DNA of 64,000 bases from positions 27,729,798 to 27,793,797 of the forward strand of contig CM069442.1 in the NCBI GenBank assembly GCA_035610835.1, read 5' to 3'. The notes below the pieces were generated by a model. It made no database searches. It was not told the origin of the DNA and saw nothing but the letters and a program-made list of their open reading frames with translations. The stretch comes from Ophiura sarsii. Its lineage: Eukaryota; Echinodermata; Ophiuroidea; Amphilepidida; Ophiuridae. This document shows positions 1 to 64,000 of the stretch, piece by piece. Position 1 is the first letter of the stretch; each line of letters opens with the position of its first letter. The translations under genes and the position numbers were made by a program.

Positions 1-10
1 AACTTGCAAT

Positions 11-60
11 GTTTGTGAACCGTTGTATTTTTACATGTGATGCTATCAGGCCAAATGAGT
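11..60 (+). repeat. dispersed direct repeat, copy 1
   Basis: The last 30 bases (31-60), containing TGATGCTATCAGGCCAAATG, recur exactly at 3643-3672, and the sequence before them is similar in both places. This is a short fragment of an unidentified dispersed repeat. Confidence 0.6.
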
Positions 61-149
61 GTAGAGTATACGGGCAATTCCACAAAAATGGGACCACTTG
101 GCTTTTTATCATTCTTTGATCCGGGAAATCTTACTATAAGTATGGCAGT

Positions 150-1325
150 GGTTACGTAGCCGTATACGGCTATGTAAACCGGGCGCTACATAGCCGTATA
201 CGGCTACGTAAACCGGGCGCTACATAACCGTATACGGCTACGGAACCGATACTCGGCGCATTGGTTACGTAGCCGTATAATATTATGAAATTGACTTTGC
301 AGCTCGAGAGTTAACCCCTGCATCGCGCTGGTTCCTAATTGTTGAATCGAGTTCCAAAGCGTCGGCAATAAGGCTATTTTTCTTTCATTTCATATGAGAT
401 AGATAACAAACATCGGCTGTGTGGTTACCCGCTCGCCTAGAATATTACTGGGGCCGGTGGTAGGGGGGACTCGGATATTTTGTTGTTGGAGCTGTGTCGC
501 CAGCACATGAAATTGACCTAAACAGTTACCAATTTTCGGGGGGGGGGGGGGGGGGTGGCCCCATTTCTTTACCGGAGGCCCATCATTTTCGTATATTTGA
601 CAGATTATATGCTAACATTTCTGTGAAAAACATTACTAAAATTAAGGATTTTAGACCCATAAATTGACCAAAAATTACTTTAAATGAGGGGTCATTATCA
701 TTACATGATTATTTTCCAGCCATAATGATAGCAAAACTATCACATGGTTAGACCCGGACCTATCACGATATCATGATAATACCTTTTTTTTATATAATAT
801 AACTATATCATCTTTTTTATTGTACCTGCAGCTGGTTTTCTTGTGTACTTCACTCTTATTCTTATTCTTTTGGATACTGATGCACCACCTCGGGTAATAA
901 ATAAATAAATAAAAATAAGTATAGTGTATGAAAACTATGGGACCGTGTTCATGTGAAGGTAAAGGTTTACGTGATCATGTACAATATAATAACCTATATA
1001 AGAATATCCATTCTGCGGTGTTATTTGAATAATTAATAGCAAAATACTAATACTATACTACTACTAATAATAAAACTACCTGGAAATTATTGAGTGTCCT
1101 ACGATGTAAACAGCTACAAAGTAAAGATTGATGCACAGAAACTCTTTAAAAACAAATACAAGTACCTACAAAACTACAAATAGGGCCTACATGCTGAAAT
1201 ATACACTAAACAGTAGTAGACCTTTCCACAAAATATACGAGATTGAGGGCGCTATACATCCGGTGTTTTAAAAAAGTACGGCTACGTAACCCCGGGGTTG
1301 CGTAGCCGTATACGGCTACGTAAAC
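150..1325. mobile_element. putative TIR element with palindromic GTAGCCGTATACGGCTAC iterons
   Basis: The left end (151-280) holds three spaced copies of a unit built on the self-complementary TAGCCGTATACGGCTA, joined by AAACCGGGCGCTACATA spacers at a period of about 40 bp, plus a partial fourth copy. The right end (1277-1325) carries the same palindrome in inverted orientation. Outer termini match as TTACGTAGCCGTATACGGCT. The AT-rich interior has a G homopolymer (about 538-556) and no coding potential. Most likely a non-autonomous DNA transposon; superfamily unassigned and target duplication not resolved. Confidence 0.5.
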
Positions 1326-2600
1326 ACTTCGTATAAGTATATATCACACTTTTTTTTAAATATTATGCTAGAACTTGATGAGTACTCGGAACACCATGGT
1401 TTGCCATGCTTTAAATGACATTATCAGGTTCAAATTTACACTGAAAGGCCCCCAAAACCACAAAAACACGGTTTCCTCGACCAGATGTCGCAATTTTAAA
1501 CTGTTGGATTTGACTCTCAATTCAAGTTTTTCTAAGGTCTTGTCACGAATAAATCAAGCAAAGGTACCAACAAAATATATAAAGGCATTAATTTCTGCAT
1601 ACAGTAAATTGAATGTGCACTTTTAAATTAAAATGAACTTTCCACGAAATGTGTGTAGTTTCCGATATCCGTACACCTGATATATCATTATAAACTGAAT
1701 GTTCTAAATATGCAATAGTTTATGAGCAATCGCGTAGCAAACCGACCACGCTATTGAAATTATAGCACCTCGAAAGTCTCTGGCACATCATTTGGCTTAT
1801 AAAAAATGTTGAAGTTCATTATTTAAAACGACTGTTTTAAGCTTGTAATTTCCGTTATCGATGTTTCTCTGGGAAGTAGGTATCCTGTTAACTTTGAAAG
1901 GTATTAGGGAGCGTTCATAAATACTTTGGTGGGGGGGGGCTGGATAATTATAGGGGGGGGGGCCCAAAAAGTTTTGATACTCTGCAAAGGGGGGGTCAAA
2001 AAAGTTTAAAACACTTATTAGTTTCCAAAATTTTTGAAGGGCAAATTCATGTCAATAGCAAAAACATATTTAAAGCCAGAATATATAATTGGAGGGAGCA
2101 TCCTAATTAGTTTCAAAAACAGAGATCCGCGCATAAATATGTGAAGTTATTCAGGGGATTAAAGACCATGGCACTAAACCAAAAATACCTGCAATTGATA
2201 CTCTGTCACCTAATGACAACTATCTTTTGGAACATCACCCAGAGACCGCTAATTTTTTGGAAATTTTGGAAATTTGTCACCAAAAGACTTAGTTTTTTAA
2301 CTATTAGCACACTAAAACATAATTAAAAATTGACATTTACCCATTTTGTCTTGACATAAACCACGACAGCCATGGTCTGTCAGTAATACGTTTCAGTAAA
2401 AAATAAAACTGACCGACCGACCTGACCTCAAAATGTTTGCCACTTGATCTGAGAGCAACACAAAAGAAATGTTGGGCTAATTATGCACCAGGGTTCACAG
2501 GTGCCAGCCGTGCCCCTGTTTCCATTCTACTTGAGTGTTCTCCTCCCTGGGCCTGTACAATCTTAATTTATAAGTTGGGGAAATTCTAAAATGATGCGCT
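1326..2600. other. gene-free stretch with decayed G-rich repeat
   Basis: Short open frames here lack any recognisable domain or splice context. At 1929-2000 there are two G runs separated by short spacers, resembling degraded repeats elsewhere in the window. I see nothing else supportable. Confidence 0.4.
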
Positions 2601-2607
2601 TATATAA

Positions 2608-2672
2608 CTCTGATTGGCTGTTGTGATGTCACAAGATTCTCATATATAAGTTCCAATTCCACCCACTTGTTG
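2608..2672 (+). promoter_or_regulatory. possible Pol II core promoter (CCAAT, CRE-like, TATA)
   Basis: An inverted CCAAT box (TGATTGGCTG), a CRE-like TGATGTCA and a TATATAAG box occur in that order within about 45 bases, with normal promoter spacing. No convincing ORF follows; downstream is a CT-rich degenerate repeat. It could belong to an unseen 5' exon or to a mobile element. The call rests on motif order only. Confidence 0.25.
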
Positions 2673-2709
2673 TCATTTCCGTTTTGCTCTTGCTTGATTT
2701 AACTAAACC

Positions 2710-3062
2710 GTCACTTTGTTTTCCTCCCACCGCCACTTTGTGATCCTCCACCTCCACTTTGTCTTCCCCCACTTTGAGAGTCAATTGCACAGCTGCTTTT
2801 CATCTTCCCCTCTCTCCACACCTAGCCTTCCTCCACTTTGTGATCCTCCAATTTCAGAGTCGATAGTCTTGATGTGATACAACGGCACCTCCTCTGGGTC
2901 TTCATCCACCTGCATCAACATCTTCCTCTGCCTCCACTTTGGATACATCCCCTTTAGACAGAGTCTACAACAGTGCATATCTACTGCATGATACATCTTA
3001 CCTCAACTTTGTGATCCTTCCCCTTCAGAGTCAACAATCGTAAACAATGGACCTTCACTTTG
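2710..3062 (+). repeat. degenerate CACTTTGTGATCCTCC repeat
   Basis: Phrases such as CCACTTTGTGATCCTCCA and CACTTTG recur at irregular spacing at least eight times, interspersed with CTTCAGAGTCAACAAT-type segments. It is a decayed minisatellite or low-complexity tract. The minus-strand open frame across it is a by-product of the repeat. Confidence 0.55.
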
Positions 3063-5650
3063 TGAGTATATATGTGAATAATTTGTGAATAATTTTAGAT
3101 CTTATTTAGGGTTTGTAATTGTTTTTAGATTATAATTGCGCATTCATACTCTTGTCGTTTTCAACGTTGACGGATATCTAGCAATGTCAACTTTTATCTG
3201 CCCGACATGGCGTGACGACGGTAGTATGAGCGCGCCTAACTCGTAGAAGATGAAATTTAAAAGTAATCAATAAAAATATTTCAATACCAAATAGATGGAT
3301 CTGACCAACTCTTCTTTTGTTTAATTTAAGGTATTTTTAGTTTTGACAACACTTTGTAGTACATTTGAAACATTTGGGAAATATTCATAATGCTTAAAAA
3401 TGTAAGAAATTTAACAAAGTTTTCAAGAAAATGTTGAACCTCCCCCTCAACAAATGCCTGACAGACCGACCCTTGAGTGCAGTGCCTGGGTTTTTTCTGT
3501 TGTCTATTTACAATTGTGGATATCAATTGTTATCAGCCTTATCAATTGTTATAGTGTAAAGTTCATGCAACACCAAGTTCAAGAGGTTAATAATGCATTG
3601 TTTATAGTTTTGGTATCTTGTAATTTTTGTGACCTGGTTTTATTACATGTGATGCTATCAGGCCAAATGAGTCCGATGTCAGGCATGTCACATAGGCCGG
3701 TCACATATTTAAATTCATACCTGATTGGTTATTGCAACGCTACGGTACGTATCAAGCTCCTAAAATAGGCATTAAATTCCAAAAGATATGAGCAATTGAA
3801 ATGTTTTTAAAACAATAACAAATAAAAGGAATGTTCCTTTTGGTTTTGTTATATAAATCAATATCAATTTTCCCCGACTTGTTGCTCATTTTGCCAGTGA
3901 TCACATCGGACAACCTTATTATTAATAGCTAACTTATCATATATGCACACTGATCCCCTGTTTAATTGACATAATGTTCTTCCCCAGCACAGCACGGGAC
4001 ACAGGGAACCCGTAAGCTCAAAGGCGGGCTCGTTTTGAATCAAGCTAACGGAATAAATTTGTCGTACTCTGGGTTTAATATGTAAGTCTTTGATTGCTCA
4101 AATCTGGACCAAGTAACTTTAAAATGAATGTAAAATAAATTGTTGGTAACAGTAAACTAATACCAATTATAAAATCCTGGAATCAAAAGTAACACTTTTT
4201 ACAGCAAATAGACATATTGGTAATGCTGGTATCAGACATACTTATAATGCTTTACCATACTACCTTGGACATTGTTTGTGTTTAATAAACCAATCTGACA
4301 AGCCGAAGTGATGGTCGGAATTGACTCGACCATTAATACTGGGGGCATCTGCACTACATCGGAATTGTGATAGTGCTCAATTGGGTGTATCAAAAATGTA
4401 CGCTTTATCAACTGATAAATCTGTTTTTTTGTTTATTTAACCGGTCTGTCCGTGCAGACACATTGGGTCAAGATGGAACTAGACTCAAGCAAAATGCTCA
4501 AGCCTGGCTAAAATTAGCCTATTAAGCATTGATGCTGGCTGAAGAACCACTGCTAACATATCAAGTTGTAGAACATGAGTAAGAAATTCTCTTGCATCGG
4601 CAATGCGCGCTTATTAGTTGTAACCCAAATCTTGGGGGACCCTGGCCATACGGGGCACTAGCGGGGACTTCCAAGAAATCAGTGCCCCACTTCCCTGGAT
4701 GTTACTCCAAGACAGCGGTGGATCGGGTGGGGGGAGGTGCTGCGACGGCTGCAAAGTAGCAAAAAGCAAGCAAAAAAGGAATTGGAGAAAAGAGGAGGGA
4801 AAAGGAAAGGAAAGGGAAAAAAGGGAGAGGGGAGAAAAAATTGGGGCGAGAAGATGAACAAAAATGGACTGACGAGGACACAAGTGCGGGAATAGCTGAA
4901 GGGCTTATTTCAAACACAACTTAAACGTCTGAAGATTCCATGCAGAGTATCAATTTCGTTCTCTTTAGTTTTTAAAGCCCGAAAATGTGTCTCTTAGTCG
5001 ACGATAATCAAAAATACGTTGTAAGCATGGTTAGAGATCATTCATGGAATTGGACTCAAAGCACGTCTAAATTAAGATCTTTGTCCGCAAATAATACATT
5101 GGGCATAGAATTAAAATTGAGTTGTCATTAATGAATTCATAATATTGTTATTGATAAAATTCAGCCATAGACCGGAAATGACCTCAGAATGCATCTATCT
5201 ATCTATTTAGCGGGCCCTGGACCCCACACCGACTTAGGCGCTCCGCTCGCTCATCTACTTTCCAGGAAAGCAATCATAATAATAATACAAATGTTCAATA
5301 AAGTGCATTTTTTGAGATTTTTGGGCTTTTGCATAATATTACAGATAATGACATTCTGCAACTGGTGCACACACCAGTTAAGAGATCTTAACATTATTTC
5401 CTATGGTAAATAGGCCTGGACACTTAATGGTTATCTGACAATTATCAAAATGTTTGGAGCACACATGTGTTAAGTCACTCATTTAGTTCACGAAACTGTT
5501 AAGTAGTATAGTTAACATAATTGTTCACCAAGAAGAAGACTTCTTGTGTACCTAGCCCTATCTAAGGAGGCAAAGGTCATTCCTGCAAAGTTTGAAATTG
5601 ATTTTTCTCAAAAGACTAAAAATGCACGTAACCTTTTTGTGCTCCAAGCA
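3063..5650. other. gene-free stretch, repeat fragments
   Basis: Holds the second copy of the dispersed repeat (3626-3672) and a purine-rich strand at 4755-4850 (AGGAAAAGGAAAGGAAAGGG-type) that gives long but meaningless open frames on the other strand. No domain, RNA gene or splice-linked exon was recognised. Confidence 0.4.
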
Positions 5651-5702
5651 CTCAAATTTTGTTTATTTTTTCACTTATATTTTCTTCTCTTTTATGATAT
5701 AG

Positions 5703-6007
5703 AAAATTGAAGAGCTGCAAACATGGCTTTGTTATCTGAGAAATTTCTAATGAACGTAGCTGACAGGATAGGACCACCAGATATGATGAAATTGGCTGTT
5801 CAACTTGACATACAAAGTTATAGAATTTCCCAAATAAAAGTTGACCGTCGTGACTGCTGTACAGCAAATTTTGAGATCCTGAAAGAGTGGAATAAACAAG
5901 AAAGAAAGAGCATGCAATAGAGGAATTTAAAGCAGCGTTGAAGACAATTCCTGAGATGAAATATGTATATGACATGATTGGAACTGATAAGCTTGGACCG
6001 TATGAAG
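5703..6007 (+). pseudogene. death-domain exon relic (paralogue of the 54.7 kb gene)
   Basis: The exon follows a pyrimidine-rich acceptor ending TTTTATGATATAG and ends GAAG before GTAGGG, exactly like the exon at 54678-54973. The frame opens at ATG 5723, with an in-frame TGA just upstream. The product resembles a six-helix death-fold domain: it starts LSEKF, has alternating hydrophobics, and carries a late W of the ILKEW type. Against the intact copy one base is missing (AGCATGCA here, AGCGATGCA there), which gives a stop at 5918-5920. The remaining sequence stays alignable in the shifted frame to the donor site. A relic is more likely than a sequencing error, because its SIM exon (7787) is also damaged. 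Confidence 0.65.
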
Positions 6008-6717
6008 GTAGGGTACTTTCATTGAAATATAAACTGGATATCACACATATGTGATGCAGCACATCAAAAAGGGAATCAATTTTTAGTTTATTATGTGTGC
6101 TCTCAGAGCATTTTCTAAGCTTCAAAATGACACCAAATTTATCAAACTTGATGAAGGCATTCAGATTTTACGAATGAAAATTACTCCTAAATTCTTATTA
6201 TTTTCATCTGACTGTTTTCATCTATATCTTGAAAGCATACAGAGTCGCAGAGTCCGCCCTTTTGATGTGCTGCATCGCGTATACAGTTAAGCCCACAATT
6301 ATTCATACCCTTTGAAAAATATGAGTTTTTTGCATTTTTCTCATATCTATACCTGCTGGAGTAGTGGAATTTTTGCTTTACACAAAAACAGTTAGTTTGC
6401 AAGTACAAATAAATAAATATATTTGGGATCAACATTTTTTGCATAACAATAGAATTGAACAATAATTGTGTTTTTATGCCTGTCCAAAATTATTCATACC
6501 CCATACCAAGTCTCAGGATTGAAGCAATTTTTGTGTGTGGGCATGATTATACACATATTGTTGACATTCCAAACGTTCATTATATTGTGTTAGAGGCTTT
6601 TATATTGTCATCCAGTTATTCCATGATGTGTGCATATACAATGTGGATGCATTACAAATGTGTCCTATTGAATGTACAGTGAGTGATATTATAGGACAAC
6701 ACTCTAGCTCTTTGTCA

Positions 6718-7190
6718 GCATGGCGAAGAAGACCAAAGAACTCAGTGAGGACCTTTGTGTGTGCATATTGTGAATGCTCACAAATAGGGGGAAGGCTACA
6801 AAGCTATTTCGATGCAATTCCAAGTGCCAGAGTCCACCATACAAATCATAATAGGGAAGAACAAGACGTTCAAGTCAGTTAAAAACGTTGAAGGACACGG
6901 TCGGAAGCCAACGGTGTCTCCTTGGAAGCCAACAGTGTCTCCTTGTTTGACAAGAAAATTGTGGTGAAGGCCAACAACAATCCACAGATCACCGTCAATG
7001 CTCTCCTGAACAACCTTGTTGAGTCTTAGCCCAGGATATTAAGGCAGACACATCAGCAGACATTGCACACGAGAGTTCTCCATGGAATCCGACCAAGAAA
7101 GTTTCTACTCCTGAAAAGAGACAAAGAGAAACTCGTCTAGCATTTGCAAGAGCACTTCTGGTCCTGGACAAAGATCCAAGCTTTTGGTCC
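6718..7190 (+). pseudogene. Tc1-like transposase relic
   Basis: Translation across several frames gives a Tc1-type N-terminus (starts MAKKTKELS), a helix-turn-helix region, a GRKPTVSP-like linker and a segment resembling the start of the catalytic domain (RRPRK-like followed by KLLxKRDK). In-frame stops and frameshifts, for example the TGA at about 6769, break it. The DDE catalytic part is absent, so it cannot encode an active enzyme. Known family role: cut-and-paste integration at TA dinucleotides. Confidence 0.65.
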
Positions 7191-7196
7191 TCAGTG

Positions 7197-7443
7197 TTGG
7201 GGTTGGCGAAGATGCAAGATGAGTTTCTCTGTGTCTCTTTTCAGGAGTACGGTAGAGTATTTCTTGGTGGGCCTCCAAGGAGACCTCTCATGTGCAGTGT
7301 CTGCCATGATATATTGGTCCAAGAATTGCCAAGGTTGTTCAGGAGAGCATTGATGGTGATCTGTGGATTGTTGTTAGCCTTTCGCAAAACTTTTCTTGCC
7401 AAACAAGGGGACACCATTGGCTTCCGACTGCGTCCTTCAATGT
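7197..7443 (-). repeat. inverted partial copy of the transposase relic
   Basis: Read on the minus strand this segment matches about 6900-7145 over nearly its whole length, including CCAACAACAATCCACAGATC and TACTCCTGAAAAGAGACA. The two arms are separated by only about 50 bases, so the locus is a foldback of roughly 245 bp per arm. Confidence 0.75.
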
Positions 7444-7786
7444 TTTTACTGAGTTTAACTTCTTGTTCTTCCTAATTATGCTTTGTATGGTGGAATCGGG
7501 CACTTGGAATTGTTTCGAAATAGTTCTGTAGCCTTTCCCCTCTTATATTATACTATCCTGACTATGTTAGGAAATCAAAGATTCAGATGAAAAATTTAAT
7601 TAATCAGCATAAAATGTGACCTTTTTGTAATAATAAGCAAAAGCTTCACACAAGTAACAAAGTGATTATGCCCCACATATTAATACCAGTGAAACCATAA
7701 CAAATTTGATGCATAGATACTGATGATGACAATAACTTTGAAAATGATATTACAACATACCAGTGATCATTTTCTTTACTCTGTAG

Positions 7787-7917
7787 ATACCAAAGAAGTC
7801 ATTGATTTAACTACATCTAACAGACGTATAACGAGGTCCAAATCTGTCAATGATATCCCTCCTTTGATTGTTGACTTGACCAACGAGGACATCTCATCAG
7901 ATTTGCCCGACCAACCC
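7787..7917 (+). pseudogene. SIM-containing exon relic
   Basis: The acceptor TTTACTCTGTAG precedes a segment aligning with the exon at 61880-61981 of the host gene: DLT, then SNRRITRSKS, then DISS and LPD. In a phase-1 frame it encodes VIDLT and IVDLT, two typical SUMO-interaction cores with acidic neighbours; the intact paralogue keeps only one (SIDLT). No GT donor follows LPDQ where the paralogue has GTAAGT, so the exon runs on to a stop at 8089-8091. It looks like part of the decayed gene copy that begins at 5703. Confidence 0.55.
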
Positions 7918-8159
7918 ATTTCATCTATTATGAACACCCTTTCCCATCTGTTCGTGGCTGAGAGGCTGACTATATATCTTGAAAACACACAACTCCTTTT
8001 GTACATAGAAAGAAAAGAAAAAAAATTAAATTTAACATTATTTGATCCAACAAATCTTGAAAATTCACCAAAAATGCCAGAATTGTTTTGAAAAAACCCA
8101 ACAACAAACCAACGTTGCTTAGTGGTTATTACAAGAGGGGTATCAGGGGTGTCCAAGAA

Positions 8160-8204
8160 ATCACCGGGGGGGGGGGGTTGCACGTGCCCCCCCCCCCACC
8201 ATCC
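8160..8204. repeat. G-run / C-run inverted homopolymers
   Basis: A run of G is followed after GTTGCACGTG-like sequence by a run of C, a small foldback resembling the G-rich hAT-like repeats elsewhere in the window. Confidence 0.5.
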
Positions 8205-8955
8205 GTGAAAGTGGTGGGACACCATGTGCACTGTGCCCCCCTAGAAGTTTGTGGCTGAACTCCTTTAATCGAGCTCCACAACATTTTGTCCCCCAAAATA
8301 ATTGAAAAGACTGCAGGCAATTTTGCATTAAAACCAAAAAAAAAATGTGCACGCTTCGCGCGCATTTTTAAACAAACGTCCTTGCCAAAAAAACATTTCA
8401 TGAAACACCCTTTGGCCCAATTTTTTTATGCTGGTGTGGTGCTGCCACTGATTGAGAGTATCAATGTCCTTCTTATGTTGTAGCTGAGACGAATTCGTCT
8501 CAATTCATAGTATTTTTTTTCGCCCAAAAGTATGAGAGTTGCATTTTCAACAAGAATCATTTAGCATGGTTGTAGTGATCTTGTGCTGAGACGTGGACAT
8601 GATTTCATAGCGCATCTAAGTTATTGAGAAGATTGTTAACGGTAGCCTATATTTTCGCAAAAAAAATATTCGGTGTTGAAATTAAAATTGAGTTGCTCCA
8701 CTCTCAGCTTTCAAGGATCATAATAATTTTACAAATGTTCATTTTGTCATTATTGAAAAAATTCAGCAATTAAAATTGCCATTTTTCTTACACAATAGAC
8801 AAGAGATGGCCTCGATGCAGCAGAAATTCAAAACTTTCCGGGGCCCGGTAATCATAAAATGTTCATTTTCATTAATACTCAAGGGCGTCCCCAGAGGGGG
8901 GGTGTGGGGGGGTGTCACACCCCCCCATTCATCAATTCTGTCGGCAAAATAATGG
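8205..8955. other. gene-free stretch
   Basis: No coding segment or structured RNA recognised. It ends in a G/C homopolymer patch (8895-8927) of the same repeat type as above. Confidence 0.35.
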
Positions 8956-8961
8956 GGCTGT

Positions 8962-9170
8962 GGGCAAAAAAAAGGAAGGAGGAAGAAAAGGGAGGAAGAA
9001 AAGGGAGAAAGAAAGAAAGGGAAGAGAAAGGAAAAGGGAAAGAAAAAAGAAAGAAGGGAGAAAAAAAGAAGGGAAGAAAGAAAGAAAGGAAAAGGAAAGA
9101 GGAAAGAAAGAAGAAAGGAAGAAAGGAAAGAGGAAAGAAAGAAAGGAAAAGGGAAAGAAGGGGAGAAAGC
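8962..9170 (+). repeat. purine-only tract (GGAAAG-like)
   Basis: About 200 bases are almost exclusively A and G on the plus strand, with units such as GGAAAGAAAG. The Lys/Glu/Arg-only open frames over it are artefacts. Similar tracts lie at 4790-4850, 32340-32470 and 32880-32940, in part near hAT-like ends. Confidence 0.75.
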
Positions 9171-9802
9171 CCTATAACAGATATCGTATGCGCAAATGAT
9201 AATGTTGTGTCGGCATATATGTTATGTTAACACAAATCAAAAATGAACAAAGGCAATGTAGGCATATAAATTTGTAGGCACTGTGTGAACGAGCCCATTT
9301 GTATGAGATTTTATGTCGGCGCACATGAACAGCCTATAGGCCCAAATAGTGTTTTGCTTATTGTCAAGACACCTAGCAAAAAATTGTGTCGGATTAGTAT
9401 AGGCTAGGCCTAACGGGCAATGTGTGGGACCTGTATTGCTCTTTAATTATACTAACTAGGCCTTTACCATTGTCGTTGTCAATGCAAACCCAAGTCAATA
9501 ATGTCGCCAATGGCCAATCATGTTGGCACATAGGTTACGAGATATTAAATAATTCGCCTATACTTATGATGTAGGCCAATTGCTCTCATTGTACTGATTG
9601 TAGACTCTGCAAGCCCACTATCAGTCTATCGCAAAAGTAAGTCCAACTCCAACGATTAGGTGTCAATGCAATGTAAGAGCTTAGACTCTGTCTTAACTTC
9701 GACTTGAACAATGCAAATTATCATTATAATTAAGACAATAAGCACAACTGTCGTTATTTGCGCGAGACCAGAATTTGTGTGTGCACCAGGGGCACAATCG
9801 AT

Positions 9803-10141
9803 ATCTCACGCAGTGGCGTAACCAGCGGGGGGGGGGGGGGGGGGGGGGGGCAGTCCCCACTTGGAACCCTTGCCCCCGCTTTCCCCCCAAATGAAAAAAA
9901 ATTCGCGCGCTACGCGCGCATGTCTTCCCATATTCTATGGTACAAGCTTGTTTAGAGCCGAAATGTAGCTCAATCGTGCAAAAAGTAGGTGTAAAGTCGA
10001 AAATGTTCGCGCGCTACGCGCGCATTTTTTCACACTGGAATGGAGCCCACCCATTAGGAGCCTCCCATTTTAAGTTAGTGCCCCTTCTTCCCCCCCCCCA
10101 CCAATGAAAAAAAAAAGTCGAGTTACGCCTCTTATCTCACG
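9803..10141. mobile_element. hAT-type MITE with 8-bp target duplication
   Basis: The element (9811-10133) starts CAGTGGCGTAACC and ends AGTTACGCCTCTT, an imperfect inverted match. It is flanked on both sides by ATCTCACG (9803-9810 and 10134-10141). CAGTGGCG-like ends with an 8-bp duplication are typical of hAT elements. The interior has a G homopolymer of about 25 and two GCGCGCTACGCGCGC palindromes. No transposase. Confidence 0.75.
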
Positions 10142-10189
10142 TAATGGTATAGGTCTATATGTCGAGTTTTCCATGACCATTTTAGTTTA

Positions 10190-10960
10190 AAAAATAAACA
10201 TCTTTGTGCACTTCGCGCGCATTCTTTCTACAGGTATCAACATTATGATGGTCTCGAACCAAACCAAATATTATATGTGGGACGTTAAAAACGTTATACT
10301 GGACCCTTTAAGTGTTACAAATGCAAAATTTTGCGCGCTTCGCGCATATTAGTTTCGATGTTTCAATATTTAAGCTTAATTTATAGTATCAGAAGGCTTC
10401 AACCAGTTTTCAATGACCATTTTAATTCAAAAACTGAAAAATTGGGCGCGCTCTGCTCGCATATTTTCTACAGGCTTTAATATTATAATGGCCCTCAAAC
10501 CATACGATTTGGATTTGGACTTGATATATATGTAACTATGCAATATCAAACCGTCAAAAACGTCATACTTTACCATTTAAGTGTTAGAAATGCCAATTTT
10601 TGCGCGCTTCGCGCGTATTAGTATCAATGTTTCATTATTTAAGCTTTAACAAGACAGTTTTCCATGACCATTTTAGTTCAAAAACTGAAAATGTTTTGCA
10701 CGCTTAGCGCGCATATTATCTGCAGGTTTAAACATTAAAATGGCCCTCAAACCACAACAAATATTCTAAATGTGGAGTAATTCTGTTATACCCTTCACAG
10801 GGGTATTCACAGTGTATGAACGACGCATACTACTAATGTAGGGTGTGGAGGGTATAACAGAATTATGCCCTAAATGTTATGTGGAGGACATTTAAACGTC
10901 ATACTGTACCTTTCAAAATCACAATTTTTGCGCTCTTTGTATTAGTTTCAACGTTTCAAT
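10190..10960 (+). repeat. tandem repeat with GCGCGCTTCGCGCG cores
   Basis: Roughly 270-bp units recur. Each has a TTTTTGCGCGCTTCGCGCGT core (near 10327 and 10596, degenerate near 10925), the phrase TTTCAATATTTAAG, then CCATGACCATTTTAGTTCAA and ATGGCCCTCAAACC. A further copy lies at about 33040-33260. Probably the inner part of a dispersed transposon family. Confidence 0.6.
10778..10865. mobile_element. 88-bp palindromic MITE
   Basis: Starts TAATTCTGTTATACCCT and ends with its near-exact inverse AGGGTATAACAGAATTA. It interrupts a unit of the surrounding tandem repeat, which supports a later insertion. Target duplication not clear. Confidence 0.6.
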
Positions 10961-10973
10961 ATTTAAGATTAAC

Positions 10974-11073
10974 NNNNNNNNNNNNNNNNNNNNNNNNNNN
11001 NNNNNNNNNNNNNNNNNNNNNNNNNNNNNNNNNNNNNNNNNNNNNNNNNNNNNNNNNNNNNNNNNNNNNNNNN
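10974..11073. other. assembly gap (100 N)
   Basis: Exactly 100 N, the conventional size for a gap of unknown length, within the tandem repeat; the array may have caused the break. Confidence 0.99.
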
Positions 11074-12376
11074 TTTTTGTTTCGTTTCATTTTACGATAT
11101 AGTTCATATAATTATACAGGTCAATTTGCAAAATTGTATACCTGGTCACTTTTTGGAAATCTTGTCATTGGGTTGCAATTTCTTTTAAATTAATATTATT
11201 GCTGTATAAAGTACAACTTCGTGGGCCTTTTACAATGTCATGAATGTGTTAATTATATTAAAATACGCCATGAAATGGCCCCTGAGCGCATATCAAAACC
11301 CAAAATTTCACGCGCAAGGCGCTCCACTCGCTCCGCTTGTTTCGCTTGCATGATCGTAATTTTCGTGCCCCCCCCCCCATTTTCATATACGCTCCGCCGC
11401 GCCTGGTACTGTGCAATGTCTACACATAGCTCTAGCGTATTTAATTGCCGGGCAAAGATGTATCGTTGTATTCAACGATGTGTTCAAAAGTAGGTGATTA
11501 AAAAATATTAAAAAAAATAAAAAATCCCGACCGACCTACCCTATTTGTTTTGGTCATGTTACGCAATCAAACCTTCTTTTTTTTTTAGTCCTATCATGAT
11601 ATTGGGACTATTTTTAGATTATTGAACCCTATACGTTCAAACTATAGAACCTTTGTACTATAGAACCTTTTTTGTATTATAGAACCTTTCGGACTACGAA
11701 CTGTGAGTCGATAAACATAAAACCGCGAATGCGAAATGGTCTTCACCTCATTGCAAGGGATTTGACCTGATACTGGGTTTTCCCTTTTAAAGGGAATTTT
11801 TATTGTTACTGAAATGCTGCAACATCAACTTTGAGACGGATACAATCTATCACTAACACCAGCGCCAGAATACTTCGGCACTTTTTTCTGTGACAACTGC
11901 GTACAGCGTAAACACGGAAGTGCGTTGTAGAACAGCGTCACAACAGCGTTATCTTTGAGCAGTTCGACGTGCCGCGGCCCCTATCCGATTGGCCGCGATT
12001 GTATCTATGGGTCATGAATGTCCACGCCCACACGCTCATTAACTAGACGCGCGCATTGGCGGTTTTAAAAAAGTGCTGAAGTATTCTGACGACGACTTTT
12101 TTTTTACCACACGGGCAGACGGGTGAAAAACACGTTGTTTTCTCCGGCATGGCCATGACCTGTCAGGAGCTGACAGGTCATGGAAACAACACTCGGCTAA
12201 TCGTTTATTATCTAATTCGGCTCTCAAACGATAAACTTTATTCTAATAGGCCCCCTTTCTATGACTACCTGAAACAAAACATATGTTAATGTGACACATT
12301 GGGGAACATTGTTCATCAGCGACGAGCTACGGGCAGGTTAGAAGAGAGACAAACGCATTACAGAGACCTATACTGT
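11074..12376. other. gene-free stretch with inverted repeat debris
   Basis: Contains an inverted pair near AGAATACTTCGGCAC (about 11868) and GTGCTGAAGTATTCT (about 12072), suggesting a decayed short transposon, and the hairpin at 12153. No coding feature supported. Confidence 0.4.
12153..12183. repeat. perfect 14-bp stem hairpin
   Basis: CCATGACCTGTCAG and its exact inverse are separated by GAG. Such a stem can extrude as a cruciform or fold in RNA; no neighbouring gene explains it. Confidence 0.8.
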
Positions 12377-12566
12377 TATACGCTGTTTGGCCATCTCGAG
12401 ACAGTGACGTAACTGAAGAGGCGCAGCTTTTACGCACGCGTGTGTATCTTCCGCCTTTCAACGCTCGTGTTTGTACGCCAGCGCCGCGAGTATGCGCGCG
12501 CGTCATGTGATGCAATAGTAGAATACGCGGTTACGTCACTGTCTCGAGATGGCCAAACAGAGTATA
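12377..12566. mobile_element. 190-bp TIR MITE (TA target)
   Basis: The termini TATACGCTGTTTGGCCATCT and the inverse of TATACTCTGTTTGG continue as a perfect match through CGAGACAGTGACGTAAC. TA at both ends fits a Tc1/mariner-mobilised MITE. Confidence 0.7.
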
Positions 12567-14134
12567 GATCTGCTGCGTTCGCGTTCGGTAAATAACACAA
12601 TCGAACGATACAACAACAAAGAACATACCATAATTGTCCGGGGAGTTACGCCTTAAACAAACCTCTCCTACAAGAATAATACTCCGCGATAAAGCCTCTA
12701 CATGTAGTCTTAAGGGGTTTGGTCAAGGGCCGGTACTACCCGCGCGTATGGAACAATTTTTGAAGCCAGCTCAAAAACAACAGCGTCTCCCTGCATCGCG
12801 TAAAGGTAAATGTGTACGCTCGTGTATTGTCGGCACTGCGCCGCTGCATGCGTGTATCAGTGTGGCAGACTTCAACGGCGTGCAGGCTTTTATTTTTTGC
12901 TAAAGCTAGATTATACTTTTTACTAAGATTTCCAATGGATTTGCGAGATGATATTACAAGTTAAGGTATGGGTAATTACTGACTTGGAGTGTGTCTGCAC
13001 CATGCATGGTCTGCACGGGCCGCCGGGCCGACCAAGTCAACTTTAACTTTGACATGCATGGGTTGATTTGTCCACAATATTTCAATTATTATAATGCCTA
13101 TTCCAACAGTTTACAGTAGCCATTTTATTGGCTATGGATACCATCGCGATAGTTATTTTACCTGTTTTCTAAAGATACAATATTACTATATTCTGGTAGA
13201 TTTAGTTCCCGATGTCGTTGTTTAGGTTCTCTTTATGTCCGTCAAGATATGTATTTGTTCTTTTATTTATATTTTGATGTTGTTATCTATAATATGTTTG
13301 GGCCGATCTTATTCTTATTTCACTCACATTGGCATTTTTAACCCTGCCCATCTGTGTCCTTGTAATATGAATGTTCTATGAGACAGTGGACCAAATAATT
13401 GGTCCGTCAGAGCTCTTTGTAAAGAGTTACCAGTTTGATTTGTAATCGCTCAGTTCATTAACCTTGTTAAGGGTACTGCACCACGGTAGCGACGCGCAGT
13501 GCCGCTGGCACTGTGCCAGCTGATTGTTTGACTCGAAAATGCGAGCGTAGCGTCAAATAAAGGCGCGAGCGTGAATTACTGGCGTTGAGTCGCAAGCGCA
13601 TTTTGACAAAATTCAAAATATTCCAAATGCGCGTCGATCGACAAAAAGCGCTATACGCGCATCTTCCCGCTTGTTTCTATTTTGTTCATATGCCGCGAAA
13701 ACTCAAAATGAAGCCGAGGAGAAAGAGTGGTCAGTTTGTTTGCAGTAGTTTGCGATATGATTTCACAGTTAAAGACCCATACTCGGTAAAAACTCCGAAC
13801 CCCCAATCTGTATGGCCAGAGTGCTTAGGTAACCGCGTCGTGAATATCGGTTGGATATTAACGACACACTGATGCATGCAAGGTTAATTGTCACCTCTGC
13901 CTGAAAGAGCTGTATACTGATGTTGTCAAGAATCTCAAGATGCTCACGCGAAACACCGCCCCTGATTACAGGCCTGTCTGACCCACTAGTTACGATATAG
14001 TTATGGCATATAACTATAGTTACGATAATTCTTACCGTGCTATTGTTATGCCATAATAAGATTTTTGGAATTAATTTAAAAGGCACAGAATCAAACATAA
14101 TTGAAGCTGTAACATGCTTATTATAGTATAAGGG

Positions 14135-14890
14135 CAGTGGCGTAGCTACCGGGGGCATCGGGTGTGAATGCCGCCCCCGACAGAGGTGTTTGTGCCCCCC
14201 TCACTCTCCGCCGGGACGTAATGCATATGCGTTATAACCATTTAAAAAGGACCATTTTTCGCCTGTGTTTCGGAGATAACATGCCCTAACATGCCCTAAC
14301 CCCCCCCCCCCCCCCACACCACACATCCAAAAGATGATCCGATATTGTCCACACGAAAAGAAGTCTTAACAACCATCTACATAGTATCAAGAAAAACCAC
14401 TAGAACTGACCGAACCAGTGATTGTAATTGTCTATTTTCTTCTAATGTTAACTAAATTGAATTGGGGGAGCAATCTTTTGTGTGTGGGTGGGGGATTCCC
14501 CCTTGCCCCCTGTAGTAGCTGTGAATGCACGGGTAGTTTCGTACCCGGGTACCCGACCCGTTTTTCGGGCGGGTACCCGGGTACCCGAAAATAGAAACTA
14601 AAATAATTTTTTTTTTTTTTTTTTTTTTTTTACAATTTTTTTTTTTTAAGTTCAAATTTGTCCCCAAAAATGACACATGATGTGGTCAATAGAGGTCATT
14701 TGGGGACACATTTTGTACTAAAAAAAAAAAAATGTAAAAAAAAAAAAATTGTAAAAAAAAAAAAAAAGATTTTTTTTTTTTTTTTTTTTACATTTCGGGT
14801 ATTCGGGTACCCAATTTGGTACCCGGGTACCCGGAATAGCGGGCGGGTACCCGGGTTCCTGGGTATAAGTCACAGCCTTAACCGCCACTG
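14135..14890. mobile_element. hAT-like termini around a GGGTACCC/homopolymer foldback
   Basis: Starts CAGTGGCGTAGCTACC and ends TTAACCGCCACTG, in inverse orientation as in other members of this family. No matching 8-bp flank is found, so it may be composite. The interior contains two clusters of GGGTACCCGGGTACCC flanking long T and A homopolymers. Confidence 0.45.
14538..14862. repeat. inverted GGGTACCC clusters around poly-T/poly-A
   Basis: Clusters at about 14540-14590 and 14797-14862 bracket runs of T (14608-14631), A/T blocks (14720-14767) and T (14769-14790). Reads both ways as a foldback. Open frames here are artefacts. Confidence 0.7.
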
Positions 14891-14939
14891 CGCATATTTT
14901 CCTTAAGGTCAGTGTCATACGCTTTACATTAGCTTAGAA

Positions 14940-15412
14940 TACCGTATTATCCCTATTAAGCGCCCATGACCTTATAAGCGCCCACCCCCTTTTTCTCAGG
15001 TGACTTTAAAAATATTATATACTAATTAACCGCCCACCTAAAAAATAAGCTTACATGTACTTAAAAATTACTCGGACTACAAATTGCTTGAAAATAAAGG
15101 GGAAATTATGGTTATTTAACTTCAGACATACTTGACATATTGTTTTGTGTTCCAAAAGTGAACTTAAACCATGTGTTAAGCCTTAAAACAGCAACAGAAA
15201 CCATTCGAAATACGCACGTTTCGTGTTTGCTGTCATTCGTGGAGGCCGCCATCTTGAATTGCAAAACATCGAATTTTGCAGTCTTGGGACGTAAAGGTTG
15301 CTGAATTTTGCAACCTTGATGGTTAACAACTTTGTAAATCAGTATACAAATAAGCGCCCACCCAAAATGACTTGGTTAACCGCCCTGGGCGCTTAATAGG
15401 GATAATACGGTA
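14940..15412. mobile_element. 473-bp mariner-type MITE
   Basis: TACCGTATTATCCCTATTAA at the left is inverted at the right (ends GGGATAATACGGTA), continuing with AGCGCCC. TA lies at both outer edges. Related AAGCGCCC sequence and a CTGTATTATCCCTAT end occur near 46551 and 47517. Confidence 0.75.
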
Positions 15413-16167
15413 CATTAAAGATTGCTAGCTGATCAAGTTTTCATATACTACATGTATCAATTGTGTTCCTGTGTACAACTACAAGGGACCATGGCCGGCC
15501 GTAAGCTAATAAATTCAGCAGATGGAAAAATACATTAAAGTCAGGATTTACTACGCGAACATTTCTTGACTTGATCACACCCACCCTCTCCAATTGTCGG
15601 CAGTGCCCGTTTGCCCGATACTTTAAAAGTGGAGGCGCTAGCCATGTGTGACGAAAGTCATGGCCGTGCGTAAAGACACAGTGACAGTGCGTCTGTTATG
15701 ACGCGAGTACGCGACTCAGACCAGTTTTGCGCTCGTGCCGCGTTGTTTTACTGTGCGTTCTACGCCTTACAACAACGCGCTTCTCCTTTTCCAACATTGT
15801 TGACCCCAAAATATCGGCCTTTTTATGGAATTATCTCAAAATATAAGCTGGTGACCCTATTTTTTTATTTCATTAATCTATAGTGCCTATTAATGCGCAA
15901 CTTTTATCAAAATTACAAAAAAATTGGCGGAGCGGTTTTCTTTTTAAATACAGAAATGTTCGACCTAAAAATTCTATTTCCATAGGATTGTGTACTAAAT
16001 AGTAGTCGAAAATGGCTAAAAACATGTGTTTTGAAATGGCTGTAGCTCAAAAAGTAAGCTGGTGACCCCCATTTTTTATTCGAGATTCGTTCTTATAATC
16101 GTTCAAACTTTGTTCACAGTGAATATTAAAAAAATTGGTGGAGGAATTCTACCGTGGTGCAGTACCC

Positions 16168-18734
16168 GTAATAATATCTGTCGGGCTAGTATTTTTTATA
16201 TCTGCTATTTATATACAAAATAAAACCAATTTGTTTGCTATCTACTGAAGATAGCAATCTTGAAGCGATGTTAACATTCCAATTAGCTAAAGGTGCCATC
16301 GTTATGCATGCTTTCTACTGAAGCTAGCAATCATTAAATTAACCGTGCACGTTTACTTTCACATTTGGGGTGGAGGGGGGGGGGGGGGGGGGGGCATTGT
16401 TGTTGTTGTTGGTTTGTTGGTTTGTTTGTTGGGGTGTTTGTTTGCTGGGTGGGGTGTTTGTTTGTTTGTTTACCCTTGTGAGTGTTGTTAATGTTTTTAC
16501 CGACACTGTCAAATTGTCATTTTACAGGTCATCGATCCTAAGTTCAATACGTAAAGACGACCACAGCTTTAAATACTATAGGCCTATATGACTTAGGCCT
16601 ATGGAAAACTAAGAACATGTTCATTCTCCATATGCAAGATTCGTACTGTTTTTTTCTTAAATGACGATTTTGATTTTTCCTTTATAAAAGTGTCAAACCG
16701 TTCGTAGAGGCCTACATAGAGGTCGGGTGCAGCGTGTTTGACGGGGGCGGTCGGGGTGGATGGGCCGGGGGAATATCCCTGGGGGAGGGGGGTTCAGGTT
16801 CAAGGTAGTGAACCTCCCTTGGAGCTGTCATTTTTATCATTTAGAAATACCAGATAAACCAGTAATTTTCCCCGTATTAAACACATTTTGTGATCTAAAC
16901 ACTATACAAAAATATTGGACGGCAATATTTTTAGAATATTGGATGCATCCGGGTACTTTGGATAAACAATATTTAATACACCGTTTTATTGTACCGTTAC
17001 AAAGCCTGATATAAATGAAGAGTTTATTTCCAAAAAGCGCTAACTCCATAAAAATGAAATAGGAGAAAAGCAACGTTTTTTAATATGAGGATGATGCACT
17101 TCTTTGATTAAGTTTTTTTCTGCCCAATGAAACATACCACACGTGGAAGATTAAAAACGTGTTTGAATTAAATTTTGTATTTCCACTGTATTTCATATGT
17201 CTTTCTTTATTTTCGGAAACGAGTGGAGTTAGCGCCCTTTGGAACAAAAATGTCTCGACCAATTTTTAGAAACCACTTTTCCAAAAAATCTTTACTTAGA
17301 AATAAAGTGCACCTGAAAGACATTGTCAAATAACATTGAAAACAGAAAACCGCATTCAAATACCTCTTAAATTTTTTGAATTATGATATTTTGTAATTTC
17401 TTGAGAAAACTGTAATTTTTGACAATTTTGCACATATTTTGAAACAACAACAATTTTGTTCGTATGCCATTTTCAAAACAAAAATCCCAATAATCTTACG
17501 TTTTTTTCATTGAATTTTATTAAGGAGATTCATATCAATGTTCTACCACCATAAAAAAAACCATATTTCTACAATTTTGGCCTTAAAATAGTGAATTATA
17601 TTCAAATTTCCGGAAATTGCCGAGGGTCATAACTTTGGACCCGAACATGCTACAGATGTAGACTAAAGGTTAAAAGTTGTATTTTGTAACTCTCTTTCAT
17701 ATTCTGTAACGCTATGGGAATTTTCAACTGAGATCAACTGGTGATGGAAAACTCCATGTGCAGAATTTTATAAATGATAATTGGCATTAGCCCCCCCCCC
17801 CCCCCCCCCCCCCACATCCACATCCATAACCCAACACGGCCACCCTTTCCACCACCTCTAACCCCTAAAAATGATAATTGATCAATCCAAACCTTGATTT
17901 AACCAATTAGACCTGTGATAAAAGTACTAATACTAGACTACGCATATCAGATACAGAGTAATGATAAATTACTCTGGCAATACGGGAAAATATTCATTGG
18001 GACATTAACCAATCACATTTCAGCATTCATGTCTACTAAATGATAACAATATATGTACGTCAATTTGTTTAAAACCTTCGGACTTTGGTACCACACCTGT
18101 TTTTATGATATCTGAATTACCAATATATAGATATCAATTTGTTTAAAACCTTCGGGTCCGTATGCACAAAAGAACTTAAACCAGGTCTAACTTTAAACCT
18201 GGTCTAAATAAAGAATAGTCCTCCCAGAAAGGACCCTTTTATGCTTTGATGAGCTCATTCTACATTATTAATTAACCCCAAGGGGTACTAAAATGTTATA
18301 ATTGTTATATTAGCCTAATTAGTTGATTCCGGTTATACTTTTGGACTTTGTTAGGGAGCATACAAATGATATAAAAGAATTTATATAGGCCTACTATAGG
18401 ACAAATATTTAATAAAAGATAAATTAATTCGCTTTTTTCTAACAATCCCGATTCTATGATCATAATTCACGTCAGCATACTGTAAGCCACCCACGCATTG
18501 CTAATGTAAGTAATTATTTGATATTATTACACGCTTTCATTACGTTCATAGACGAGGCAAATGTTCTTTGTCATGGCATGTTTATGTATGTGGGTTTTTA
18601 AACACTGCTTATCATGCTTATTAAGACTTATGTCATTACGAATAGTGACCACACAAAGAAATTCCAATTGGCAAATGGTTCGAGACCAAACTGTATCGCT
18701 TCAGCAAAGGCGCTCGATGCTTCACATACAGAAC
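16168..18734. other. gene-free stretch before the Polinton-like element
   Basis: Holds a G run at about 16376-16394 followed by a TTGTTGTTTGTTTG tract, a MITE at 17028, a C run of over 20 at 17791-17813, and a direct repeat of CAATTTGTTTAAAACCTTCG at about 18061 and 18137. No coding region supported. Confidence 0.4.
17028..17244. mobile_element. 217-bp inverted-repeat MITE
   Basis: TTCCAAAAAGCGCTAACTCC at the left matches the inverse of GGAGTTAGCGCCCTTTGGAA at the right with few differences. Target duplication not resolved. Confidence 0.5.
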
Positions 18735-18740
18735 AACCAG
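18735..18740 (+). repeat. left 6-bp target-site duplication
   Basis: AACCAG immediately before the left TIR, matched exactly by AACCAG at 28040-28045. Confidence 0.9.
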
Positions 18741-18762
18741 AGTAGTAATAGTGGTACTTCAT

Positions 18763-18799
18763 CCCAGAAATTTGAATTTCTGGGACAGAAATCTGTCCC
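18763..18799. promoter_or_regulatory. two overlapping terminal hairpins
   Basis: CCCAGAAATT/AATTTCTGGG forms a 10-bp stem with a 2-base loop (18763-18784). GGGACAGA/TCTGTCCC forms an 8-bp stem (18782-18799). They share GGG 18782-18784, so only one can form at a time. They start 22 bases from the element end and are mirrored at 27981-28017. A role as replication or recombination signal is inferred. Confidence 0.7.
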
Positions 18800-19067
18800 A
18801 AAATCCGAAATTTGGAATCAAAAAATTAAAAAATTAAAATACAAGTCTATGTTCGGAATAACCACAACAACAAAAAAAAACCAAAAAACACCCATTTTCA
18901 GTAGCCAGAGTCAAAGTCAGGCCATCGAAGTATATGAAAGGACGTTGTAATTAGGGCGTTAATCGTTTCTTCACACATTGCTACCCTATCGAGGCGATGT
19001 CTGAATGTCGTTAGGTTAATTAAGGCGTATGAAATAGGTAAGGGTTCTATTCAACTTAGCAGTAGCT

Positions 19068-19095
19068 TTGGGCTGTCCGTTATTTAAGGACAGCC
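19068..19095. repeat. TIR hairpin GGGCTGTCC
   Basis: GGGCTGTCC and GGACAGCCC surround a short AT-rich loop, a third stem in the TIR. Present in the right arm too, at about 27685-27712. Confidence 0.7.
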
Positions 19096-19552
19096 CTAGT
19101 ATTAAAACTAAAAAAAACGGAACATTATCCATAATTACTAACAAACCCTAAACCACCATTATTTGCAATGATTTCAACATTTATTCCCCAAATATGAAAA
19201 CATCCTCAAATGTGAACGTATAAATTCAACTCGGGAAAAGGTTTTATTGTTTTACTGTTTATTGAATTAAATATTTCTCAGGCTCGGACAGCATTATTTT
19301 CGCGGGTTAATTGGGTCTATCCAAGGTGGTGCCAAATTGTTTATTCGCACCAATTTAGGCCTATGTAGCAGCCGTGTAACAAAGGGGGTGTTATTGCGAT
19401 TGACAGGCTGGTTCTCTATATAATTGGAGGCCTACCCCAATCATTTTACTTACACCGGTGGCAAGCATTCTACACGCATACACACCGTCCCAACACCCTC
19501 GCTCTTATACCAGACATCGCATCGTTTTCAATATTGTCAACGCTGCACCTTG

Positions 19553-19690
19553 ATGGCCTATTCAGCCGCTGCTCCTATCGTTCGTCCGAATCCTTTGGAT
19601 TCGATACCGAAAAGAACGAGTATCCTTAACAGACCCTCTGAAAATATACCGGTAGCGAAGTCGCTCCGTACACACTGGCGACTTACGTGA
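19553..19690 (+). CDS. small TIR-encoded ORF, unknown
   Basis: Reading from ATG 19553 gives 45 residues rich in Pro, Ser and Arg (starts MAYSAAAPIV). A TATATAAT box at 19417-19424 lies about 130 bases upstream; the frame is open back to 19424 without an ATG. It overlaps the end of a second open frame in another phase (19642-19818). I do not recognise it. Both TIRs carry it unchanged, but the arms are nearly identical overall, so conservation is weak evidence of function. Confidence 0.3.
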   Translation: MAYSAAAPIVRPNPLDSIPKRTSILNRPSENIPVAKSLRTHWRLT

Positions 19691-19818
19691 ATGATCTTTG
19701 GAACTATATAATTGAATATGGTCACGCTTTAAGTGAGGAAAAACGCGATCATTTGGTGGGTGCAGTACCGGCTAGCGAATGGTTGATTAAACGCGGACTG
19801 TACCTATTATACTTTTGA
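19642..19818 (+). CDS. second TIR frame, possible continuation of the 19553 ORF
   Basis: Fifty-eight codons are open after a TGA at 19639, with no ATG near the start. The composition is protein-like: W and Y residues, the helical YVNDLWNYIIEYG, then SEEKRDHL, and an ending WLIKRGLYLLYF. It overlaps the preceding ORF in a different frame. A splice, programmed frameshift or ancestral indel near 19640-19670 could join them; the sequence alone cannot decide. Function unknown. Confidence 0.35.
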   Translation, partial: KYTGSEVAPYTLATYVNDLWNYIIEYGHALSEEKRDHLVGAVPASEWLIKRGLYLLYF

Positions 19819-19871
19819 ACGCGCGTAATAAGTACAAATACACTATTTAAATATACTTTTTCTTTTCTTCT

Positions 19872-19877
19872 TTTATT
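19872..19877 (-). terminator. polyadenylation signal of left C2H2 gene
   Basis: AATAAA on the minus strand about 250 bases past the stop of the zinc-finger gene; mirrored at 26903-26908. Confidence 0.5.
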
Positions 19878-20123
19878 TACTTTCTCATAAACTCAAAATT
19901 TGAAACGCTCCAACAAGATCCACGTCGTCCCACCAAGGAATGACGCTACTAGTAATAAAATTTAAACCTTTTTTAAATACTATACGTTACTTAAGTACGT
20001 TACGATAAATGCACGCACGACGAAATCAGTTAGCCATTACTTAAAGAAACTAAATCATAATTAACGTTACTATTACAAGGCCTAATAGTCTCTATCGGAT
20101 CGTTTCTTCTTATTCGTAATATT

Positions 20124-20777
20124 TTAATCTCCATCGTCTTCCTCGGTATCTTCATCTTCATCTTGTTCGAACAATGCTTTAAATTTCCCTCGGTATTTAG
20201 GTATAACTCTATCCAAGGCTTTGTTGACGTCCATGCCTTTATCCATTTTCTCTTCGAGATCATCTAACACTTTTTGATGAGTATCGTCGTCTTTCACGCT
20301 TAGGTAACTAGACAAAAAGTCCTTATAGTTGTTGAAAAAGCTTCTCTTGACCGCCCACAAAGTCTTTCTATCGGCCTTTCCTTTAGCTTGGTCTTCACTC
20401 ATACCCTCATTGACGTATTTGTCATACTTTGCGTTCCACATCTCCCCGGTCGTTTCTTTAGCCTCTTCTAACCAGTCTCGATAGGCAATATTGTCTTCAA
20501 GCTCGGAACTAGATTCATCTTCTCGCGATAACTCGGCATCTTCGCTTTCGGATTCAGACTCTGCTTCCTCCGAATCGTTGTTTTCGTCCCGAGAAGATTC
20601 GCTTTCGGTATCTTCCGACATTTCATACCCGGTATTACTCGACCCGTCCGTTTCTTCCATAGTAGACCCTTCCTCAGAGTGATCGTTTTCCATGTGTCGC
20701 CGTAAATTAAACCTCCGACTAAAGCTTTTGTCGCACGCGCGACAAGCGTAGGGTTTGATGGCGGACAGAGAATCCAT
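20124..20777 (-). CDS. TIR-encoded single C2H2 zinc-finger protein, left copy
   Basis: 217 aa, identical to the right-arm copy (26007-26660). The start ATG sits in a strong CACCATGG context. Residues 12-33 form one zinc finger (C12, C15, H28, H33; C-x2-C-x12-H-x4-H). Residues 34-95 are a Ser/Asp/Glu-rich disordered stretch. Residues 97-205 are predicted helical and basic-acidic, with W102 and Y/F-rich helices. The tail is DEDEDTEEDDGD-like. A lone finger plus charged tail suggests DNA binding or architectural use; no enzyme motif is present. The gene reads outward, away from the element centre. An array of about 20 TGAGTAAA units lies just upstream, a candidate promoter element or binding site. 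Family not recognised with certainty. Confidence 0.75.
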   Translation of the reverse strand: MDSLSAIKPYACRACDKSFSRRFNLRRHMENDHSEEGSTMEETDGSSNTGYEMSEDTESESSRDENNDSEEAESESESEDAELSREDESSSELEDNIAYRDWLEEAKETTGEMWNAKYDKYVNEGMSEDQAKGKADRKTLWAVKRSFFNNYKDFLSSYLSVKDDDTHQKVLDDLEEKMDKGMDVNKALDRVIPKYRGKFKALFEQDEDEDTEEDDGD

Positions 20778-20847
20778 GGTGTTTACTCTTTGAATAGTAA
20801 TCTCCGAATGACGAAGGATTTACGATACTCAATATTTTACTCTTCTG

Positions 20848-21100
20848 GTGGCTCATTTTACTAATTTTACTCATTTTTTACTCATTTTACTCATTTTTTA
20901 CTCATTTTACTCAATTTTTTACTCATTTTACTCAATTTTTTACTCATCTTTTTACTCATTTTACTCATTTTACTCATTTTTTACTCATTTTACTCATTTT
21001 TTTACTCATTTTACTCATTTTTTTACTCATTTTACTCATTTTACTCATTTTTTACTCATTTTACTCATTTTTTTACTCATTTTACTCATTTTACTCATCT
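20848..21100 (-). promoter_or_regulatory. TGAGTAAAA iteron array upstream of left C2H2 gene
   Basis: About 23 copies of ACTCATTTT/AAAATGAGT with 9- to 12-base spacing end about 70 bases from the C2H2 start codon. TGAGTAA half-matches an AP-1-type site, but the array may equally serve replication. The right arm has about 21 units. Frames through it (THFTHF, YSFYSF-like) are artefacts of the repeat. Confidence 0.6.
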
Positions 21101-21433
21101 ACATGCGCGCGTACTCTTATATTTACGGGTCTTAATAGGGGTGATCGAAAGGAAGTGTCTCTAGGTTGATTTAACCGTCGATCCTAAGTGCGGGGGATTC
21201 AATTAAAGAAATACAGAAAATCAATTACGAATAAAAATGATTAGATTATAGTAAATGACCGGTTTTATTCTTAATACCGCTAATCTACGAGTCCAGACAC
21301 GCTCTTTAACTTTGTTTACTATTTGTTACGGGGTAATTAGATCCTAGTTGTTGTTTTTCACCCCAATTAGTTATTTTTAAATCAATGATGTCACGATGTC
21401 AAAAATAACTTACCCCCTCTCTCTATAATTGTG

Positions 21434-21441
21434 TATATATA
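21434..21441 (+). promoter_or_regulatory. TATA box of central copy A
   Basis: TATATATA, 84 bases before ATG 21525, preceded by CTCTCTATAATTG, which resembles the TATA region upstream of the 19553 frame (CTCTATATAATTGG). Confidence 0.45.
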
Positions 21442-21524
21442 TGACCCAGCGTGGTTTATGAACTAACTATTTAGAGTAATCCGTCTAAATCGCCGGATCG
21501 TTACGTTTCTCCATTTAATAAGTT

Positions 21525-21884
21525 ATGGCTACTAACTACGGCGTGGATGAAGCCGGTATTTGGGACACGTCTTATCATTGCGGAAAGAAACCGTTTCAAG
21601 ATTTCTTTGAACGTTTGAGAAGAGATCGAAAGGATAACGCGGTCGAGTCTTCCGACTGTATATTGATCAGCGAGTATAGCAATCAGATCAGTCTGACAGT
21701 AACATTGAATGAGTTAGACACGGAGGAAGAAGAAGCGGAAGATGAAGCGGAAGAAGAAGAAGAAGAAGTACAGGTATTGGACGTAATACCCGGTGATACA
21801 TTAGAACATCAAGGAGAGGATGTCGAGATATTAGATGACTCTATCGAGGAAATATCAAGGGATTCCGTTATAGTCTTAAACTAA
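21525..21884 (+). CDS. copy A part 1: acidic protein with YGVDEAGIWD start
   Basis: 119 aa. Residues 5-14 read YGVDEAGIWD and are shared with copy B (22992). A basic stretch follows (FFERLRRDRK), then a long Glu run, then VQVLDV, VEILDD and a C-terminal VIVLN. These short [VI]-x-[VI]-L cores in acidic context resemble SUMO-interaction motifs, though that is inference. In copy B the same N-terminus continues into a zinc-cluster domain; here a stop at 21882 separates them, followed by further small frames. Part of a duplicated locus in the element centre. No known family recognised. Confidence 0.6.
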   Translation: MATNYGVDEAGIWDTSYHCGKKPFQDFFERLRRDRKDNAVESSDCILISEYSNQISLTVTLNELDTEEEEAEDEAEEEEEEVQVLDVIPGDTLEHQGEDVEILDDSIEEISRDSVIVLN

Positions 21885-21893
21885 AACACAGCT

Positions 21894-22064
21894 ATGACGT
21901 CTCTGTTAAGAGCGGGGGCAAGTCGGAACAAGTTGCTAGAATGCATCCATGACGTAGCATACGGTCAAGTAGCGACAAGTTTGAACCGCCAAAATATTCA
22001 ACGTGACGCCAGTGCCCCATCGAGCAATGACGTAACGACCGACCAATGGAGATCGCGTACCTAA
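21894..22064 (+). CDS. copy A small ORF between parts 1 and 2
   Basis: 56 aa from an ATG 9 bases after the preceding stop (starts MTSLLRAGAS, then RNKLLECIHDVAYGQ). The compact spacing is typical of gene-dense viral-type elements. No counterpart is obvious in copy B and I recognise no domain. The short length keeps confidence low. Confidence 0.3.
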   Translation: MTSLLRAGASRNKLLECIHDVAYGQVATSLNRQNIQRDASAPSSNDVTTDQWRSRT

Positions 22065-22153
22065 TGGGGCGAGGAAGCAGGCGGTATTGTTCGAGAGACT
22101 AAGAGACGTACATCATTCCATAGAAGCGAACCTTGCATAAACATTGTACCTAC

Positions 22154-22660
22154 ATGTCTTATAGCTTTCGCACTGTGTTAGAAAACTTAATAGTGGACGA
22201 AATGGAGGCCTGGTTTAAATCGGTGGAATTTCAGAACTTAGGACGTCTAGTCAAGTACATATACGCTCAATGTCTCACCGAGGAAGCGAACAAACTGTTA
22301 AAAAATAGATGCAACGGTTGTCAAACGGATCATCCTGGTCAGCTGAATCATATATGCATCGACCCACAGCCAGCCTTGGATCCATTCATCCTGTACGTGT
22401 ACGCTGAGGCGTTGGAGTCGATAGATCTCACCCGCGTTGAATCGACGTATCATAGGTCCAGAAAGATATTAAACTGGGGGTACGGAAACAGCGCACCTCG
22501 GCAAGATTACAGTTGGCATATTAAAAAGTGTGTCAGTGTATGGTACTTCAGTGACTTTGCTAGCATCGAGTCCGATCTAACGGTGGACGATAACATATCG
22601 GAAGCGGTGAAGCAAGCGCGGATGGATCTGGGGGTCGATCAGTCGCCCGAACTTGCCTAG
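22154..22660 (+). CDS. copy A part 2: C-x2-C-x3-H-x5-H-x-C protein
   Basis: 168 aa from ATG 22154; the frame is open a little upstream but only from TTG, so this ATG is chosen. C53, C56, H60, H66 and C68 form a compact Cys/His cluster (CNGCQTDHPGQLNHIC), likely zinc binding. It is flanked by helices, including AEALESIDL, which aligns with EEALSSIDL of copy B. The C-terminus is unrelated in detail to copy B. I have a general impression that CxGCxxDHPxQ-type proteins occur in Polinton-associated ORFs of other invertebrates, but cannot verify it. Function unknown. Confidence 0.6.
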   Translation: MSYSFRTVLENLIVDEMEAWFKSVEFQNLGRLVKYIYAQCLTEEANKLLKNRCNGCQTDHPGQLNHICIDPQPALDPFILYVYAEALESIDLTRVESTYHRSRKILNWGYGNSAPRQDYSWHIKKCVSVWYFSDFASIESDLTVDDNISEAVKQARMDLGVDQSPELA

Positions 22661-22790
22661 TCGCTACAGCTACACGATGATGGTGACCCTCTATTTCTTG
22701 ATTCCGATGGACCCTTCTGGAAATCACCCCCCACATGACGTCATCGTCTAAAAATATAACCTATGGTTCGGGCGAGTCTTGACAAGTCGA

Positions 22791-22796
22791 AATAAA
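22791..22796 (+). terminator. polyadenylation signal after copy A
   Basis: AATAAA 131 bases past the stop at 22660. Confidence 0.45.
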
Positions 22797-22991
22797 CACA
22801 TTAAAACACGTTGATACGTGACAGCATGATGATGTCGTCCTAAAATAGATTTATTAGCGCGTGATGTGTTTGGTCTAACGTGATTGGTACAATACTTTTG
22901 AAGTTTCCGTATATACTGACTTGCGAGTACACATGTCATTTCACGACGCCCAACAGCTATATACGAGACTTTGTTGGATATGATCATGATG

Positions 22992-23792
22992 ATGGCTAGA
23001 AGTAATAACTACGGTGTGGATGAAGCCGGTATTTGGGACAAGTCTCCGAGTTGGGGGTTAAACGAAAAGAGACCGTTTCAAGTTTTCTTTGAAAATAGAC
23101 GAAGTACGCAAGATCGAAAGTGTGAAACTCTTGCAAGTTCTTCAACGGATTGCGCGTTAGTCATCGACTGTGTAAATAGCAATCAGATTGGTAGAGGTGA
23201 GACAGTGACATCGGACGACTCTAATCAAGAAATAGATACAGAGGCAGAAGTACAGATATTGGCCGTGTTAGGGCCTGATAATTCTAACCGTGATGAAAGT
23301 CAAACTGAAGAAGACGATATTCAGATATTAGATGTAACAGCGGCTAAAACGAATTATTTGCAGAGACTATTGACATACATAATAGGAGATGAATTGGAGC
23401 GTCAGTCGTCAGACTTGGTGAAGACAAGATGTGATGGGTGTATAATAGATCATCCTAGCCAGGTGCAACACGCGTGTGCAGTATTTGGAGAATGGTGGTA
23501 CGACTTGATCTATGAGGAAGCGCTATCTAGTATAGATCTGGGCTACATAAAGGCTGTGTTCCTCCAGGCTGTAAGCATACGTCGGCTTGATTCCGACCGA
23601 ATTGACTTTGAACTCTCGGCCGCAGAAACCCTTGCACTATGGGCGAACAAACAGTATCGGGACGGCGTTGGTGCTTCGGACGGTCCAGCATTGCTTCGGT
23701 CTTTTCGACATACAGATTCCACGGCCGAAGCCAGGAATCTAGTGAAGCTTCTGTTACAACCACTTTTTAATCTCAGAGCTTCAAGAGACTAA
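22992..23792 (+). CDS. copy B: fused acidic/zinc-cluster protein
   Basis: 266 aa from ATG 22992, chosen because MA...NYGVDEAGIWD then aligns with copy A; three in-frame ATGs lie just upstream. Domains: YGVDEAGIWD (7-16), basic segment (about 25-43), acidic region with EVQIL (86-90) and DDIQILDV (108-115), and the zinc cluster C147, C150, H154, H160, C162. A helical region with EEALSSIDL follows. It is the fused version of what copy A carries as separate frames. A GTATATAC TATA-like box lies near 22911. Either the fused form is ancestral and copy A was broken by a stop, or the reverse. Confidence 0.6.
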   Translation: MARSNNYGVDEAGIWDKSPSWGLNEKRPFQVFFENRRSTQDRKCETLASSSTDCALVIDCVNSNQIGRGETVTSDDSNQEIDTEAEVQILAVLGPDNSNRDESQTEEDDIQILDVTAAKTNYLQRLLTYIIGDELERQSSDLVKTRCDGCIIDHPSQVQHACAVFGEWWYDLIYEEALSSIDLGYIKAVFLQAVSIRRLDSDRIDFELSAAETLALWANKQYRDGVGASDGPALLRSFRHTDSTAEARNLVKLLLQPLFNLRASRD

Positions 23793-24068
23793 CAAGTCAA
23801 TCTGTTGTTTGCAGTGACGAAAAGGCGCTTAGTATTGCGTTAGATTTTGCCGAAGAAATCAAGGTTTCTCCGAACTATCAACTAATGAACGATATGTCTT
23901 GGCTTATAGACGCGGGGGGAAACGTTTGAAGTTAGCTTTAAAAAGCTCGCGGAAATTGTTCTGGACAAAAGACAATCAAAGTCATCTACAGAAAAGTGTG
24001 GGTGTTTTTTCGTACTCTTGTTTTGTACGTGCCAATGCGGCAGACCTATACCTTGCGCTGAGCAATGA
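23771..24068 (+). pseudogene. third central frame, broken at a G6 run
   Basis: One frame is open from 23771 to a TGA just after CGCGGGGGGAAACG (about 23922-23930). Reading resumes coherently one base out of phase and runs to TGA 24066. The first part is helical (ALSIALDFAEEI); the second is basic, then has a short Cys-rich hydrophobic tail with CGCFFVLLF. There is no ATG at the start. A pyrimidine-rich TCTGTTGTTTGCAG just before AGTGACGAA could be a splice acceptor. The homopolymer shift could be real or a sequencing artefact. Confidence 0.35.
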
Positions 24069-24282
24069 GGAACACCAACGCGTTGTGGAAGAGACTGTAG
24101 AAACACAGACTTTAGATTGGATATTACGTCAAAGGATATAGAAAACCGGATCATGAAACTATTGGAGCGTTTGGTTATTGCTGATTACTATTTTAATGTT
24201 TTCTATTAAAAAATATGTTCTAAAAGAAGAATAATAATAAAAAAAGTATTATGCCTTTATATATTTGTGTCATGTTAATATA

Positions 24283-25455
24283 CATACATACATACATACA
24301 TACAATAGGCTTTTATAGAGCGCCATTTCATAAAGATCACAGCGCTAAAGATGATAGAACAATACAAAATGCATGAAAAATATACACAAAATAGTAAAGA
24401 ACATGAAAACAAAACAAAGGGACCTGACTGAAGCATGCGATGGAGCTACTTGGGGAAGAGGTGTGATTTCAGACCCTTCTTAAAGTTGGAAACCGTTCTG
24501 GCACACCGAATGGATGGCGGTAGGGCATTCCATAGCCCAGGAGCAGAATAATAAAATGTCCTGTTGACAGCTGATTTCATTGTCCTGTTGTGGATCTTAT
24601 GTACTGTGAGACGAGTGACGTCAGAGGCTGATCGCAACCCCTCACGCGCTGATGAATGCAAAGTGAGGCATGATGTAAGATAGGCTGGGCCCAGTCCATT
24701 GAGGCACTTGTAGATGTAAAGCAAGACCTTGAAGTTTATACGTTGATTAACAGGTAGCCAATGTAGTTGGTGCAGTAGTGGGGATGCATGGTCTTTTTTG
24801 GATTTGCAGAAAATCAGTTTAGCTGCCCAGTTCTGGAGGCGCTGAAGCCGTGCAATATCCTTAGCGTTTGAGCCTGCTAAAAGTGCATTCCCATAATCAA
24901 GCCGTGAAAGAACCAATGCTCGAACAATGTGATTGCATGTTTCAAAGTCCAGATATCGACGGATGCGGGCAATGTTACGGAGATGGAAAGCAACACTACG
25001 TGATATTGCTGAGATCTGGTTGGCCATTGTCATTTGACTGTCAAAGATTACACCAAGGTTCCTGATATTCTCAGATGGCATGATGGTCTCAGAACCGATT
25101 TGAAGTGAGACTGAAGGCATACGGCGCTTATTGTATGGTGAAGTTGCAACAAAAAACTCTGTTTTATCATTGTTCAATTTGAGCATGTTTGCAGTCATCC
25201 ATAATGTTATGTCACTGATACATGAGGTGATGGTGGCGAGAGCTGAGAGAATGGAACTATGGTTGGATGGATCAAAAGTAATGTAAATTTGAATGTCATC
25301 AGCATACAGGTGGTATGACAAGCCATGATGTTGGATGATTCTGCCAATTGGTATTGTGTACACTGAGAAAGACAATGGCCCTACAGTTGAGCCTTGAGGA
25401 AGTCCGTAACGTAGGGCTTGCTTAGCAGAGAGGGAACCATTAATACTGAATATTT
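24283..25455 (-). mobile_element. 5'-truncated CR1/L2-like LINE inserted in the element
   Basis: On the minus strand the sequence enters at the end of the reverse-transcriptase palm, with GLPQGSTVGPL then YADD, and runs through the thumb and C-terminus (LHWLPVNQRI, LWNALPPSIR) to a stop at 24446. The 3' end terminates in a (TATG)n microsatellite at 24283-24304, as is usual for CR1/L2 elements, which lack poly(A). It begins abruptly near 25455, so only about a third of ORF2 is present. The 309-aa frame is intact, so insertion is relatively recent. Confidence 0.85.
24446..25452 (-). CDS. LINE reverse transcriptase, C-terminal part
   Basis: The frame is open from the truncation point, covering RT motifs 4 (LPQGSTVGPL) and 5 (YADD, metal-binding aspartates), the primer grip region with LKLNNDKTEF, and the conserved C-terminal motifs LHWLPV and LWNALP. 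The endonuclease and the first half of RT are absent, so it is not functional alone. Known role: target-primed reverse transcription. Confidence 0.85.
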
Positions 25456-25544
25456 AATGGTGTGTTGTATTAGAGAAGGACACCAGCATCGCCTTCGGAA
25501 CCAGCCGCCTCAACAGCGGCGAGTGAGCGAAATGGCTGCAATAT
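25456..25544. other. element centre between LINE and right TIR
   Basis: A short remainder of the unique centre (includes CCGCCTCAACAGCGGCGAGT); nothing further recognised. Confidence 0.4.
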
Positions 25545-25705
25545 GGTCATTTACTATAATCTAATCATTTTTATTCGTAATTGATTTTCTGTATTTCTTT
25601 AATTGAATCCCCCGCACTTAGGATCGACGGTTAAATCAACCTAGAGACACTTCCTTTCGATCACCCCTATTAAGACCCGTAAATATAAGAGTACGCGCGC
25701 ATGTA

Positions 25706-25935
25706 GATGAGTAAAATGAGTAAAATGAGTAAAAAATGAGTAAAATGAGTAAAAAATGAGTAAAATGAGTAAAATGAGTAAAAAAATGAGTAAAATGAGT
25801 AAAAAAATGAGTAAAATGAGTAAAATGAGTAAAAAGATGAGTAAAAAATTGAGTAAAATGAGTAAAAAATTGAGTAAAATGAGTAAAAAATGAGTAAAAT
25901 GAGTAAAAAATGAGTAAAATTAGTAAAATGAGCCA
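25706..25935 (+). promoter_or_regulatory. TGAGTAAAA iteron array, right copy
   Basis: About 21 units of TGAGTAAAA(A), ending about 70 bases before ATG 26007. It is shorter than the left array, the main length difference between otherwise near-identical arms. Confidence 0.6.
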
Positions 25936-26006
25936 CCAGAAGAGTAAAATATTGAGTATCGTAAATCCTTCGTCATTCGGAGATTACTATTCAAAGAGTA
26001 AACACC

Positions 26007-26660
26007 ATGGATTCTCTGTCCGCCATCAAACCCTACGCTTGTCGCGCGTGCGACAAAAGCTTTAGTCGGAGGTTTAATTTACGGCGACACATGGAAAACG
26101 ATCACTCTGAGGAAGGGTCTACTATGGAAGAAACGGACGGGTCGAGTAATACCGGGTATGAAATGTCGGAAGATACCGAAAGCGAATCTTCTCGGGACGA
26201 AAACAACGATTCGGAGGAAGCAGAGTCTGAATCCGAAAGCGAAGATGCCGAGTTATCGCGAGAAGATGAATCTAGTTCCGAGCTTGAAGACAATATTGCC
26301 TATCGAGACTGGTTAGAAGAGGCTAAAGAAACGACCGGGGAGATGTGGAACGCAAAGTATGACAAATACGTCAATGAGGGTATGAGTGAAGACCAAGCTA
26401 AAGGAAAGGCCGATAGAAAGACTTTGTGGGCGGTCAAGAGAAGCTTTTTCAACAACTATAAGGACTTTTTGTCTAGTTACCTAAGCGTGAAAGACGACGA
26501 TACTCATCAAAAAGTGTTAGATGATCTCGAAGAGAAAATGGATAAAGGCATGGACGTCAACAAAGCCTTGGATAGAGTTATACCTAAATACCGAGGGAAA
26601 TTTAAAGCATTGTTCGAACAAGATGAAGATGAAGATACCGAGGAAGACGATGGAGATTAA
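26007..26660 (+). CDS. TIR-encoded single C2H2 zinc-finger protein, right copy
   Basis: 217 aa, identical in sequence to the left copy and also facing outward. ATG in CACCATGG context. C12/C15/H28/H33 finger, acidic linker (34-95), helical domain (97-205) and acidic tail. Identity of both proteins indicates recent origin of the TIR pair or ongoing homogenisation. AATAAA at 26903-26908 may end the transcript. Confidence 0.75.
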   Translation: MDSLSAIKPYACRACDKSFSRRFNLRRHMENDHSEEGSTMEETDGSSNTGYEMSEDTESESSRDENNDSEEAESESESEDAELSREDESSSELEDNIAYRDWLEEAKETTGEMWNAKYDKYVNEGMSEDQAKGKADRKTLWAVKRSFFNNYKDFLSSYLSVKDDDTHQKVLDDLEEKMDKGMDVNKALDRVIPKYRGKFKALFEQDEDEDTEEDDGD

Positions 26661-26902
26661 AATATTACGAATAAGAAGAAACGATCCGATAGAGACTATT
26701 AGGCCTTGTAATAGTAACGTTATGATTTAGTTTCTTTAAGTAATGGCTAACTGATTTCGTCGTGTGTGCATTTATCGTAACGTACTTAAGTAACGTATAG
26801 TATTTAAAAAAGGTTTAAATTTTATTACTAGTAGCGTCATTCCTTGGTGGGACGACGTGGATCTTGTTGGAGCGTTTCAAATTTTGAGTTTATGAGAAAG
26901 TA

Positions 26903-26908
26903 AATAAA
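26903..26908 (+). terminator. polyadenylation signal of right C2H2 gene
   Basis: AATAAA 243 bases past the stop at 26660. Confidence 0.5.
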
Positions 26909-26961
26909 AGAAGAAAAGAAAAAGTATATTTAAATAGTGTATTTGTACTTATTACGCGCGT

Positions 26962-27138
26962 TCAAAAGTATAATAGGTACAGTCCGCGTTTAATCAACCA
27001 TTCGCTAGCCGGTACTGCACCCACCAAATGATCGCGTTTTTCCTCACTTAAAGCGTGACCATATTCAATTATATAGTTCCAAAGATCATTCACGTAAGTC
27101 GCCAGTGTGTACGGAGCGACTTCGCTACCGGTATATTT
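26962..27138 (-). CDS. right copy of the second TIR frame
   Basis: Mirror of 19642-19818: same open frame, same lack of ATG, same overlap with the adjacent frame. See the left copy for content; function unknown. Confidence 0.35.
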   Translation of the reverse strand, partial: KYTGSEVAPYTLATYVNDLWNYIIEYGHALSEEKRDHLVGAVPASEWLIKRGLYLLYF

Positions 27139-27227
27139 TCAGAGGGTCTGTTAAGGATACTCGTTCTCTTCGGTATCGAATCCAAAGGATTCGGACGAAC
27201 GATAGGAGCAGCGGCTGAATAGGCCAT
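27090..27227 (-). CDS. right copy of the small TIR ORF
   Basis: Mirror of 19553-19690, 45 residues starting MAYSAAAPIV. Confidence 0.3.
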   Translation of the reverse strand: MAYSAAAPIVRPNPLDSIPKRTSILNRPSENIPVAKSLRTHWRLT

Positions 27228-27980
27228 CAAGGTGCAGCGTTGACAATATTGAAAACGATGCGATGTCTGGTATAAGAGCGAGGGTGTTGGGACGGTGTGT
27301 ATGCGTGTAGAATGCTTGCCACCGGTGTAAGTAAAATGATTGGGGTAGGCCTCCAATTATATAGAGAACCAGCCTGTCAATCGCAATAACACCCCCTTTG
27401 TTACACGGCTGCTACATAGGCCTAAATTGGTGCGAATAAACAATTTGGCACCACCTTGGATAGACCCAATTAACCCGCGAAAATAATGCTGTCCGAGCCT
27501 GAGAAATATTTAATTCAATAAACAGTAAAACAATAAAACCTTTTCCCGAGTTGAATTTATACGTTCACATTTGAGGATGTTTTCATATTTGGGGAATAAA
27601 TGTTGAAATCATTGCAAATAATGGTGGTTTAGGGTTTGTTAGTAATTATGGATAATGTTCCGTTTTTTTTAGTTTTAATACTAGGGCTGTCCTTAAATAA
27701 CGGACAGCCCAAAGCTACTGCTAAGTTGAATAGAACCCTTACCTATTTCATACGCCTTAATTAACCTAACGACATTCAGACATCGCCTCGATAGGGTAGC
27801 AATGTGTGAAGAAACGATTAACGCCCTAATTACAACATCCTTTCATATACTTCGATGGCCTGACTTTGACTCTGGCTACTGAAAATGGGTGTTTTTTGGT
27901 GTTTTTTTGTTGTTGTGGTTATTCCGAACATAGACTTGTATTTTAATTTTTTAATTTTTTGATTCCAAATTTCGGATTTT

Positions 27981-28017
27981 GGGACAGATTTCTGTCCCAG
28001 AAATTCAAATTTCTGGG
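27981..28017. promoter_or_regulatory. overlapping terminal hairpins, right copy
   Basis: Mirror of 18763-18799, with the same two stems sharing three bases, 22 bases from the right end. Confidence 0.7.
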
Positions 28018-28039
28018 ATGAAGTACCACTATTACTACT

Positions 28040-28045
28040 AACCAG
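28040..28045 (+). repeat. right 6-bp target-site duplication
   Basis: AACCAG directly after the right TIR. Confidence 0.9.
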
Positions 28046-28289
28046 CTACGCAGAATGAACATGATGAAGGCGACATCGGTAGAATAATATGGTGTCAACA
28101 TTAGTGGAAATATTAATATTTAACCTGAAATGTGCAGGACATGATAGCAACATCAGTTAATCATGTTCTAGACGTAGCATTAATCCAACAAGATTGCGGC
28201 AAAAATGGAAGCGCCTATGCACATTCTGAGAATAACTTTGAGGATAGTACCATTCGTCGTGTCGTCGTCGTCGTTCTATGAATCATGGC

Positions 28290-29240
28290 TGATTCTCTAT
28301 GACCCTACTGATGATGAAGCGCCATCGTTGTCTATTGTGTGACGTGCGATGTGCAGAGATAAGTCATCAGGCCTGTTGCTTCCTTAATGCCTTAGCCCGG
28401 CCATTAGTCCATCGGAGTTTGGTCTGCCACGTTTACGCATTCCTTCGAATTCGATGGTTCCTTGAGTTATCACCTTTTAGGTTGCCACCTGCTCGTCTAG
28501 AGCAATGTGTCCAAAGTATTGCAGTTTGTTGTGCATGATCTTATTACCATGATTACACAGAGAAGTTTGGTCCCCAATCTGGCTTCTGACAAATTCATTG
28601 GTGTTATGCTCTTTCCATAATATTCCTAACATCTTGCGCCAGCACCACATTTCAAAATCTGATATTTTCTTTGAATCCGCTATTCCCACTGACCAGGTTT
28701 TAGCTCCATATGTAGCAACCGGAAAGATTAATGCTTTCATAATGCGTATTGCACAATCTACTGTATCGTACCATATACTTGTTGGTTGCTGTTATCTCCA
28801 CAGATCATGACTTTCGTCTTCTTAACATTCACTGGCTGCTTTCACTCTGTGTATTAGATCTTGAAGTTCAGCACCAGTGGTATCGTCAGTATATCGGTGA
28901 TTGGTTATTGTGCAACCTCCCACTGAAACTTGACCTTCAAATCCATCAAAAGCTTGCCTCATGACGTATTCTGCGTAAATGTTGAATAAGTAAGGTGACA
29001 TGATACATCCTTGACGAACGCCTCGCCCAATTGAGAACCACCCACAGTCGCCATTATCTGTTCTGTTCTTATTGTAGCCTCTTCATGCTCTTGGTCTTTG
29101 TAGAAAGCGAGGAGAGAAACCCATTTCTAGCATTACCGCCCATAGCTTTGAATGTTGAACGCAGTCAAATGCCTTTGGTCAATGAAGCATAGGTATATAG
29201 AGGTTGCTGAAATTACAAGTTCTTCTCCATCAGGATTCAC
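28290..29240 (-). pseudogene. LINE reverse-transcriptase relic (RTE-like)
   Basis: Minus-strand frames give, in order, a KAFDCVQHSKLW segment (about 29190-29150), RGVRQGCIMSPYLFNIY (about 29020-28970), a RYTDDT in place of the YADD box, then YGAKTWSVG and FEMWCWRKMLGI (about 28710-28620). These are RT motifs and the C-terminal signature of RTE-like LINEs. Frameshifts and stops separate the pieces, and the catalytic box is altered (YTDD). 5'-truncated and non-functional. Confidence 0.7.
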
Positions 29241-29249
29241 TGGTTACCT

Positions 29250-32200
29250 ATTTGATTTCTTGTACCTCGCCATTTCCTGAAGCCTGCCTGTCCTGGTGAT
29301 AATTGTAATATTGTTAATCACTAAGATACACAATAAATACTCAGAGAATTACTTTTTCACACTTTATTTCTAGGTAACCATTTGTAACGTTGACCACACA
29401 CTGTAGAGTTCTCCCTCCCCGCGTGGCCCGGTATAGCATGGAAGTACTTCCATGGGTATATTAATGTCATAGTTCAAGTGTTTGGTTCGAGATGCCGGGC
29501 GACCTTCACCATGTTCACGTTAATATCTAGATACTAGGCCTACATCCCTCTTTTCCAAAAAGAACAAAACCATCAATTTATTGAGAAGAGTTTCACACGT
29601 GCGAGTAGTATGCAGTAATCATGGTAATTAGTGCGAGCGTTGCGATTGCGGTATCCATAGTCCAACTATTATTGAAACTGAAACGATGTCTGGTAGTTTC
29701 CGCATATATAAACAATCTGTCCCGCGAGTGTCCCAAAATATTGTATAATTCGCCAAAGATTTACCCACAAAGCCTTGTCTCCTTGTCATGACTACCGGTC
29801 GATGAGCCAATCAGAGGCCGTCTTCCAAGTCCCGCGGGTTTTTGGTTCTCTCGCCAGCGCCCATTTAATTTTCATTCGCTTGTCGGTTGTTCTGCTGAGA
29901 GGAACTATTTACGAATCGCCACTCCCACCCACCCAATTTTCTTTTGCTAGGCCAATCGGCCTAGTTAACTCCTATCAGTGATGATTTTTGTTCTGGTTTT
30001 TTTTTAATAATTTATTTTTGTCATTAGTTCATCCCCATGGTCTTAATCTCTTTATTTTTGATTGTATTTATTTATTTATTGTTTGTCTTTTTCGGATTTT
30101 CTTTTTGTTTCTTTCAAAATTTATAAACAGGAATAAATGATCAATTCTGCCATGTGGCGGACCATGTTTGTTGTGCACCTGGGTCCCTCACTTTTTCGGC
30201 CCTGTTGTGGACCTATTGGTTGTGCCTTGGTTCACATCTCGTTGGTGCCACTGATCTTTGGTATCTTGGCCCACATTCCCCGGTCCGGAGCCTTTGTTTA
30301 TTGTGTTCTTTGGCTCCCGCCCCCTATCGGAGGGCTTTTGTAGCTCTGTAGGGTTTTCCCATGTCATTAGTCTAGACTGTTCCTAGCCCCTACAGTGTGT
30401 CGGACCGCTGTTGGTCGAGCATCTTGGTCCTCCGTGTGGCTGCCTTGTTGGTTGTGTACACTGATCTTTGGTATCTTGGCCCACATTCTCGACCCACGAG
30501 TCCTTTCCCCGGTCCTGAGCCTCTTTGGGGTAGGCTCCCCCTGGCTACCTCTTTGGGGTAGGTAGCCAGCCCCCCTGGATACCTCTTTGGGGTAGGTAAC
30601 CAGGTGGGTGTGTGGGTATTGTATGGCTTTTGGTAGATTAATCTTGAACATTTATGGGTTTAAATCCCAATTATTGACTTTTTACGATCATAAATATCAT
30701 CAACGAGTAATGATTAAAGACAAAATTATATACTTATAAGGTCAAATCTTATACCAATTACTATTGGCTAATTCACGTCCAATGGTCAATTAAGATAACC
30801 ATTGTGATAATGAAGTATTTTCAATTAATAATTCTCATATTATTTTTGGTATCATTTCCTTCGAAAATTGAACAGTACGGATGTCTCCATGGGGGACTTA
30901 TAATTAATGAATTAGTAAAATTCTGACATTGGTCATAATCATATTATCAATTGGTGAGGCATCAGATCCGCTATTTAAATTTAGGTTTTTGGTACTTTAC
31001 TAGGCCTTTTAAAATTGATTAACCGAAAATGTTTATGAAACTGAACAGTCAGTATTTCCTATTATGACCTTCCAATCATGGGACTCTTGGTCCCACCTGT
31101 GTTTTGAACTTAGGTTATAGATTAAAATTATATTTAAATGTACTGGTATGATATCAATTAATAGTTATATTCAATTCATCTATATTATTAGATGTTCAAT
31201 AATTGTATTATCAAATATAATTTGACATTATTGAATTCTGTAGTATTTAAGGAATAAATCCTCTCAGCAATAGCCGACCAGCTAACACGGAGAGGATTCA
31301 GTTCCACATCATCACAAAGTCAACTAGAGCGGTTCTCGGGCTTCGCGGTTCGCGGGTTTTGCGGTTATCGGGTTGCACAGTTTTTGGTTGAGCGGTTTCG
31401 GTAGACATGTTTAATTTGTGGTTGGTACTTTAGGATCCCAGCGGAACCAGATTCATGTACTGTAATTAGTATACAAAATGATTTTGAATATTTCACAATG
31501 TAAGTGTGCAAAAAATGCAAATAAGTGAAATGCTGACGTAACATTTACACCGTGTCAATGTTACGCCAAAGTGATACATTTTCCATCATATTTCCATCAT
31601 ATTTTTCTTAAGACACATTAGAATGACTTCAAACTTTGTCAAATACTTAAACACCTAAAGGTGAATGTTACATACACTAACTGAATCAAAAGCATTGGTA
31701 CTTTTAGTGATACATACTCATGTCACACATCGTGTCCCAACCTGGTGGAATGACCCATATAGGCCTACAATTTTCTCACATATATGTGAGAAAAAATGAA
31801 AACAACGGACCTATCTCATTGATTTTTATAATGAAGAAAATTAATGAACTTTTGGCAATGATGGGTGCTAATCATTTCGGGTTCGGGATAGCATGTAGTA
31901 CACCCCCCCCCCCCCCTATTTTGTTAACAACACGGAATACTAATTGATACATTGGTCCATGGACATGATGGAACTATTCTCATGTAACCATTCACAAATA
32001 CCGGTGCCAGTTTATACCATGTTCAAGTTACTGACCATTTTACGTGGGAATTTGTGAATTCGCTCCGTTTTGAATATTGTTTAGATGATCAGTATCAACA
32101 TTAATAAATACCCTCTTGCCCGAATTTGTAGTGATTGGTACAATCGCAGTTATTATGTGATCAGAACGGAAAGGATTATTCCAATTTTAGTTTTAAAAAA

Positions 32201-34540
32201 ATCACAAATCCCCAGCAATGTGAAAATGAAATCTATCTAATTCTAAGCCACTACTAAGTACGAATTCACCTACATGTATACCACTTCATTGCAGTGGCGT
32301 AGCGTCATAGGGGCACGGGCCCCCCAAATGATTTTCGGAGAAGAAAAAAAGGAAGGGAAGGGGAAAGAAAGGGAAAAGGAAAAGGGAAAGGAAAGGGAAG
32401 GAAGAAAAGAGAGAGAGGAAGAGGAGGGTAGAAAATAAAAAGGAAGGGGAAAGAAAGGAAGAAAGTTAAACGAAAGAATCGTTTATCGTCAGGACGGTGT
32501 TTAATTCTGATCGGGAATCATTAAGGCCGGGGGGGGGGGTACTCAAGCAAGGCTGCATCCAGACGATGGCACGGCGCGCGAAATCACTTTGCAAGACCGT
32601 GCCCTGGATCTTTCGAACACATCGGCAACACGAAAATCCCGGGATCTGCCGCGGTGTTTCTTAAAAAATACGTATTATTTGCAATTAGGCCTATATTTCA
32701 GTGTCATATTTCAAAGAAAAATCATTTGAGAAGTATAAATTTAATTATAATGTTTAATTGAACAACGTAATTAATGTGACAAAAAAGAGAGAAAGAGAGA
32801 AAAGGGAGAAGAGGGGGAGAGAGCCAGTGGCATATCCAGGGGATGGCCCAGCAGGCCATGCCCACCCCCACCCCCATTGACGAAAGAGTAAACAAGGAGG
32901 AAGAGGAGAAGAAGAAGGAAGAGAAGGAGGTAGGGAAGAGTAGGGGCATAGTGCGGTGCAAAGGGGGGGGGGGGGGGGGGGGTACGGGTTCACGTTCCCC
33001 TAATTTTAATGTGGGGGTCGTTAAAGCATTATAATGGACCTATTTAGTGTTAAAAATGCCATTTTTTGCGTGCTTCGCGCGTATATGAGTTTCAATGTTT
33101 CAAGGTGGCTTCCGGAACGTTTTTTTCTGGACCATTTTAGTTCAAAACTGATTTTCTTTTTTTGCTCGCCTCGCGCACACTTTTTCAAATGGTTTCAACA
33201 TTATCATAATGGGTCTGGAATCATCGTAAATATTCTAAATATTACTGGGCATTTTTAGTGTTAAAAATGCCAGGTTTCAAGTATTAAAATGGGGGGCACT
33301 CAACAAGGCCAACGCATGCGCACAAAAGATAATGCGGGCCGACGTTGGGGGACTGGTGGAGATAGTCTACACACACGGCCCGACACTTGTTAGCGGAGAT
33401 TTTTCCGGATCGGAGCAAAGGGCTCTGGGCAACGTATCCGGCAACGATATCCCTCCGCAGCCTAGGCTCCCGTGCGTATTCGATTCCGACGATTTTTGAC
33501 CACATTAGCAATGCTGAGGTTCTATTCTATCTTTTTCATAAAAAATAAGCAAGATTTACTTCTATTTGCTTCCCCTGGGACGATGATCAAATTGATATAG
33601 GTACTATTTCTCACAGACTGTCTATTACTCCGAACTCATACACCAAACTCGTGGGCGCACCACACCAAATATCTTTCTCATTGAAATACGTGTAAAAGTG
33701 CCATATTTCAAGACACCTTTTCTACCCTCCGGTTACATTTATTGCATACTTGTCACCTATGACCATTTTCAGTAACATCTCAACTTTAATTTAAGCCTTG
33801 TTTTATGAGGGGTTATTAAGCTAAATTTTCCGCTACGGACCTGCACACAGCGCCCTCACTTTTTCACGTTTTCTGGCATGCCTGTTCACCATTTAGGCAG
33901 GTGCTTACGCCCTGGGCACTATTTAGGTCGATAAATTAAAAATATCGTATTTTATCATTGTAGGTGCAACGGATAGGTCCCACTCGTTCATTTAAATACA
34001 AACATACCATCCCCGGAGAAACAAATTGCCCGAAAACTTCACATTTACAAGCCTAGTCTTCGTGCTTTTCCGGAACTATTACACGAATTGCGCATTGATT
34101 TGGTGTGGTGCTCTCTCGTAAGGATTTAGTGTAGTGCCCCGCCCGAGGTCCTGCCCGCCCACGAATTGATTGATGGTCGTATTCAAAGCCCGTCTCCCGT
34201 CTCCCGATTGCATTGAAATGCTAGTATAAAATCGTCATATCGTTTACGGTTCACAGGGATAATGCGGTTCATCGCTATAGCTGTCATTCTCATTTTTCGA
34301 TTTTTCGAACTCTCGGCAAATGTGACATTGTGTAGGCACTCTTTCTTCAGAAAGGTCCTGAATTTTGGAGGAAAATACCATTTTATTGGAACCTTTGTAA
34401 CGAATTGTCGGGTAAGTAACCTCTTTGGCCTACTTAGTTAGTCATGTTTAATGTTAGTTTAACCATGGAATTCCATGGACGGTTTAACCAAGGCATTACA
34501 CACTGACTAGACCCAATGGTAGCCCCAATGGTGCCTTTAC
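29250..34540. other. gene-free stretch with repeat debris
   Basis: I find no supported gene. Contents: direct repeat of CACTGATCTTTGGTATCTTG (30248 and 30459), a short tandem repeat of TACCTCTTTGGGGTAGGT (30528-30605), a C run at 31900-31915, hAT-like CAGTGGCG ends with purine tracts (32290-32470, 32826-32982), a GCGTGCTTCGCGCG repeat copy (33040-33260) and a G run at 32961-32982. Confidence 0.45.
30528..30605 (+). repeat. three-copy short tandem repeat
   Basis: TCTTTGGGGTAGG occurs three times at about 25-35 base spacing with related flanks (GGCTACC, GGATACC). Confidence 0.6.
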
Positions 34541-34547
34541 TATCTTT

Positions 34548-35480
34548 CATGCTTCATCATACTAAAGCCACACGAACCTCCATAGACATACGACGTCGCG
34601 AAAATTACATTTTGAAATCAAGATTTTCACATCAAATATTATTGAAATCAATCAAAAAGCACTCACATGTTGTTCTTTGAACTCTTAGTAATACATTGAG
34701 TTAATTAATTTTGATCAAGCATCCTTATTTTTTGGGAAATATTGAGGTGAAAATTCGGCAGTGCTGACACTCAATGTGAATTTCGCGACATGAAAAGTCA
34801 ATAGGGAGTTGTGTGACCCTAGGTAGCAAGCTACCCAGGTCACCATTGGGACTAACCCAATGGTGGCTATACGGTCGACTGTGTATATAATGTTATAATA
34901 AAGTTGACCCTTCTCGCCAGTGGCTCGTAATGGAACAAGTTCAACAAACTGTGACATGTATCAAACAATAAACGTGCCCCATTTTGCTTGGGGAAAACAC
35001 GTCCGAGAATAAAATGGTTATGGTCACACGATACTCAATCTTCCACAGGAACGTTGTGGACATTGTTGAATGACTGTGAACGTAGTCGACAAAATCGAAA
35101 GACCCCGAGCGCTATTTGTAATCTTCGTTGGTTCAGATTGACAAGATTTCATGCTTTGTAGTTTCATGCTTCACTATACTATAGCCACAACACCCTCTAT
35201 AGACACACGACGTCGCGAAAATCACATTTTTAATTCAACATTTTCACATCAAATATAATTTAAATCAATCAAAATGCGCTCACATCTTGTTCCTAGAACT
35301 CTTCGTTATACATTGAGTTAATTAATTTTGATCAAGCATCCTCATTTTGGGGAAAATATTTGAGGGGAAAAATCGGCAGTGCTGACACTCAATGACAATT
35401 TCGCGACGTGAACAGTCAATAGGGAGTTTTGTGACCCTAGGTAGCCAGGACAGGTCACTATTGGGACTACACACTGACAC
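34548..35480 (+). repeat. diverged direct duplication, offset about 617 bp
   Basis: 34548-34880 aligns with 35165-35480 through shared blocks such as GACGTCGCGAAAAT, ATTGAGTTAATTAATTTTGA and TGTGACCCTAGGTAGC. Copies differ by many substitutions and small indels, so the duplication is old. No coding sense in either. Confidence 0.75.
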
Positions 35481-36041
35481 TGTGAAATTAGAGAAATAAG
35501 TTGATGAAATCCCGGGGGGGGGGGGGGGGGGGGGGGGTGAAATACGAATCGAAATGTCTGGTGTCCCTTCTGTCATGTCATGATTTTTTAATGATTAATG
35601 CAATAAAGAAATGGGTTGTTGTTGGAATTGTTAACAAATGTAAGATGAAATGAATAAATATATTTTTGCAAGTTTTCTGCTGACATTGTGTTTTCTAATA
35701 AATTTGATGTCGTTTGTCAGTGTATTAATTTCGGTTTGGGTTGGGTTGGTGTTTATATCAGGGGTTGTACTTGGTCGGTTGTTTTATGTAAAACAGTCTT
35801 GGGAAGAAAAAATCTTGATAAACAAAATTATATTTTTATTGCCGTATTCTGTATTTTGTATAACTTAAGGCTCATCGCCGGTTTTTGACTGACAGTGTTA
35901 TACGTGTTATACATGTCCATGTATCATGATACATGCTCTCAAAAGATTGAAAGGTCAATCTTAAATATTTTGCCGAGGGAAAAGATTGAAAATGTTCAAT
36001 ATAGGCCTAACGGAGTGAAATTTCAGTATGATATTATTATA

Positions 36042-36361
36042 CACCTATCAGTTGTAAGACGCACTATGCGACCCCCGGGAGTGGTGCGTCACTTTACTGA
36101 GGTGCGTCAACTTCTCATGTACCATGACGCAGCCTGTGTCAAAAAAATGACGGACCATTGCCATCCAAATGCGCACCCTCAGTCAACTATCAGCCCATTC
36201 GCACCCATGTAAAGTGACGGACCTTTACGCACCCTCCGTCATTTTTTTGACGGACCAAAGGCTGCCACTGACGTACCCTCCGTCAAGAATTATTGGTAAA
36301 CGACGCACCCACGACGCACCTCTCCCGGGGGTCGTATAGTGCGTCTTACAACTGATAGGTG
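36042..36361. mobile_element. 320-bp MITE, TA target
   Basis: Starts CACCTATCAGTTGTAAGACG and ends with the inverse, the TIR continuing to about 39 bp (CACTAT, GACCCCCGGGA). TA on both sides. The interior repeats GACGGACC- and GCACCCTC-type phrases. Confidence 0.75.
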
Positions 36362-36695
36362 TATTAGATTGAACATTTTCAATAACGCAAGGATTGGGGT
36401 GCAGCAGGGAACCAGCGTAGCGATCAAGTCTTGCTCAATCGATTGGCGGCCCGTGTTTACATCTTCATGTACAATTATAATAGATCACCAAGTGATTGAA
36501 AACGCACTGATGCACGGTAAACAGTTAGTATCGTCAGACAATAGAATGAACTTGTGATTGACAGATGCATTGGACGTCCTTATGGCTGCATACAGCCGTC
36601 TGTTTATTTTATCATTTAATTTATCGAAACCATGATGATCATGAATTGAATGATCAATTCAAAGTCAACTCAAACCTGTTTAGTGTTTGGTTCAT

Positions 36696-36726
36696 CCATG
36701 GAATTAGTAGACAACTAATTCCATGG
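36696..36726. repeat. perfect 13-bp stem hairpin
   Basis: CCATGGAATTAGT and its exact inverse enclose AGACA. No gene context. Confidence 0.75.
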
Positions 36727-37675
36727 TTCATCCGCCCATTCACTTCAGTATCAATCGGCTTAGTTATCCATCAGTCATCACTTCTTGAGATTATATGTAC
36801 CATTTTTTTAAATTTCACATCACTTAAAGTTAAAGGTAGATGACCCGATCACATTTTCATAGCATAGATTTTTCTCAAACATATGGAGATTTTCATCATA
36901 TGAAAGATCATTTTTTCTGATTAACATACTGAAATTTGATGGTCCAAATCAGTATGATTACGAAGAAATCGGTGAAATAACATCGAATTACCGCGAATCA
37001 ATAGTGGTTACCACCACTATTTTGTGTACAACTCAATGGGCACATTTCACAGCATCTTGTGCGTCTAAAATTAAGAACCATTAGAGTTATGCAACTCAAA
37101 CTTTGGAATGCAACTTTTTTGAGGATGACCTTTCATGTCGAATAGAAAACTTAAAGTTGAAAATCGGAACATCATTTAGGCCTAACACTAGTCTAGACTA
37201 CAGTTTAAACACATACAGAATTGATACACAATAATTAAGGAAATACATGAAAATACTAGAGATCATTTAGCCTTTAGGTCAATGGTGGGCAACCTATGGC
37301 CAGTGCGGCCCGCCAGTTGTTGTTTTTGTGGCCCAGCGAGATCTCTCAAGAAAAAGAAGAAAAATCAATCTATTTTACAGCATCACAAAAAACAAGCTAT
37401 AATTTTATAAAGTTGCTTAGCATTTATCGGCATAAATGATGTTCCACAACGTGCGTAGGTCTATTTTCATACATTAATTTTCATTTGTATTGTACTGGAT
37501 TGAGATTACGTTTTTGTGAAGATAGATTATCAAGCACACACACCTATTATCAGTGGCGTAACCAAGAAATGTACCTGAATTATTATAGCCAACATAATGT
37601 ATTAAAAAAGTCAAAGATTTTCACACGCTACAATTTCAAGGGGGACCAACTCACACTCAAAATTATTGTTCTGTA
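36727..37675. other. gene-free stretch
   Basis: A CAGTGGCGTAACCAAG hAT-like end lies at 37552; otherwise nothing recognised. Confidence 0.35.
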
Positions 37676-38511
37676 CAGGGTGGTTCAATAAAACGTTGAC
37701 AGTTTTTTGAAGCCATTTTTTTTAAAATTCTGTAGATTTAAAAAAAATCTTTTTCAATATTCATTAACTATTTAAATGATCTTGACCAATGCTGAAAATA
37801 TCGTTACAAATAACCTTACGGTTGCAAAATAACAGCTATTTGAACAAAGTCTGTCCCATTTCACTCTGTCCACAGGTAGGCCTACTGATTTCACGACATT
37901 ACATTGAATACTGAATGATGAATTGCATGCAAGTAATCTAAGATTTGAAGATCCTGCCAGGTGAAATCAGTGTAATTGTTAACATCTTAACTATCTATTC
38001 AGGTGTGAAGTCAATACGTAGGCCTAATAATAAATTAATAATACCACGAGTGACCCTAATTAGAATTATTGATTTTCATCGATTGGAAGTGTAATTGTCT
38101 ATGCTGCCATTTAATGTTATCTTGCTGGTCATTTCCCGTAGACTTACCCGTGGACAAAGACATATTGGAGAGATTCTCTTCAAATAGCTATAATTTTGCC
38201 GCCATAGTAATATATGTAAAAAAAATTAAACCAAATCCCACAATTTTGAAAAAAAACTGTCAACATTTTATTGAACCACACTGGTTGTAACGTCGTGAAA
38301 TCAGTACCTGTGGACAGAGTAAAATGGGACAGACTCTGTTCAAATAGCTGTTATTTTGCAACCGTAAGGTTATTTGTAACAATATTTTCAGCAAAGATGG
38401 TCAAGATCATATTAGTTGATGAATATTGAATTGAAAAAGATCTTTTTTAAATCTACAGAATTTCAAAAAAATGGCTTCAAAAAACTGTCAACGTTTTATT
38501 GAACCACCCTG
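37676..38511. mobile_element. 836-bp mariner-type MITE with long TIRs
   Basis: CAGGGTGGTTCAATAAAACG at the left is inverted at the right; the inverted similarity extends about 230 bp. TA lies at both edges (37674-37675, 38512-38513). A second, diverged copy of the right end occurs inside (about 38250-38285), suggesting nested insertion or internal duplication. No transposase. It abuts the LINE relic at 38514. Confidence 0.75.
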
Positions 38512-38513
38512 TA

Positions 38514-39480
38514 TATCAGCAACCAGAGCGGCGTATTTGTCGGATTTTCTTGTGTGCGCTTTCTCAAGATTGAGTTCAAAGGGCACTGTGAGTTCGATGA
38601 TGACCACACCAGTTTTCGTGAATTCTCCCAAAACACGCAGAGATCGGGGATCAGGTTCGTGACAGTGCAAACTGATGGAATGGTGGGGACCCGTTTTTTG
38701 AATTTTGGGAGGTCACACAATATTTGGGGGTCTTTTGGAGATGGGAAACCGGTCATCATCGTCTTACATTGCAGAACATTATTGTGACGCCACATAAACC
38801 TGCCCTGGTCAAGAGAGACAGAACAATTATTGAGAATGTGGTGGAGGGTAGCTCTGTTTTTGCAAAGGTTACATTTGTCATTGTTGGATTTACCCCAACG
38901 TTTCAAATTGACTTTGTTGTTAAGGGTCAGGGTGTCACATAAGGCCAAAATATTTTTTTTTTTGTTATATTGGCGTAACCCGCCCGACCCTAAAAATACG
39001 CCCGACCCTACACTTTTTTCTCTTTTTTTCAGTGAAAAAAACCCAAAAAAACCAACCGACCGACCCTAAAAAATAAAAAAATGAAAAAAATAAATGTTTT
39101 TTCTCGAACGAAATACGACGGTGCTTCTAACAAACAATAGGGAATGTTTAAACTCGGTTAACATTGTTCAAAAACAGCTGCTAAAAAAAAAAAAAAAAAA
39201 ATCCCTACCTACCTACCCTATTTTTGTTCAGCCCGTTACGCCAATATAACAATTTTTTTTTTTTGGCCTAAGGAACAACAAATTTGTAAACGCCAACTGG
39301 CAGGTTATATACAACACTTTCCCAATATGATTTGGCTTCAGTGCATACATAATAAGTCTAAAAATCTACTTTGAACCAGCAAGTGTTTGACCTGGGTATG
39401 CCAATAGTCGGAGACATCTTCCTTCATAATCTTTTTTGCAGCATTTTGACATGATTTGATAAATTGATAGTGCTGGCGTT
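38514..39480 (-). pseudogene. LINE ORF2 C-terminal relic with zf-RVT-type Cys/His motif
   Basis: Minus-strand frames read KVLYNLPVGVYKF (about 39310-39280), then after a MITE LCDTLTLNNKVNLKRWGK, CNLCKNRATLHHILNNC (the Cys/His motif typical of zf-RVT) and GRFMWRHNNVL, and finally IELTVPFELNLEKAHTRKSD. Order and motifs match the C-terminus of non-LTR reverse transcriptases of marine invertebrates. At least one frameshift lies near 38660, and a MITE splits the frame at 38943-39268. Confidence 0.7.
38940..39271. mobile_element. PIF/Harbinger-type MITE inserted in the LINE relic
   Basis: The element (38943-39268) starts GGCCAAAA and ends TTTTGGCC. TIRs include GTTATATTGGCGTAAC, and TAA flanks both sides (38940-38942, 39269-39271). 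A 3-bp TAA duplication with GGC-type ends is typical of PIF/Harbinger. Removing it rejoins the two halves of the LINE reading frame. Confidence 0.75.
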
Positions 39481-40346
39481 TTGCTTGGATATTACAATCG
39501 GCTTAACTATGATGATCAATCGATTAATGCGATAATTGGATCGCCCCGCCCCTCGCTGATAATTGGAAGAGTACCTTTAGAATACCCTACCACTTTTCGT
39601 CGATTTGAAGCTTGACTATTTTAATCAACTCCAGCAGCAGTGATGGCATGGAAAGCGGCCGTGATTGTTTCGATTTTGTTTGTGCCAGTTAAATGTGGAA
39701 GGTGTACCTAGCTATACATGGTAATATGGTACACGGGATGCTAAAGCGGACCTTTGTTATTTGTAGAAAAGGTGCCAAGTTCAAGATAAAAGGTAAAGCT
39801 CACACCCTTTTAAAACATCGGATGCAGCCCCCCCCCCCCCCCCCCCCCCCCTAATATTGACTGTCGTGTCGGTTGAGATTGGCACTGTCGGATCATTTGA
39901 CAAGAGGAATCATGGAATTATGATGGTCAAAAGTACACAGATGTGTCCCCAAAATGCAATACTTGTTGGTACAAGTTTGTTTAGATTAGAGCTTACTAAA
40001 ATTCACCTCAATCAATCATGAAAGCTTGGTTATTTTGTGTGGCTTCAATAACTCAAAACATGAATTTAATATGTCGCTGCCTCATCTCCATTTTTGGCCA
40101 AAATGAAGTTTTGGTATCATAATTTTCAGGGGTGTAGCAAGGTACAAAAAAGTGGGGCACCCATTTATGTTGAAAACTCAAGGTTGTAGCTACGCCGGAC
40201 GGTGCCATCCGGCACTCACGCTGGTCGACCGGCACTCTTAAAAAAAAAGGGTAACAAATCCGGCACTCTAAAAAAAATGATAGAATCACTAAACTGCATC
40301 ATAAAACAAGAAATTATGTAGCAGGAACCCTCAAAGTTCATTAAAA

Positions 40347-40492
40347 TCATTTCAATGGTCGTGGGTCCAGTTTCAAAAGTGACAATCCCCCTATAGAAAG
40401 AGGTTTGCATTACTGTTTAGAATGATCAGATTCGTGATTTTCAATAGGGATGAGTGTCACCTTGGAAACTGGACCCACGATCATTGAAATGA
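40347..40492. mobile_element. 146-bp MITE with 28-bp TIRs
   Basis: TCATTTCAATGGTCGTGGGT is mirrored at the right end with one change, continuing through CCAGTTTC. Target duplication not resolved. Confidence 0.65.
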
Positions 40493-41543
40493 CAATAACT
40501 CCGCTCCGCAACATCGTATCTCAACGATTGAGGTGTCAAAATACGCAGAACAAAATTATGCACTTGGTTATTTGCTTCGATTAATGCATACCTTTTCGAG
40601 CCGTTATATATTGGATCATTTCTAAGTGTTTCGATACTTTTTGTGAGCAGTTTAGTTCAATTATTAGGGCAAATTTAGAATATGACGTGCAGCTTTCACA
40701 CAGAACCATCTTTTTCTCAAGAGTTTACAAAAACAAAATAGCACAGCGTTGTGGGCTACATGAAATGGGGTCAGGGCTTCAAGGGACTGATGGTTGCACA
40801 CCTCTGATAAATGAGAAGAAAAAAAACCTTTTAATGAAAAACAAACCACTATAAAATGATGTTGAATTGAATACACCTACACATTTAATGCAAATAATGC
40901 CAAATATGTCATACAAAATCATATTAAAATGCTATACTTCATCTCATCTCACCTCTCAAGTTCAGGGCTGACGTCAGTGGGTATTCTAGTGATCGCATCG
41001 TACTATCACATGCGTAACTTATTGCGATGACATTTGCACCCATGCAATTCAAGAAGAATGTCAGTTCTGGCGCAGAAATAAAATGCCTATCAATAGAATA
41101 TGCACTGACGAAACAAAAAATAGTAAACTACAAGCAAATCTAGGGCCGAGTGCAACACTGCCTCATCTCCATGTTGGTCATCTCGAGAAAATTGATTTTT
41201 TTTTCTTGATTGAAGATGAGTTTGGAGATGGAAATAACTTAATTAAAAGATGTCATTTCACTATTAAAAAACCATGATACCCCAAAATGGAGATGAAACA
41301 GTGCTATATGCTCAGCGTTTCAGTGTCAATAATTGTCCTATAGGCTATACTGCTATTCATCTTCAGCAATATACATCTCCTCATCAAGATGACCAATGTC
41401 AAGTCATATTGTGTCAATTGTCTCTGGCACTCTTCTGAGAATGGCAGGTTTAATATTATATAGACAATGCACACATCACTCACTGCATTTGTCCTTGCAG
41501 GCTTGCACACCCAGAACCGTTTCATAATTCCATAAATTCCATA

Positions 41544-41924
41544 TCAGTATCTCTTGCTGGTGGTAGGGTCATCCATCCTCATCATCATATATTCATCATC
41601 CTTTGGCTGCAGTGCAGGCGACCATAAGTTTTCTCCACGCACCCCAGTCTTGATAAAGAGTAGAGTGTATCTGTCAGCATTCTTGATCATGCCTTCATTT
41701 AATTGTCCCCTAATCAAATGATGTAATGTAGGCCTACATTGGCAGGACCCAGGTCTCCTTATTATAGGCCATGTTTTGATGTAGTGCATGGCATCCTTTC
41801 TAGTAGGCTCTTCATCAAATAGATGGAGAGGAGAATACATATGTGTGGTGGTATGGGAAAACCCGTCGGAAGTCGCTAATGTTAATATTGAGATATCTGG
41901 GTCATACCAAAATATTCCTAACAA
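41544..41924 (-). CDS. unassigned open frame
   Basis: 126 codons starting MLGIFWYDPD, without low-complexity bias. A second frame follows at 41304-41525 on the same strand. Neither shows a recognisable domain, and splice sites joining them are not evident. They could be exons of a host gene or of an old mobile element, or chance frames. Confidence 0.2.
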   Translation of the reverse strand: MLGIFWYDPDISILTLATSDGFSHTTTHMYSPLHLFDEEPTRKDAMHYIKTWPIIRRPGSCQCRPTLHHLIRGQLNEGMIKNADRYTLLFIKTGVRGENLWSPALQPKDDEYMMMRMDDPTTSKRY

Positions 41925-42803
41925 ATGAGTTCCAAGTCAATTTTCCAACTTAGGTCCCAAGATAGAGAATATACCTTGAACTTTAGTTTTCAGGAGTTTT
42001 TTATGTAAAATTCCAGATGTTAAGTTTATTTTAGTACTTTTCTGAACCTTGTTTATCACATTTTATGTGTAAAATGCTATGTTTACCTAAAATGACATTG
42101 TTACCATGGTAACCACTTGTGAATTCCGAAAATTCATTGTAAAGATTTTGAAAGTGAAGAACTTTCAATTGTTAATAATATCGCAAAAAACCTAGGTATA
42201 TCATAGTCCTTTTCATATGACAAGCTATTCTGTGTGATATAACAATGTAGTTTTATTATTATTAGAGCATTTAAAAGATTTTGTGTACACCTTTGAATTG
42301 TCAGTTTCTATTCTTAGTGTTGCGTTTAAACTTGCCGACTTTAAAATACTATAACTGTAGTTCTAGATGGAATTTCTGAAAAATTTAAACAGTCCTATAC
42401 TCAGTAGAGTATGAAGCTCTCTGCCATAGAAAAAAACAAAGTTGGTAGAAAATGACCATGTGAAGGGTTTTCCCATGCCACCACACATATGTCAAAGGAA
42501 TATTTTAGCTGGCGGTTCTTTACACACAAAGGGTCATCCAGTCGATGATAAACAATACACATCCACCATCTTCCAGCTATAATGAGAACTTGAGAAGGTT
42601 CATGAATATTCGAATATTACTGGATCGCAGAGCAGATTGTTATCAGCTGAAGCTGTAAGTGCAATAGACACAGAAAGAAAGAAATGTAATTTCTGAATCA
42701 TTCAAATAGCTAAGTAAATCATCAATTGCCAACCACATGTCTCAACGCTACATATGTAGGATTTGGGGCTAATAAAACATTATCGTCTAGTAAAATAATG
42801 GGT

Positions 42804-44256
42804 CTGGGCGGTAGTGCTGTTATCGATACAAAATTTTGTATCGATATGTTGTCAAAGAAAACTTTGACATGTCGATATATTATCGATAAAATATATCGTT
42901 ATTGCACAATCAAAAACGTCAGATAAAACCTGATCAGATCGGGAACTGGAGAAATATTCCTATCAATGATATGTACCCCACCAATAAATAACTTTGAAAA
43001 TTGGCCGAAAAAGTCATTTAAAAATGTTACACGAAGACTAAAATGAACAAATTCCGAATTAGCTGGCCGATATGGTGGGATTGGTCGCCATCTTTTAATT
43101 GAAGAAAATCATCCTTTACGCATGCGTGTGACATTGTGCTTCAGATTTATTCGACTTCCCCTTTCGGCCTTTTCCGAAACCCGATACGAATGACGTATTG
43201 CAACGGAAATCATCCTTACGCATGCGTGTGACAATTTGTCCAATCACAAATTTTACTTCGGGGTTTAATAAATTAATTTAATTTTCCTGAACCGGTACGA
43301 GTGACGTAATGCCAATAACATGTGCTCGCAACTCATCTCGAAAGGCACAGTTCCACAGATGTGGATTAAGCCTCTGATTGACCATTGCGCTCTCTGAAAA
43401 ACGTGGTTGTTCTAAAGTTATGATTATTTATACAATACGAGTGGCATTCCCCGATGGCGTTGTTATTCAGTATGAATTATTTTGTTACTTGCGGGATTTG
43501 TCAGGCTTTCACCGAGGGAATGATGCACGGTACAGCCATAGGCTTGGGTATCGCCAGTCTTTTGCCAATCGCAATAATATGGTAATCAAATATCGCGATA
43601 TCGCCACATGGCGATAATTAAAACATTTCCCTCACAAGACCTCCAATACCCAAGAGCCAAGTTTACATGTTGACACTATAAGTTATTTGTACTTACAAAC
43701 ATAAAATACCCACTTATTGGACATACTGATAAGTAATTACCCCTTTGATGACCCTAGAAGTTCCAAGTCCAACTTTTGGGATATTGCCAGAAAAAAGACG
43801 CATCTAGGTCAAAGAATGTCCATAATTTTTGATGTTTCATATGTTCACTCATTTGCTAGTTTGTCAATATTAATACTTTAAAGTGTACCACTGCTTCAAA
43901 ATTATATTAATGTGGGTTAACTGTGAATTTTCAGTCCTTCAAAATTTAGATTTTAAGTTTACCCACACATGTACAGATATCGTTGGAAAGCATGTTGAAA
44001 AATTGTCATTGCGATAACAGATTAATATCGCGATATCATCGTGGTTACGATATCGCCCCATGCTTATATAATCACTAACACTATTTGTAATGAATTGTAA
44101 GTGAATGGGGAATGTGCGGAAAACTTAAAAAGCATGTAAAACCTAATTAAAATTCATATCGTTTCTTTCCGATTATACGAAAATATGTATCGACATGTCG
44201 CAAGTATGGACAATATCGCGACACTTACGACAATTGATAACAGCATTACTGGGCGG
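42804..44256. mobile_element. non-autonomous hAT-type element, 1.4 kb
   Basis: Bounded by an exact 8-bp duplication CTGGGCGG (42804-42811, 44249-44256). Termini TAGTGCTGTTATC and GATAACAGCATTA are inverted. The interior is rich in TATCGATA and ATCGCGAT motifs and has a tandem duplication around TTACGCATGCGTGTGACA (about 43116 and 43213). No transposase frame. An 8-bp duplication and TA-type ends suggest hAT. Confidence 0.7.
42821..42846. repeat. 26-bp perfect palindrome
   Basis: TATCGATACAAAA followed directly by its exact inverse, inside the left end of the hAT-type element; a second stem TGTCAAAG/CTTTGACA follows at once. Confidence 0.85.
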
Positions 44257-45140
44257 TAGCGTAACAATAATCGGGCACGAGGCTACTTGATTTTAACATC
44301 GGGCTCCTTCTCAAACTTCATGTAGCTATGAACTGAACCAAATCAACCGTCACATCAGATATTTTCATCACTATTTCTCAGTTCGCTATACATACAATAA
44401 ATCAGGATAAGATTGTGTTCTCTGCTCCATCCAAACAGACACATGCATGGAATAAATACATGTAAGCAGCAAAATGTTGGGTGTTGTTATTCAATTATCA
44501 TGGCAGCTAACAGGATATTGCTAGTATAGCCTATCCCTAGTTTCCTATTTACAAATACAACATCAGTTTCAGTTTGAAATCAATTGTGTGATCTATTGAA
44601 AAATTTAGAGTCCTATTTGAAATTTAAAATACCTAAAAGAGATTACTTTCTTTGGGGATGAAAAATTGAACAGAACAAGAACAACAAAACAAAACATTAA
44701 TTAGGCCTCATTAAAACACACACATGAGACATGACATGACATCAATTAACATGACCAACTTGATCTTGAATTTGAAATAGGAAAAACATAACATACCTGT
44801 TTTGTACTGTATGATGTATCTATAATCTAGCCTGCTGAAGCTAGTTGTAAGCATTTCTCTGGTTTAACTTCTTATCCATTCCTTTTTTTCAATCACAGAA
44901 CTTTCTCCATGTCTGTTGAATTCTACAGCATGTCATGTACATGTCATGATATGCATGGACAAATTCTATCACGATATGTTGGCATGATCGCCTTTCAAAT
45001 GATCGCCTTCCATATTCTGATAAACAGGCCATGATTTATTGTTGCATTTCACTACAAAGGATTACTTTGATGGAAAAATACGCACATAGCACCGTTTCTG
45101 ATCACAACATGATCACCCAATAACATTTCATCCACACAGA
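44257..45140. other. gene-free stretch
   Basis: No coding, RNA or repeat feature recognised. Confidence 0.3.
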
Positions 45141-47840
45141 ACAAGTGGCTACACAGGAAGTTAGCATTGACCGCCATTGCTGTTTGTGGTGTACCGTGTT
45201 TAAGTGAGATTAACGTTGAGGGTGTCCTTCAAGTGATGCCATAGGAACCTAGGAGCCTTCAGGGGGTATTTGACACAATTTGTAACATTTTATTTTGATT
45301 TAGGAGTCTTCACAAGGAATGTTGGAACTTGCCTGGTATCAATGGAATGAAGAAATAGAATGGAATATGGCGTTAAATAATTATAGGAAAAAATACCTTA
45401 GAATTTATACAGGGTATTTTCTTTTATTTATTAATTACTGTAATTATTTATTTAAATTTGATTTTTATTATTATGGTATTCATTATTTTTTTTATTTTTT
45501 TTATTTTTTTTTAATTTCATTTAGTATTTTATTTATTAACTTATAATTTATTAATCACTTACTTTTTAATAAAAAATATTCAGTTAATAATATTCAAATA
45601 ATAATATTTATTTACATTTTTAAATAAAACATTCATATAAATTATTAAATTACTTTTATTTTTCAATAGACCAATGTATTGTGTTTTATTTATTTACTTA
45701 TGAAAATTGTTTGTTTGCCTTTTTCTTTGTTTATTTTATTATATTTATTGTATAATTTAAAGTTACTTTAAAGTTGATATAATTTAATAATTTTTTCATC
45801 CATTTGTTTTTTATTCATATATTTAGTCCTTTATTCTTTTCTTATACATTCTTTTCTTATACATACATGTACCTTTTTATTATATCTTTATTAATTAATT
45901 ATTTGTTCATTTGCTTATTTTTTAATTATTTTTTTTTATGATTTGATTGAATAAATGTATGAAATGTATATCAGCAATAAATACAATAAATAATTTGATA
46001 AAAGGAATAAATAATTAAGCAAATAAGTGACTCGGTGAAGTTGTAGATTTTCAAATAACAAGAAAGGAAAATAATATCCCTGTAGACCTCGTGAATTTTA
46101 AAACAATTTAAGAAAAATAGAACCAAGTTTAGATCAATGACCTTATATTAATAAGATATAAATGTTTAAAAATCTATAATATGTGACCATCCAGCACGAA
46201 GGGGCCATTATAAGTCGGCAGAGCATGTACTGAGATATGGCTCAATGTACATTTCAATAAACAATTGGAAACAAAGGAATTTTCAATGGATTTATTTTTT
46301 ATTTATCTATTTAACAAGCAATATGGACATGTAATACATCATTGTAAAGCTGATTTTTAGAAGAATTTCCCTGATCAATATCTCAAAAATCGTCTGGCCG
46401 ACTTTACATCCCATTTGTGGTGGATGGTATAAAATCATCAATATTATGAATTTTATAAAACAAATTGATGATTAATACATTGAATTATAAATATAAAAAC
46501 ATCTATCAAACAGTCCAAAAGCCATATGAAAATAATATAAAACTATACTGTATTATCCCTATACCCTATTAAGGGAATGTGTCAACCCTATTATTTTGAT
46601 GATCAACTTTTGCTTCTAAGTTTGAGAATATTGAATAAAAGTTACATTTATAGAAAGGAATTTTGATAAGGAATCCGATGGTGATATCAATGTGATACCA
46701 AATAAACTAAATTTTGAGAAATGAACCAAAAAACGTGTTCTAATATATATACATTTTTGTAAACAAGACAATTTTTGTCTAGGAAGCAATTTTTTTCTTT
46801 TTCCAAAATAAGGCTTAGTTTTGGAAATATTGCTAAAAACATCGGAAAAGTGTTAAAGTCTTTTTTTGTGTGCATACATTTCGCTAGAAATGGATGCATA
46901 TCTCAAGTTTAAAATCCATAATCGAAAAAATTAAAAAAAGGTTTTTTTAGTTATGTTGTCTGAAAATTCGTAAAATTCCTTCAAATTTGAACTTCTAGAA
47001 AACATCGATTTAGTACAAAATATAATATTGACATTTTCCACCATTTAAAGCTAAAGTTCACGGAATACACGGGCGTGTGACCTAAAAAGCGAGCATACTA
47101 TTATGATCAATCAAAATAAACTATCAGATTCAATTTATATTGTCACAATGTGAAGAAATTGGAAGAAAACTGACATTGTTTTGCGCTCTTTTGTTTTTCG
47201 CGTCTACGTCACGGATATTAAGCGGCGTGTCTAGTATTACGCACGGGAAGTTTCAGCGCGCGACGCAATGATCGAACAGCTGTCGCAGCATTTGAAAAGC
47301 GTGGAACTCCGCTTAAATTCCCGCCAAATAACCATGCGCCTTTTACTGGCTCATCAAACTTGCCAAAACAACAATTTAAAAATCACCCAAAAGAACGGGA
47401 AATAATCGCTTCCGATTAGTAACTTATGATGGAATGATGGAATACATATAAAAGTATAAAATAATAGAGAAATATGAAATTCAATTTTTGAAACAAGTGC
47501 CGGGTTGGCACTGCCCTTAAGCGCCCAGGGCGGTTAGCAAATTCATTTTGGGTATGGGCGCTCCGCTTACTTAAGTTACCTTTTTTAAACTCATTTATCG
47601 TAAACACTGTTGAATTCGGCAAGGTTGCACTAGCGGAAAACCATGTGCGATCGAAAAGTAAACTGTTTAAAATTTAACGAAAAGTAAACTGTTTTAAAAC
47701 CAACATTCTCCATTAGAAGACCCACACAAAAATATAAAATATTATATGAACTGCAACGTCACTTGAAGGACACCCTCAACGTTAATTTCATCTCAAAACA
47801 CTATCAAACTGCAATGGCGAGCCTCTTGTCACACACAGAT
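45140..47840. mobile_element. inverted-repeat-bounded AT-rich region
   Basis: TTAACGTTGAGGGTGTCCTT at about 45210-45230 is inverted at about 47762-47790, together with flanking CGCCATTGC matches. This suggests the remains of a 2.6-kb DNA transposon. The interior begins with an extremely AT-rich tract (45410-46020) and holds MITE-like ends related to the 14940 element near 46551 and 47517. Confidence 0.4.
45410..46020. repeat. extreme AT-rich tract
   Basis: Made largely of TTTATT, TTATTAAT and AATAAT motifs with very few G or C. No gene can be read through it reliably. Confidence 0.7.
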
Positions 47841-48225
47841 GAGTTGACCATACTGGATTGCAACTGCAACACAACAATATAGAAGAGCACTCCTGATTGG
47901 TCAATATGGGATATTGGGGTTTATATTAAATTTACAAATTTTCTGATTGGTTGGCTGTTTTGGTTTTAATCGATGAGCAGTATTTTATAAAAATACATTA
48001 GGCTGATATAGCACATAATCCATTTTGTGGGTCTCCAATTGCCTTACTTTTCCAAAAAAAAGAGGTGAGATTGAAAAAAATAGAAGACTGTAACAGACAA
48101 ATCAATACATAACACCTGCTGCTTTCTATGCGGAGCAATTTTTACCAGATTTAGGCTAACGAAAACAATATACTTGTGACACTGGGTTCACACGTCGTAT
48201 AATAAATGCAACTCTGTCAAGGATA

Positions 48226-48345
48226 TTTGGCGCAGTATATTGTGCCAACTATATGGGCTGGGTCCATTTTTTCATGCAAAAACTTCCACGCCAGGTGGTA
48301 CGAACGTGCGCAGTCGTGGTATTTTGTGGTATATGGTAGGGTTAT
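48226..48345 (+). repeat. dispersed repeat, copy 1 (copy 2 at 61195)
   Basis: Shares GGCTGGGTCCATTTTTTCAT, AAAAACTTCCACGCCA and CAGTCGTGGTAT-type blocks with 61195-61320. Likely the body of a tRNA-derived SINE or similar short element. Confidence 0.6.
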
Positions 48346-48831
48346 GGTGTCTAAATGTTACTATTTCTTGCTTGAAATGAATAAGTTAAAGCTTTAATAA
48401 ATGTTTTTGTTTTTAGACTTAATCACACTAGAAACATTAGTTAAATTGACATAGGCTACCAATTTTGTCTCTACATAAACCATACATTTTTCAGCCCCAA
48501 AAAAATGGATACCAACCGATACCAAATTAAAATTTTTAGTACTTGAGGGCAACAAAACAATTTTGTTTATGCCTTACGTACGTAACGTGAATAGGATATT
48601 AAAACAAGCAAAATTAAGAAAAAGTTATATTGTACATACGATGGTCTTACGCATTTAGGGTACTTATTTGGGAGTAGTGATGAACAGGGTTCGCAGGTTT
48701 TTGCCCCAGGCGGTTTTAACCATGGTTTAAACCGTCCGGCAAAAACACCTTTTTGCCACTGAAAGCCAATGAATTTTTTTTTAGTTTTTTTTTTAGTGTA
48801 TATAACTATAAGATGTAAAACATTAAAGGTA

Positions 48832-49186
48832 TATTATGTGATCTTTTCCGGGAACGCCCTCAACATCGAAACAAAATTGAAAGCAGATTTTCTTGCAGAT
48901 TTACATTTCTGATCATAAATCGTACATACATTCCAAGTTACAGGGCGATATGATTCTTAATTACTTCAAAATCATGGTTTTAGAGTGAAAATAAACTGTC
49001 GGATAACTTATTTTACTCTAAATTCACTCTAAAATCATGATTTTGAGGTAATTAGGAATCAATCGTATCACTCTGTAACTTGAAATGTATGTACGATTTA
49101 TGATCAGAAATGTAAATCTGCAAGAAAATCTACTTTCTAAAACAAATCATGAATAGAGGGCGCTCCCTGGAAAAGATCACATAATA
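48832..49186. mobile_element. 355-bp palindromic MITE, TA target
   Basis: TATTATGTGATCTTTTCC and its inverse bound the element, and the arms pair over about 150 bases (for example GATCATAAATCGTACATACA). The two halves meet near 49010. TA at both ends. A transcript would form a long hairpin, a common source of small RNAs. Confidence 0.8.
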
Positions 49187-50117
49187 CAGACGACGGTGGA
49201 TACGAACGGCCGTTAATTTTGAATTTCCGTTGGTTTCAATGTAACAGTGAATTTTGATTATATGACCCAATAAAATTCATCACACGTTGGATCTAAATGA
49301 TTTCATCCTAAAACCACTGAGGATGGCTAACCATCCCCATTGTCAGTATCATTTTTTGAATTTAAACCGTTGTTAAGCGTTCGTCCTATTCACTTGATCA
49401 CGTAACCTCGTTCGCATATTTTTGCCTGAATATTCGTAAATACGCCCGTGTCCAGCGTCGTCTGACATAATATGCCTTTAAAAGATTTAGTTTACTGTTG
49501 CTATGGCAATCTCTTTCCTTTCCAATGGTACCAGTACATTTAACTCAAAGTTGTCATATCAGTTTCATGTATTTGTTTTCAATTTTAGGGACTTGGTGAA
49601 ACAAAATGTTGGCCAAAATGATTCACTAAATATTTTAATTTTTGTTTTCCTATGTATTTTTTAATATGTTTCAGGCTTTGTATGGGATTTTTCTAGTTTT
49701 TGTCAATTTTTGCCATTTTTGCGGGCAAAAACAGGTTTTTGCCCTTTTTGCTGGCAAAATTGGCTAAAACTAGTTTTTGGCAGCAAAAACCGAACCCTGG
49801 TTGTGAAGTGGTTGTACTCCAAACCGGCGTGAAAAAAACGAGCTATTGCAAACCGATAGTGCCAGTCAATTTCGTTCGAGATTAGCAATCTCAAATGACA
49901 ATGATAATCTCAACCAACAGGATACAGTTTCAACCGACAGGATTCCAACCCCCACCCCCTGGCTACGCCACTGCTGAAGATTATAAATAGCCGTGAAATG
50001 TGGGATGGATATTTTTCTCAATTTGTATCCGGTGGTCTGATCTTGATGATCAGCATTTGTTTCATAATAGGGATGGAATATTTTTTGAGATGTATTATAA
50101 AGGGGTAAAAAAAAGTA

Positions 50118-51270
50118 AGTCCCCCCTAAAATTTGATCATGTTTGTTTGCATAACTCCACACACAACTTACGTTTTGAAAAATTGAAATGTTCAGGAAAA
50201 GGGGAAACGCTTGGCTACCCATACAAAGTTTTCCTTTTTCAATATTATGTTTTTACTTCATCCAAAATATTCACATATCCCCAAACAGTGTAAGAGCACG
50301 AGTATTGATATGTTTGAGGGATAACGCATGCGCAATTGATCATGTATTATAACGTCCTATCTTATTCCATTATATAAAAGGCACTGTAGTCAGTGACCTA
50401 ATCATGTGATCAATTGGGCATGCGATAGCTCCTCCTATACAAGTTGCAGTGGTGCCGGAAACCCTTAGCCTAAGTTAGTTGCAGTTTGCTTCTCAACGAG
50501 ATGACTGGGTGGTGGTTCTTGGCATCACGCATCAGTATGATAAAATACTAACAATCGTAGGTCGGAGTCTATGTGTGGAGATTCCCGAGCCTATCCAATA
50601 AAGCTGTATCATCTAAATATGAGAAGTCTTTTAGAGTTTGATTGTGTGAATATACGATCCCAGGCATTCTGTGGAGCTCAGATAGGATGGTAGTTTAATA
50701 GAAAGAACGCCATGCTACTGAGTATCTTACAATATCACCCCAATACTGAAAGATCTCCACTGGCTTCCTGTTCGCGAAAGGATTAATTTTAAACTTTTTC
50801 TTTTAACTTGGAAAGGTTTGCATGGCACTTCACCAACATATATTGCTAATCTTCTTGTTCCATATCATCCAAAACGTACTCTCAGGTCATCTGATAAACT
50901 TTTACTTGTTGTTCCACAGACTACTTCTTCATTTGGAGATCGCGCATTTTCGGTTGCTGCACCAACTCTCTGAAACTCACTACCTTATAATTTAAGATGC
51001 TGTGATTCACTTGACTCTTTTAAGAACTTGTTAAAAACAAGATTATTTGACTCAGTTTATAATTGAAAGTTTTGCATATCATGTATATGCAAATCATCCT
51101 TGTTAAGTATTTTTCATGTTAATTTGTATTTTTGTTTTATACGAGTGTTTGTGCCTCAGAATAGTTCACCTAGATTGACGGCGCATTATAAATGCCATTA
51201 TTATATTATTATATTATATTATTGTGTGAAGAGTTATGCAAACAAAAACGTGATCAAATTTTAGGGGGGG
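50118..51270. mobile_element. inverted repeat enclosing a LINE relic
   Basis: CCCCCCTAAAATTTGATCAT at 50118 and the inverse at about 51250-51270 continue through TTTGTTTGCATAACTC. Probably a DNA transposon whose interior received a LINE fragment. Confidence 0.5.
50741..51066 (+). pseudogene. LINE RT C-terminal relic
   Basis: Frame reads LKDLHWLPVRERINFKLF, then FSVAAPTL, a stop in place of W, NSLPYNLR, and FKNLLKTRLF to a stop at 51064. These are the conserved C-terminal motifs of CR1/L2-like RTs. Followed by a 3' region ending in ATTATATTATT repeats near 51200. Non-functional. Confidence 0.75.
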
Positions 51271-51358
51271 TGGGGGGGCTTATTATTTTGGACTTGTATA
51301 GGTATTAAAATATTTTGACTATGTGTAAAGAAATGCCTGTGCTATAGGTCTGCTTTTT

Positions 51359-54300
51359 GTCTCGCCTGATGTAATCAGAAAGAGACTATGTTATCACTAT
51401 TTCTGTCCGGCGTCCGCCGTATGCCGTCCGCCGTATGCCGTATGCCGTGTGCTAAGAAATACCTTTGTGACGCGATATCTGGAGATCCGTAAGGCCTATC
51501 GTGATGGGACTTGGTGGAGGGAAGGGGAGTGGTGCGTTCTGTTGCTGATTGATTTTTCAAGGTCATCGGGGGTCATACAAGGTCATCGGGGTCAAATATG
51601 CTTAAAACCTTTGAGACGCGTTGTGACGCGATATCTAGAGATCCGTAAGGCCTATCTTGATGGGACTTGATGTCAGGGAAGGGGGTGGGGTGTTCTTTTG
51701 CTGATTAGATTTTCAAGGTCATTGGAGGTCATTCAAGGTCATCGGGGTCAAATATGGGGTCAAATAAGATCCGTAAGGCCGATCTTGATGGGATTTGGTG
51801 GAGGGAAGGGGGTGTGTTCTTTTTGCTGATTACATTTTCAAGGTCATCGGAGGTCATTCAAGGTCATCAGGGGTCAAATATGGGGTCAAATAGATCAGTA
51901 AGGCCTATCTTGATGGGATTTGGTGGAGAGAAGGGGGGTGGTGTGTTCTTTTTGCTGATTAAATTTTCAAGGTCACCAGAGGTCATCGGGGTCAAATATG
52001 GGGTCAAATAGATCAGTAAGGCCTATATTGATGAGATTTGGTGGAGGGAAGGGGAGTGGTGTGTTCTTTTTGCTGAATAAATTTTCAAGGTCATCAGAGG
52101 TCATTCAAGGTCATCGGGGGTCAAATAAGATCCATAAGGCCTATCTTGATTGGATTTGGTGGAGGGAAGGGGGATGGTGTATTCTTTTTGTTCTTAATTT
52201 TTCGGGGTCATCAGGAGTCAAATATGGGGTCAAATAGATCAGTAAGGCCTATCTTGATGGGATTTGGTGGAGGGAAGGGGGCGGGTGTGTTCTTTTTGTT
52301 GATTAATTTTTCGGGGTCATCAGGAGTCAAATATGGGGTCAAATAGATCAGTAAGGCCTATCTTGATGGGATTTGGTGGAGGGAAGGGGGCGGGTGTGTT
52401 CTTTTTGTTGATTAATTTTTCGGGGTCATCGGGGGTCAAATATGGGGTCAAATAGATCAGTAAGGCCTATCTTGATGGGATTTGGTGGACGGAAGAGGGA
52501 TGGTGTGTTCTTTTTGTTGATTAATTTTTCGGGGTCATTGGGGTCAAATATGGGGTCAAATAGATCAGTAAGGCCTATCTTGATGGGATTTGGTGGAGGG
52601 AAGGGGGTGGTGTGTTCTCTTTGTTGATTAATTTTTCGGGGTCATCTGGGGTCAAATATGGGGTCAAATAGATCAGTAAGGCCTATCTTGATGGGATTTG
52701 GTGGAGGGAAGGGGGTGGTGTGTTCTTTTTGTTGATTAATTTTTCGGGGTCATCGGGGGTCAAATATGGGGTCAAATAGATCAGTAAGGCCTATCTTGAT
52801 GGGATTTGGTGGACGGAAGAAGGATGGTGTGTTCTTTTTGTTGATTTATTTTTCGGGGTCATCGGGGGTCAAATATGGGGTCAAATAGATCAGTAAGGCC
52901 TACCTTGATGGGATTTGGTGGACGGAAGAGGGATGGTGTGTTCTTTTTGTTGATTAATTTTTCGGGGTCATCGGGGGTCAAATATGGGGTCAAATAGATC
53001 AGTAAGGCCTATCTTGATGGGATTTGGTGGACGGAAGAGGGATGGTGTGTTCTTTTTGTTGATTATTTTTTCGGGGTCATCGGGGGTCAAATATGGGGTC
53101 AAATAGATCAGTAAGGCCTATCTTGATGGGATTTGGTGGACGGAAGAGGGATGGTGTGTTCTTTTTGTTGATTAATTTTTCGGGGTCATCGGGGGTCAAA
53201 TAGATCAGTAAGGCCTATCTTGATGGGATTTGGTGGAGGGAAGGGGGGTGGTGTGTTCTTTTTGTTGATTAATTTTTCGGGGTCATCGGGGGTCAAATAT
53301 GGGGTCAAATAGATCAGTAAGGCCTATCTTGATGGGATTTGGTGGACGGAAGAGGGATGGTGTGTTCGTGTTCTTTTTGTTGATTAATTTTTCAGGGTCA
53401 TCGGGGTCAAATATGGGGTCAAATAGATCAGTAAGGCCTATCTTGATGGGATTTGGTGGAGGGAAGGGGGGTGGTGTGTTCTTTTTGTTGATTAATTTTT
53501 CGGGGTCATCGGGGGTCAAATATGGGGTCAAATAGATCAGTAAGGCCTATCTTGATGGGATTTGGTGGAGGGAAGGGGAGTGGTGTGTTCTTTTGGTTGA
53601 TTAATTTTTCGGGGTCATCGGGGGTCAAATATGGGGTCAAATAGATCAGTAAGGCCTATCTTGATGGGATTTGGTGGAGGGAAGGGGGGTGGTGTGTTCT
53701 TTTTGTTGATTAATTTTTCGGGGTCATCGGGGGTCAAATATGGGGTCAAATAGATCAGTAAGGCCTATCTTGATTGGATTTGGTGGAGGGAAGGGGGGTG
53801 GTGTATTCTTTTTGCTGATTAAATTTTCAAGGTCATCGGAGGTCATTCAAGGTCATCTGGGGTCAAATAAGATCCGTAAGGCCTATCTTGATGGGATTTG
53901 GTGGACGGAAGAGGGATGGTGTGTTCTTTTTGTTGATTAATATTTCGAGGTCATCAGAGGTCATCTGGGGTCAAATAAGATCCGTAAGGCCTATCTTGAT
54001 GTGATTTGGTGGAGGGAAGGGGGTTGGTGTGTTCTTTTTGCTGATTAAATTTTCAAGGTCATCAGAGGTCATCTGGGGTCAAATAAGATCTGTAAGGCCT
54101 ATCTTGGTGTGATTTGGTGTAGGGAAGGGGGTTGGTGTGTTCTTTTTGTTGATTAAATTTTTCAAGGTATTACATCCCTTGCATTTACTACAATGCATAC
54201 CTCTGTGACAGTGCTACATTGTATCATATGTTTCATCATCATTTCTTTCAAGTCACTTTTGATGAACAGGCGAGACGCGCCGTTCGAGAACCGCCTTGTT
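51359..54300 (+). mobile_element. TIR-bounded tandem-repeat element, copy 1
   Basis: Starts GTCTCGCCTGATGTAATCAG; the inverse of its first ten bases (CAGGCGAGAC) lies at 54267-54276, followed by a conserved GCGCCGTTCGAGAA-type tail. Between them is an array of about 25 units of 108-118 bp containing AGTAAGGCCTATCTTGATGG, GTTGATTAATTTTTCGGGGT and GGGGTCAAATATGGGGTCAA. The repeated frames across it (GFGGGKGGGVFF-like) come from a period divisible by three in part of the array. Confidence 0.8.
51470..54160 (+). repeat. ~109-bp minisatellite array
   Basis: Consecutive GATCAGTAAGG positions 52237, 52346, 52455, 52563 and 52671 give periods of 109, 109, 108 and 108. Outer units are longer and more diverged (extra GGTCATTCAAGGTCAT), central units nearly identical, as expected from unequal exchange. 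Confidence 0.9.
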
Positions 54301-54677
54301 TAAAACCATTGGGTGCACCAACCCCCCACCCCCTTGTAATGACTGCTAGCACCTTGGAAACCTTGTGTTGTTTCTTTATTTAATGTTATATTAACTTGCT
54401 GTTTTCAAACACATACCACTGAGCTACTGTAGCTTGTATATAACTACAATTAAAGATTTGTTAAAATTGCCACACAAGTTCCAAGATACCTCTGTCTAAA
54501 ACAAGTGTAAAAGTTTCTTTGTGTAATTCTGTAGATTTCATCAGCTTAAATGTGCGCACATTCGATGATCAAGTCAACTATATGGGCATAAATGGCTGCA
54601 CTGTGCAAATGAAAAAGTTTGTTTGTTTTTTAAGTTTTTTATTTTTCACTTATATTTTGTTCTCTTTTATGATATAG

Positions 54678-54973
54678 ATGAGCTGCCAACATGAATTCGT
54701 TGTCTGAGAAATTTGTAATGAACGTTGCTAAATCAATGGCACCTCAACGTATGATGGAATTTGCTATTGAACTTGGTATAAAAAGTCATAGAATTGATCA
54801 AATCAGAGATAACTACCGTGACAGCGTTGCAGCAAATTTTGCAATCCTCCAAGATTGGAATGAAAAGGAAAAGAGCGATGCAATAGAGGAATTTAAAGCG
54901 GCGTTGAAGACAATTCCTGAGCTGAAATATGTATATGACATGATTGGAACTGATGAGCTTGGACCTTATGAAG
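54678..54973 (+). CDS. host gene exon 1 (coding): death-like domain
   Basis: Acceptor TCTTTTATGATATAG implies an upstream non-coding exon not located here. Coding starts at ATG 54691, with in-frame TGA at 54679 just before it. The 94 residues look like a death-fold domain: LSEKF, hydrophobic heptad-like helices, IDQIRDNYRD, ILQDWNEKEK and a C-terminal ALKTIPELKYVYDMI. Ends in phase 1 (GAAG before GTAGGG). Death domains mediate homotypic assembly in apoptosis and innate signalling; whether this one does is unknown. CARD or DED assignment is possible. Confidence 0.7.
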
Positions 54974-57900
54974 GTAGGGTAGTTTTATTGTTTCGCCTGA
55001 TGTAATCAGAAAGAGACTATGTTATCACTATTTCTGTCCGGCGTATGGCGTCCGCCGTCTGCCGTGTGCTAAGAAATACCTTTGTGACGCGATATCTGGA
55101 GATCCGTAAGGCCTATCTTTGATGGGACTTGGTGGAGGGAAGGAGGGAGGGTGGTGCGTTCTTTTGCTGATTGAATTTTCAAGGTCATTGGAGGTTATCG
55201 GGGTCAAATATGCTTAAAACTCTTGTGACGCATTGTAACACGATATCTAGAGATCCGTAAGGCCTATGTTGATGGGACTTGATGTCGGGAAAGGGGGTGG
55301 TGTGTTCTTTTGCTGAGTAGATTTTCAAGGTCATTGGAGGTCATTCAAGGGCATCAGGGTCAAATATGGGGTCAAATAAGATCGGTAAGGCCTATCTTGA
55401 TGGGATTTGGTGGAGGGAAGGGGGTGGTGTGTTCTATTTGCTGATTAAATTTTCAAGGTCATCGGAGGTCATTCAAGGTCATCGGGGTCAAATAGATTAG
55501 TAAGGCCTATATTGATGAGATTTGGTGGAGGGAAGGGGAGTGGTGTGTTCTTTTTGCTGAATAAATTTTCAAGGTCATCAGAGGTCATTCAAGGTCATTG
55601 GGGTCAAATAAGATCTGTAAGGCCTATCTTGATTGGATTTGATGGAGGGAAGGGGGTGGTGTATTCTTTTTGCTGATTACATTTTCAAGGTCATCGGAGG
55701 TCATTCAAGGTCATCTGGGGTCAAATAAGATCCGTAAGGCCTATCTTGATGGGATTTGGTGGACGGAAGAGGGATGGTGTGTTATTTTTGTTGATTAATT
55801 TTTCGAGGTCATCGGAGGTCATCTGGGGTCAAATAAGATCCGTTAGGCCTATCTTGATGGGATTTGGTGGAGGGAATGGGGTTGGTGTGTTCTTTTTGCT
55901 GATTAAATTTTCAAGGTCATCAGAGGTCATCTGGGGTCAAATAAGATCCGTAAGGCCTATCTTGATGGGATTTGGTGGAGGGAAGGGGGTTGGTGTGTTA
56001 TTTTTGCTGATTAAATTTTCAAGGTCATCAGAGGTCATCTGGGGTCAAATAAGATCCGTAAGGCCTATCTTGATGGGATTTGATGGACGAAAGAGGGATG
56101 GTGTGTTCTTTTTGTTGATTAATTTTTCGAGGTCATCTGGGGTCAAATAAGATCCGTAAGGCCTATCTTGATGTGATTTGGTGGAGGGAAGGGGGTTGGT
56201 GTGTTCTTTTTGCTGATTAAATTTTCAAGGTCATCAGAGGTCATCTGGGGTCAAATAAGATCCGTAAGGCCTATCTTGATGGGATTTGGTGGACGGAAGA
56301 GGGCTGGTGTGTTCTTTTTGCTATTAATTTTACGAGGTCATTCAAGGTCATCTGGGGTCAAATAAGATCCGTGAGGCCTATCTTGATTGAATTTGGTAGA
56401 GAAAAGTGTGTTCTTATTGCCGATTAATTTTTCGAGGTCATTCAAGGTCATCTGGGGTCAAATAAGATCCGTAAGGCCTATCTTGATTATATTTGGTGGA
56501 GAGAAGGGGTGTGGTGTGTTCTTTTTGCTGATTAATTTTTCAAGGTCATCTGGGGTCAAATAAGATCTGTAAGGCCTATCTTGATGGTATGTGGTGGAGG
56601 GAAGGGGGATGGTGTGTCCTTTTTGCTGATTTAATTTTCAAGGTCATCAGAGGTCATTCAAGGTCAAATATGGGGTCAAATAGATCAGTAGGGCCTATCT
56701 TGATGGGACTTGGTGGAGGGAAGGGGGTGTATTCTTTTTGTTGATTAAATTTTCACGGTCATTGGAGGTAATTCAAGAACGTCTGGGGTCCCCCTAAAAT
56801 GTCTTGCCTCCTTTTGCCCCCCCCACCCCCCCCCTCCCCCAAAAAAAATTATGATGCTGGCGCCGCCACTGCATAGTCCAAAGGTGGTGGGTACTATCTA
56901 AACTTTGAAGGGCCATAAAGCAGAAACGATTCATTTGTGTTCCGCAATTTTTTTAGTACTGGGTAACATTTGAGCATCCCTTAAGGTATTACATCCCTTG
57001 CATTAACTACAATGCATTCCTCTGTGACAGTGCTACATTGTATCATCATATGTTTCATCATCATTTCTTTCAAGTCACTTTTGATGAACAGGCGAGACGC
57101 GCCGTTCGAGAACTGCCTTGTTGAAATATATGCTGGAATATACACACAGCCTCTTACGGTGTCTCTTTTTTTAAAACCATTGACCTGAGGTGATCCCGAT
57201 CTCAATAATACCTTTTTTTCCTTCAGTGCCCAACCTCTTAAAAATAGTACAGTTGATGTCACCAAGGGAAGTTTTATCAAGAGCCGTAACATATGGTGAA
57301 ATCACCATCCCTTACAGTACACAATGTAGTGTATCTTCAGTTTGATAAGTCAGAATGTCAGATTTTCATTTAAATCTAACATTCTAATGAAAGGTTATAA
57401 TGTCATTGATTTTCATGATGAAAAATAATGACATGGGTATCTAATATTTTCAGCAACATGAGAACACAAGTCTACATGTTTTATTTACATGAACAATAAT
57501 CGAATACCATATTTCTATTATTTCCTTTTTCTTACATCAGATACTACAGCCAAGAAACCTATAAACAAGCGTACAATGACAGACAATACTCAACAGAAAG
57601 CTAAAAAGAGGGCAAAAATATCTAGAAAGAAAAAAGGTAAAACAATTAAGGATGGGTGTTGAGAGGGGGGTCCGGGGTATCATCTGGCTCTCACCTGGGG
57701 ACTAAAGACAATTACTGTTCTCAAAACAACTAGTCTCAAGGGAGGAGTCAATTTTGTAAACAAATCCAAGTGCAAGTATCCAAATCTGTCATTGAAGACC
57801 ATCCTTTAATTGATGAGTTTACATCCACCTCATCAGATTCGCCTGATAATGGATTGAATGGTAATAAGCCATTCACTAAATTGTTGGTTTGCCATAAAGA

Positions 57901-60900
57901 ACAAACAAAATAGAGTCAATGGGTCGGCTTGACACTTGATATTCTACTGAATGGTAACCCTTTTTGGGCACAAAACAAGAAAAACAATATCAAAAAAATA
58001 CAACATTTCTATTTTAAAATACAGCAAAAAGGTAGATAAACCCAATAGAAATAGAAAGGCGATTCTTAGCGGTTTGCGCCGTGAACCGTGTCACGCTGGG
58101 TTATACACATTATTGGGAAGCAATCTTTTTCAGGTGCGATGGCATTGTTTGGTATTACAAAAGGTCAAATGTCGTGGCCCATCGACTAGGATCGATAAAC
58201 TTAGCGGTAACTTTTCGTGAGTAGAAACAGGGTGGATTAAAAACTGACCGATTGAAACTTAGCGTTTATTAGCATTTACTTTTTGCAGTGCCCCAGCAGA
58301 AACACGCTCTATGAGTAGCGAAATGTTCTGGGTGCTCTCCACATGCAGATAAAAAGGCGCGTAATCGAGTAATAAATAACCTCGGCGAGAGTGGTGCAAA
58401 CCTATGATTGCATGGAACCACAAATGTCGGTCCAGTGATGTTATCCAATGCTCTTGAGATTCCTCATTTTGATTATGCCAGCCCAGTATGGTCAAACTGT
58501 TCAAATACATATCAAGCAAGACTTCAAGTCTTACACAACCGTTTAGCCAGAACAATATTATCTGCTGATATCAGAACACCAAAATGATATGATGAACTTA
58601 CTTCATTGAACAAAACTAAGTGATAGGTGGAAAATTCAAATACTTATTATCTTATTCAAATGTTTAAAAGATATAAGTCCAACCTATTTATCATCCAATT
58701 TGTACATAACTATCACAATCATACTACCAGGAATCATTCAAGTAATACTTTAATCATTCCTAGAATCAACTCAAATTCTGGTATGCGTACTTTTCTTTTC
58801 AGATCTAGCCATCTGTGGAACAATTTATTACCATCTATTCGTATTGATTTAGAATATTTGTCACTCAGTCAATTCAAATCCTATATTTCCACAGTATCAT
58901 AATTTGTATTATAATTTGTATTATATTTAAAAAAATAGGCCAAATAAATAGGCCCAATAAATCATTAAAATTGAGGCCTCTAGCCCAATTCAAATGAAAA
59001 TGGGGCGAACACTCCCCGATCACCCCTACAGTAGTAAATAGATGTATGTTATATAATCTTACGGATAATTAAAATGGCTTTCACACGCCGTTGGTTTTAT
59101 AATCGCTCTTTCCATAACGATATGCTTGATCAATCACGGGTCCTTAAAACAGGCTGTGCCACTTTTTAGGGAAAATATGCTTGTGGAAAGAGTCGTTTTG
59201 CTCATTCAATAATCAGTATCTACTAATTGATGATCCTTTGAGCGTCAAGACGACTAAATAACCTTTCGAATGCCGTTTGATTTGTGTCATTTGCTTTATC
59301 ATATAAAAAAATATGCTTGATTACTAAAATATGCTTGATCACTAAAAGTCAAATTGAAGCCATTTTTATGAAGAAATGCTTTAAACTACATTTAGTCAAT
59401 TTACAATTAATTTGGCGACAAACTACCTTCAAAACTTCCAAAATAGACCCAAAGAACACCCCACACCCCCAAGGGTGTTCTTTGGACTTTGTGGGTCTAC
59501 AACGAGTTCTTTGTGTCTACGAACAGTTCAGTCACTTTTGGTCCTTGTGTAACAGAGCCACGCAAAGTTTGTGGTTAAAGAACAGTTCGTGGTGCCTAAG
59601 AACAGTTGAACTGTTTCGTACGACGCATCGCAGCCCTAAATAGTGAAACAGGTCCCAGAACCGTCTTGGGTCTGGGGCTCGGTGTACGGTCCATTACATT
59701 CCGGTGAGGGTTCAGCCCAACCATGATCCCCTTTTTTGCAGGAGTAACTACATCCAGGGCAAACTTTCTTGTGACGTGGCATATGATGATTTCGGACGAG
59801 CAATGAATACGACAAAATGATGTGTTATCTGATGAGCGATGAGAGGGAGAGTGATACACTAGGATGGGCATACGCACACAATATTACGCACATACACACA
59901 CACAGGGTTAAGGTCAAACATGTATCTGACCATTAAAAACCCTATCACTACGCGGATAGGTGCCACTTATTACACATTTGTTGTGGTCACACATGCTTAC
60001 AGTGTAATAGTTGACTCCCCAGCCCCAGGGACTACAATGTTTGCTGAATGACGATTTTTTAAATGACAAATTCCTGTTAGTGTTGTATAATTGATTGTCT
60101 AATGGCTTCGAATATTAGTATCTAGTATTCTCAGCAACATGAGTCTACAGGTTTTTTTAAATTTAAATCAATAATGAGTATCATATATTCATTATTTCCT
60201 TTTTCTTACATCAGATACTACAGCCAAGAAACCTATGGAGCATCAAATGGCAGACGAAACTCAGCAGAAACCTAAGGAAAAAACAAAAATTCCTAGAGAG
60301 ATAAAGGGTAAGAAGAAATAAGATAAAGTAAGGATTTGTGTTAGTGGTGTGATCTCTGGCTCTAAGTCAAACTATTTAACTCCTTTCAAGGAGTTAAAGA
60401 TTTTTGTGATAAAAATGCTATAAGGCACAATCTTAATTCTATATGGACATAATTCAAGCCATCATGTTTTGTTGCTGTTCATGAAGCTGCGTCCAGATCA
60501 TAAAGTGCGAACAAATAAGAATGCATATTTTTAAGACAGCCACTTATTCTACATCTACATCTATGCAACTACTCGTCAACGCCTTTCAGCAACTAGACAT
60601 GGTTTCCCTGGAACCTAGGAATACAAACATGAGCGTACAGACACAGACCAGGATGATCCCCTACTCTTTACGAAGGAGTCTGTGACCTTTTAACGTGCTC
60701 GGGGATAGCTCTTCCGATACACGGGACCAACATTTCTACGTACCTTCCGAAGCACGATGCGCCATGAAAACTTCAGTCTGCACGGTCTGAAGGAGGCATG
60801 GGGACGAGGCTGTGTTGGTGTATCGTTTTGAACTCTCACTCATAAACGATCCACCAACAGAACTACGTAACGGTGCGCAGCAGTGTACGATGCTCTAACC

Positions 60901-63729
60901 GACTGCGCGACTGCGCCACCTCGCCCCTCTATTTATTTTCGAGGTTAACGCACTAACAAGTCTTGTGGTTATAATAACGAGCTCATCTACACTGGCGATA
61001 ACTACTAGTTAATCCTCGAAAAATAAAACTAACGTTAACTTTAACCCTAACTCTACCCCCCACTTTTTTCAGAATTTTTTCTTCAACGTGGAAAATCGAC
61101 CAAAATATCCCCCCGATCCCCCAGGATTTGATCCAGGGACCTCCAGCACGTGGAGCTCACAATTCCCCACCACACCACGGCTCCCAAGCACAGTCTGCGC
61201 AGTGTATTGCCCAGACTATATTGGCTGGGTCCATTTTTTCATCGAAAAACTTCCACGCCACGTGCCCAGTCGTGGTATATTGTGGTATATTGTGGTATAT
61301 GGCAGTGTTAGGGTTAAGTTAGCGATGCCCGTCAGAACACAGCTTATGTTAAAGGCAATTGAAGACTTCAGATGAAAAATGCAACAACAAAAAGAAACAA
61401 TAAAAGCTTTTTAAATATGTGACACGTCACATCAAAAGGGGGCACTTGGCGCTGAATAGCAAACTGTGCTAGGTACGGCTGGTCAAAGTTGGAATATTGA
61501 GGAAAAATGGTCCGGAGGTAGATTTTATTTTTTCATCGGATTATCTTTCCTTAATGTCTTTAAAATCATCACAAATAATTTCAATATCTACTAACTGACC
61601 AAAAAAGTTTAAATTTTAATTTTTTATAACACCTTCCACATCGGCAACGAATCAGGTTTGTCAACTTAAAGCCTGTCCTAAACGGAATGTCCGATTTGGA
61701 TAAATAATGCATTAAAATAAATGTTAGATAACTGGCTTTAATAATACGTATAAATCTTTATTTTGATTTCTGGAGCCAAGTGCCCCCTTTTGATGTAACA
61801 TGTCACATATAGAGTCTTAATGATTTGATAACAACATAGGCTAACAGTTATTCTTTTTCATGTTTTCTTTACTCTGTAGCTAACCAAAATAGCATTGATT
61901 TAACTGCATCTAATAGACGTATAACAAGGTCCAAATCTCTCATGACCAATGTGGACATCTCATCAGTTTTGCCAGATAAAGGTAAGTAAGCCTAAAACTG
62001 TCTATTTGCCATAACCAACTAAAAAAACAACCATAACTAATGACAGTTAGAAAGAGAGGGACAGTTTAGATTATCAGACGAGAGAATATCTTTGTTTATT
62101 TCATACAAGTTGAAAACACACATTTCATCATAACATAATTATACCCCATCTCAAAACACACACCCCAGGACTATGCTGAATGCTGAATTTTTTAGATGAC
62201 AAATTCCTTTCGTATAATTGATTGTATAATCATCGAGTCAGTCCACCACAAGTTTCTTTATTTAAATTGATAATGAGTACCGCATATTCATTATTTTCTT
62301 TTTCTTATATCAGATACTGCAGCCAAGAAACATATGAAGCATCAAATGGCAGACAAAAGTCAGCAGAAACCAAAGAAAAACCCCAAAATACCTAGAGAGG
62401 AAAAGGGTAAGAAGAAATAAGAAAAAATTAAGGATTGGTCTTAGAGGTGTGACATCTCAGGATTGGTTAGAGGTGTGACATCTCAATGGAGATTTAGAAA
62501 ATTATTTTGTCAAAAAACATAGCCTAGTTTTTTAATAAAATAATTGTAAATATTAAAATGTTTTACAAATCCAAGTGTACACTTGTAGACCTCAAGTGTT
62601 TCAAAACAAGTATGGGCTTTAAAGCAAACTGTTTCATGAGTCTCAATAATTTTGAGAACATGCATGTATGAACTTCAGAATTGAATCAATCTGGAAATCT
62701 CCAGAACTAGCAGAGGATCGTGGTTTGGAAGAAGAGGCATTTGCAAATGATTGTAGTATCAATTAATTCACTTCAAATCTCTAGTGAATTTTCAAAAAGT
62801 TCATTCTTATAGGTCAATAAATGCGTATGTGTTGTTTCGAGAGAAATTAGACAAATCAATGCACGCGCGCTGATGTTGATGTGTGAATAATGGCATGACC
62901 CCGAAGGGGGAGTGCTATTGTGAGCATATTAACATATGTGCAAGTGCATTGATTTTTCTAATTTTTCGAGAAACAAAACATACGCATGCATTGACCTAAT
63001 TCATACATGACACTTACAAATCAAAATTCACAATTTGAGCATAATTGTTGATGAATAAAAACATTTTAACAAGTTTGCTAACACCCGCAGTGAAAATCGG
63101 CGAACCCACGATTCCTGAACAACGAATCAAAACAAAGCGTGTGGTGCGCGCAGTCAACGGCGCACACGCGGAGTGCAGTAGACACTTTCAATGCACTCCG
63201 CGTATTTAGTTTCTTGCTTTCTGATTGGTCAGACACCACTAAGAGTGTATGAATTAGTGTTAATAAATGTGAAATTATATGTCCATACAAATCCATTTTT
63301 GTGCACTCATGTTTAGACCATTTTTCAACCATTTGCTTTTCCTGCAAGAGATGTTTTTCTTGTTCTTAGGACGCATTGATGTGTTGAGTGGATCAAACAT
63401 GTAACTCGGAGAATAAATTTATGCACTAGTCATGGTTCATTATGTTGGGACCCTGTCATCATATCCACATTGCTTAATCTCTGATCAATCTCTTTATTTT
63501 GTTTTTTAAGTGTTTTTTCTTTCTCTTTTTTGTTCTAATAATTACTTTATCTTGTATTTTGTTTAATTTGTATATAGCTCAGTATGACGTGGCGATTCCA
63601 GAAGGTTTCATTATTCAACTCCTAGAAATCGAAACCCCCCATGATATGGACAAAAAAAATGGTGACACTTTCTCGGCAACTTTGAAGATAAAGATGATAA
63701 TTCCATCAACGCACAATAGTAGGGCCTGA
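54691..63729 (+). CDS. six-exon death-domain/SIM protein gene (spliced)
   Basis: Proposed coding exons: 54691-54973, 57541-57636, 60215-60307, 61880-61981, 62314-62406, 63578-63729, total 819 nt (272 aa plus TGA). Every acceptor is pyrimidine-rich plus AG, every donor GTA[AG], and every internal junction falls in phase 1, so the frame stays open throughout. Architecture: death-like domain, Lys-rich linker, linker repeat, SIM-like segment (SIDLT, SNRRITRSKS), linker repeat, and a C-terminal segment with a beta-like pattern (FIIQLLEIET, ATLKIKMII). The basic linkers may act as nuclear signals. Intron 1 contains a 2.1-kb tandem-repeat element; later introns hold LINE and SINE relics. Extra exons cannot be excluded. 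Promoter not seen. Confidence 0.6.
54990..57122 (+). mobile_element. TIR-bounded tandem-repeat element, copy 2 (in intron 1)
   Basis: Begins GTTTCGCCTGATGTAATCAG and ends CAGGCGAGAC (57089-57098) plus the same tail as copy 1. The array (about 55100-56770) has roughly 15 units. A small hAT-like segment with G/C runs and an inverted GCCACTG end (about 56790-56870) interrupts its right part. It starts only 17 bases after the exon 1 boundary. Confidence 0.8.
57541..57636 (+). CDS. host gene exon 2: basic linker
   Basis: CTTACATCAG acceptor, GTAAAAC donor, phase 1 at both ends, 32 codons: DTTAKKP then Lys/Arg-rich (KAKKRAKISRKKK), resembling a nuclear localisation signal. Related to exons 3 and 5. 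Confidence 0.6.
58447..58905 (+). pseudogene. LINE RT C-terminal relic in intron
   Basis: Frames give FDYASPVWSNCSNTYQARL and LHNRLARTIL (thumb region), then after frameshifts FRSSHLWNNLLPSIR and LSQFKSYI, the standard C-terminal RT motifs. Broken and 5'-truncated. Confidence 0.7.
60215..60307 (+). CDS. host gene exon 3: linker repeat
   Basis: 31 codons, phase 1-1, starts DTTAKKPMEHQMAD; flanking intron sequence also resembles that around exons 2 and 5, pointing to duplication of an exon with its borders. Confidence 0.6.
60640..60915 (-). mobile_element. tRNA-derived SINE, likely
   Basis: On the minus strand it starts GGGGCGAGGTGGCGCAGTCG and continues GTCGGTTAGAGC, a good A-box, with a B-box-like GAGTTCAAAAC about 80 bases on. 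Reads as a tRNA-like head without intact cloverleaf. Ends approximate. Confidence 0.45.
61085..61325 (-). mobile_element. second tRNA-like SINE/repeat
   Basis: Minus strand contains GGGAGCCGTGGTGTGGTGG and GGTCCCTGGATCAAATCC, resembling A- and B-box regions. The adjacent body (61195-61320) is shared with 48226-48345. Confidence 0.4.
61880..61981 (+). CDS. host gene exon 4: SIM-like segment
   Basis: ACTCTGTAG acceptor, GTAAGT donor, 34 codons, phase 1-1: SIDLT, SNRRITRSKS, VDISS, LPDK. The relic at 7787 carries an additional IVDLT block that is missing here, so this version may have lost one SIM. Confidence 0.6.
62314..62406 (+). CDS. host gene exon 5: linker repeat
   Basis: 31 codons, phase 1-1, starts DTAAKKHMKHQMAD; about 80% identical in sequence to exon 3 by eye. 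Confidence 0.6.
62810..62998. mobile_element. 189-bp MITE, TA ends
   Basis: TAGGTCAATAAATGCGTATG at the left pairs with CATACGCATGCATTGACCTA at the right, and the arms continue through TTTCGAGAGAAATTAG-like sequence to about 55 bp. Confidence 0.7.
63578..63729 (+). CDS. host gene terminal exon
   Basis: TATATAG acceptor; phase-1 entry; 50 codons ending TGA. Starts AQYDVAIPEGF; alternating hydrophobics suggest beta strands. No family recognised. Confidence 0.5.
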
Positions 63730-63798
63730 AAGGTGCCGGTATGTGACACTATCTAAACTGTCTGCAGATTCTGATTATAGCGAAAGATGGTTTACGAT

Positions 63799-64000
63799 CA
63801 GTGGCGTAGCTAGGTTTTTCATCGGGGGGGGCAAGAATTAAAAGCGAGCCAACAATATTTGTCTGACCAAAGTAATGCGCGCCAAAATGTGTGACTTTTA
63901 TTTTACATTTATTTTTGCTATGATCGAGGCACATTTCTGCTTTAAACAACCTCCTACCAAAAAATACTATAATTTTGGGACACATGTGCGCGTAGCGGTC
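63799..64000 (+). mobile_element. hAT-like terminus, cut by window end
   Basis: CAGTGGCGTAGCTAGG followed by a short G run and, at the window edge, GCGCGTAGCGG, as in the 9811 MITE family. The other end is outside the window. Confidence 0.55.

Follow-up and report, generated by a model that had tools for sequence, protein, structure and literature searches.

A probable gene-bearing Polinton satellite with its own C2H2 gene and adjoining array in Ophiura sarsii

A 64,000-nucleotide stretch of the Ophiura sarsii genome (contig CM069442.1; hereafter the window) contains a 9.3-kb element that ends like a Polinton/Maverick and has no recognised Polinton core gene. Is it a decayed Polinton, a replicon in its own right, or a passenger on an autonomous Polinton?

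Structure and coding content of the element

The features of the element, in window coordinates, are as follows.

18735..18740, no strand: left target-site duplication (TSD), AACCAG
18741..21260, + strand: left terminal inverted repeat (TIR), 2520 bp, first letters AGTAGTAATAGTGG
18741..19044, + strand: outer ~304 bp of the TIR, common to the right end of the Polinton C666 and to other complete elements
20124..20777, - strand: C2H2 gene of the left arm, 217 aa from the ATG
20834..21100, no strand: array of iterated units (around ATGAGTAAA) on the immediate 5' side of the left C2H2 gene
21525..21884, + strand: ORF A, 119 aa, acidic
22154..22660, + strand: ORF B, 168 aa, domain with a CxGCx3HPxQx2HxC motif
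22980..23792, + strand: ORF AB, A-like N-terminus fused to a B-like HPSQ domain
24282..25450, - strand: 5'-truncated LINE (RVT_1), a later insertion outside the satellite proper
25545..28039, - strand: right TIR, 2495 bp
25707..25932, no strand: array of iterated units on the immediate 5' side of the right C2H2 gene
26007..26660, + strand: C2H2 gene, second copy, right arm
about 27736-28039: mirror copy of the outer ~304 bp in the right arm
28040..28045, no strand: right TSD, AACCAG

The two arms enclose a centre of 4284 bp (21261-25544) and differ by four mismatches in 2495 aligned positions; 21 of the 25 gap positions in their alignment lie inside the (ATGAGTAAA)n array. Both tips read AGTAGTAATAGTGG, with (AGT)2 at each end. 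The original prediction of an AACCAG duplication, near-identical TIRs of about 2.5 kb and AGT-repeat termini is borne out, the duplication exactly to the base. Assemblers can produce near-perfect long inverted arms, and those of the window are of this kind. An assembly artefact, which the original prediction had named as its possible undoing, is nonetheless scarcely credible, because 14 further complete copies lie elsewhere in the genome with exact 6-bp duplications of their own, and across the 15 places the arms have diverged.

Four kinds of gene (C2H2, A, B and AB) are carried by the element. Pfam identified no PolB, integrase, capsid, protease or ATPase in nine ORFs from the element and its right flank, and nine proteins of C666, among which the capsid and ATPase names are presumed, gave zero matches in the window (tblastn, E 1e-3). 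There is no PolB near the window element among the matches listed, and at gathering scores Rfam has no match to the window. The claim that the element encodes a C2H2 protein and no Polinton core gene thus stands, but a LINE fragment with reverse transcriptase had been overlooked: ORF 24446-25453 encodes a reverse transcriptase piece (Pfam RVT_1, 4.1e-12). This piece is foreign to the element, since 24282-25450 is missing from all seven sister copies compared.

Computed from the start codon and on open copies only, a sampling that lowers the ratio, dN/dS is 0.198 for C2H2 (11 copies), 0.351 for A (10), 0.123 for B (8) and 0.650 for AB (10); these values replace earlier stop-to-stop estimates of 0.152, 0.340, 0.124 and 0.755, respectively. 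The ratios point to constraint on C2H2, A and B and to weak constraint on AB.

The HPSQ domain of B and AB recurs in a Polinton accessory protein, a distant HPSQ relative (31%). No relatives were found in IMG/VR with the AB protein, an HPSQ profile, a degenerate HPSQ DNA motif or the terminal 23-mer, and no viral structure matched the AlphaFold model of AB (pLDDT 68.9) at an E value under 0.1. In prokaryote genomes the HPSQ DNA motif occurs in two contigs, which we attribute to chance. We take the HPSQ motif to resemble NS3. PMC4061559 and PMC4966970 describe NS3-like zinc proteins in densoviruses, bidnaviruses and baculoviruses and a presumed Polinton origin of bidnavirus PolB and TIRs, consistent with an undescribed parvovirus- or bidnavirus-like element that has Polinton ends and NS3-like HPSQ proteins. 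However, Pfam found no capsid, helicase or NS1 domain, and with the negative IMG/VR and viral structure searches we consider such a virus-like element highly improbable.

Complete copies and a Polinton with the same ends

A terminal search of the 1.57-Gb host genome, as originally proposed, yielded 14 further complete elements; the resulting 15, all of which were read, leave out nine single-ended terminal matches. Every one of the 15 is flanked by an exact 6-bp duplication (flanks read by eye), in agreement with the expectation for several insertions. The outer ~304 bp is 86-99% identical among them (one arm per element), and 13 contain the window's C2H2 gene.

One of the 15, C666, is a 17.8-kb Polinton with PolB, integrase and a 6-bp TSD, and provides the autonomous element with the same termini that had been sought. 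Its pieces L023 and L024 contain PF03175 (4.4e-45) and PF00665 (3e-15) plus a chromodomain, with PF00770 (7.6e-04) slightly under its cut-off; PHROGs matches to ten C666 ORFs are to integrase and polymerase only. The satellite terminus aligns with about 305 bp of the right end of C666 (84% identity) and about 104 bp of its left end (88%), and an inner TIR block of ~110 bp is also common to both (76%). C666 is the sole Polinton found with these ends, and its proteins have no match in the other fetched loci. Fifteen TSD-flanked elements, one a Polinton and 13 with the C2H2 gene, support a satellite on Polinton ends; the satellite-type passenger of the original prediction gains support from the C666 ends, the 13 C2H2 genes and the lack of C666 proteins.

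The ends, the inner TIR block and the distant HPSQ relative in common with a Polinton could also be the legacy of an ordinary non-autonomous deletion derivative, MITE-like, in which a Polinton has lost its core and the leftover genes are drifting. The genome contains a derivative of this sort: C15 (5.6 kb) arose from C666 by deletion and retains the Polinton PC4 gene. For the window element we regard this origin as quite unlikely. C666 has no match to the C2H2 gene, whose protein has 50 public homologues and which recurs in other small elements. Among the matches listed, 150 for C2H2 and 65 for PolB, no pair is closer than 610 kb, let alone 50 kb; 150 of 1389 C2H2 candidates and 55 of 396 PolB candidates were scored, and an element that combines the two could therefore have escaped notice. 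The constraint on C2H2, A and B, together with the lack of a listed C2H2 match near a listed PolB, argues for something more than a decayed Polinton. At C10:19437532-19455530 an 18.0-kb pair of mini-type ends surrounds a C2H2 match and might harbour both genes.

The C17 satellite has an outer end 97% identical to the Polinton right end and 86-92% identical to those of the other 12 satellites. In A, B and AB, by contrast, it matches the window at 95-98% protein identity, a pattern that would fit an exchange of ends with the helper.

C17 also holds a head-to-head dimer. A 19.4-kb copy on C8 was considered as an autonomous element and rejected; it is a satellite with an insertion of ~10 kb, within which no ORF of at least 110 aa begins and ends.

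The C2H2 gene and its array

The C2H2 protein consists of one C2H2 finger, an acidic low-confidence linker and a C-terminal helical domain. The finger of the arm ORF matches PF00096 just under the cut-off (2.9e-05; 24.7 bits against 25.2). One finger is seldom enough for DNA binding. Its AlphaFold model (pLDDT 70.7) had no viral structure match under E 0.1, and the C2H2 profile found no relatives in IMG/VR. Divergent C2H2 genes are present in other Polinton-ended elements, four of them complete (1.7-7.8 kb, with 6-bp TSDs), and two divergent groups have dN/dS of 0.160 (8) and 0.379 (4); absence of core genes in these families was judged against C666 proteins only. In elements of about 1.75 kb, C2H2 is the sole recognised gene.

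Arrays precede the C2H2 genes, and their unit differs between families, with a core predicted to fit the encoded finger. The left array of the window mirrors the right one, on which the analysis was run. Asn at the central recognition position accompanies a GAG core at 19 of 20 loci and Asp a GCG core at 14 of 15, the residue-triplet pairing that the published C2H2 code predicts (PMC12264921). All six loci retrieved once the hypothesis had been set down fit it, four of them having one unit in common, and a downstream control in 30 loci showed no comparable enrichment. The loci are related to each other and the shuffles were mononucleotide; collapsed to eight distinct array units, the fit is 4/4 and 4/4 (one-sided Fisher 0.014). 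The test leaves out L037, L038, L041 and L044 (same places as L034, L051, L049 and L050) and L015 and L025 (no readable finger), and counts L026 and L027, two arms of one element, twice. The L034-L051 group yields a z of just 1.8-3.2 for GCG, with raw GTG counts often at least those of GCG, and L047 has a Gly finger and an array unexplained by the C2H2 code. Statistically, at the level of sequence, the central finger residue goes with the array core triplet as the C2H2 code would have it.

An array that adjoins the gene and statistically fits its finger in several families is also what one might see in a self-replicating linear replicon, with C2H2 and iterons as its own origin and integration alone borrowed from Polintons. 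The elements of about 1.75 kb would suit such a replicon, and the C17 dimer could stem from replication. However, Pfam found no replication enzyme domain and transcriptional autoregulation accounts for the array equally well, and we consider this explanation unlikely.

A satellite reading and known systems

We infer that the locus is probably one copy of a gene-bearing Polinton satellite, which a helper would serve in trans and whose C2H2 protein would bind its own array. The polymerase/terminal protein and integrase of a Polinton would act in trans on the common ends, and the satellite would thereby be copied and inserted. Binding of the C2H2 protein to its array may regulate either the C2H2 gene or copying of the element, and A, B and AB may modulate the helper or the host. 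More tentatively, and with the balance somewhat against it, such elements could form an undescribed class of Polinton satellites, marked by a two-part module of their own rather than by helper leftovers: a single-finger C2H2 protein and a co-evolving iteron array that together work as an origin or partition system. Helper Polintons would contribute integrase and polymerase, and the minimal members would be the forms of ~1.75 kb in which a single gene is recognised.

Several eukaryotic DNA virus groups are considered to have Polintons near their origin. Giant viruses are known to have dependants such as virophages and transpovirons, and diverse gene-bearing Polinton satellites in one genome, if real, would extend such parasitism to Polintons. 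Given the statistical fit of array to finger, the module can be tested directly in vitro, with single-finger proteins and their candidate sites as natural pairs. Searches for such satellites elsewhere could use the C2H2 gene as a marker.

In iteron plasmids the presumed sites of a DNA-binding protein form an array beside its gene, much as the satellite has its C2H2 gene beside an array of presumed sites; unlike them, it has no recognised initiator domain, and a replication role is putative. With Polintons/Mavericks (C666; PMC4028283 and PMC6431247) the satellite has in common the outer ends, (AGT)2 tips, 6-bp TSD and an HPSQ accessory protein, but it has no recognised PolB, integrase, protease, ATPase or capsid, and its C2H2 gene and array were not found in C666. 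No description of non-autonomous Polintons was found in the literature searched, although subscription papers or Repbase may have one. Like virophages and transpovirons (PMC3671162), the satellite is small, has few genes, depends on or is associated with a larger element, and encodes zinc-binding proteins of obscure role. Those systems are tied to giant viruses, whereas a Polinton of the host genome is the satellite's presumed helper. Pfam found neither the virophage set of capsid, ATPase and protease nor a helicase in its ORFs.

Some adintoviruses are reported to have zinc-finger regulator genes (PMC11071296), so such genes are not exclusive to satellites in general. The likeness is a zinc-finger gene inside a Polinton-related element, but the satellite has no virion gene. 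Pack-MULEs, trans-mobilised non-autonomous transposons (PMC6431247), have ends recognised in trans, as the satellite's would be; the satellite differs in having its own constrained genes, no helper core genes and, as far as tested, no host gene fragments. Ginger elements are likewise integrase-related transposons with TIRs, but Ginger1/2 have a 4-bp TSD (5 bp in TDD-4/5) and their own integrase (PMC2836005), whereas the TSD of the satellite is 6 bp.

Structure and copies of the window element

The original prediction placed a Polinton-like element at 18735 to 28045 of the window, bounded by a 6-bp duplication and near-identical inverted arms of about 2.5 kb, and closer analysis bears this out. 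The arms differ at 4 of 2,495 aligned bases, with 25 gap positions, 21 of which fall inside an (ATGAGTAAA)n array, and AGTAGTAATAGTGG forms the terminus at either end.

Features of the window element (arms from the arm-versus-arm alignment)
18735-18740 and 28040-28045: duplication AACCAG
18741-21260: left arm
25545-28039: right arm
24282-25450: 5'-truncated LINE fragment (RVT_1) ending in an (ATAC)n tract

The expected lack of Polinton core genes was also found: Pfam analysis of nine ORFs gave no core domain, and nine proteins of the C666 Polinton (see below) have no tblastn match at E 1e-3 in the window or in any other fetched locus (a comparison that did not include L001 and L002). The arm gene encodes a protein with one C2H2 finger (just below the Pfam cut-off), as predicted, but the account of the coding content was incomplete in that the centre also holds a reverse-transcriptase piece, belonging to the LINE fragment. 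This fragment is a later arrival, since none of the seven sister copies compared contains it. Window positions 51465-56777 hold long tandem arrays whose unit is about 109 bp, with a 218-bp double form.

Searching the 1.57-Gb assembly (748 contigs, including the window) with 166 bases spanning the duplication and terminus gave at least 40 matches (the best 40 of 53 candidates). Thirty of these 40 pair up as the two ends of 15 complete elements, 14 of them besides the window element; contig C13 contributes one inner end, and the remaining nine are single ends. Reading of the flanks revealed exact 6-bp duplications in 15 of 15, as anticipated (AACCAG, AGCCTG, GATGGC, AGGGCA, AAGGGG, CATGAC, TATAAG, TGTGTC, GGTAAT, TACGTG, ATTGTA, TTAGTT, TACCCC, TGGGTG and AGGGTG), and put the left end of the C17 element 3 bases from its alignment-given position. 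The C13 copy (C13:26027071-26037938, L017/L018) is rearranged, and its duplication matches the outer and not the inner terminal sequence. The window's C2H2 gene is present in 13 of the 15, and the central ORFs A, B and AB, or parts of them, in 11 of these 13; the elements at C1:68.4 Mb and C14:60.45 Mb have the C2H2 gene without A, B or AB.

Several further features were noted among these copies. Within terminus bases 8-20, the approximately 12 bases between AGTAGTA and CATCCCAG differ among the 15 elements and are mostly the same in both arms of a given element. The C17 satellite (C17:66263925-66276501, L026/L027) is a head-to-head inverted dimer in which two A-B-AB sets face each other, and in the C8 copy (C8:50502532-50521935, L014/L015) an insertion of about 10 kb, with no ORF reaching 110 aa, separates the start of gene B from gene AB.

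A Polinton with the same ends

The two complete elements lacking the C2H2 gene are a 17.8-kb Polinton on contig C666 (read as two pieces, L023 and L024), of the kind proposed to share the window element's termini, and a 5.6-kb deletion derivative on C15 that retains a PC4 gene. The C666 element encodes an integrase with a chromodomain (PF00665, 3e-15; PF00385, 2.1e-08), PolB (PF03175, 4.4e-45), an adenovirus-type protease (PF00770, 7.6e-04, slightly under its cut-off) and two PC4-domain proteins (1.5e-16 and 1.5e-05, the second just under cut-off). Two further ORFs look to us like a Polinton capsid protein (458 aa, for which Pfam gave nothing) and the packaging ATPase (226 aa, with weak P-loop matches only).

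The outer ends of the 15 elements are 86-99% identical (one arm each). The C666 right end matches the window arm over the outer 305 bp or so (84%) and an inner block of about 110 bp (76%), and the left end over only about 104 bp (88%). The outer end of the C17 satellite shares 97% identity with the C666 right end, 96% with that of C15 and only 86-92% with those of the other 12 satellites; its A, B and AB proteins, by contrast, match those of the window element at 95-98% identity. It looks as if satellite and helper have swapped ends, for which the two would need to meet as DNA.

Judged from its sequence, the window element is more than a decayed Polinton. The C666 Polinton contains no C2H2 match and no satellite-type array. 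Genome-wide there are at least 155 C2H2 matches (the best 150 of 1389 candidates) and at least 65 PolB matches (the best 55 of 396); among the matches listed (150 C2H2, 65 PolB), no C2H2 match has a PolB match within 50 kb, and the nearest pair is 610 kb apart. The dN/dS ratios, lowered by the use of open copies only, are 0.198 (C2H2, 11 copies), 0.351 (A, 10), 0.123 (B, 8) and 0.650 (AB, 10). Public protein data contain 50 relatives of the C2H2 protein (E ≤ 0.01, 41-88% identity, out of 187 candidates) and, for the HPSQ domain shared by B and AB (motif CxGCx3HPxQx2HxC), 37 relatives at E ≤ 0.1 besides the starting protein P0001. Two of ten scanned HPSQ relatives (P0016 and P0032) include a PC4 domain, one just below cut-off; in the C666 Polinton (L023/L024) the HPSQ and PC4 domains are in separate genes. 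Five HPSQ proteins, P0034-P0038, mostly from short assembled contigs, may resemble densovirus NS3 proteins. According to PMC11071296, some adintoviruses have regulator genes of the zinc-finger type, which cautions against too simple a satellite-only reading.

Divergent satellite families

Eighteen stretches with divergent C2H2 genes were fetched, representing 17 distinct places, and three were re-fetched with wider flanks. Complete ends are present at four places; at the other 13 none were found within the fetched stretches, many of only 3.7 kb.

Divergent elements with complete ends (locus coordinates)
L031, 1233-2973, 1741 bp, duplication AACCAT: C2H2 the only gene recognised
L033, 7030-8792, 1763 bp, duplication TCTAGA: C2H2 the only gene recognised
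L050, 3262-8001, 4740 bp, duplication TGTATA: PC4 gene in the arms (one broken), C2H2 in the centre
L051, 106-7886, 7781 bp, duplication CGCGTC, ends AGAAGTATAAAG: HPSQ gene in the arms (intact in the right), C2H2 in the centre

The C666 proteins were the sole queries for core genes in the divergent loci, and a core gene that has diverged strongly might be overlooked there. The divergent C2H2 genes are constrained, with dN/dS of 0.160 (8 copies) and 0.379 (4 copies).

The L031 end has at least 41 matches in the genome (the best 40 of 62 candidates), and besides L031 and L033 such end pairs bracket C2H2 matches at C5:68319546-68326303, C16:10446781-10451314 and C10:19437532-19455530. The C16 pair contains L055, with an Asp-type finger, whereas that of L031 is Asn-type, and thus one end type accompanies different finger/array modules; ends and modules seem to have been exchanged among these elements. 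The C10 pair is 18.0 kb apart, with no PolB among the matches listed; it may represent one element nested in another, or else a counterexample.

Finger and array covariation

An iterated array lies within 500 bp 5' of the C2H2 gene in 15 of the 16 loci inspected, all but L047, though in L036 it is weak.

Array units
Window family: TGAGTAAA
1.75-kb elements: CAATGAG(C/T)CA
L046: AAAGAGTAA
L045/L048: AAGAGCAA
L034-L051 group: TGACGCCCG

In the C2H2 code, as set out in PMC12264921, the residues at -1, -4 and -7 relative to the first His that binds zinc specify the 5', central and 3' base, with Arg or Lys for G, Asn for A and Asp for C. The window finger (Arg, Asn, Arg) is thereby predicted to recognise GAG and the L050 finger (Arg, Asp, Arg) GCG. 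Six new loci, L052-L057, were obtained after this prediction was written down; all six have Asp, GCG is the top enriched G-N-G triplet in all six (z 3.5-7.1, from mononucleotide shuffles, as for all z values here), and four share the unit AATGCGTC. Among 36 readable loci, GAG is top in 19 of 20 with Asn (the exception, L032, has GGG) and GCG in 14 of 15 with Asp (L043 has GTG); the sole Gly finger, L047, has an array, AGATTGAA, that fits neither triplet and is unexplained by the code. For the L034-L051 group, GCG reaches a z of just 1.8-3.2, and in raw counts GTG is often as frequent as GCG or more so. The 600 bp 3' of the gene show no such GAG or GCG enrichment in the 30 loci whose sequence extends far enough: GAG z is at most 2.1 (L045) and GCG z never exceeds 0. 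Because the loci are related, a conservative tally takes each array unit once: Asn with GAG in four of four and Asp with GCG in four of four (one-sided Fisher 0.014). The striking part is that the remainder of the unit varies while the core triplet persists.

Non-autonomous transposons mobilised in trans and satellites of giant viruses are already known. We found no non-autonomous Polintons or Polinton satellites in the literature searched, which left most subscription papers and Repbase outside, and the accessible parts of PMC2836005 and PMC3671162, Polinton papers that mention C2H2, do not describe such satellites. We infer that the Polinton polymerase and integrase would work in trans on the ends that satellite and Polinton have in common, and that the C2H2 protein, with its single finger, acidic linker and helical C-terminal domain that may permit multimerisation, would bind its own array. 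As the array is directly 5' of the gene, the cautious reading of its role is autoregulation; a bolder one is an origin or partition function. The C17 dimer and the rearranged C13 copy could be products of replicating linear DNA with inverted ends, and recombination would account for both as well.
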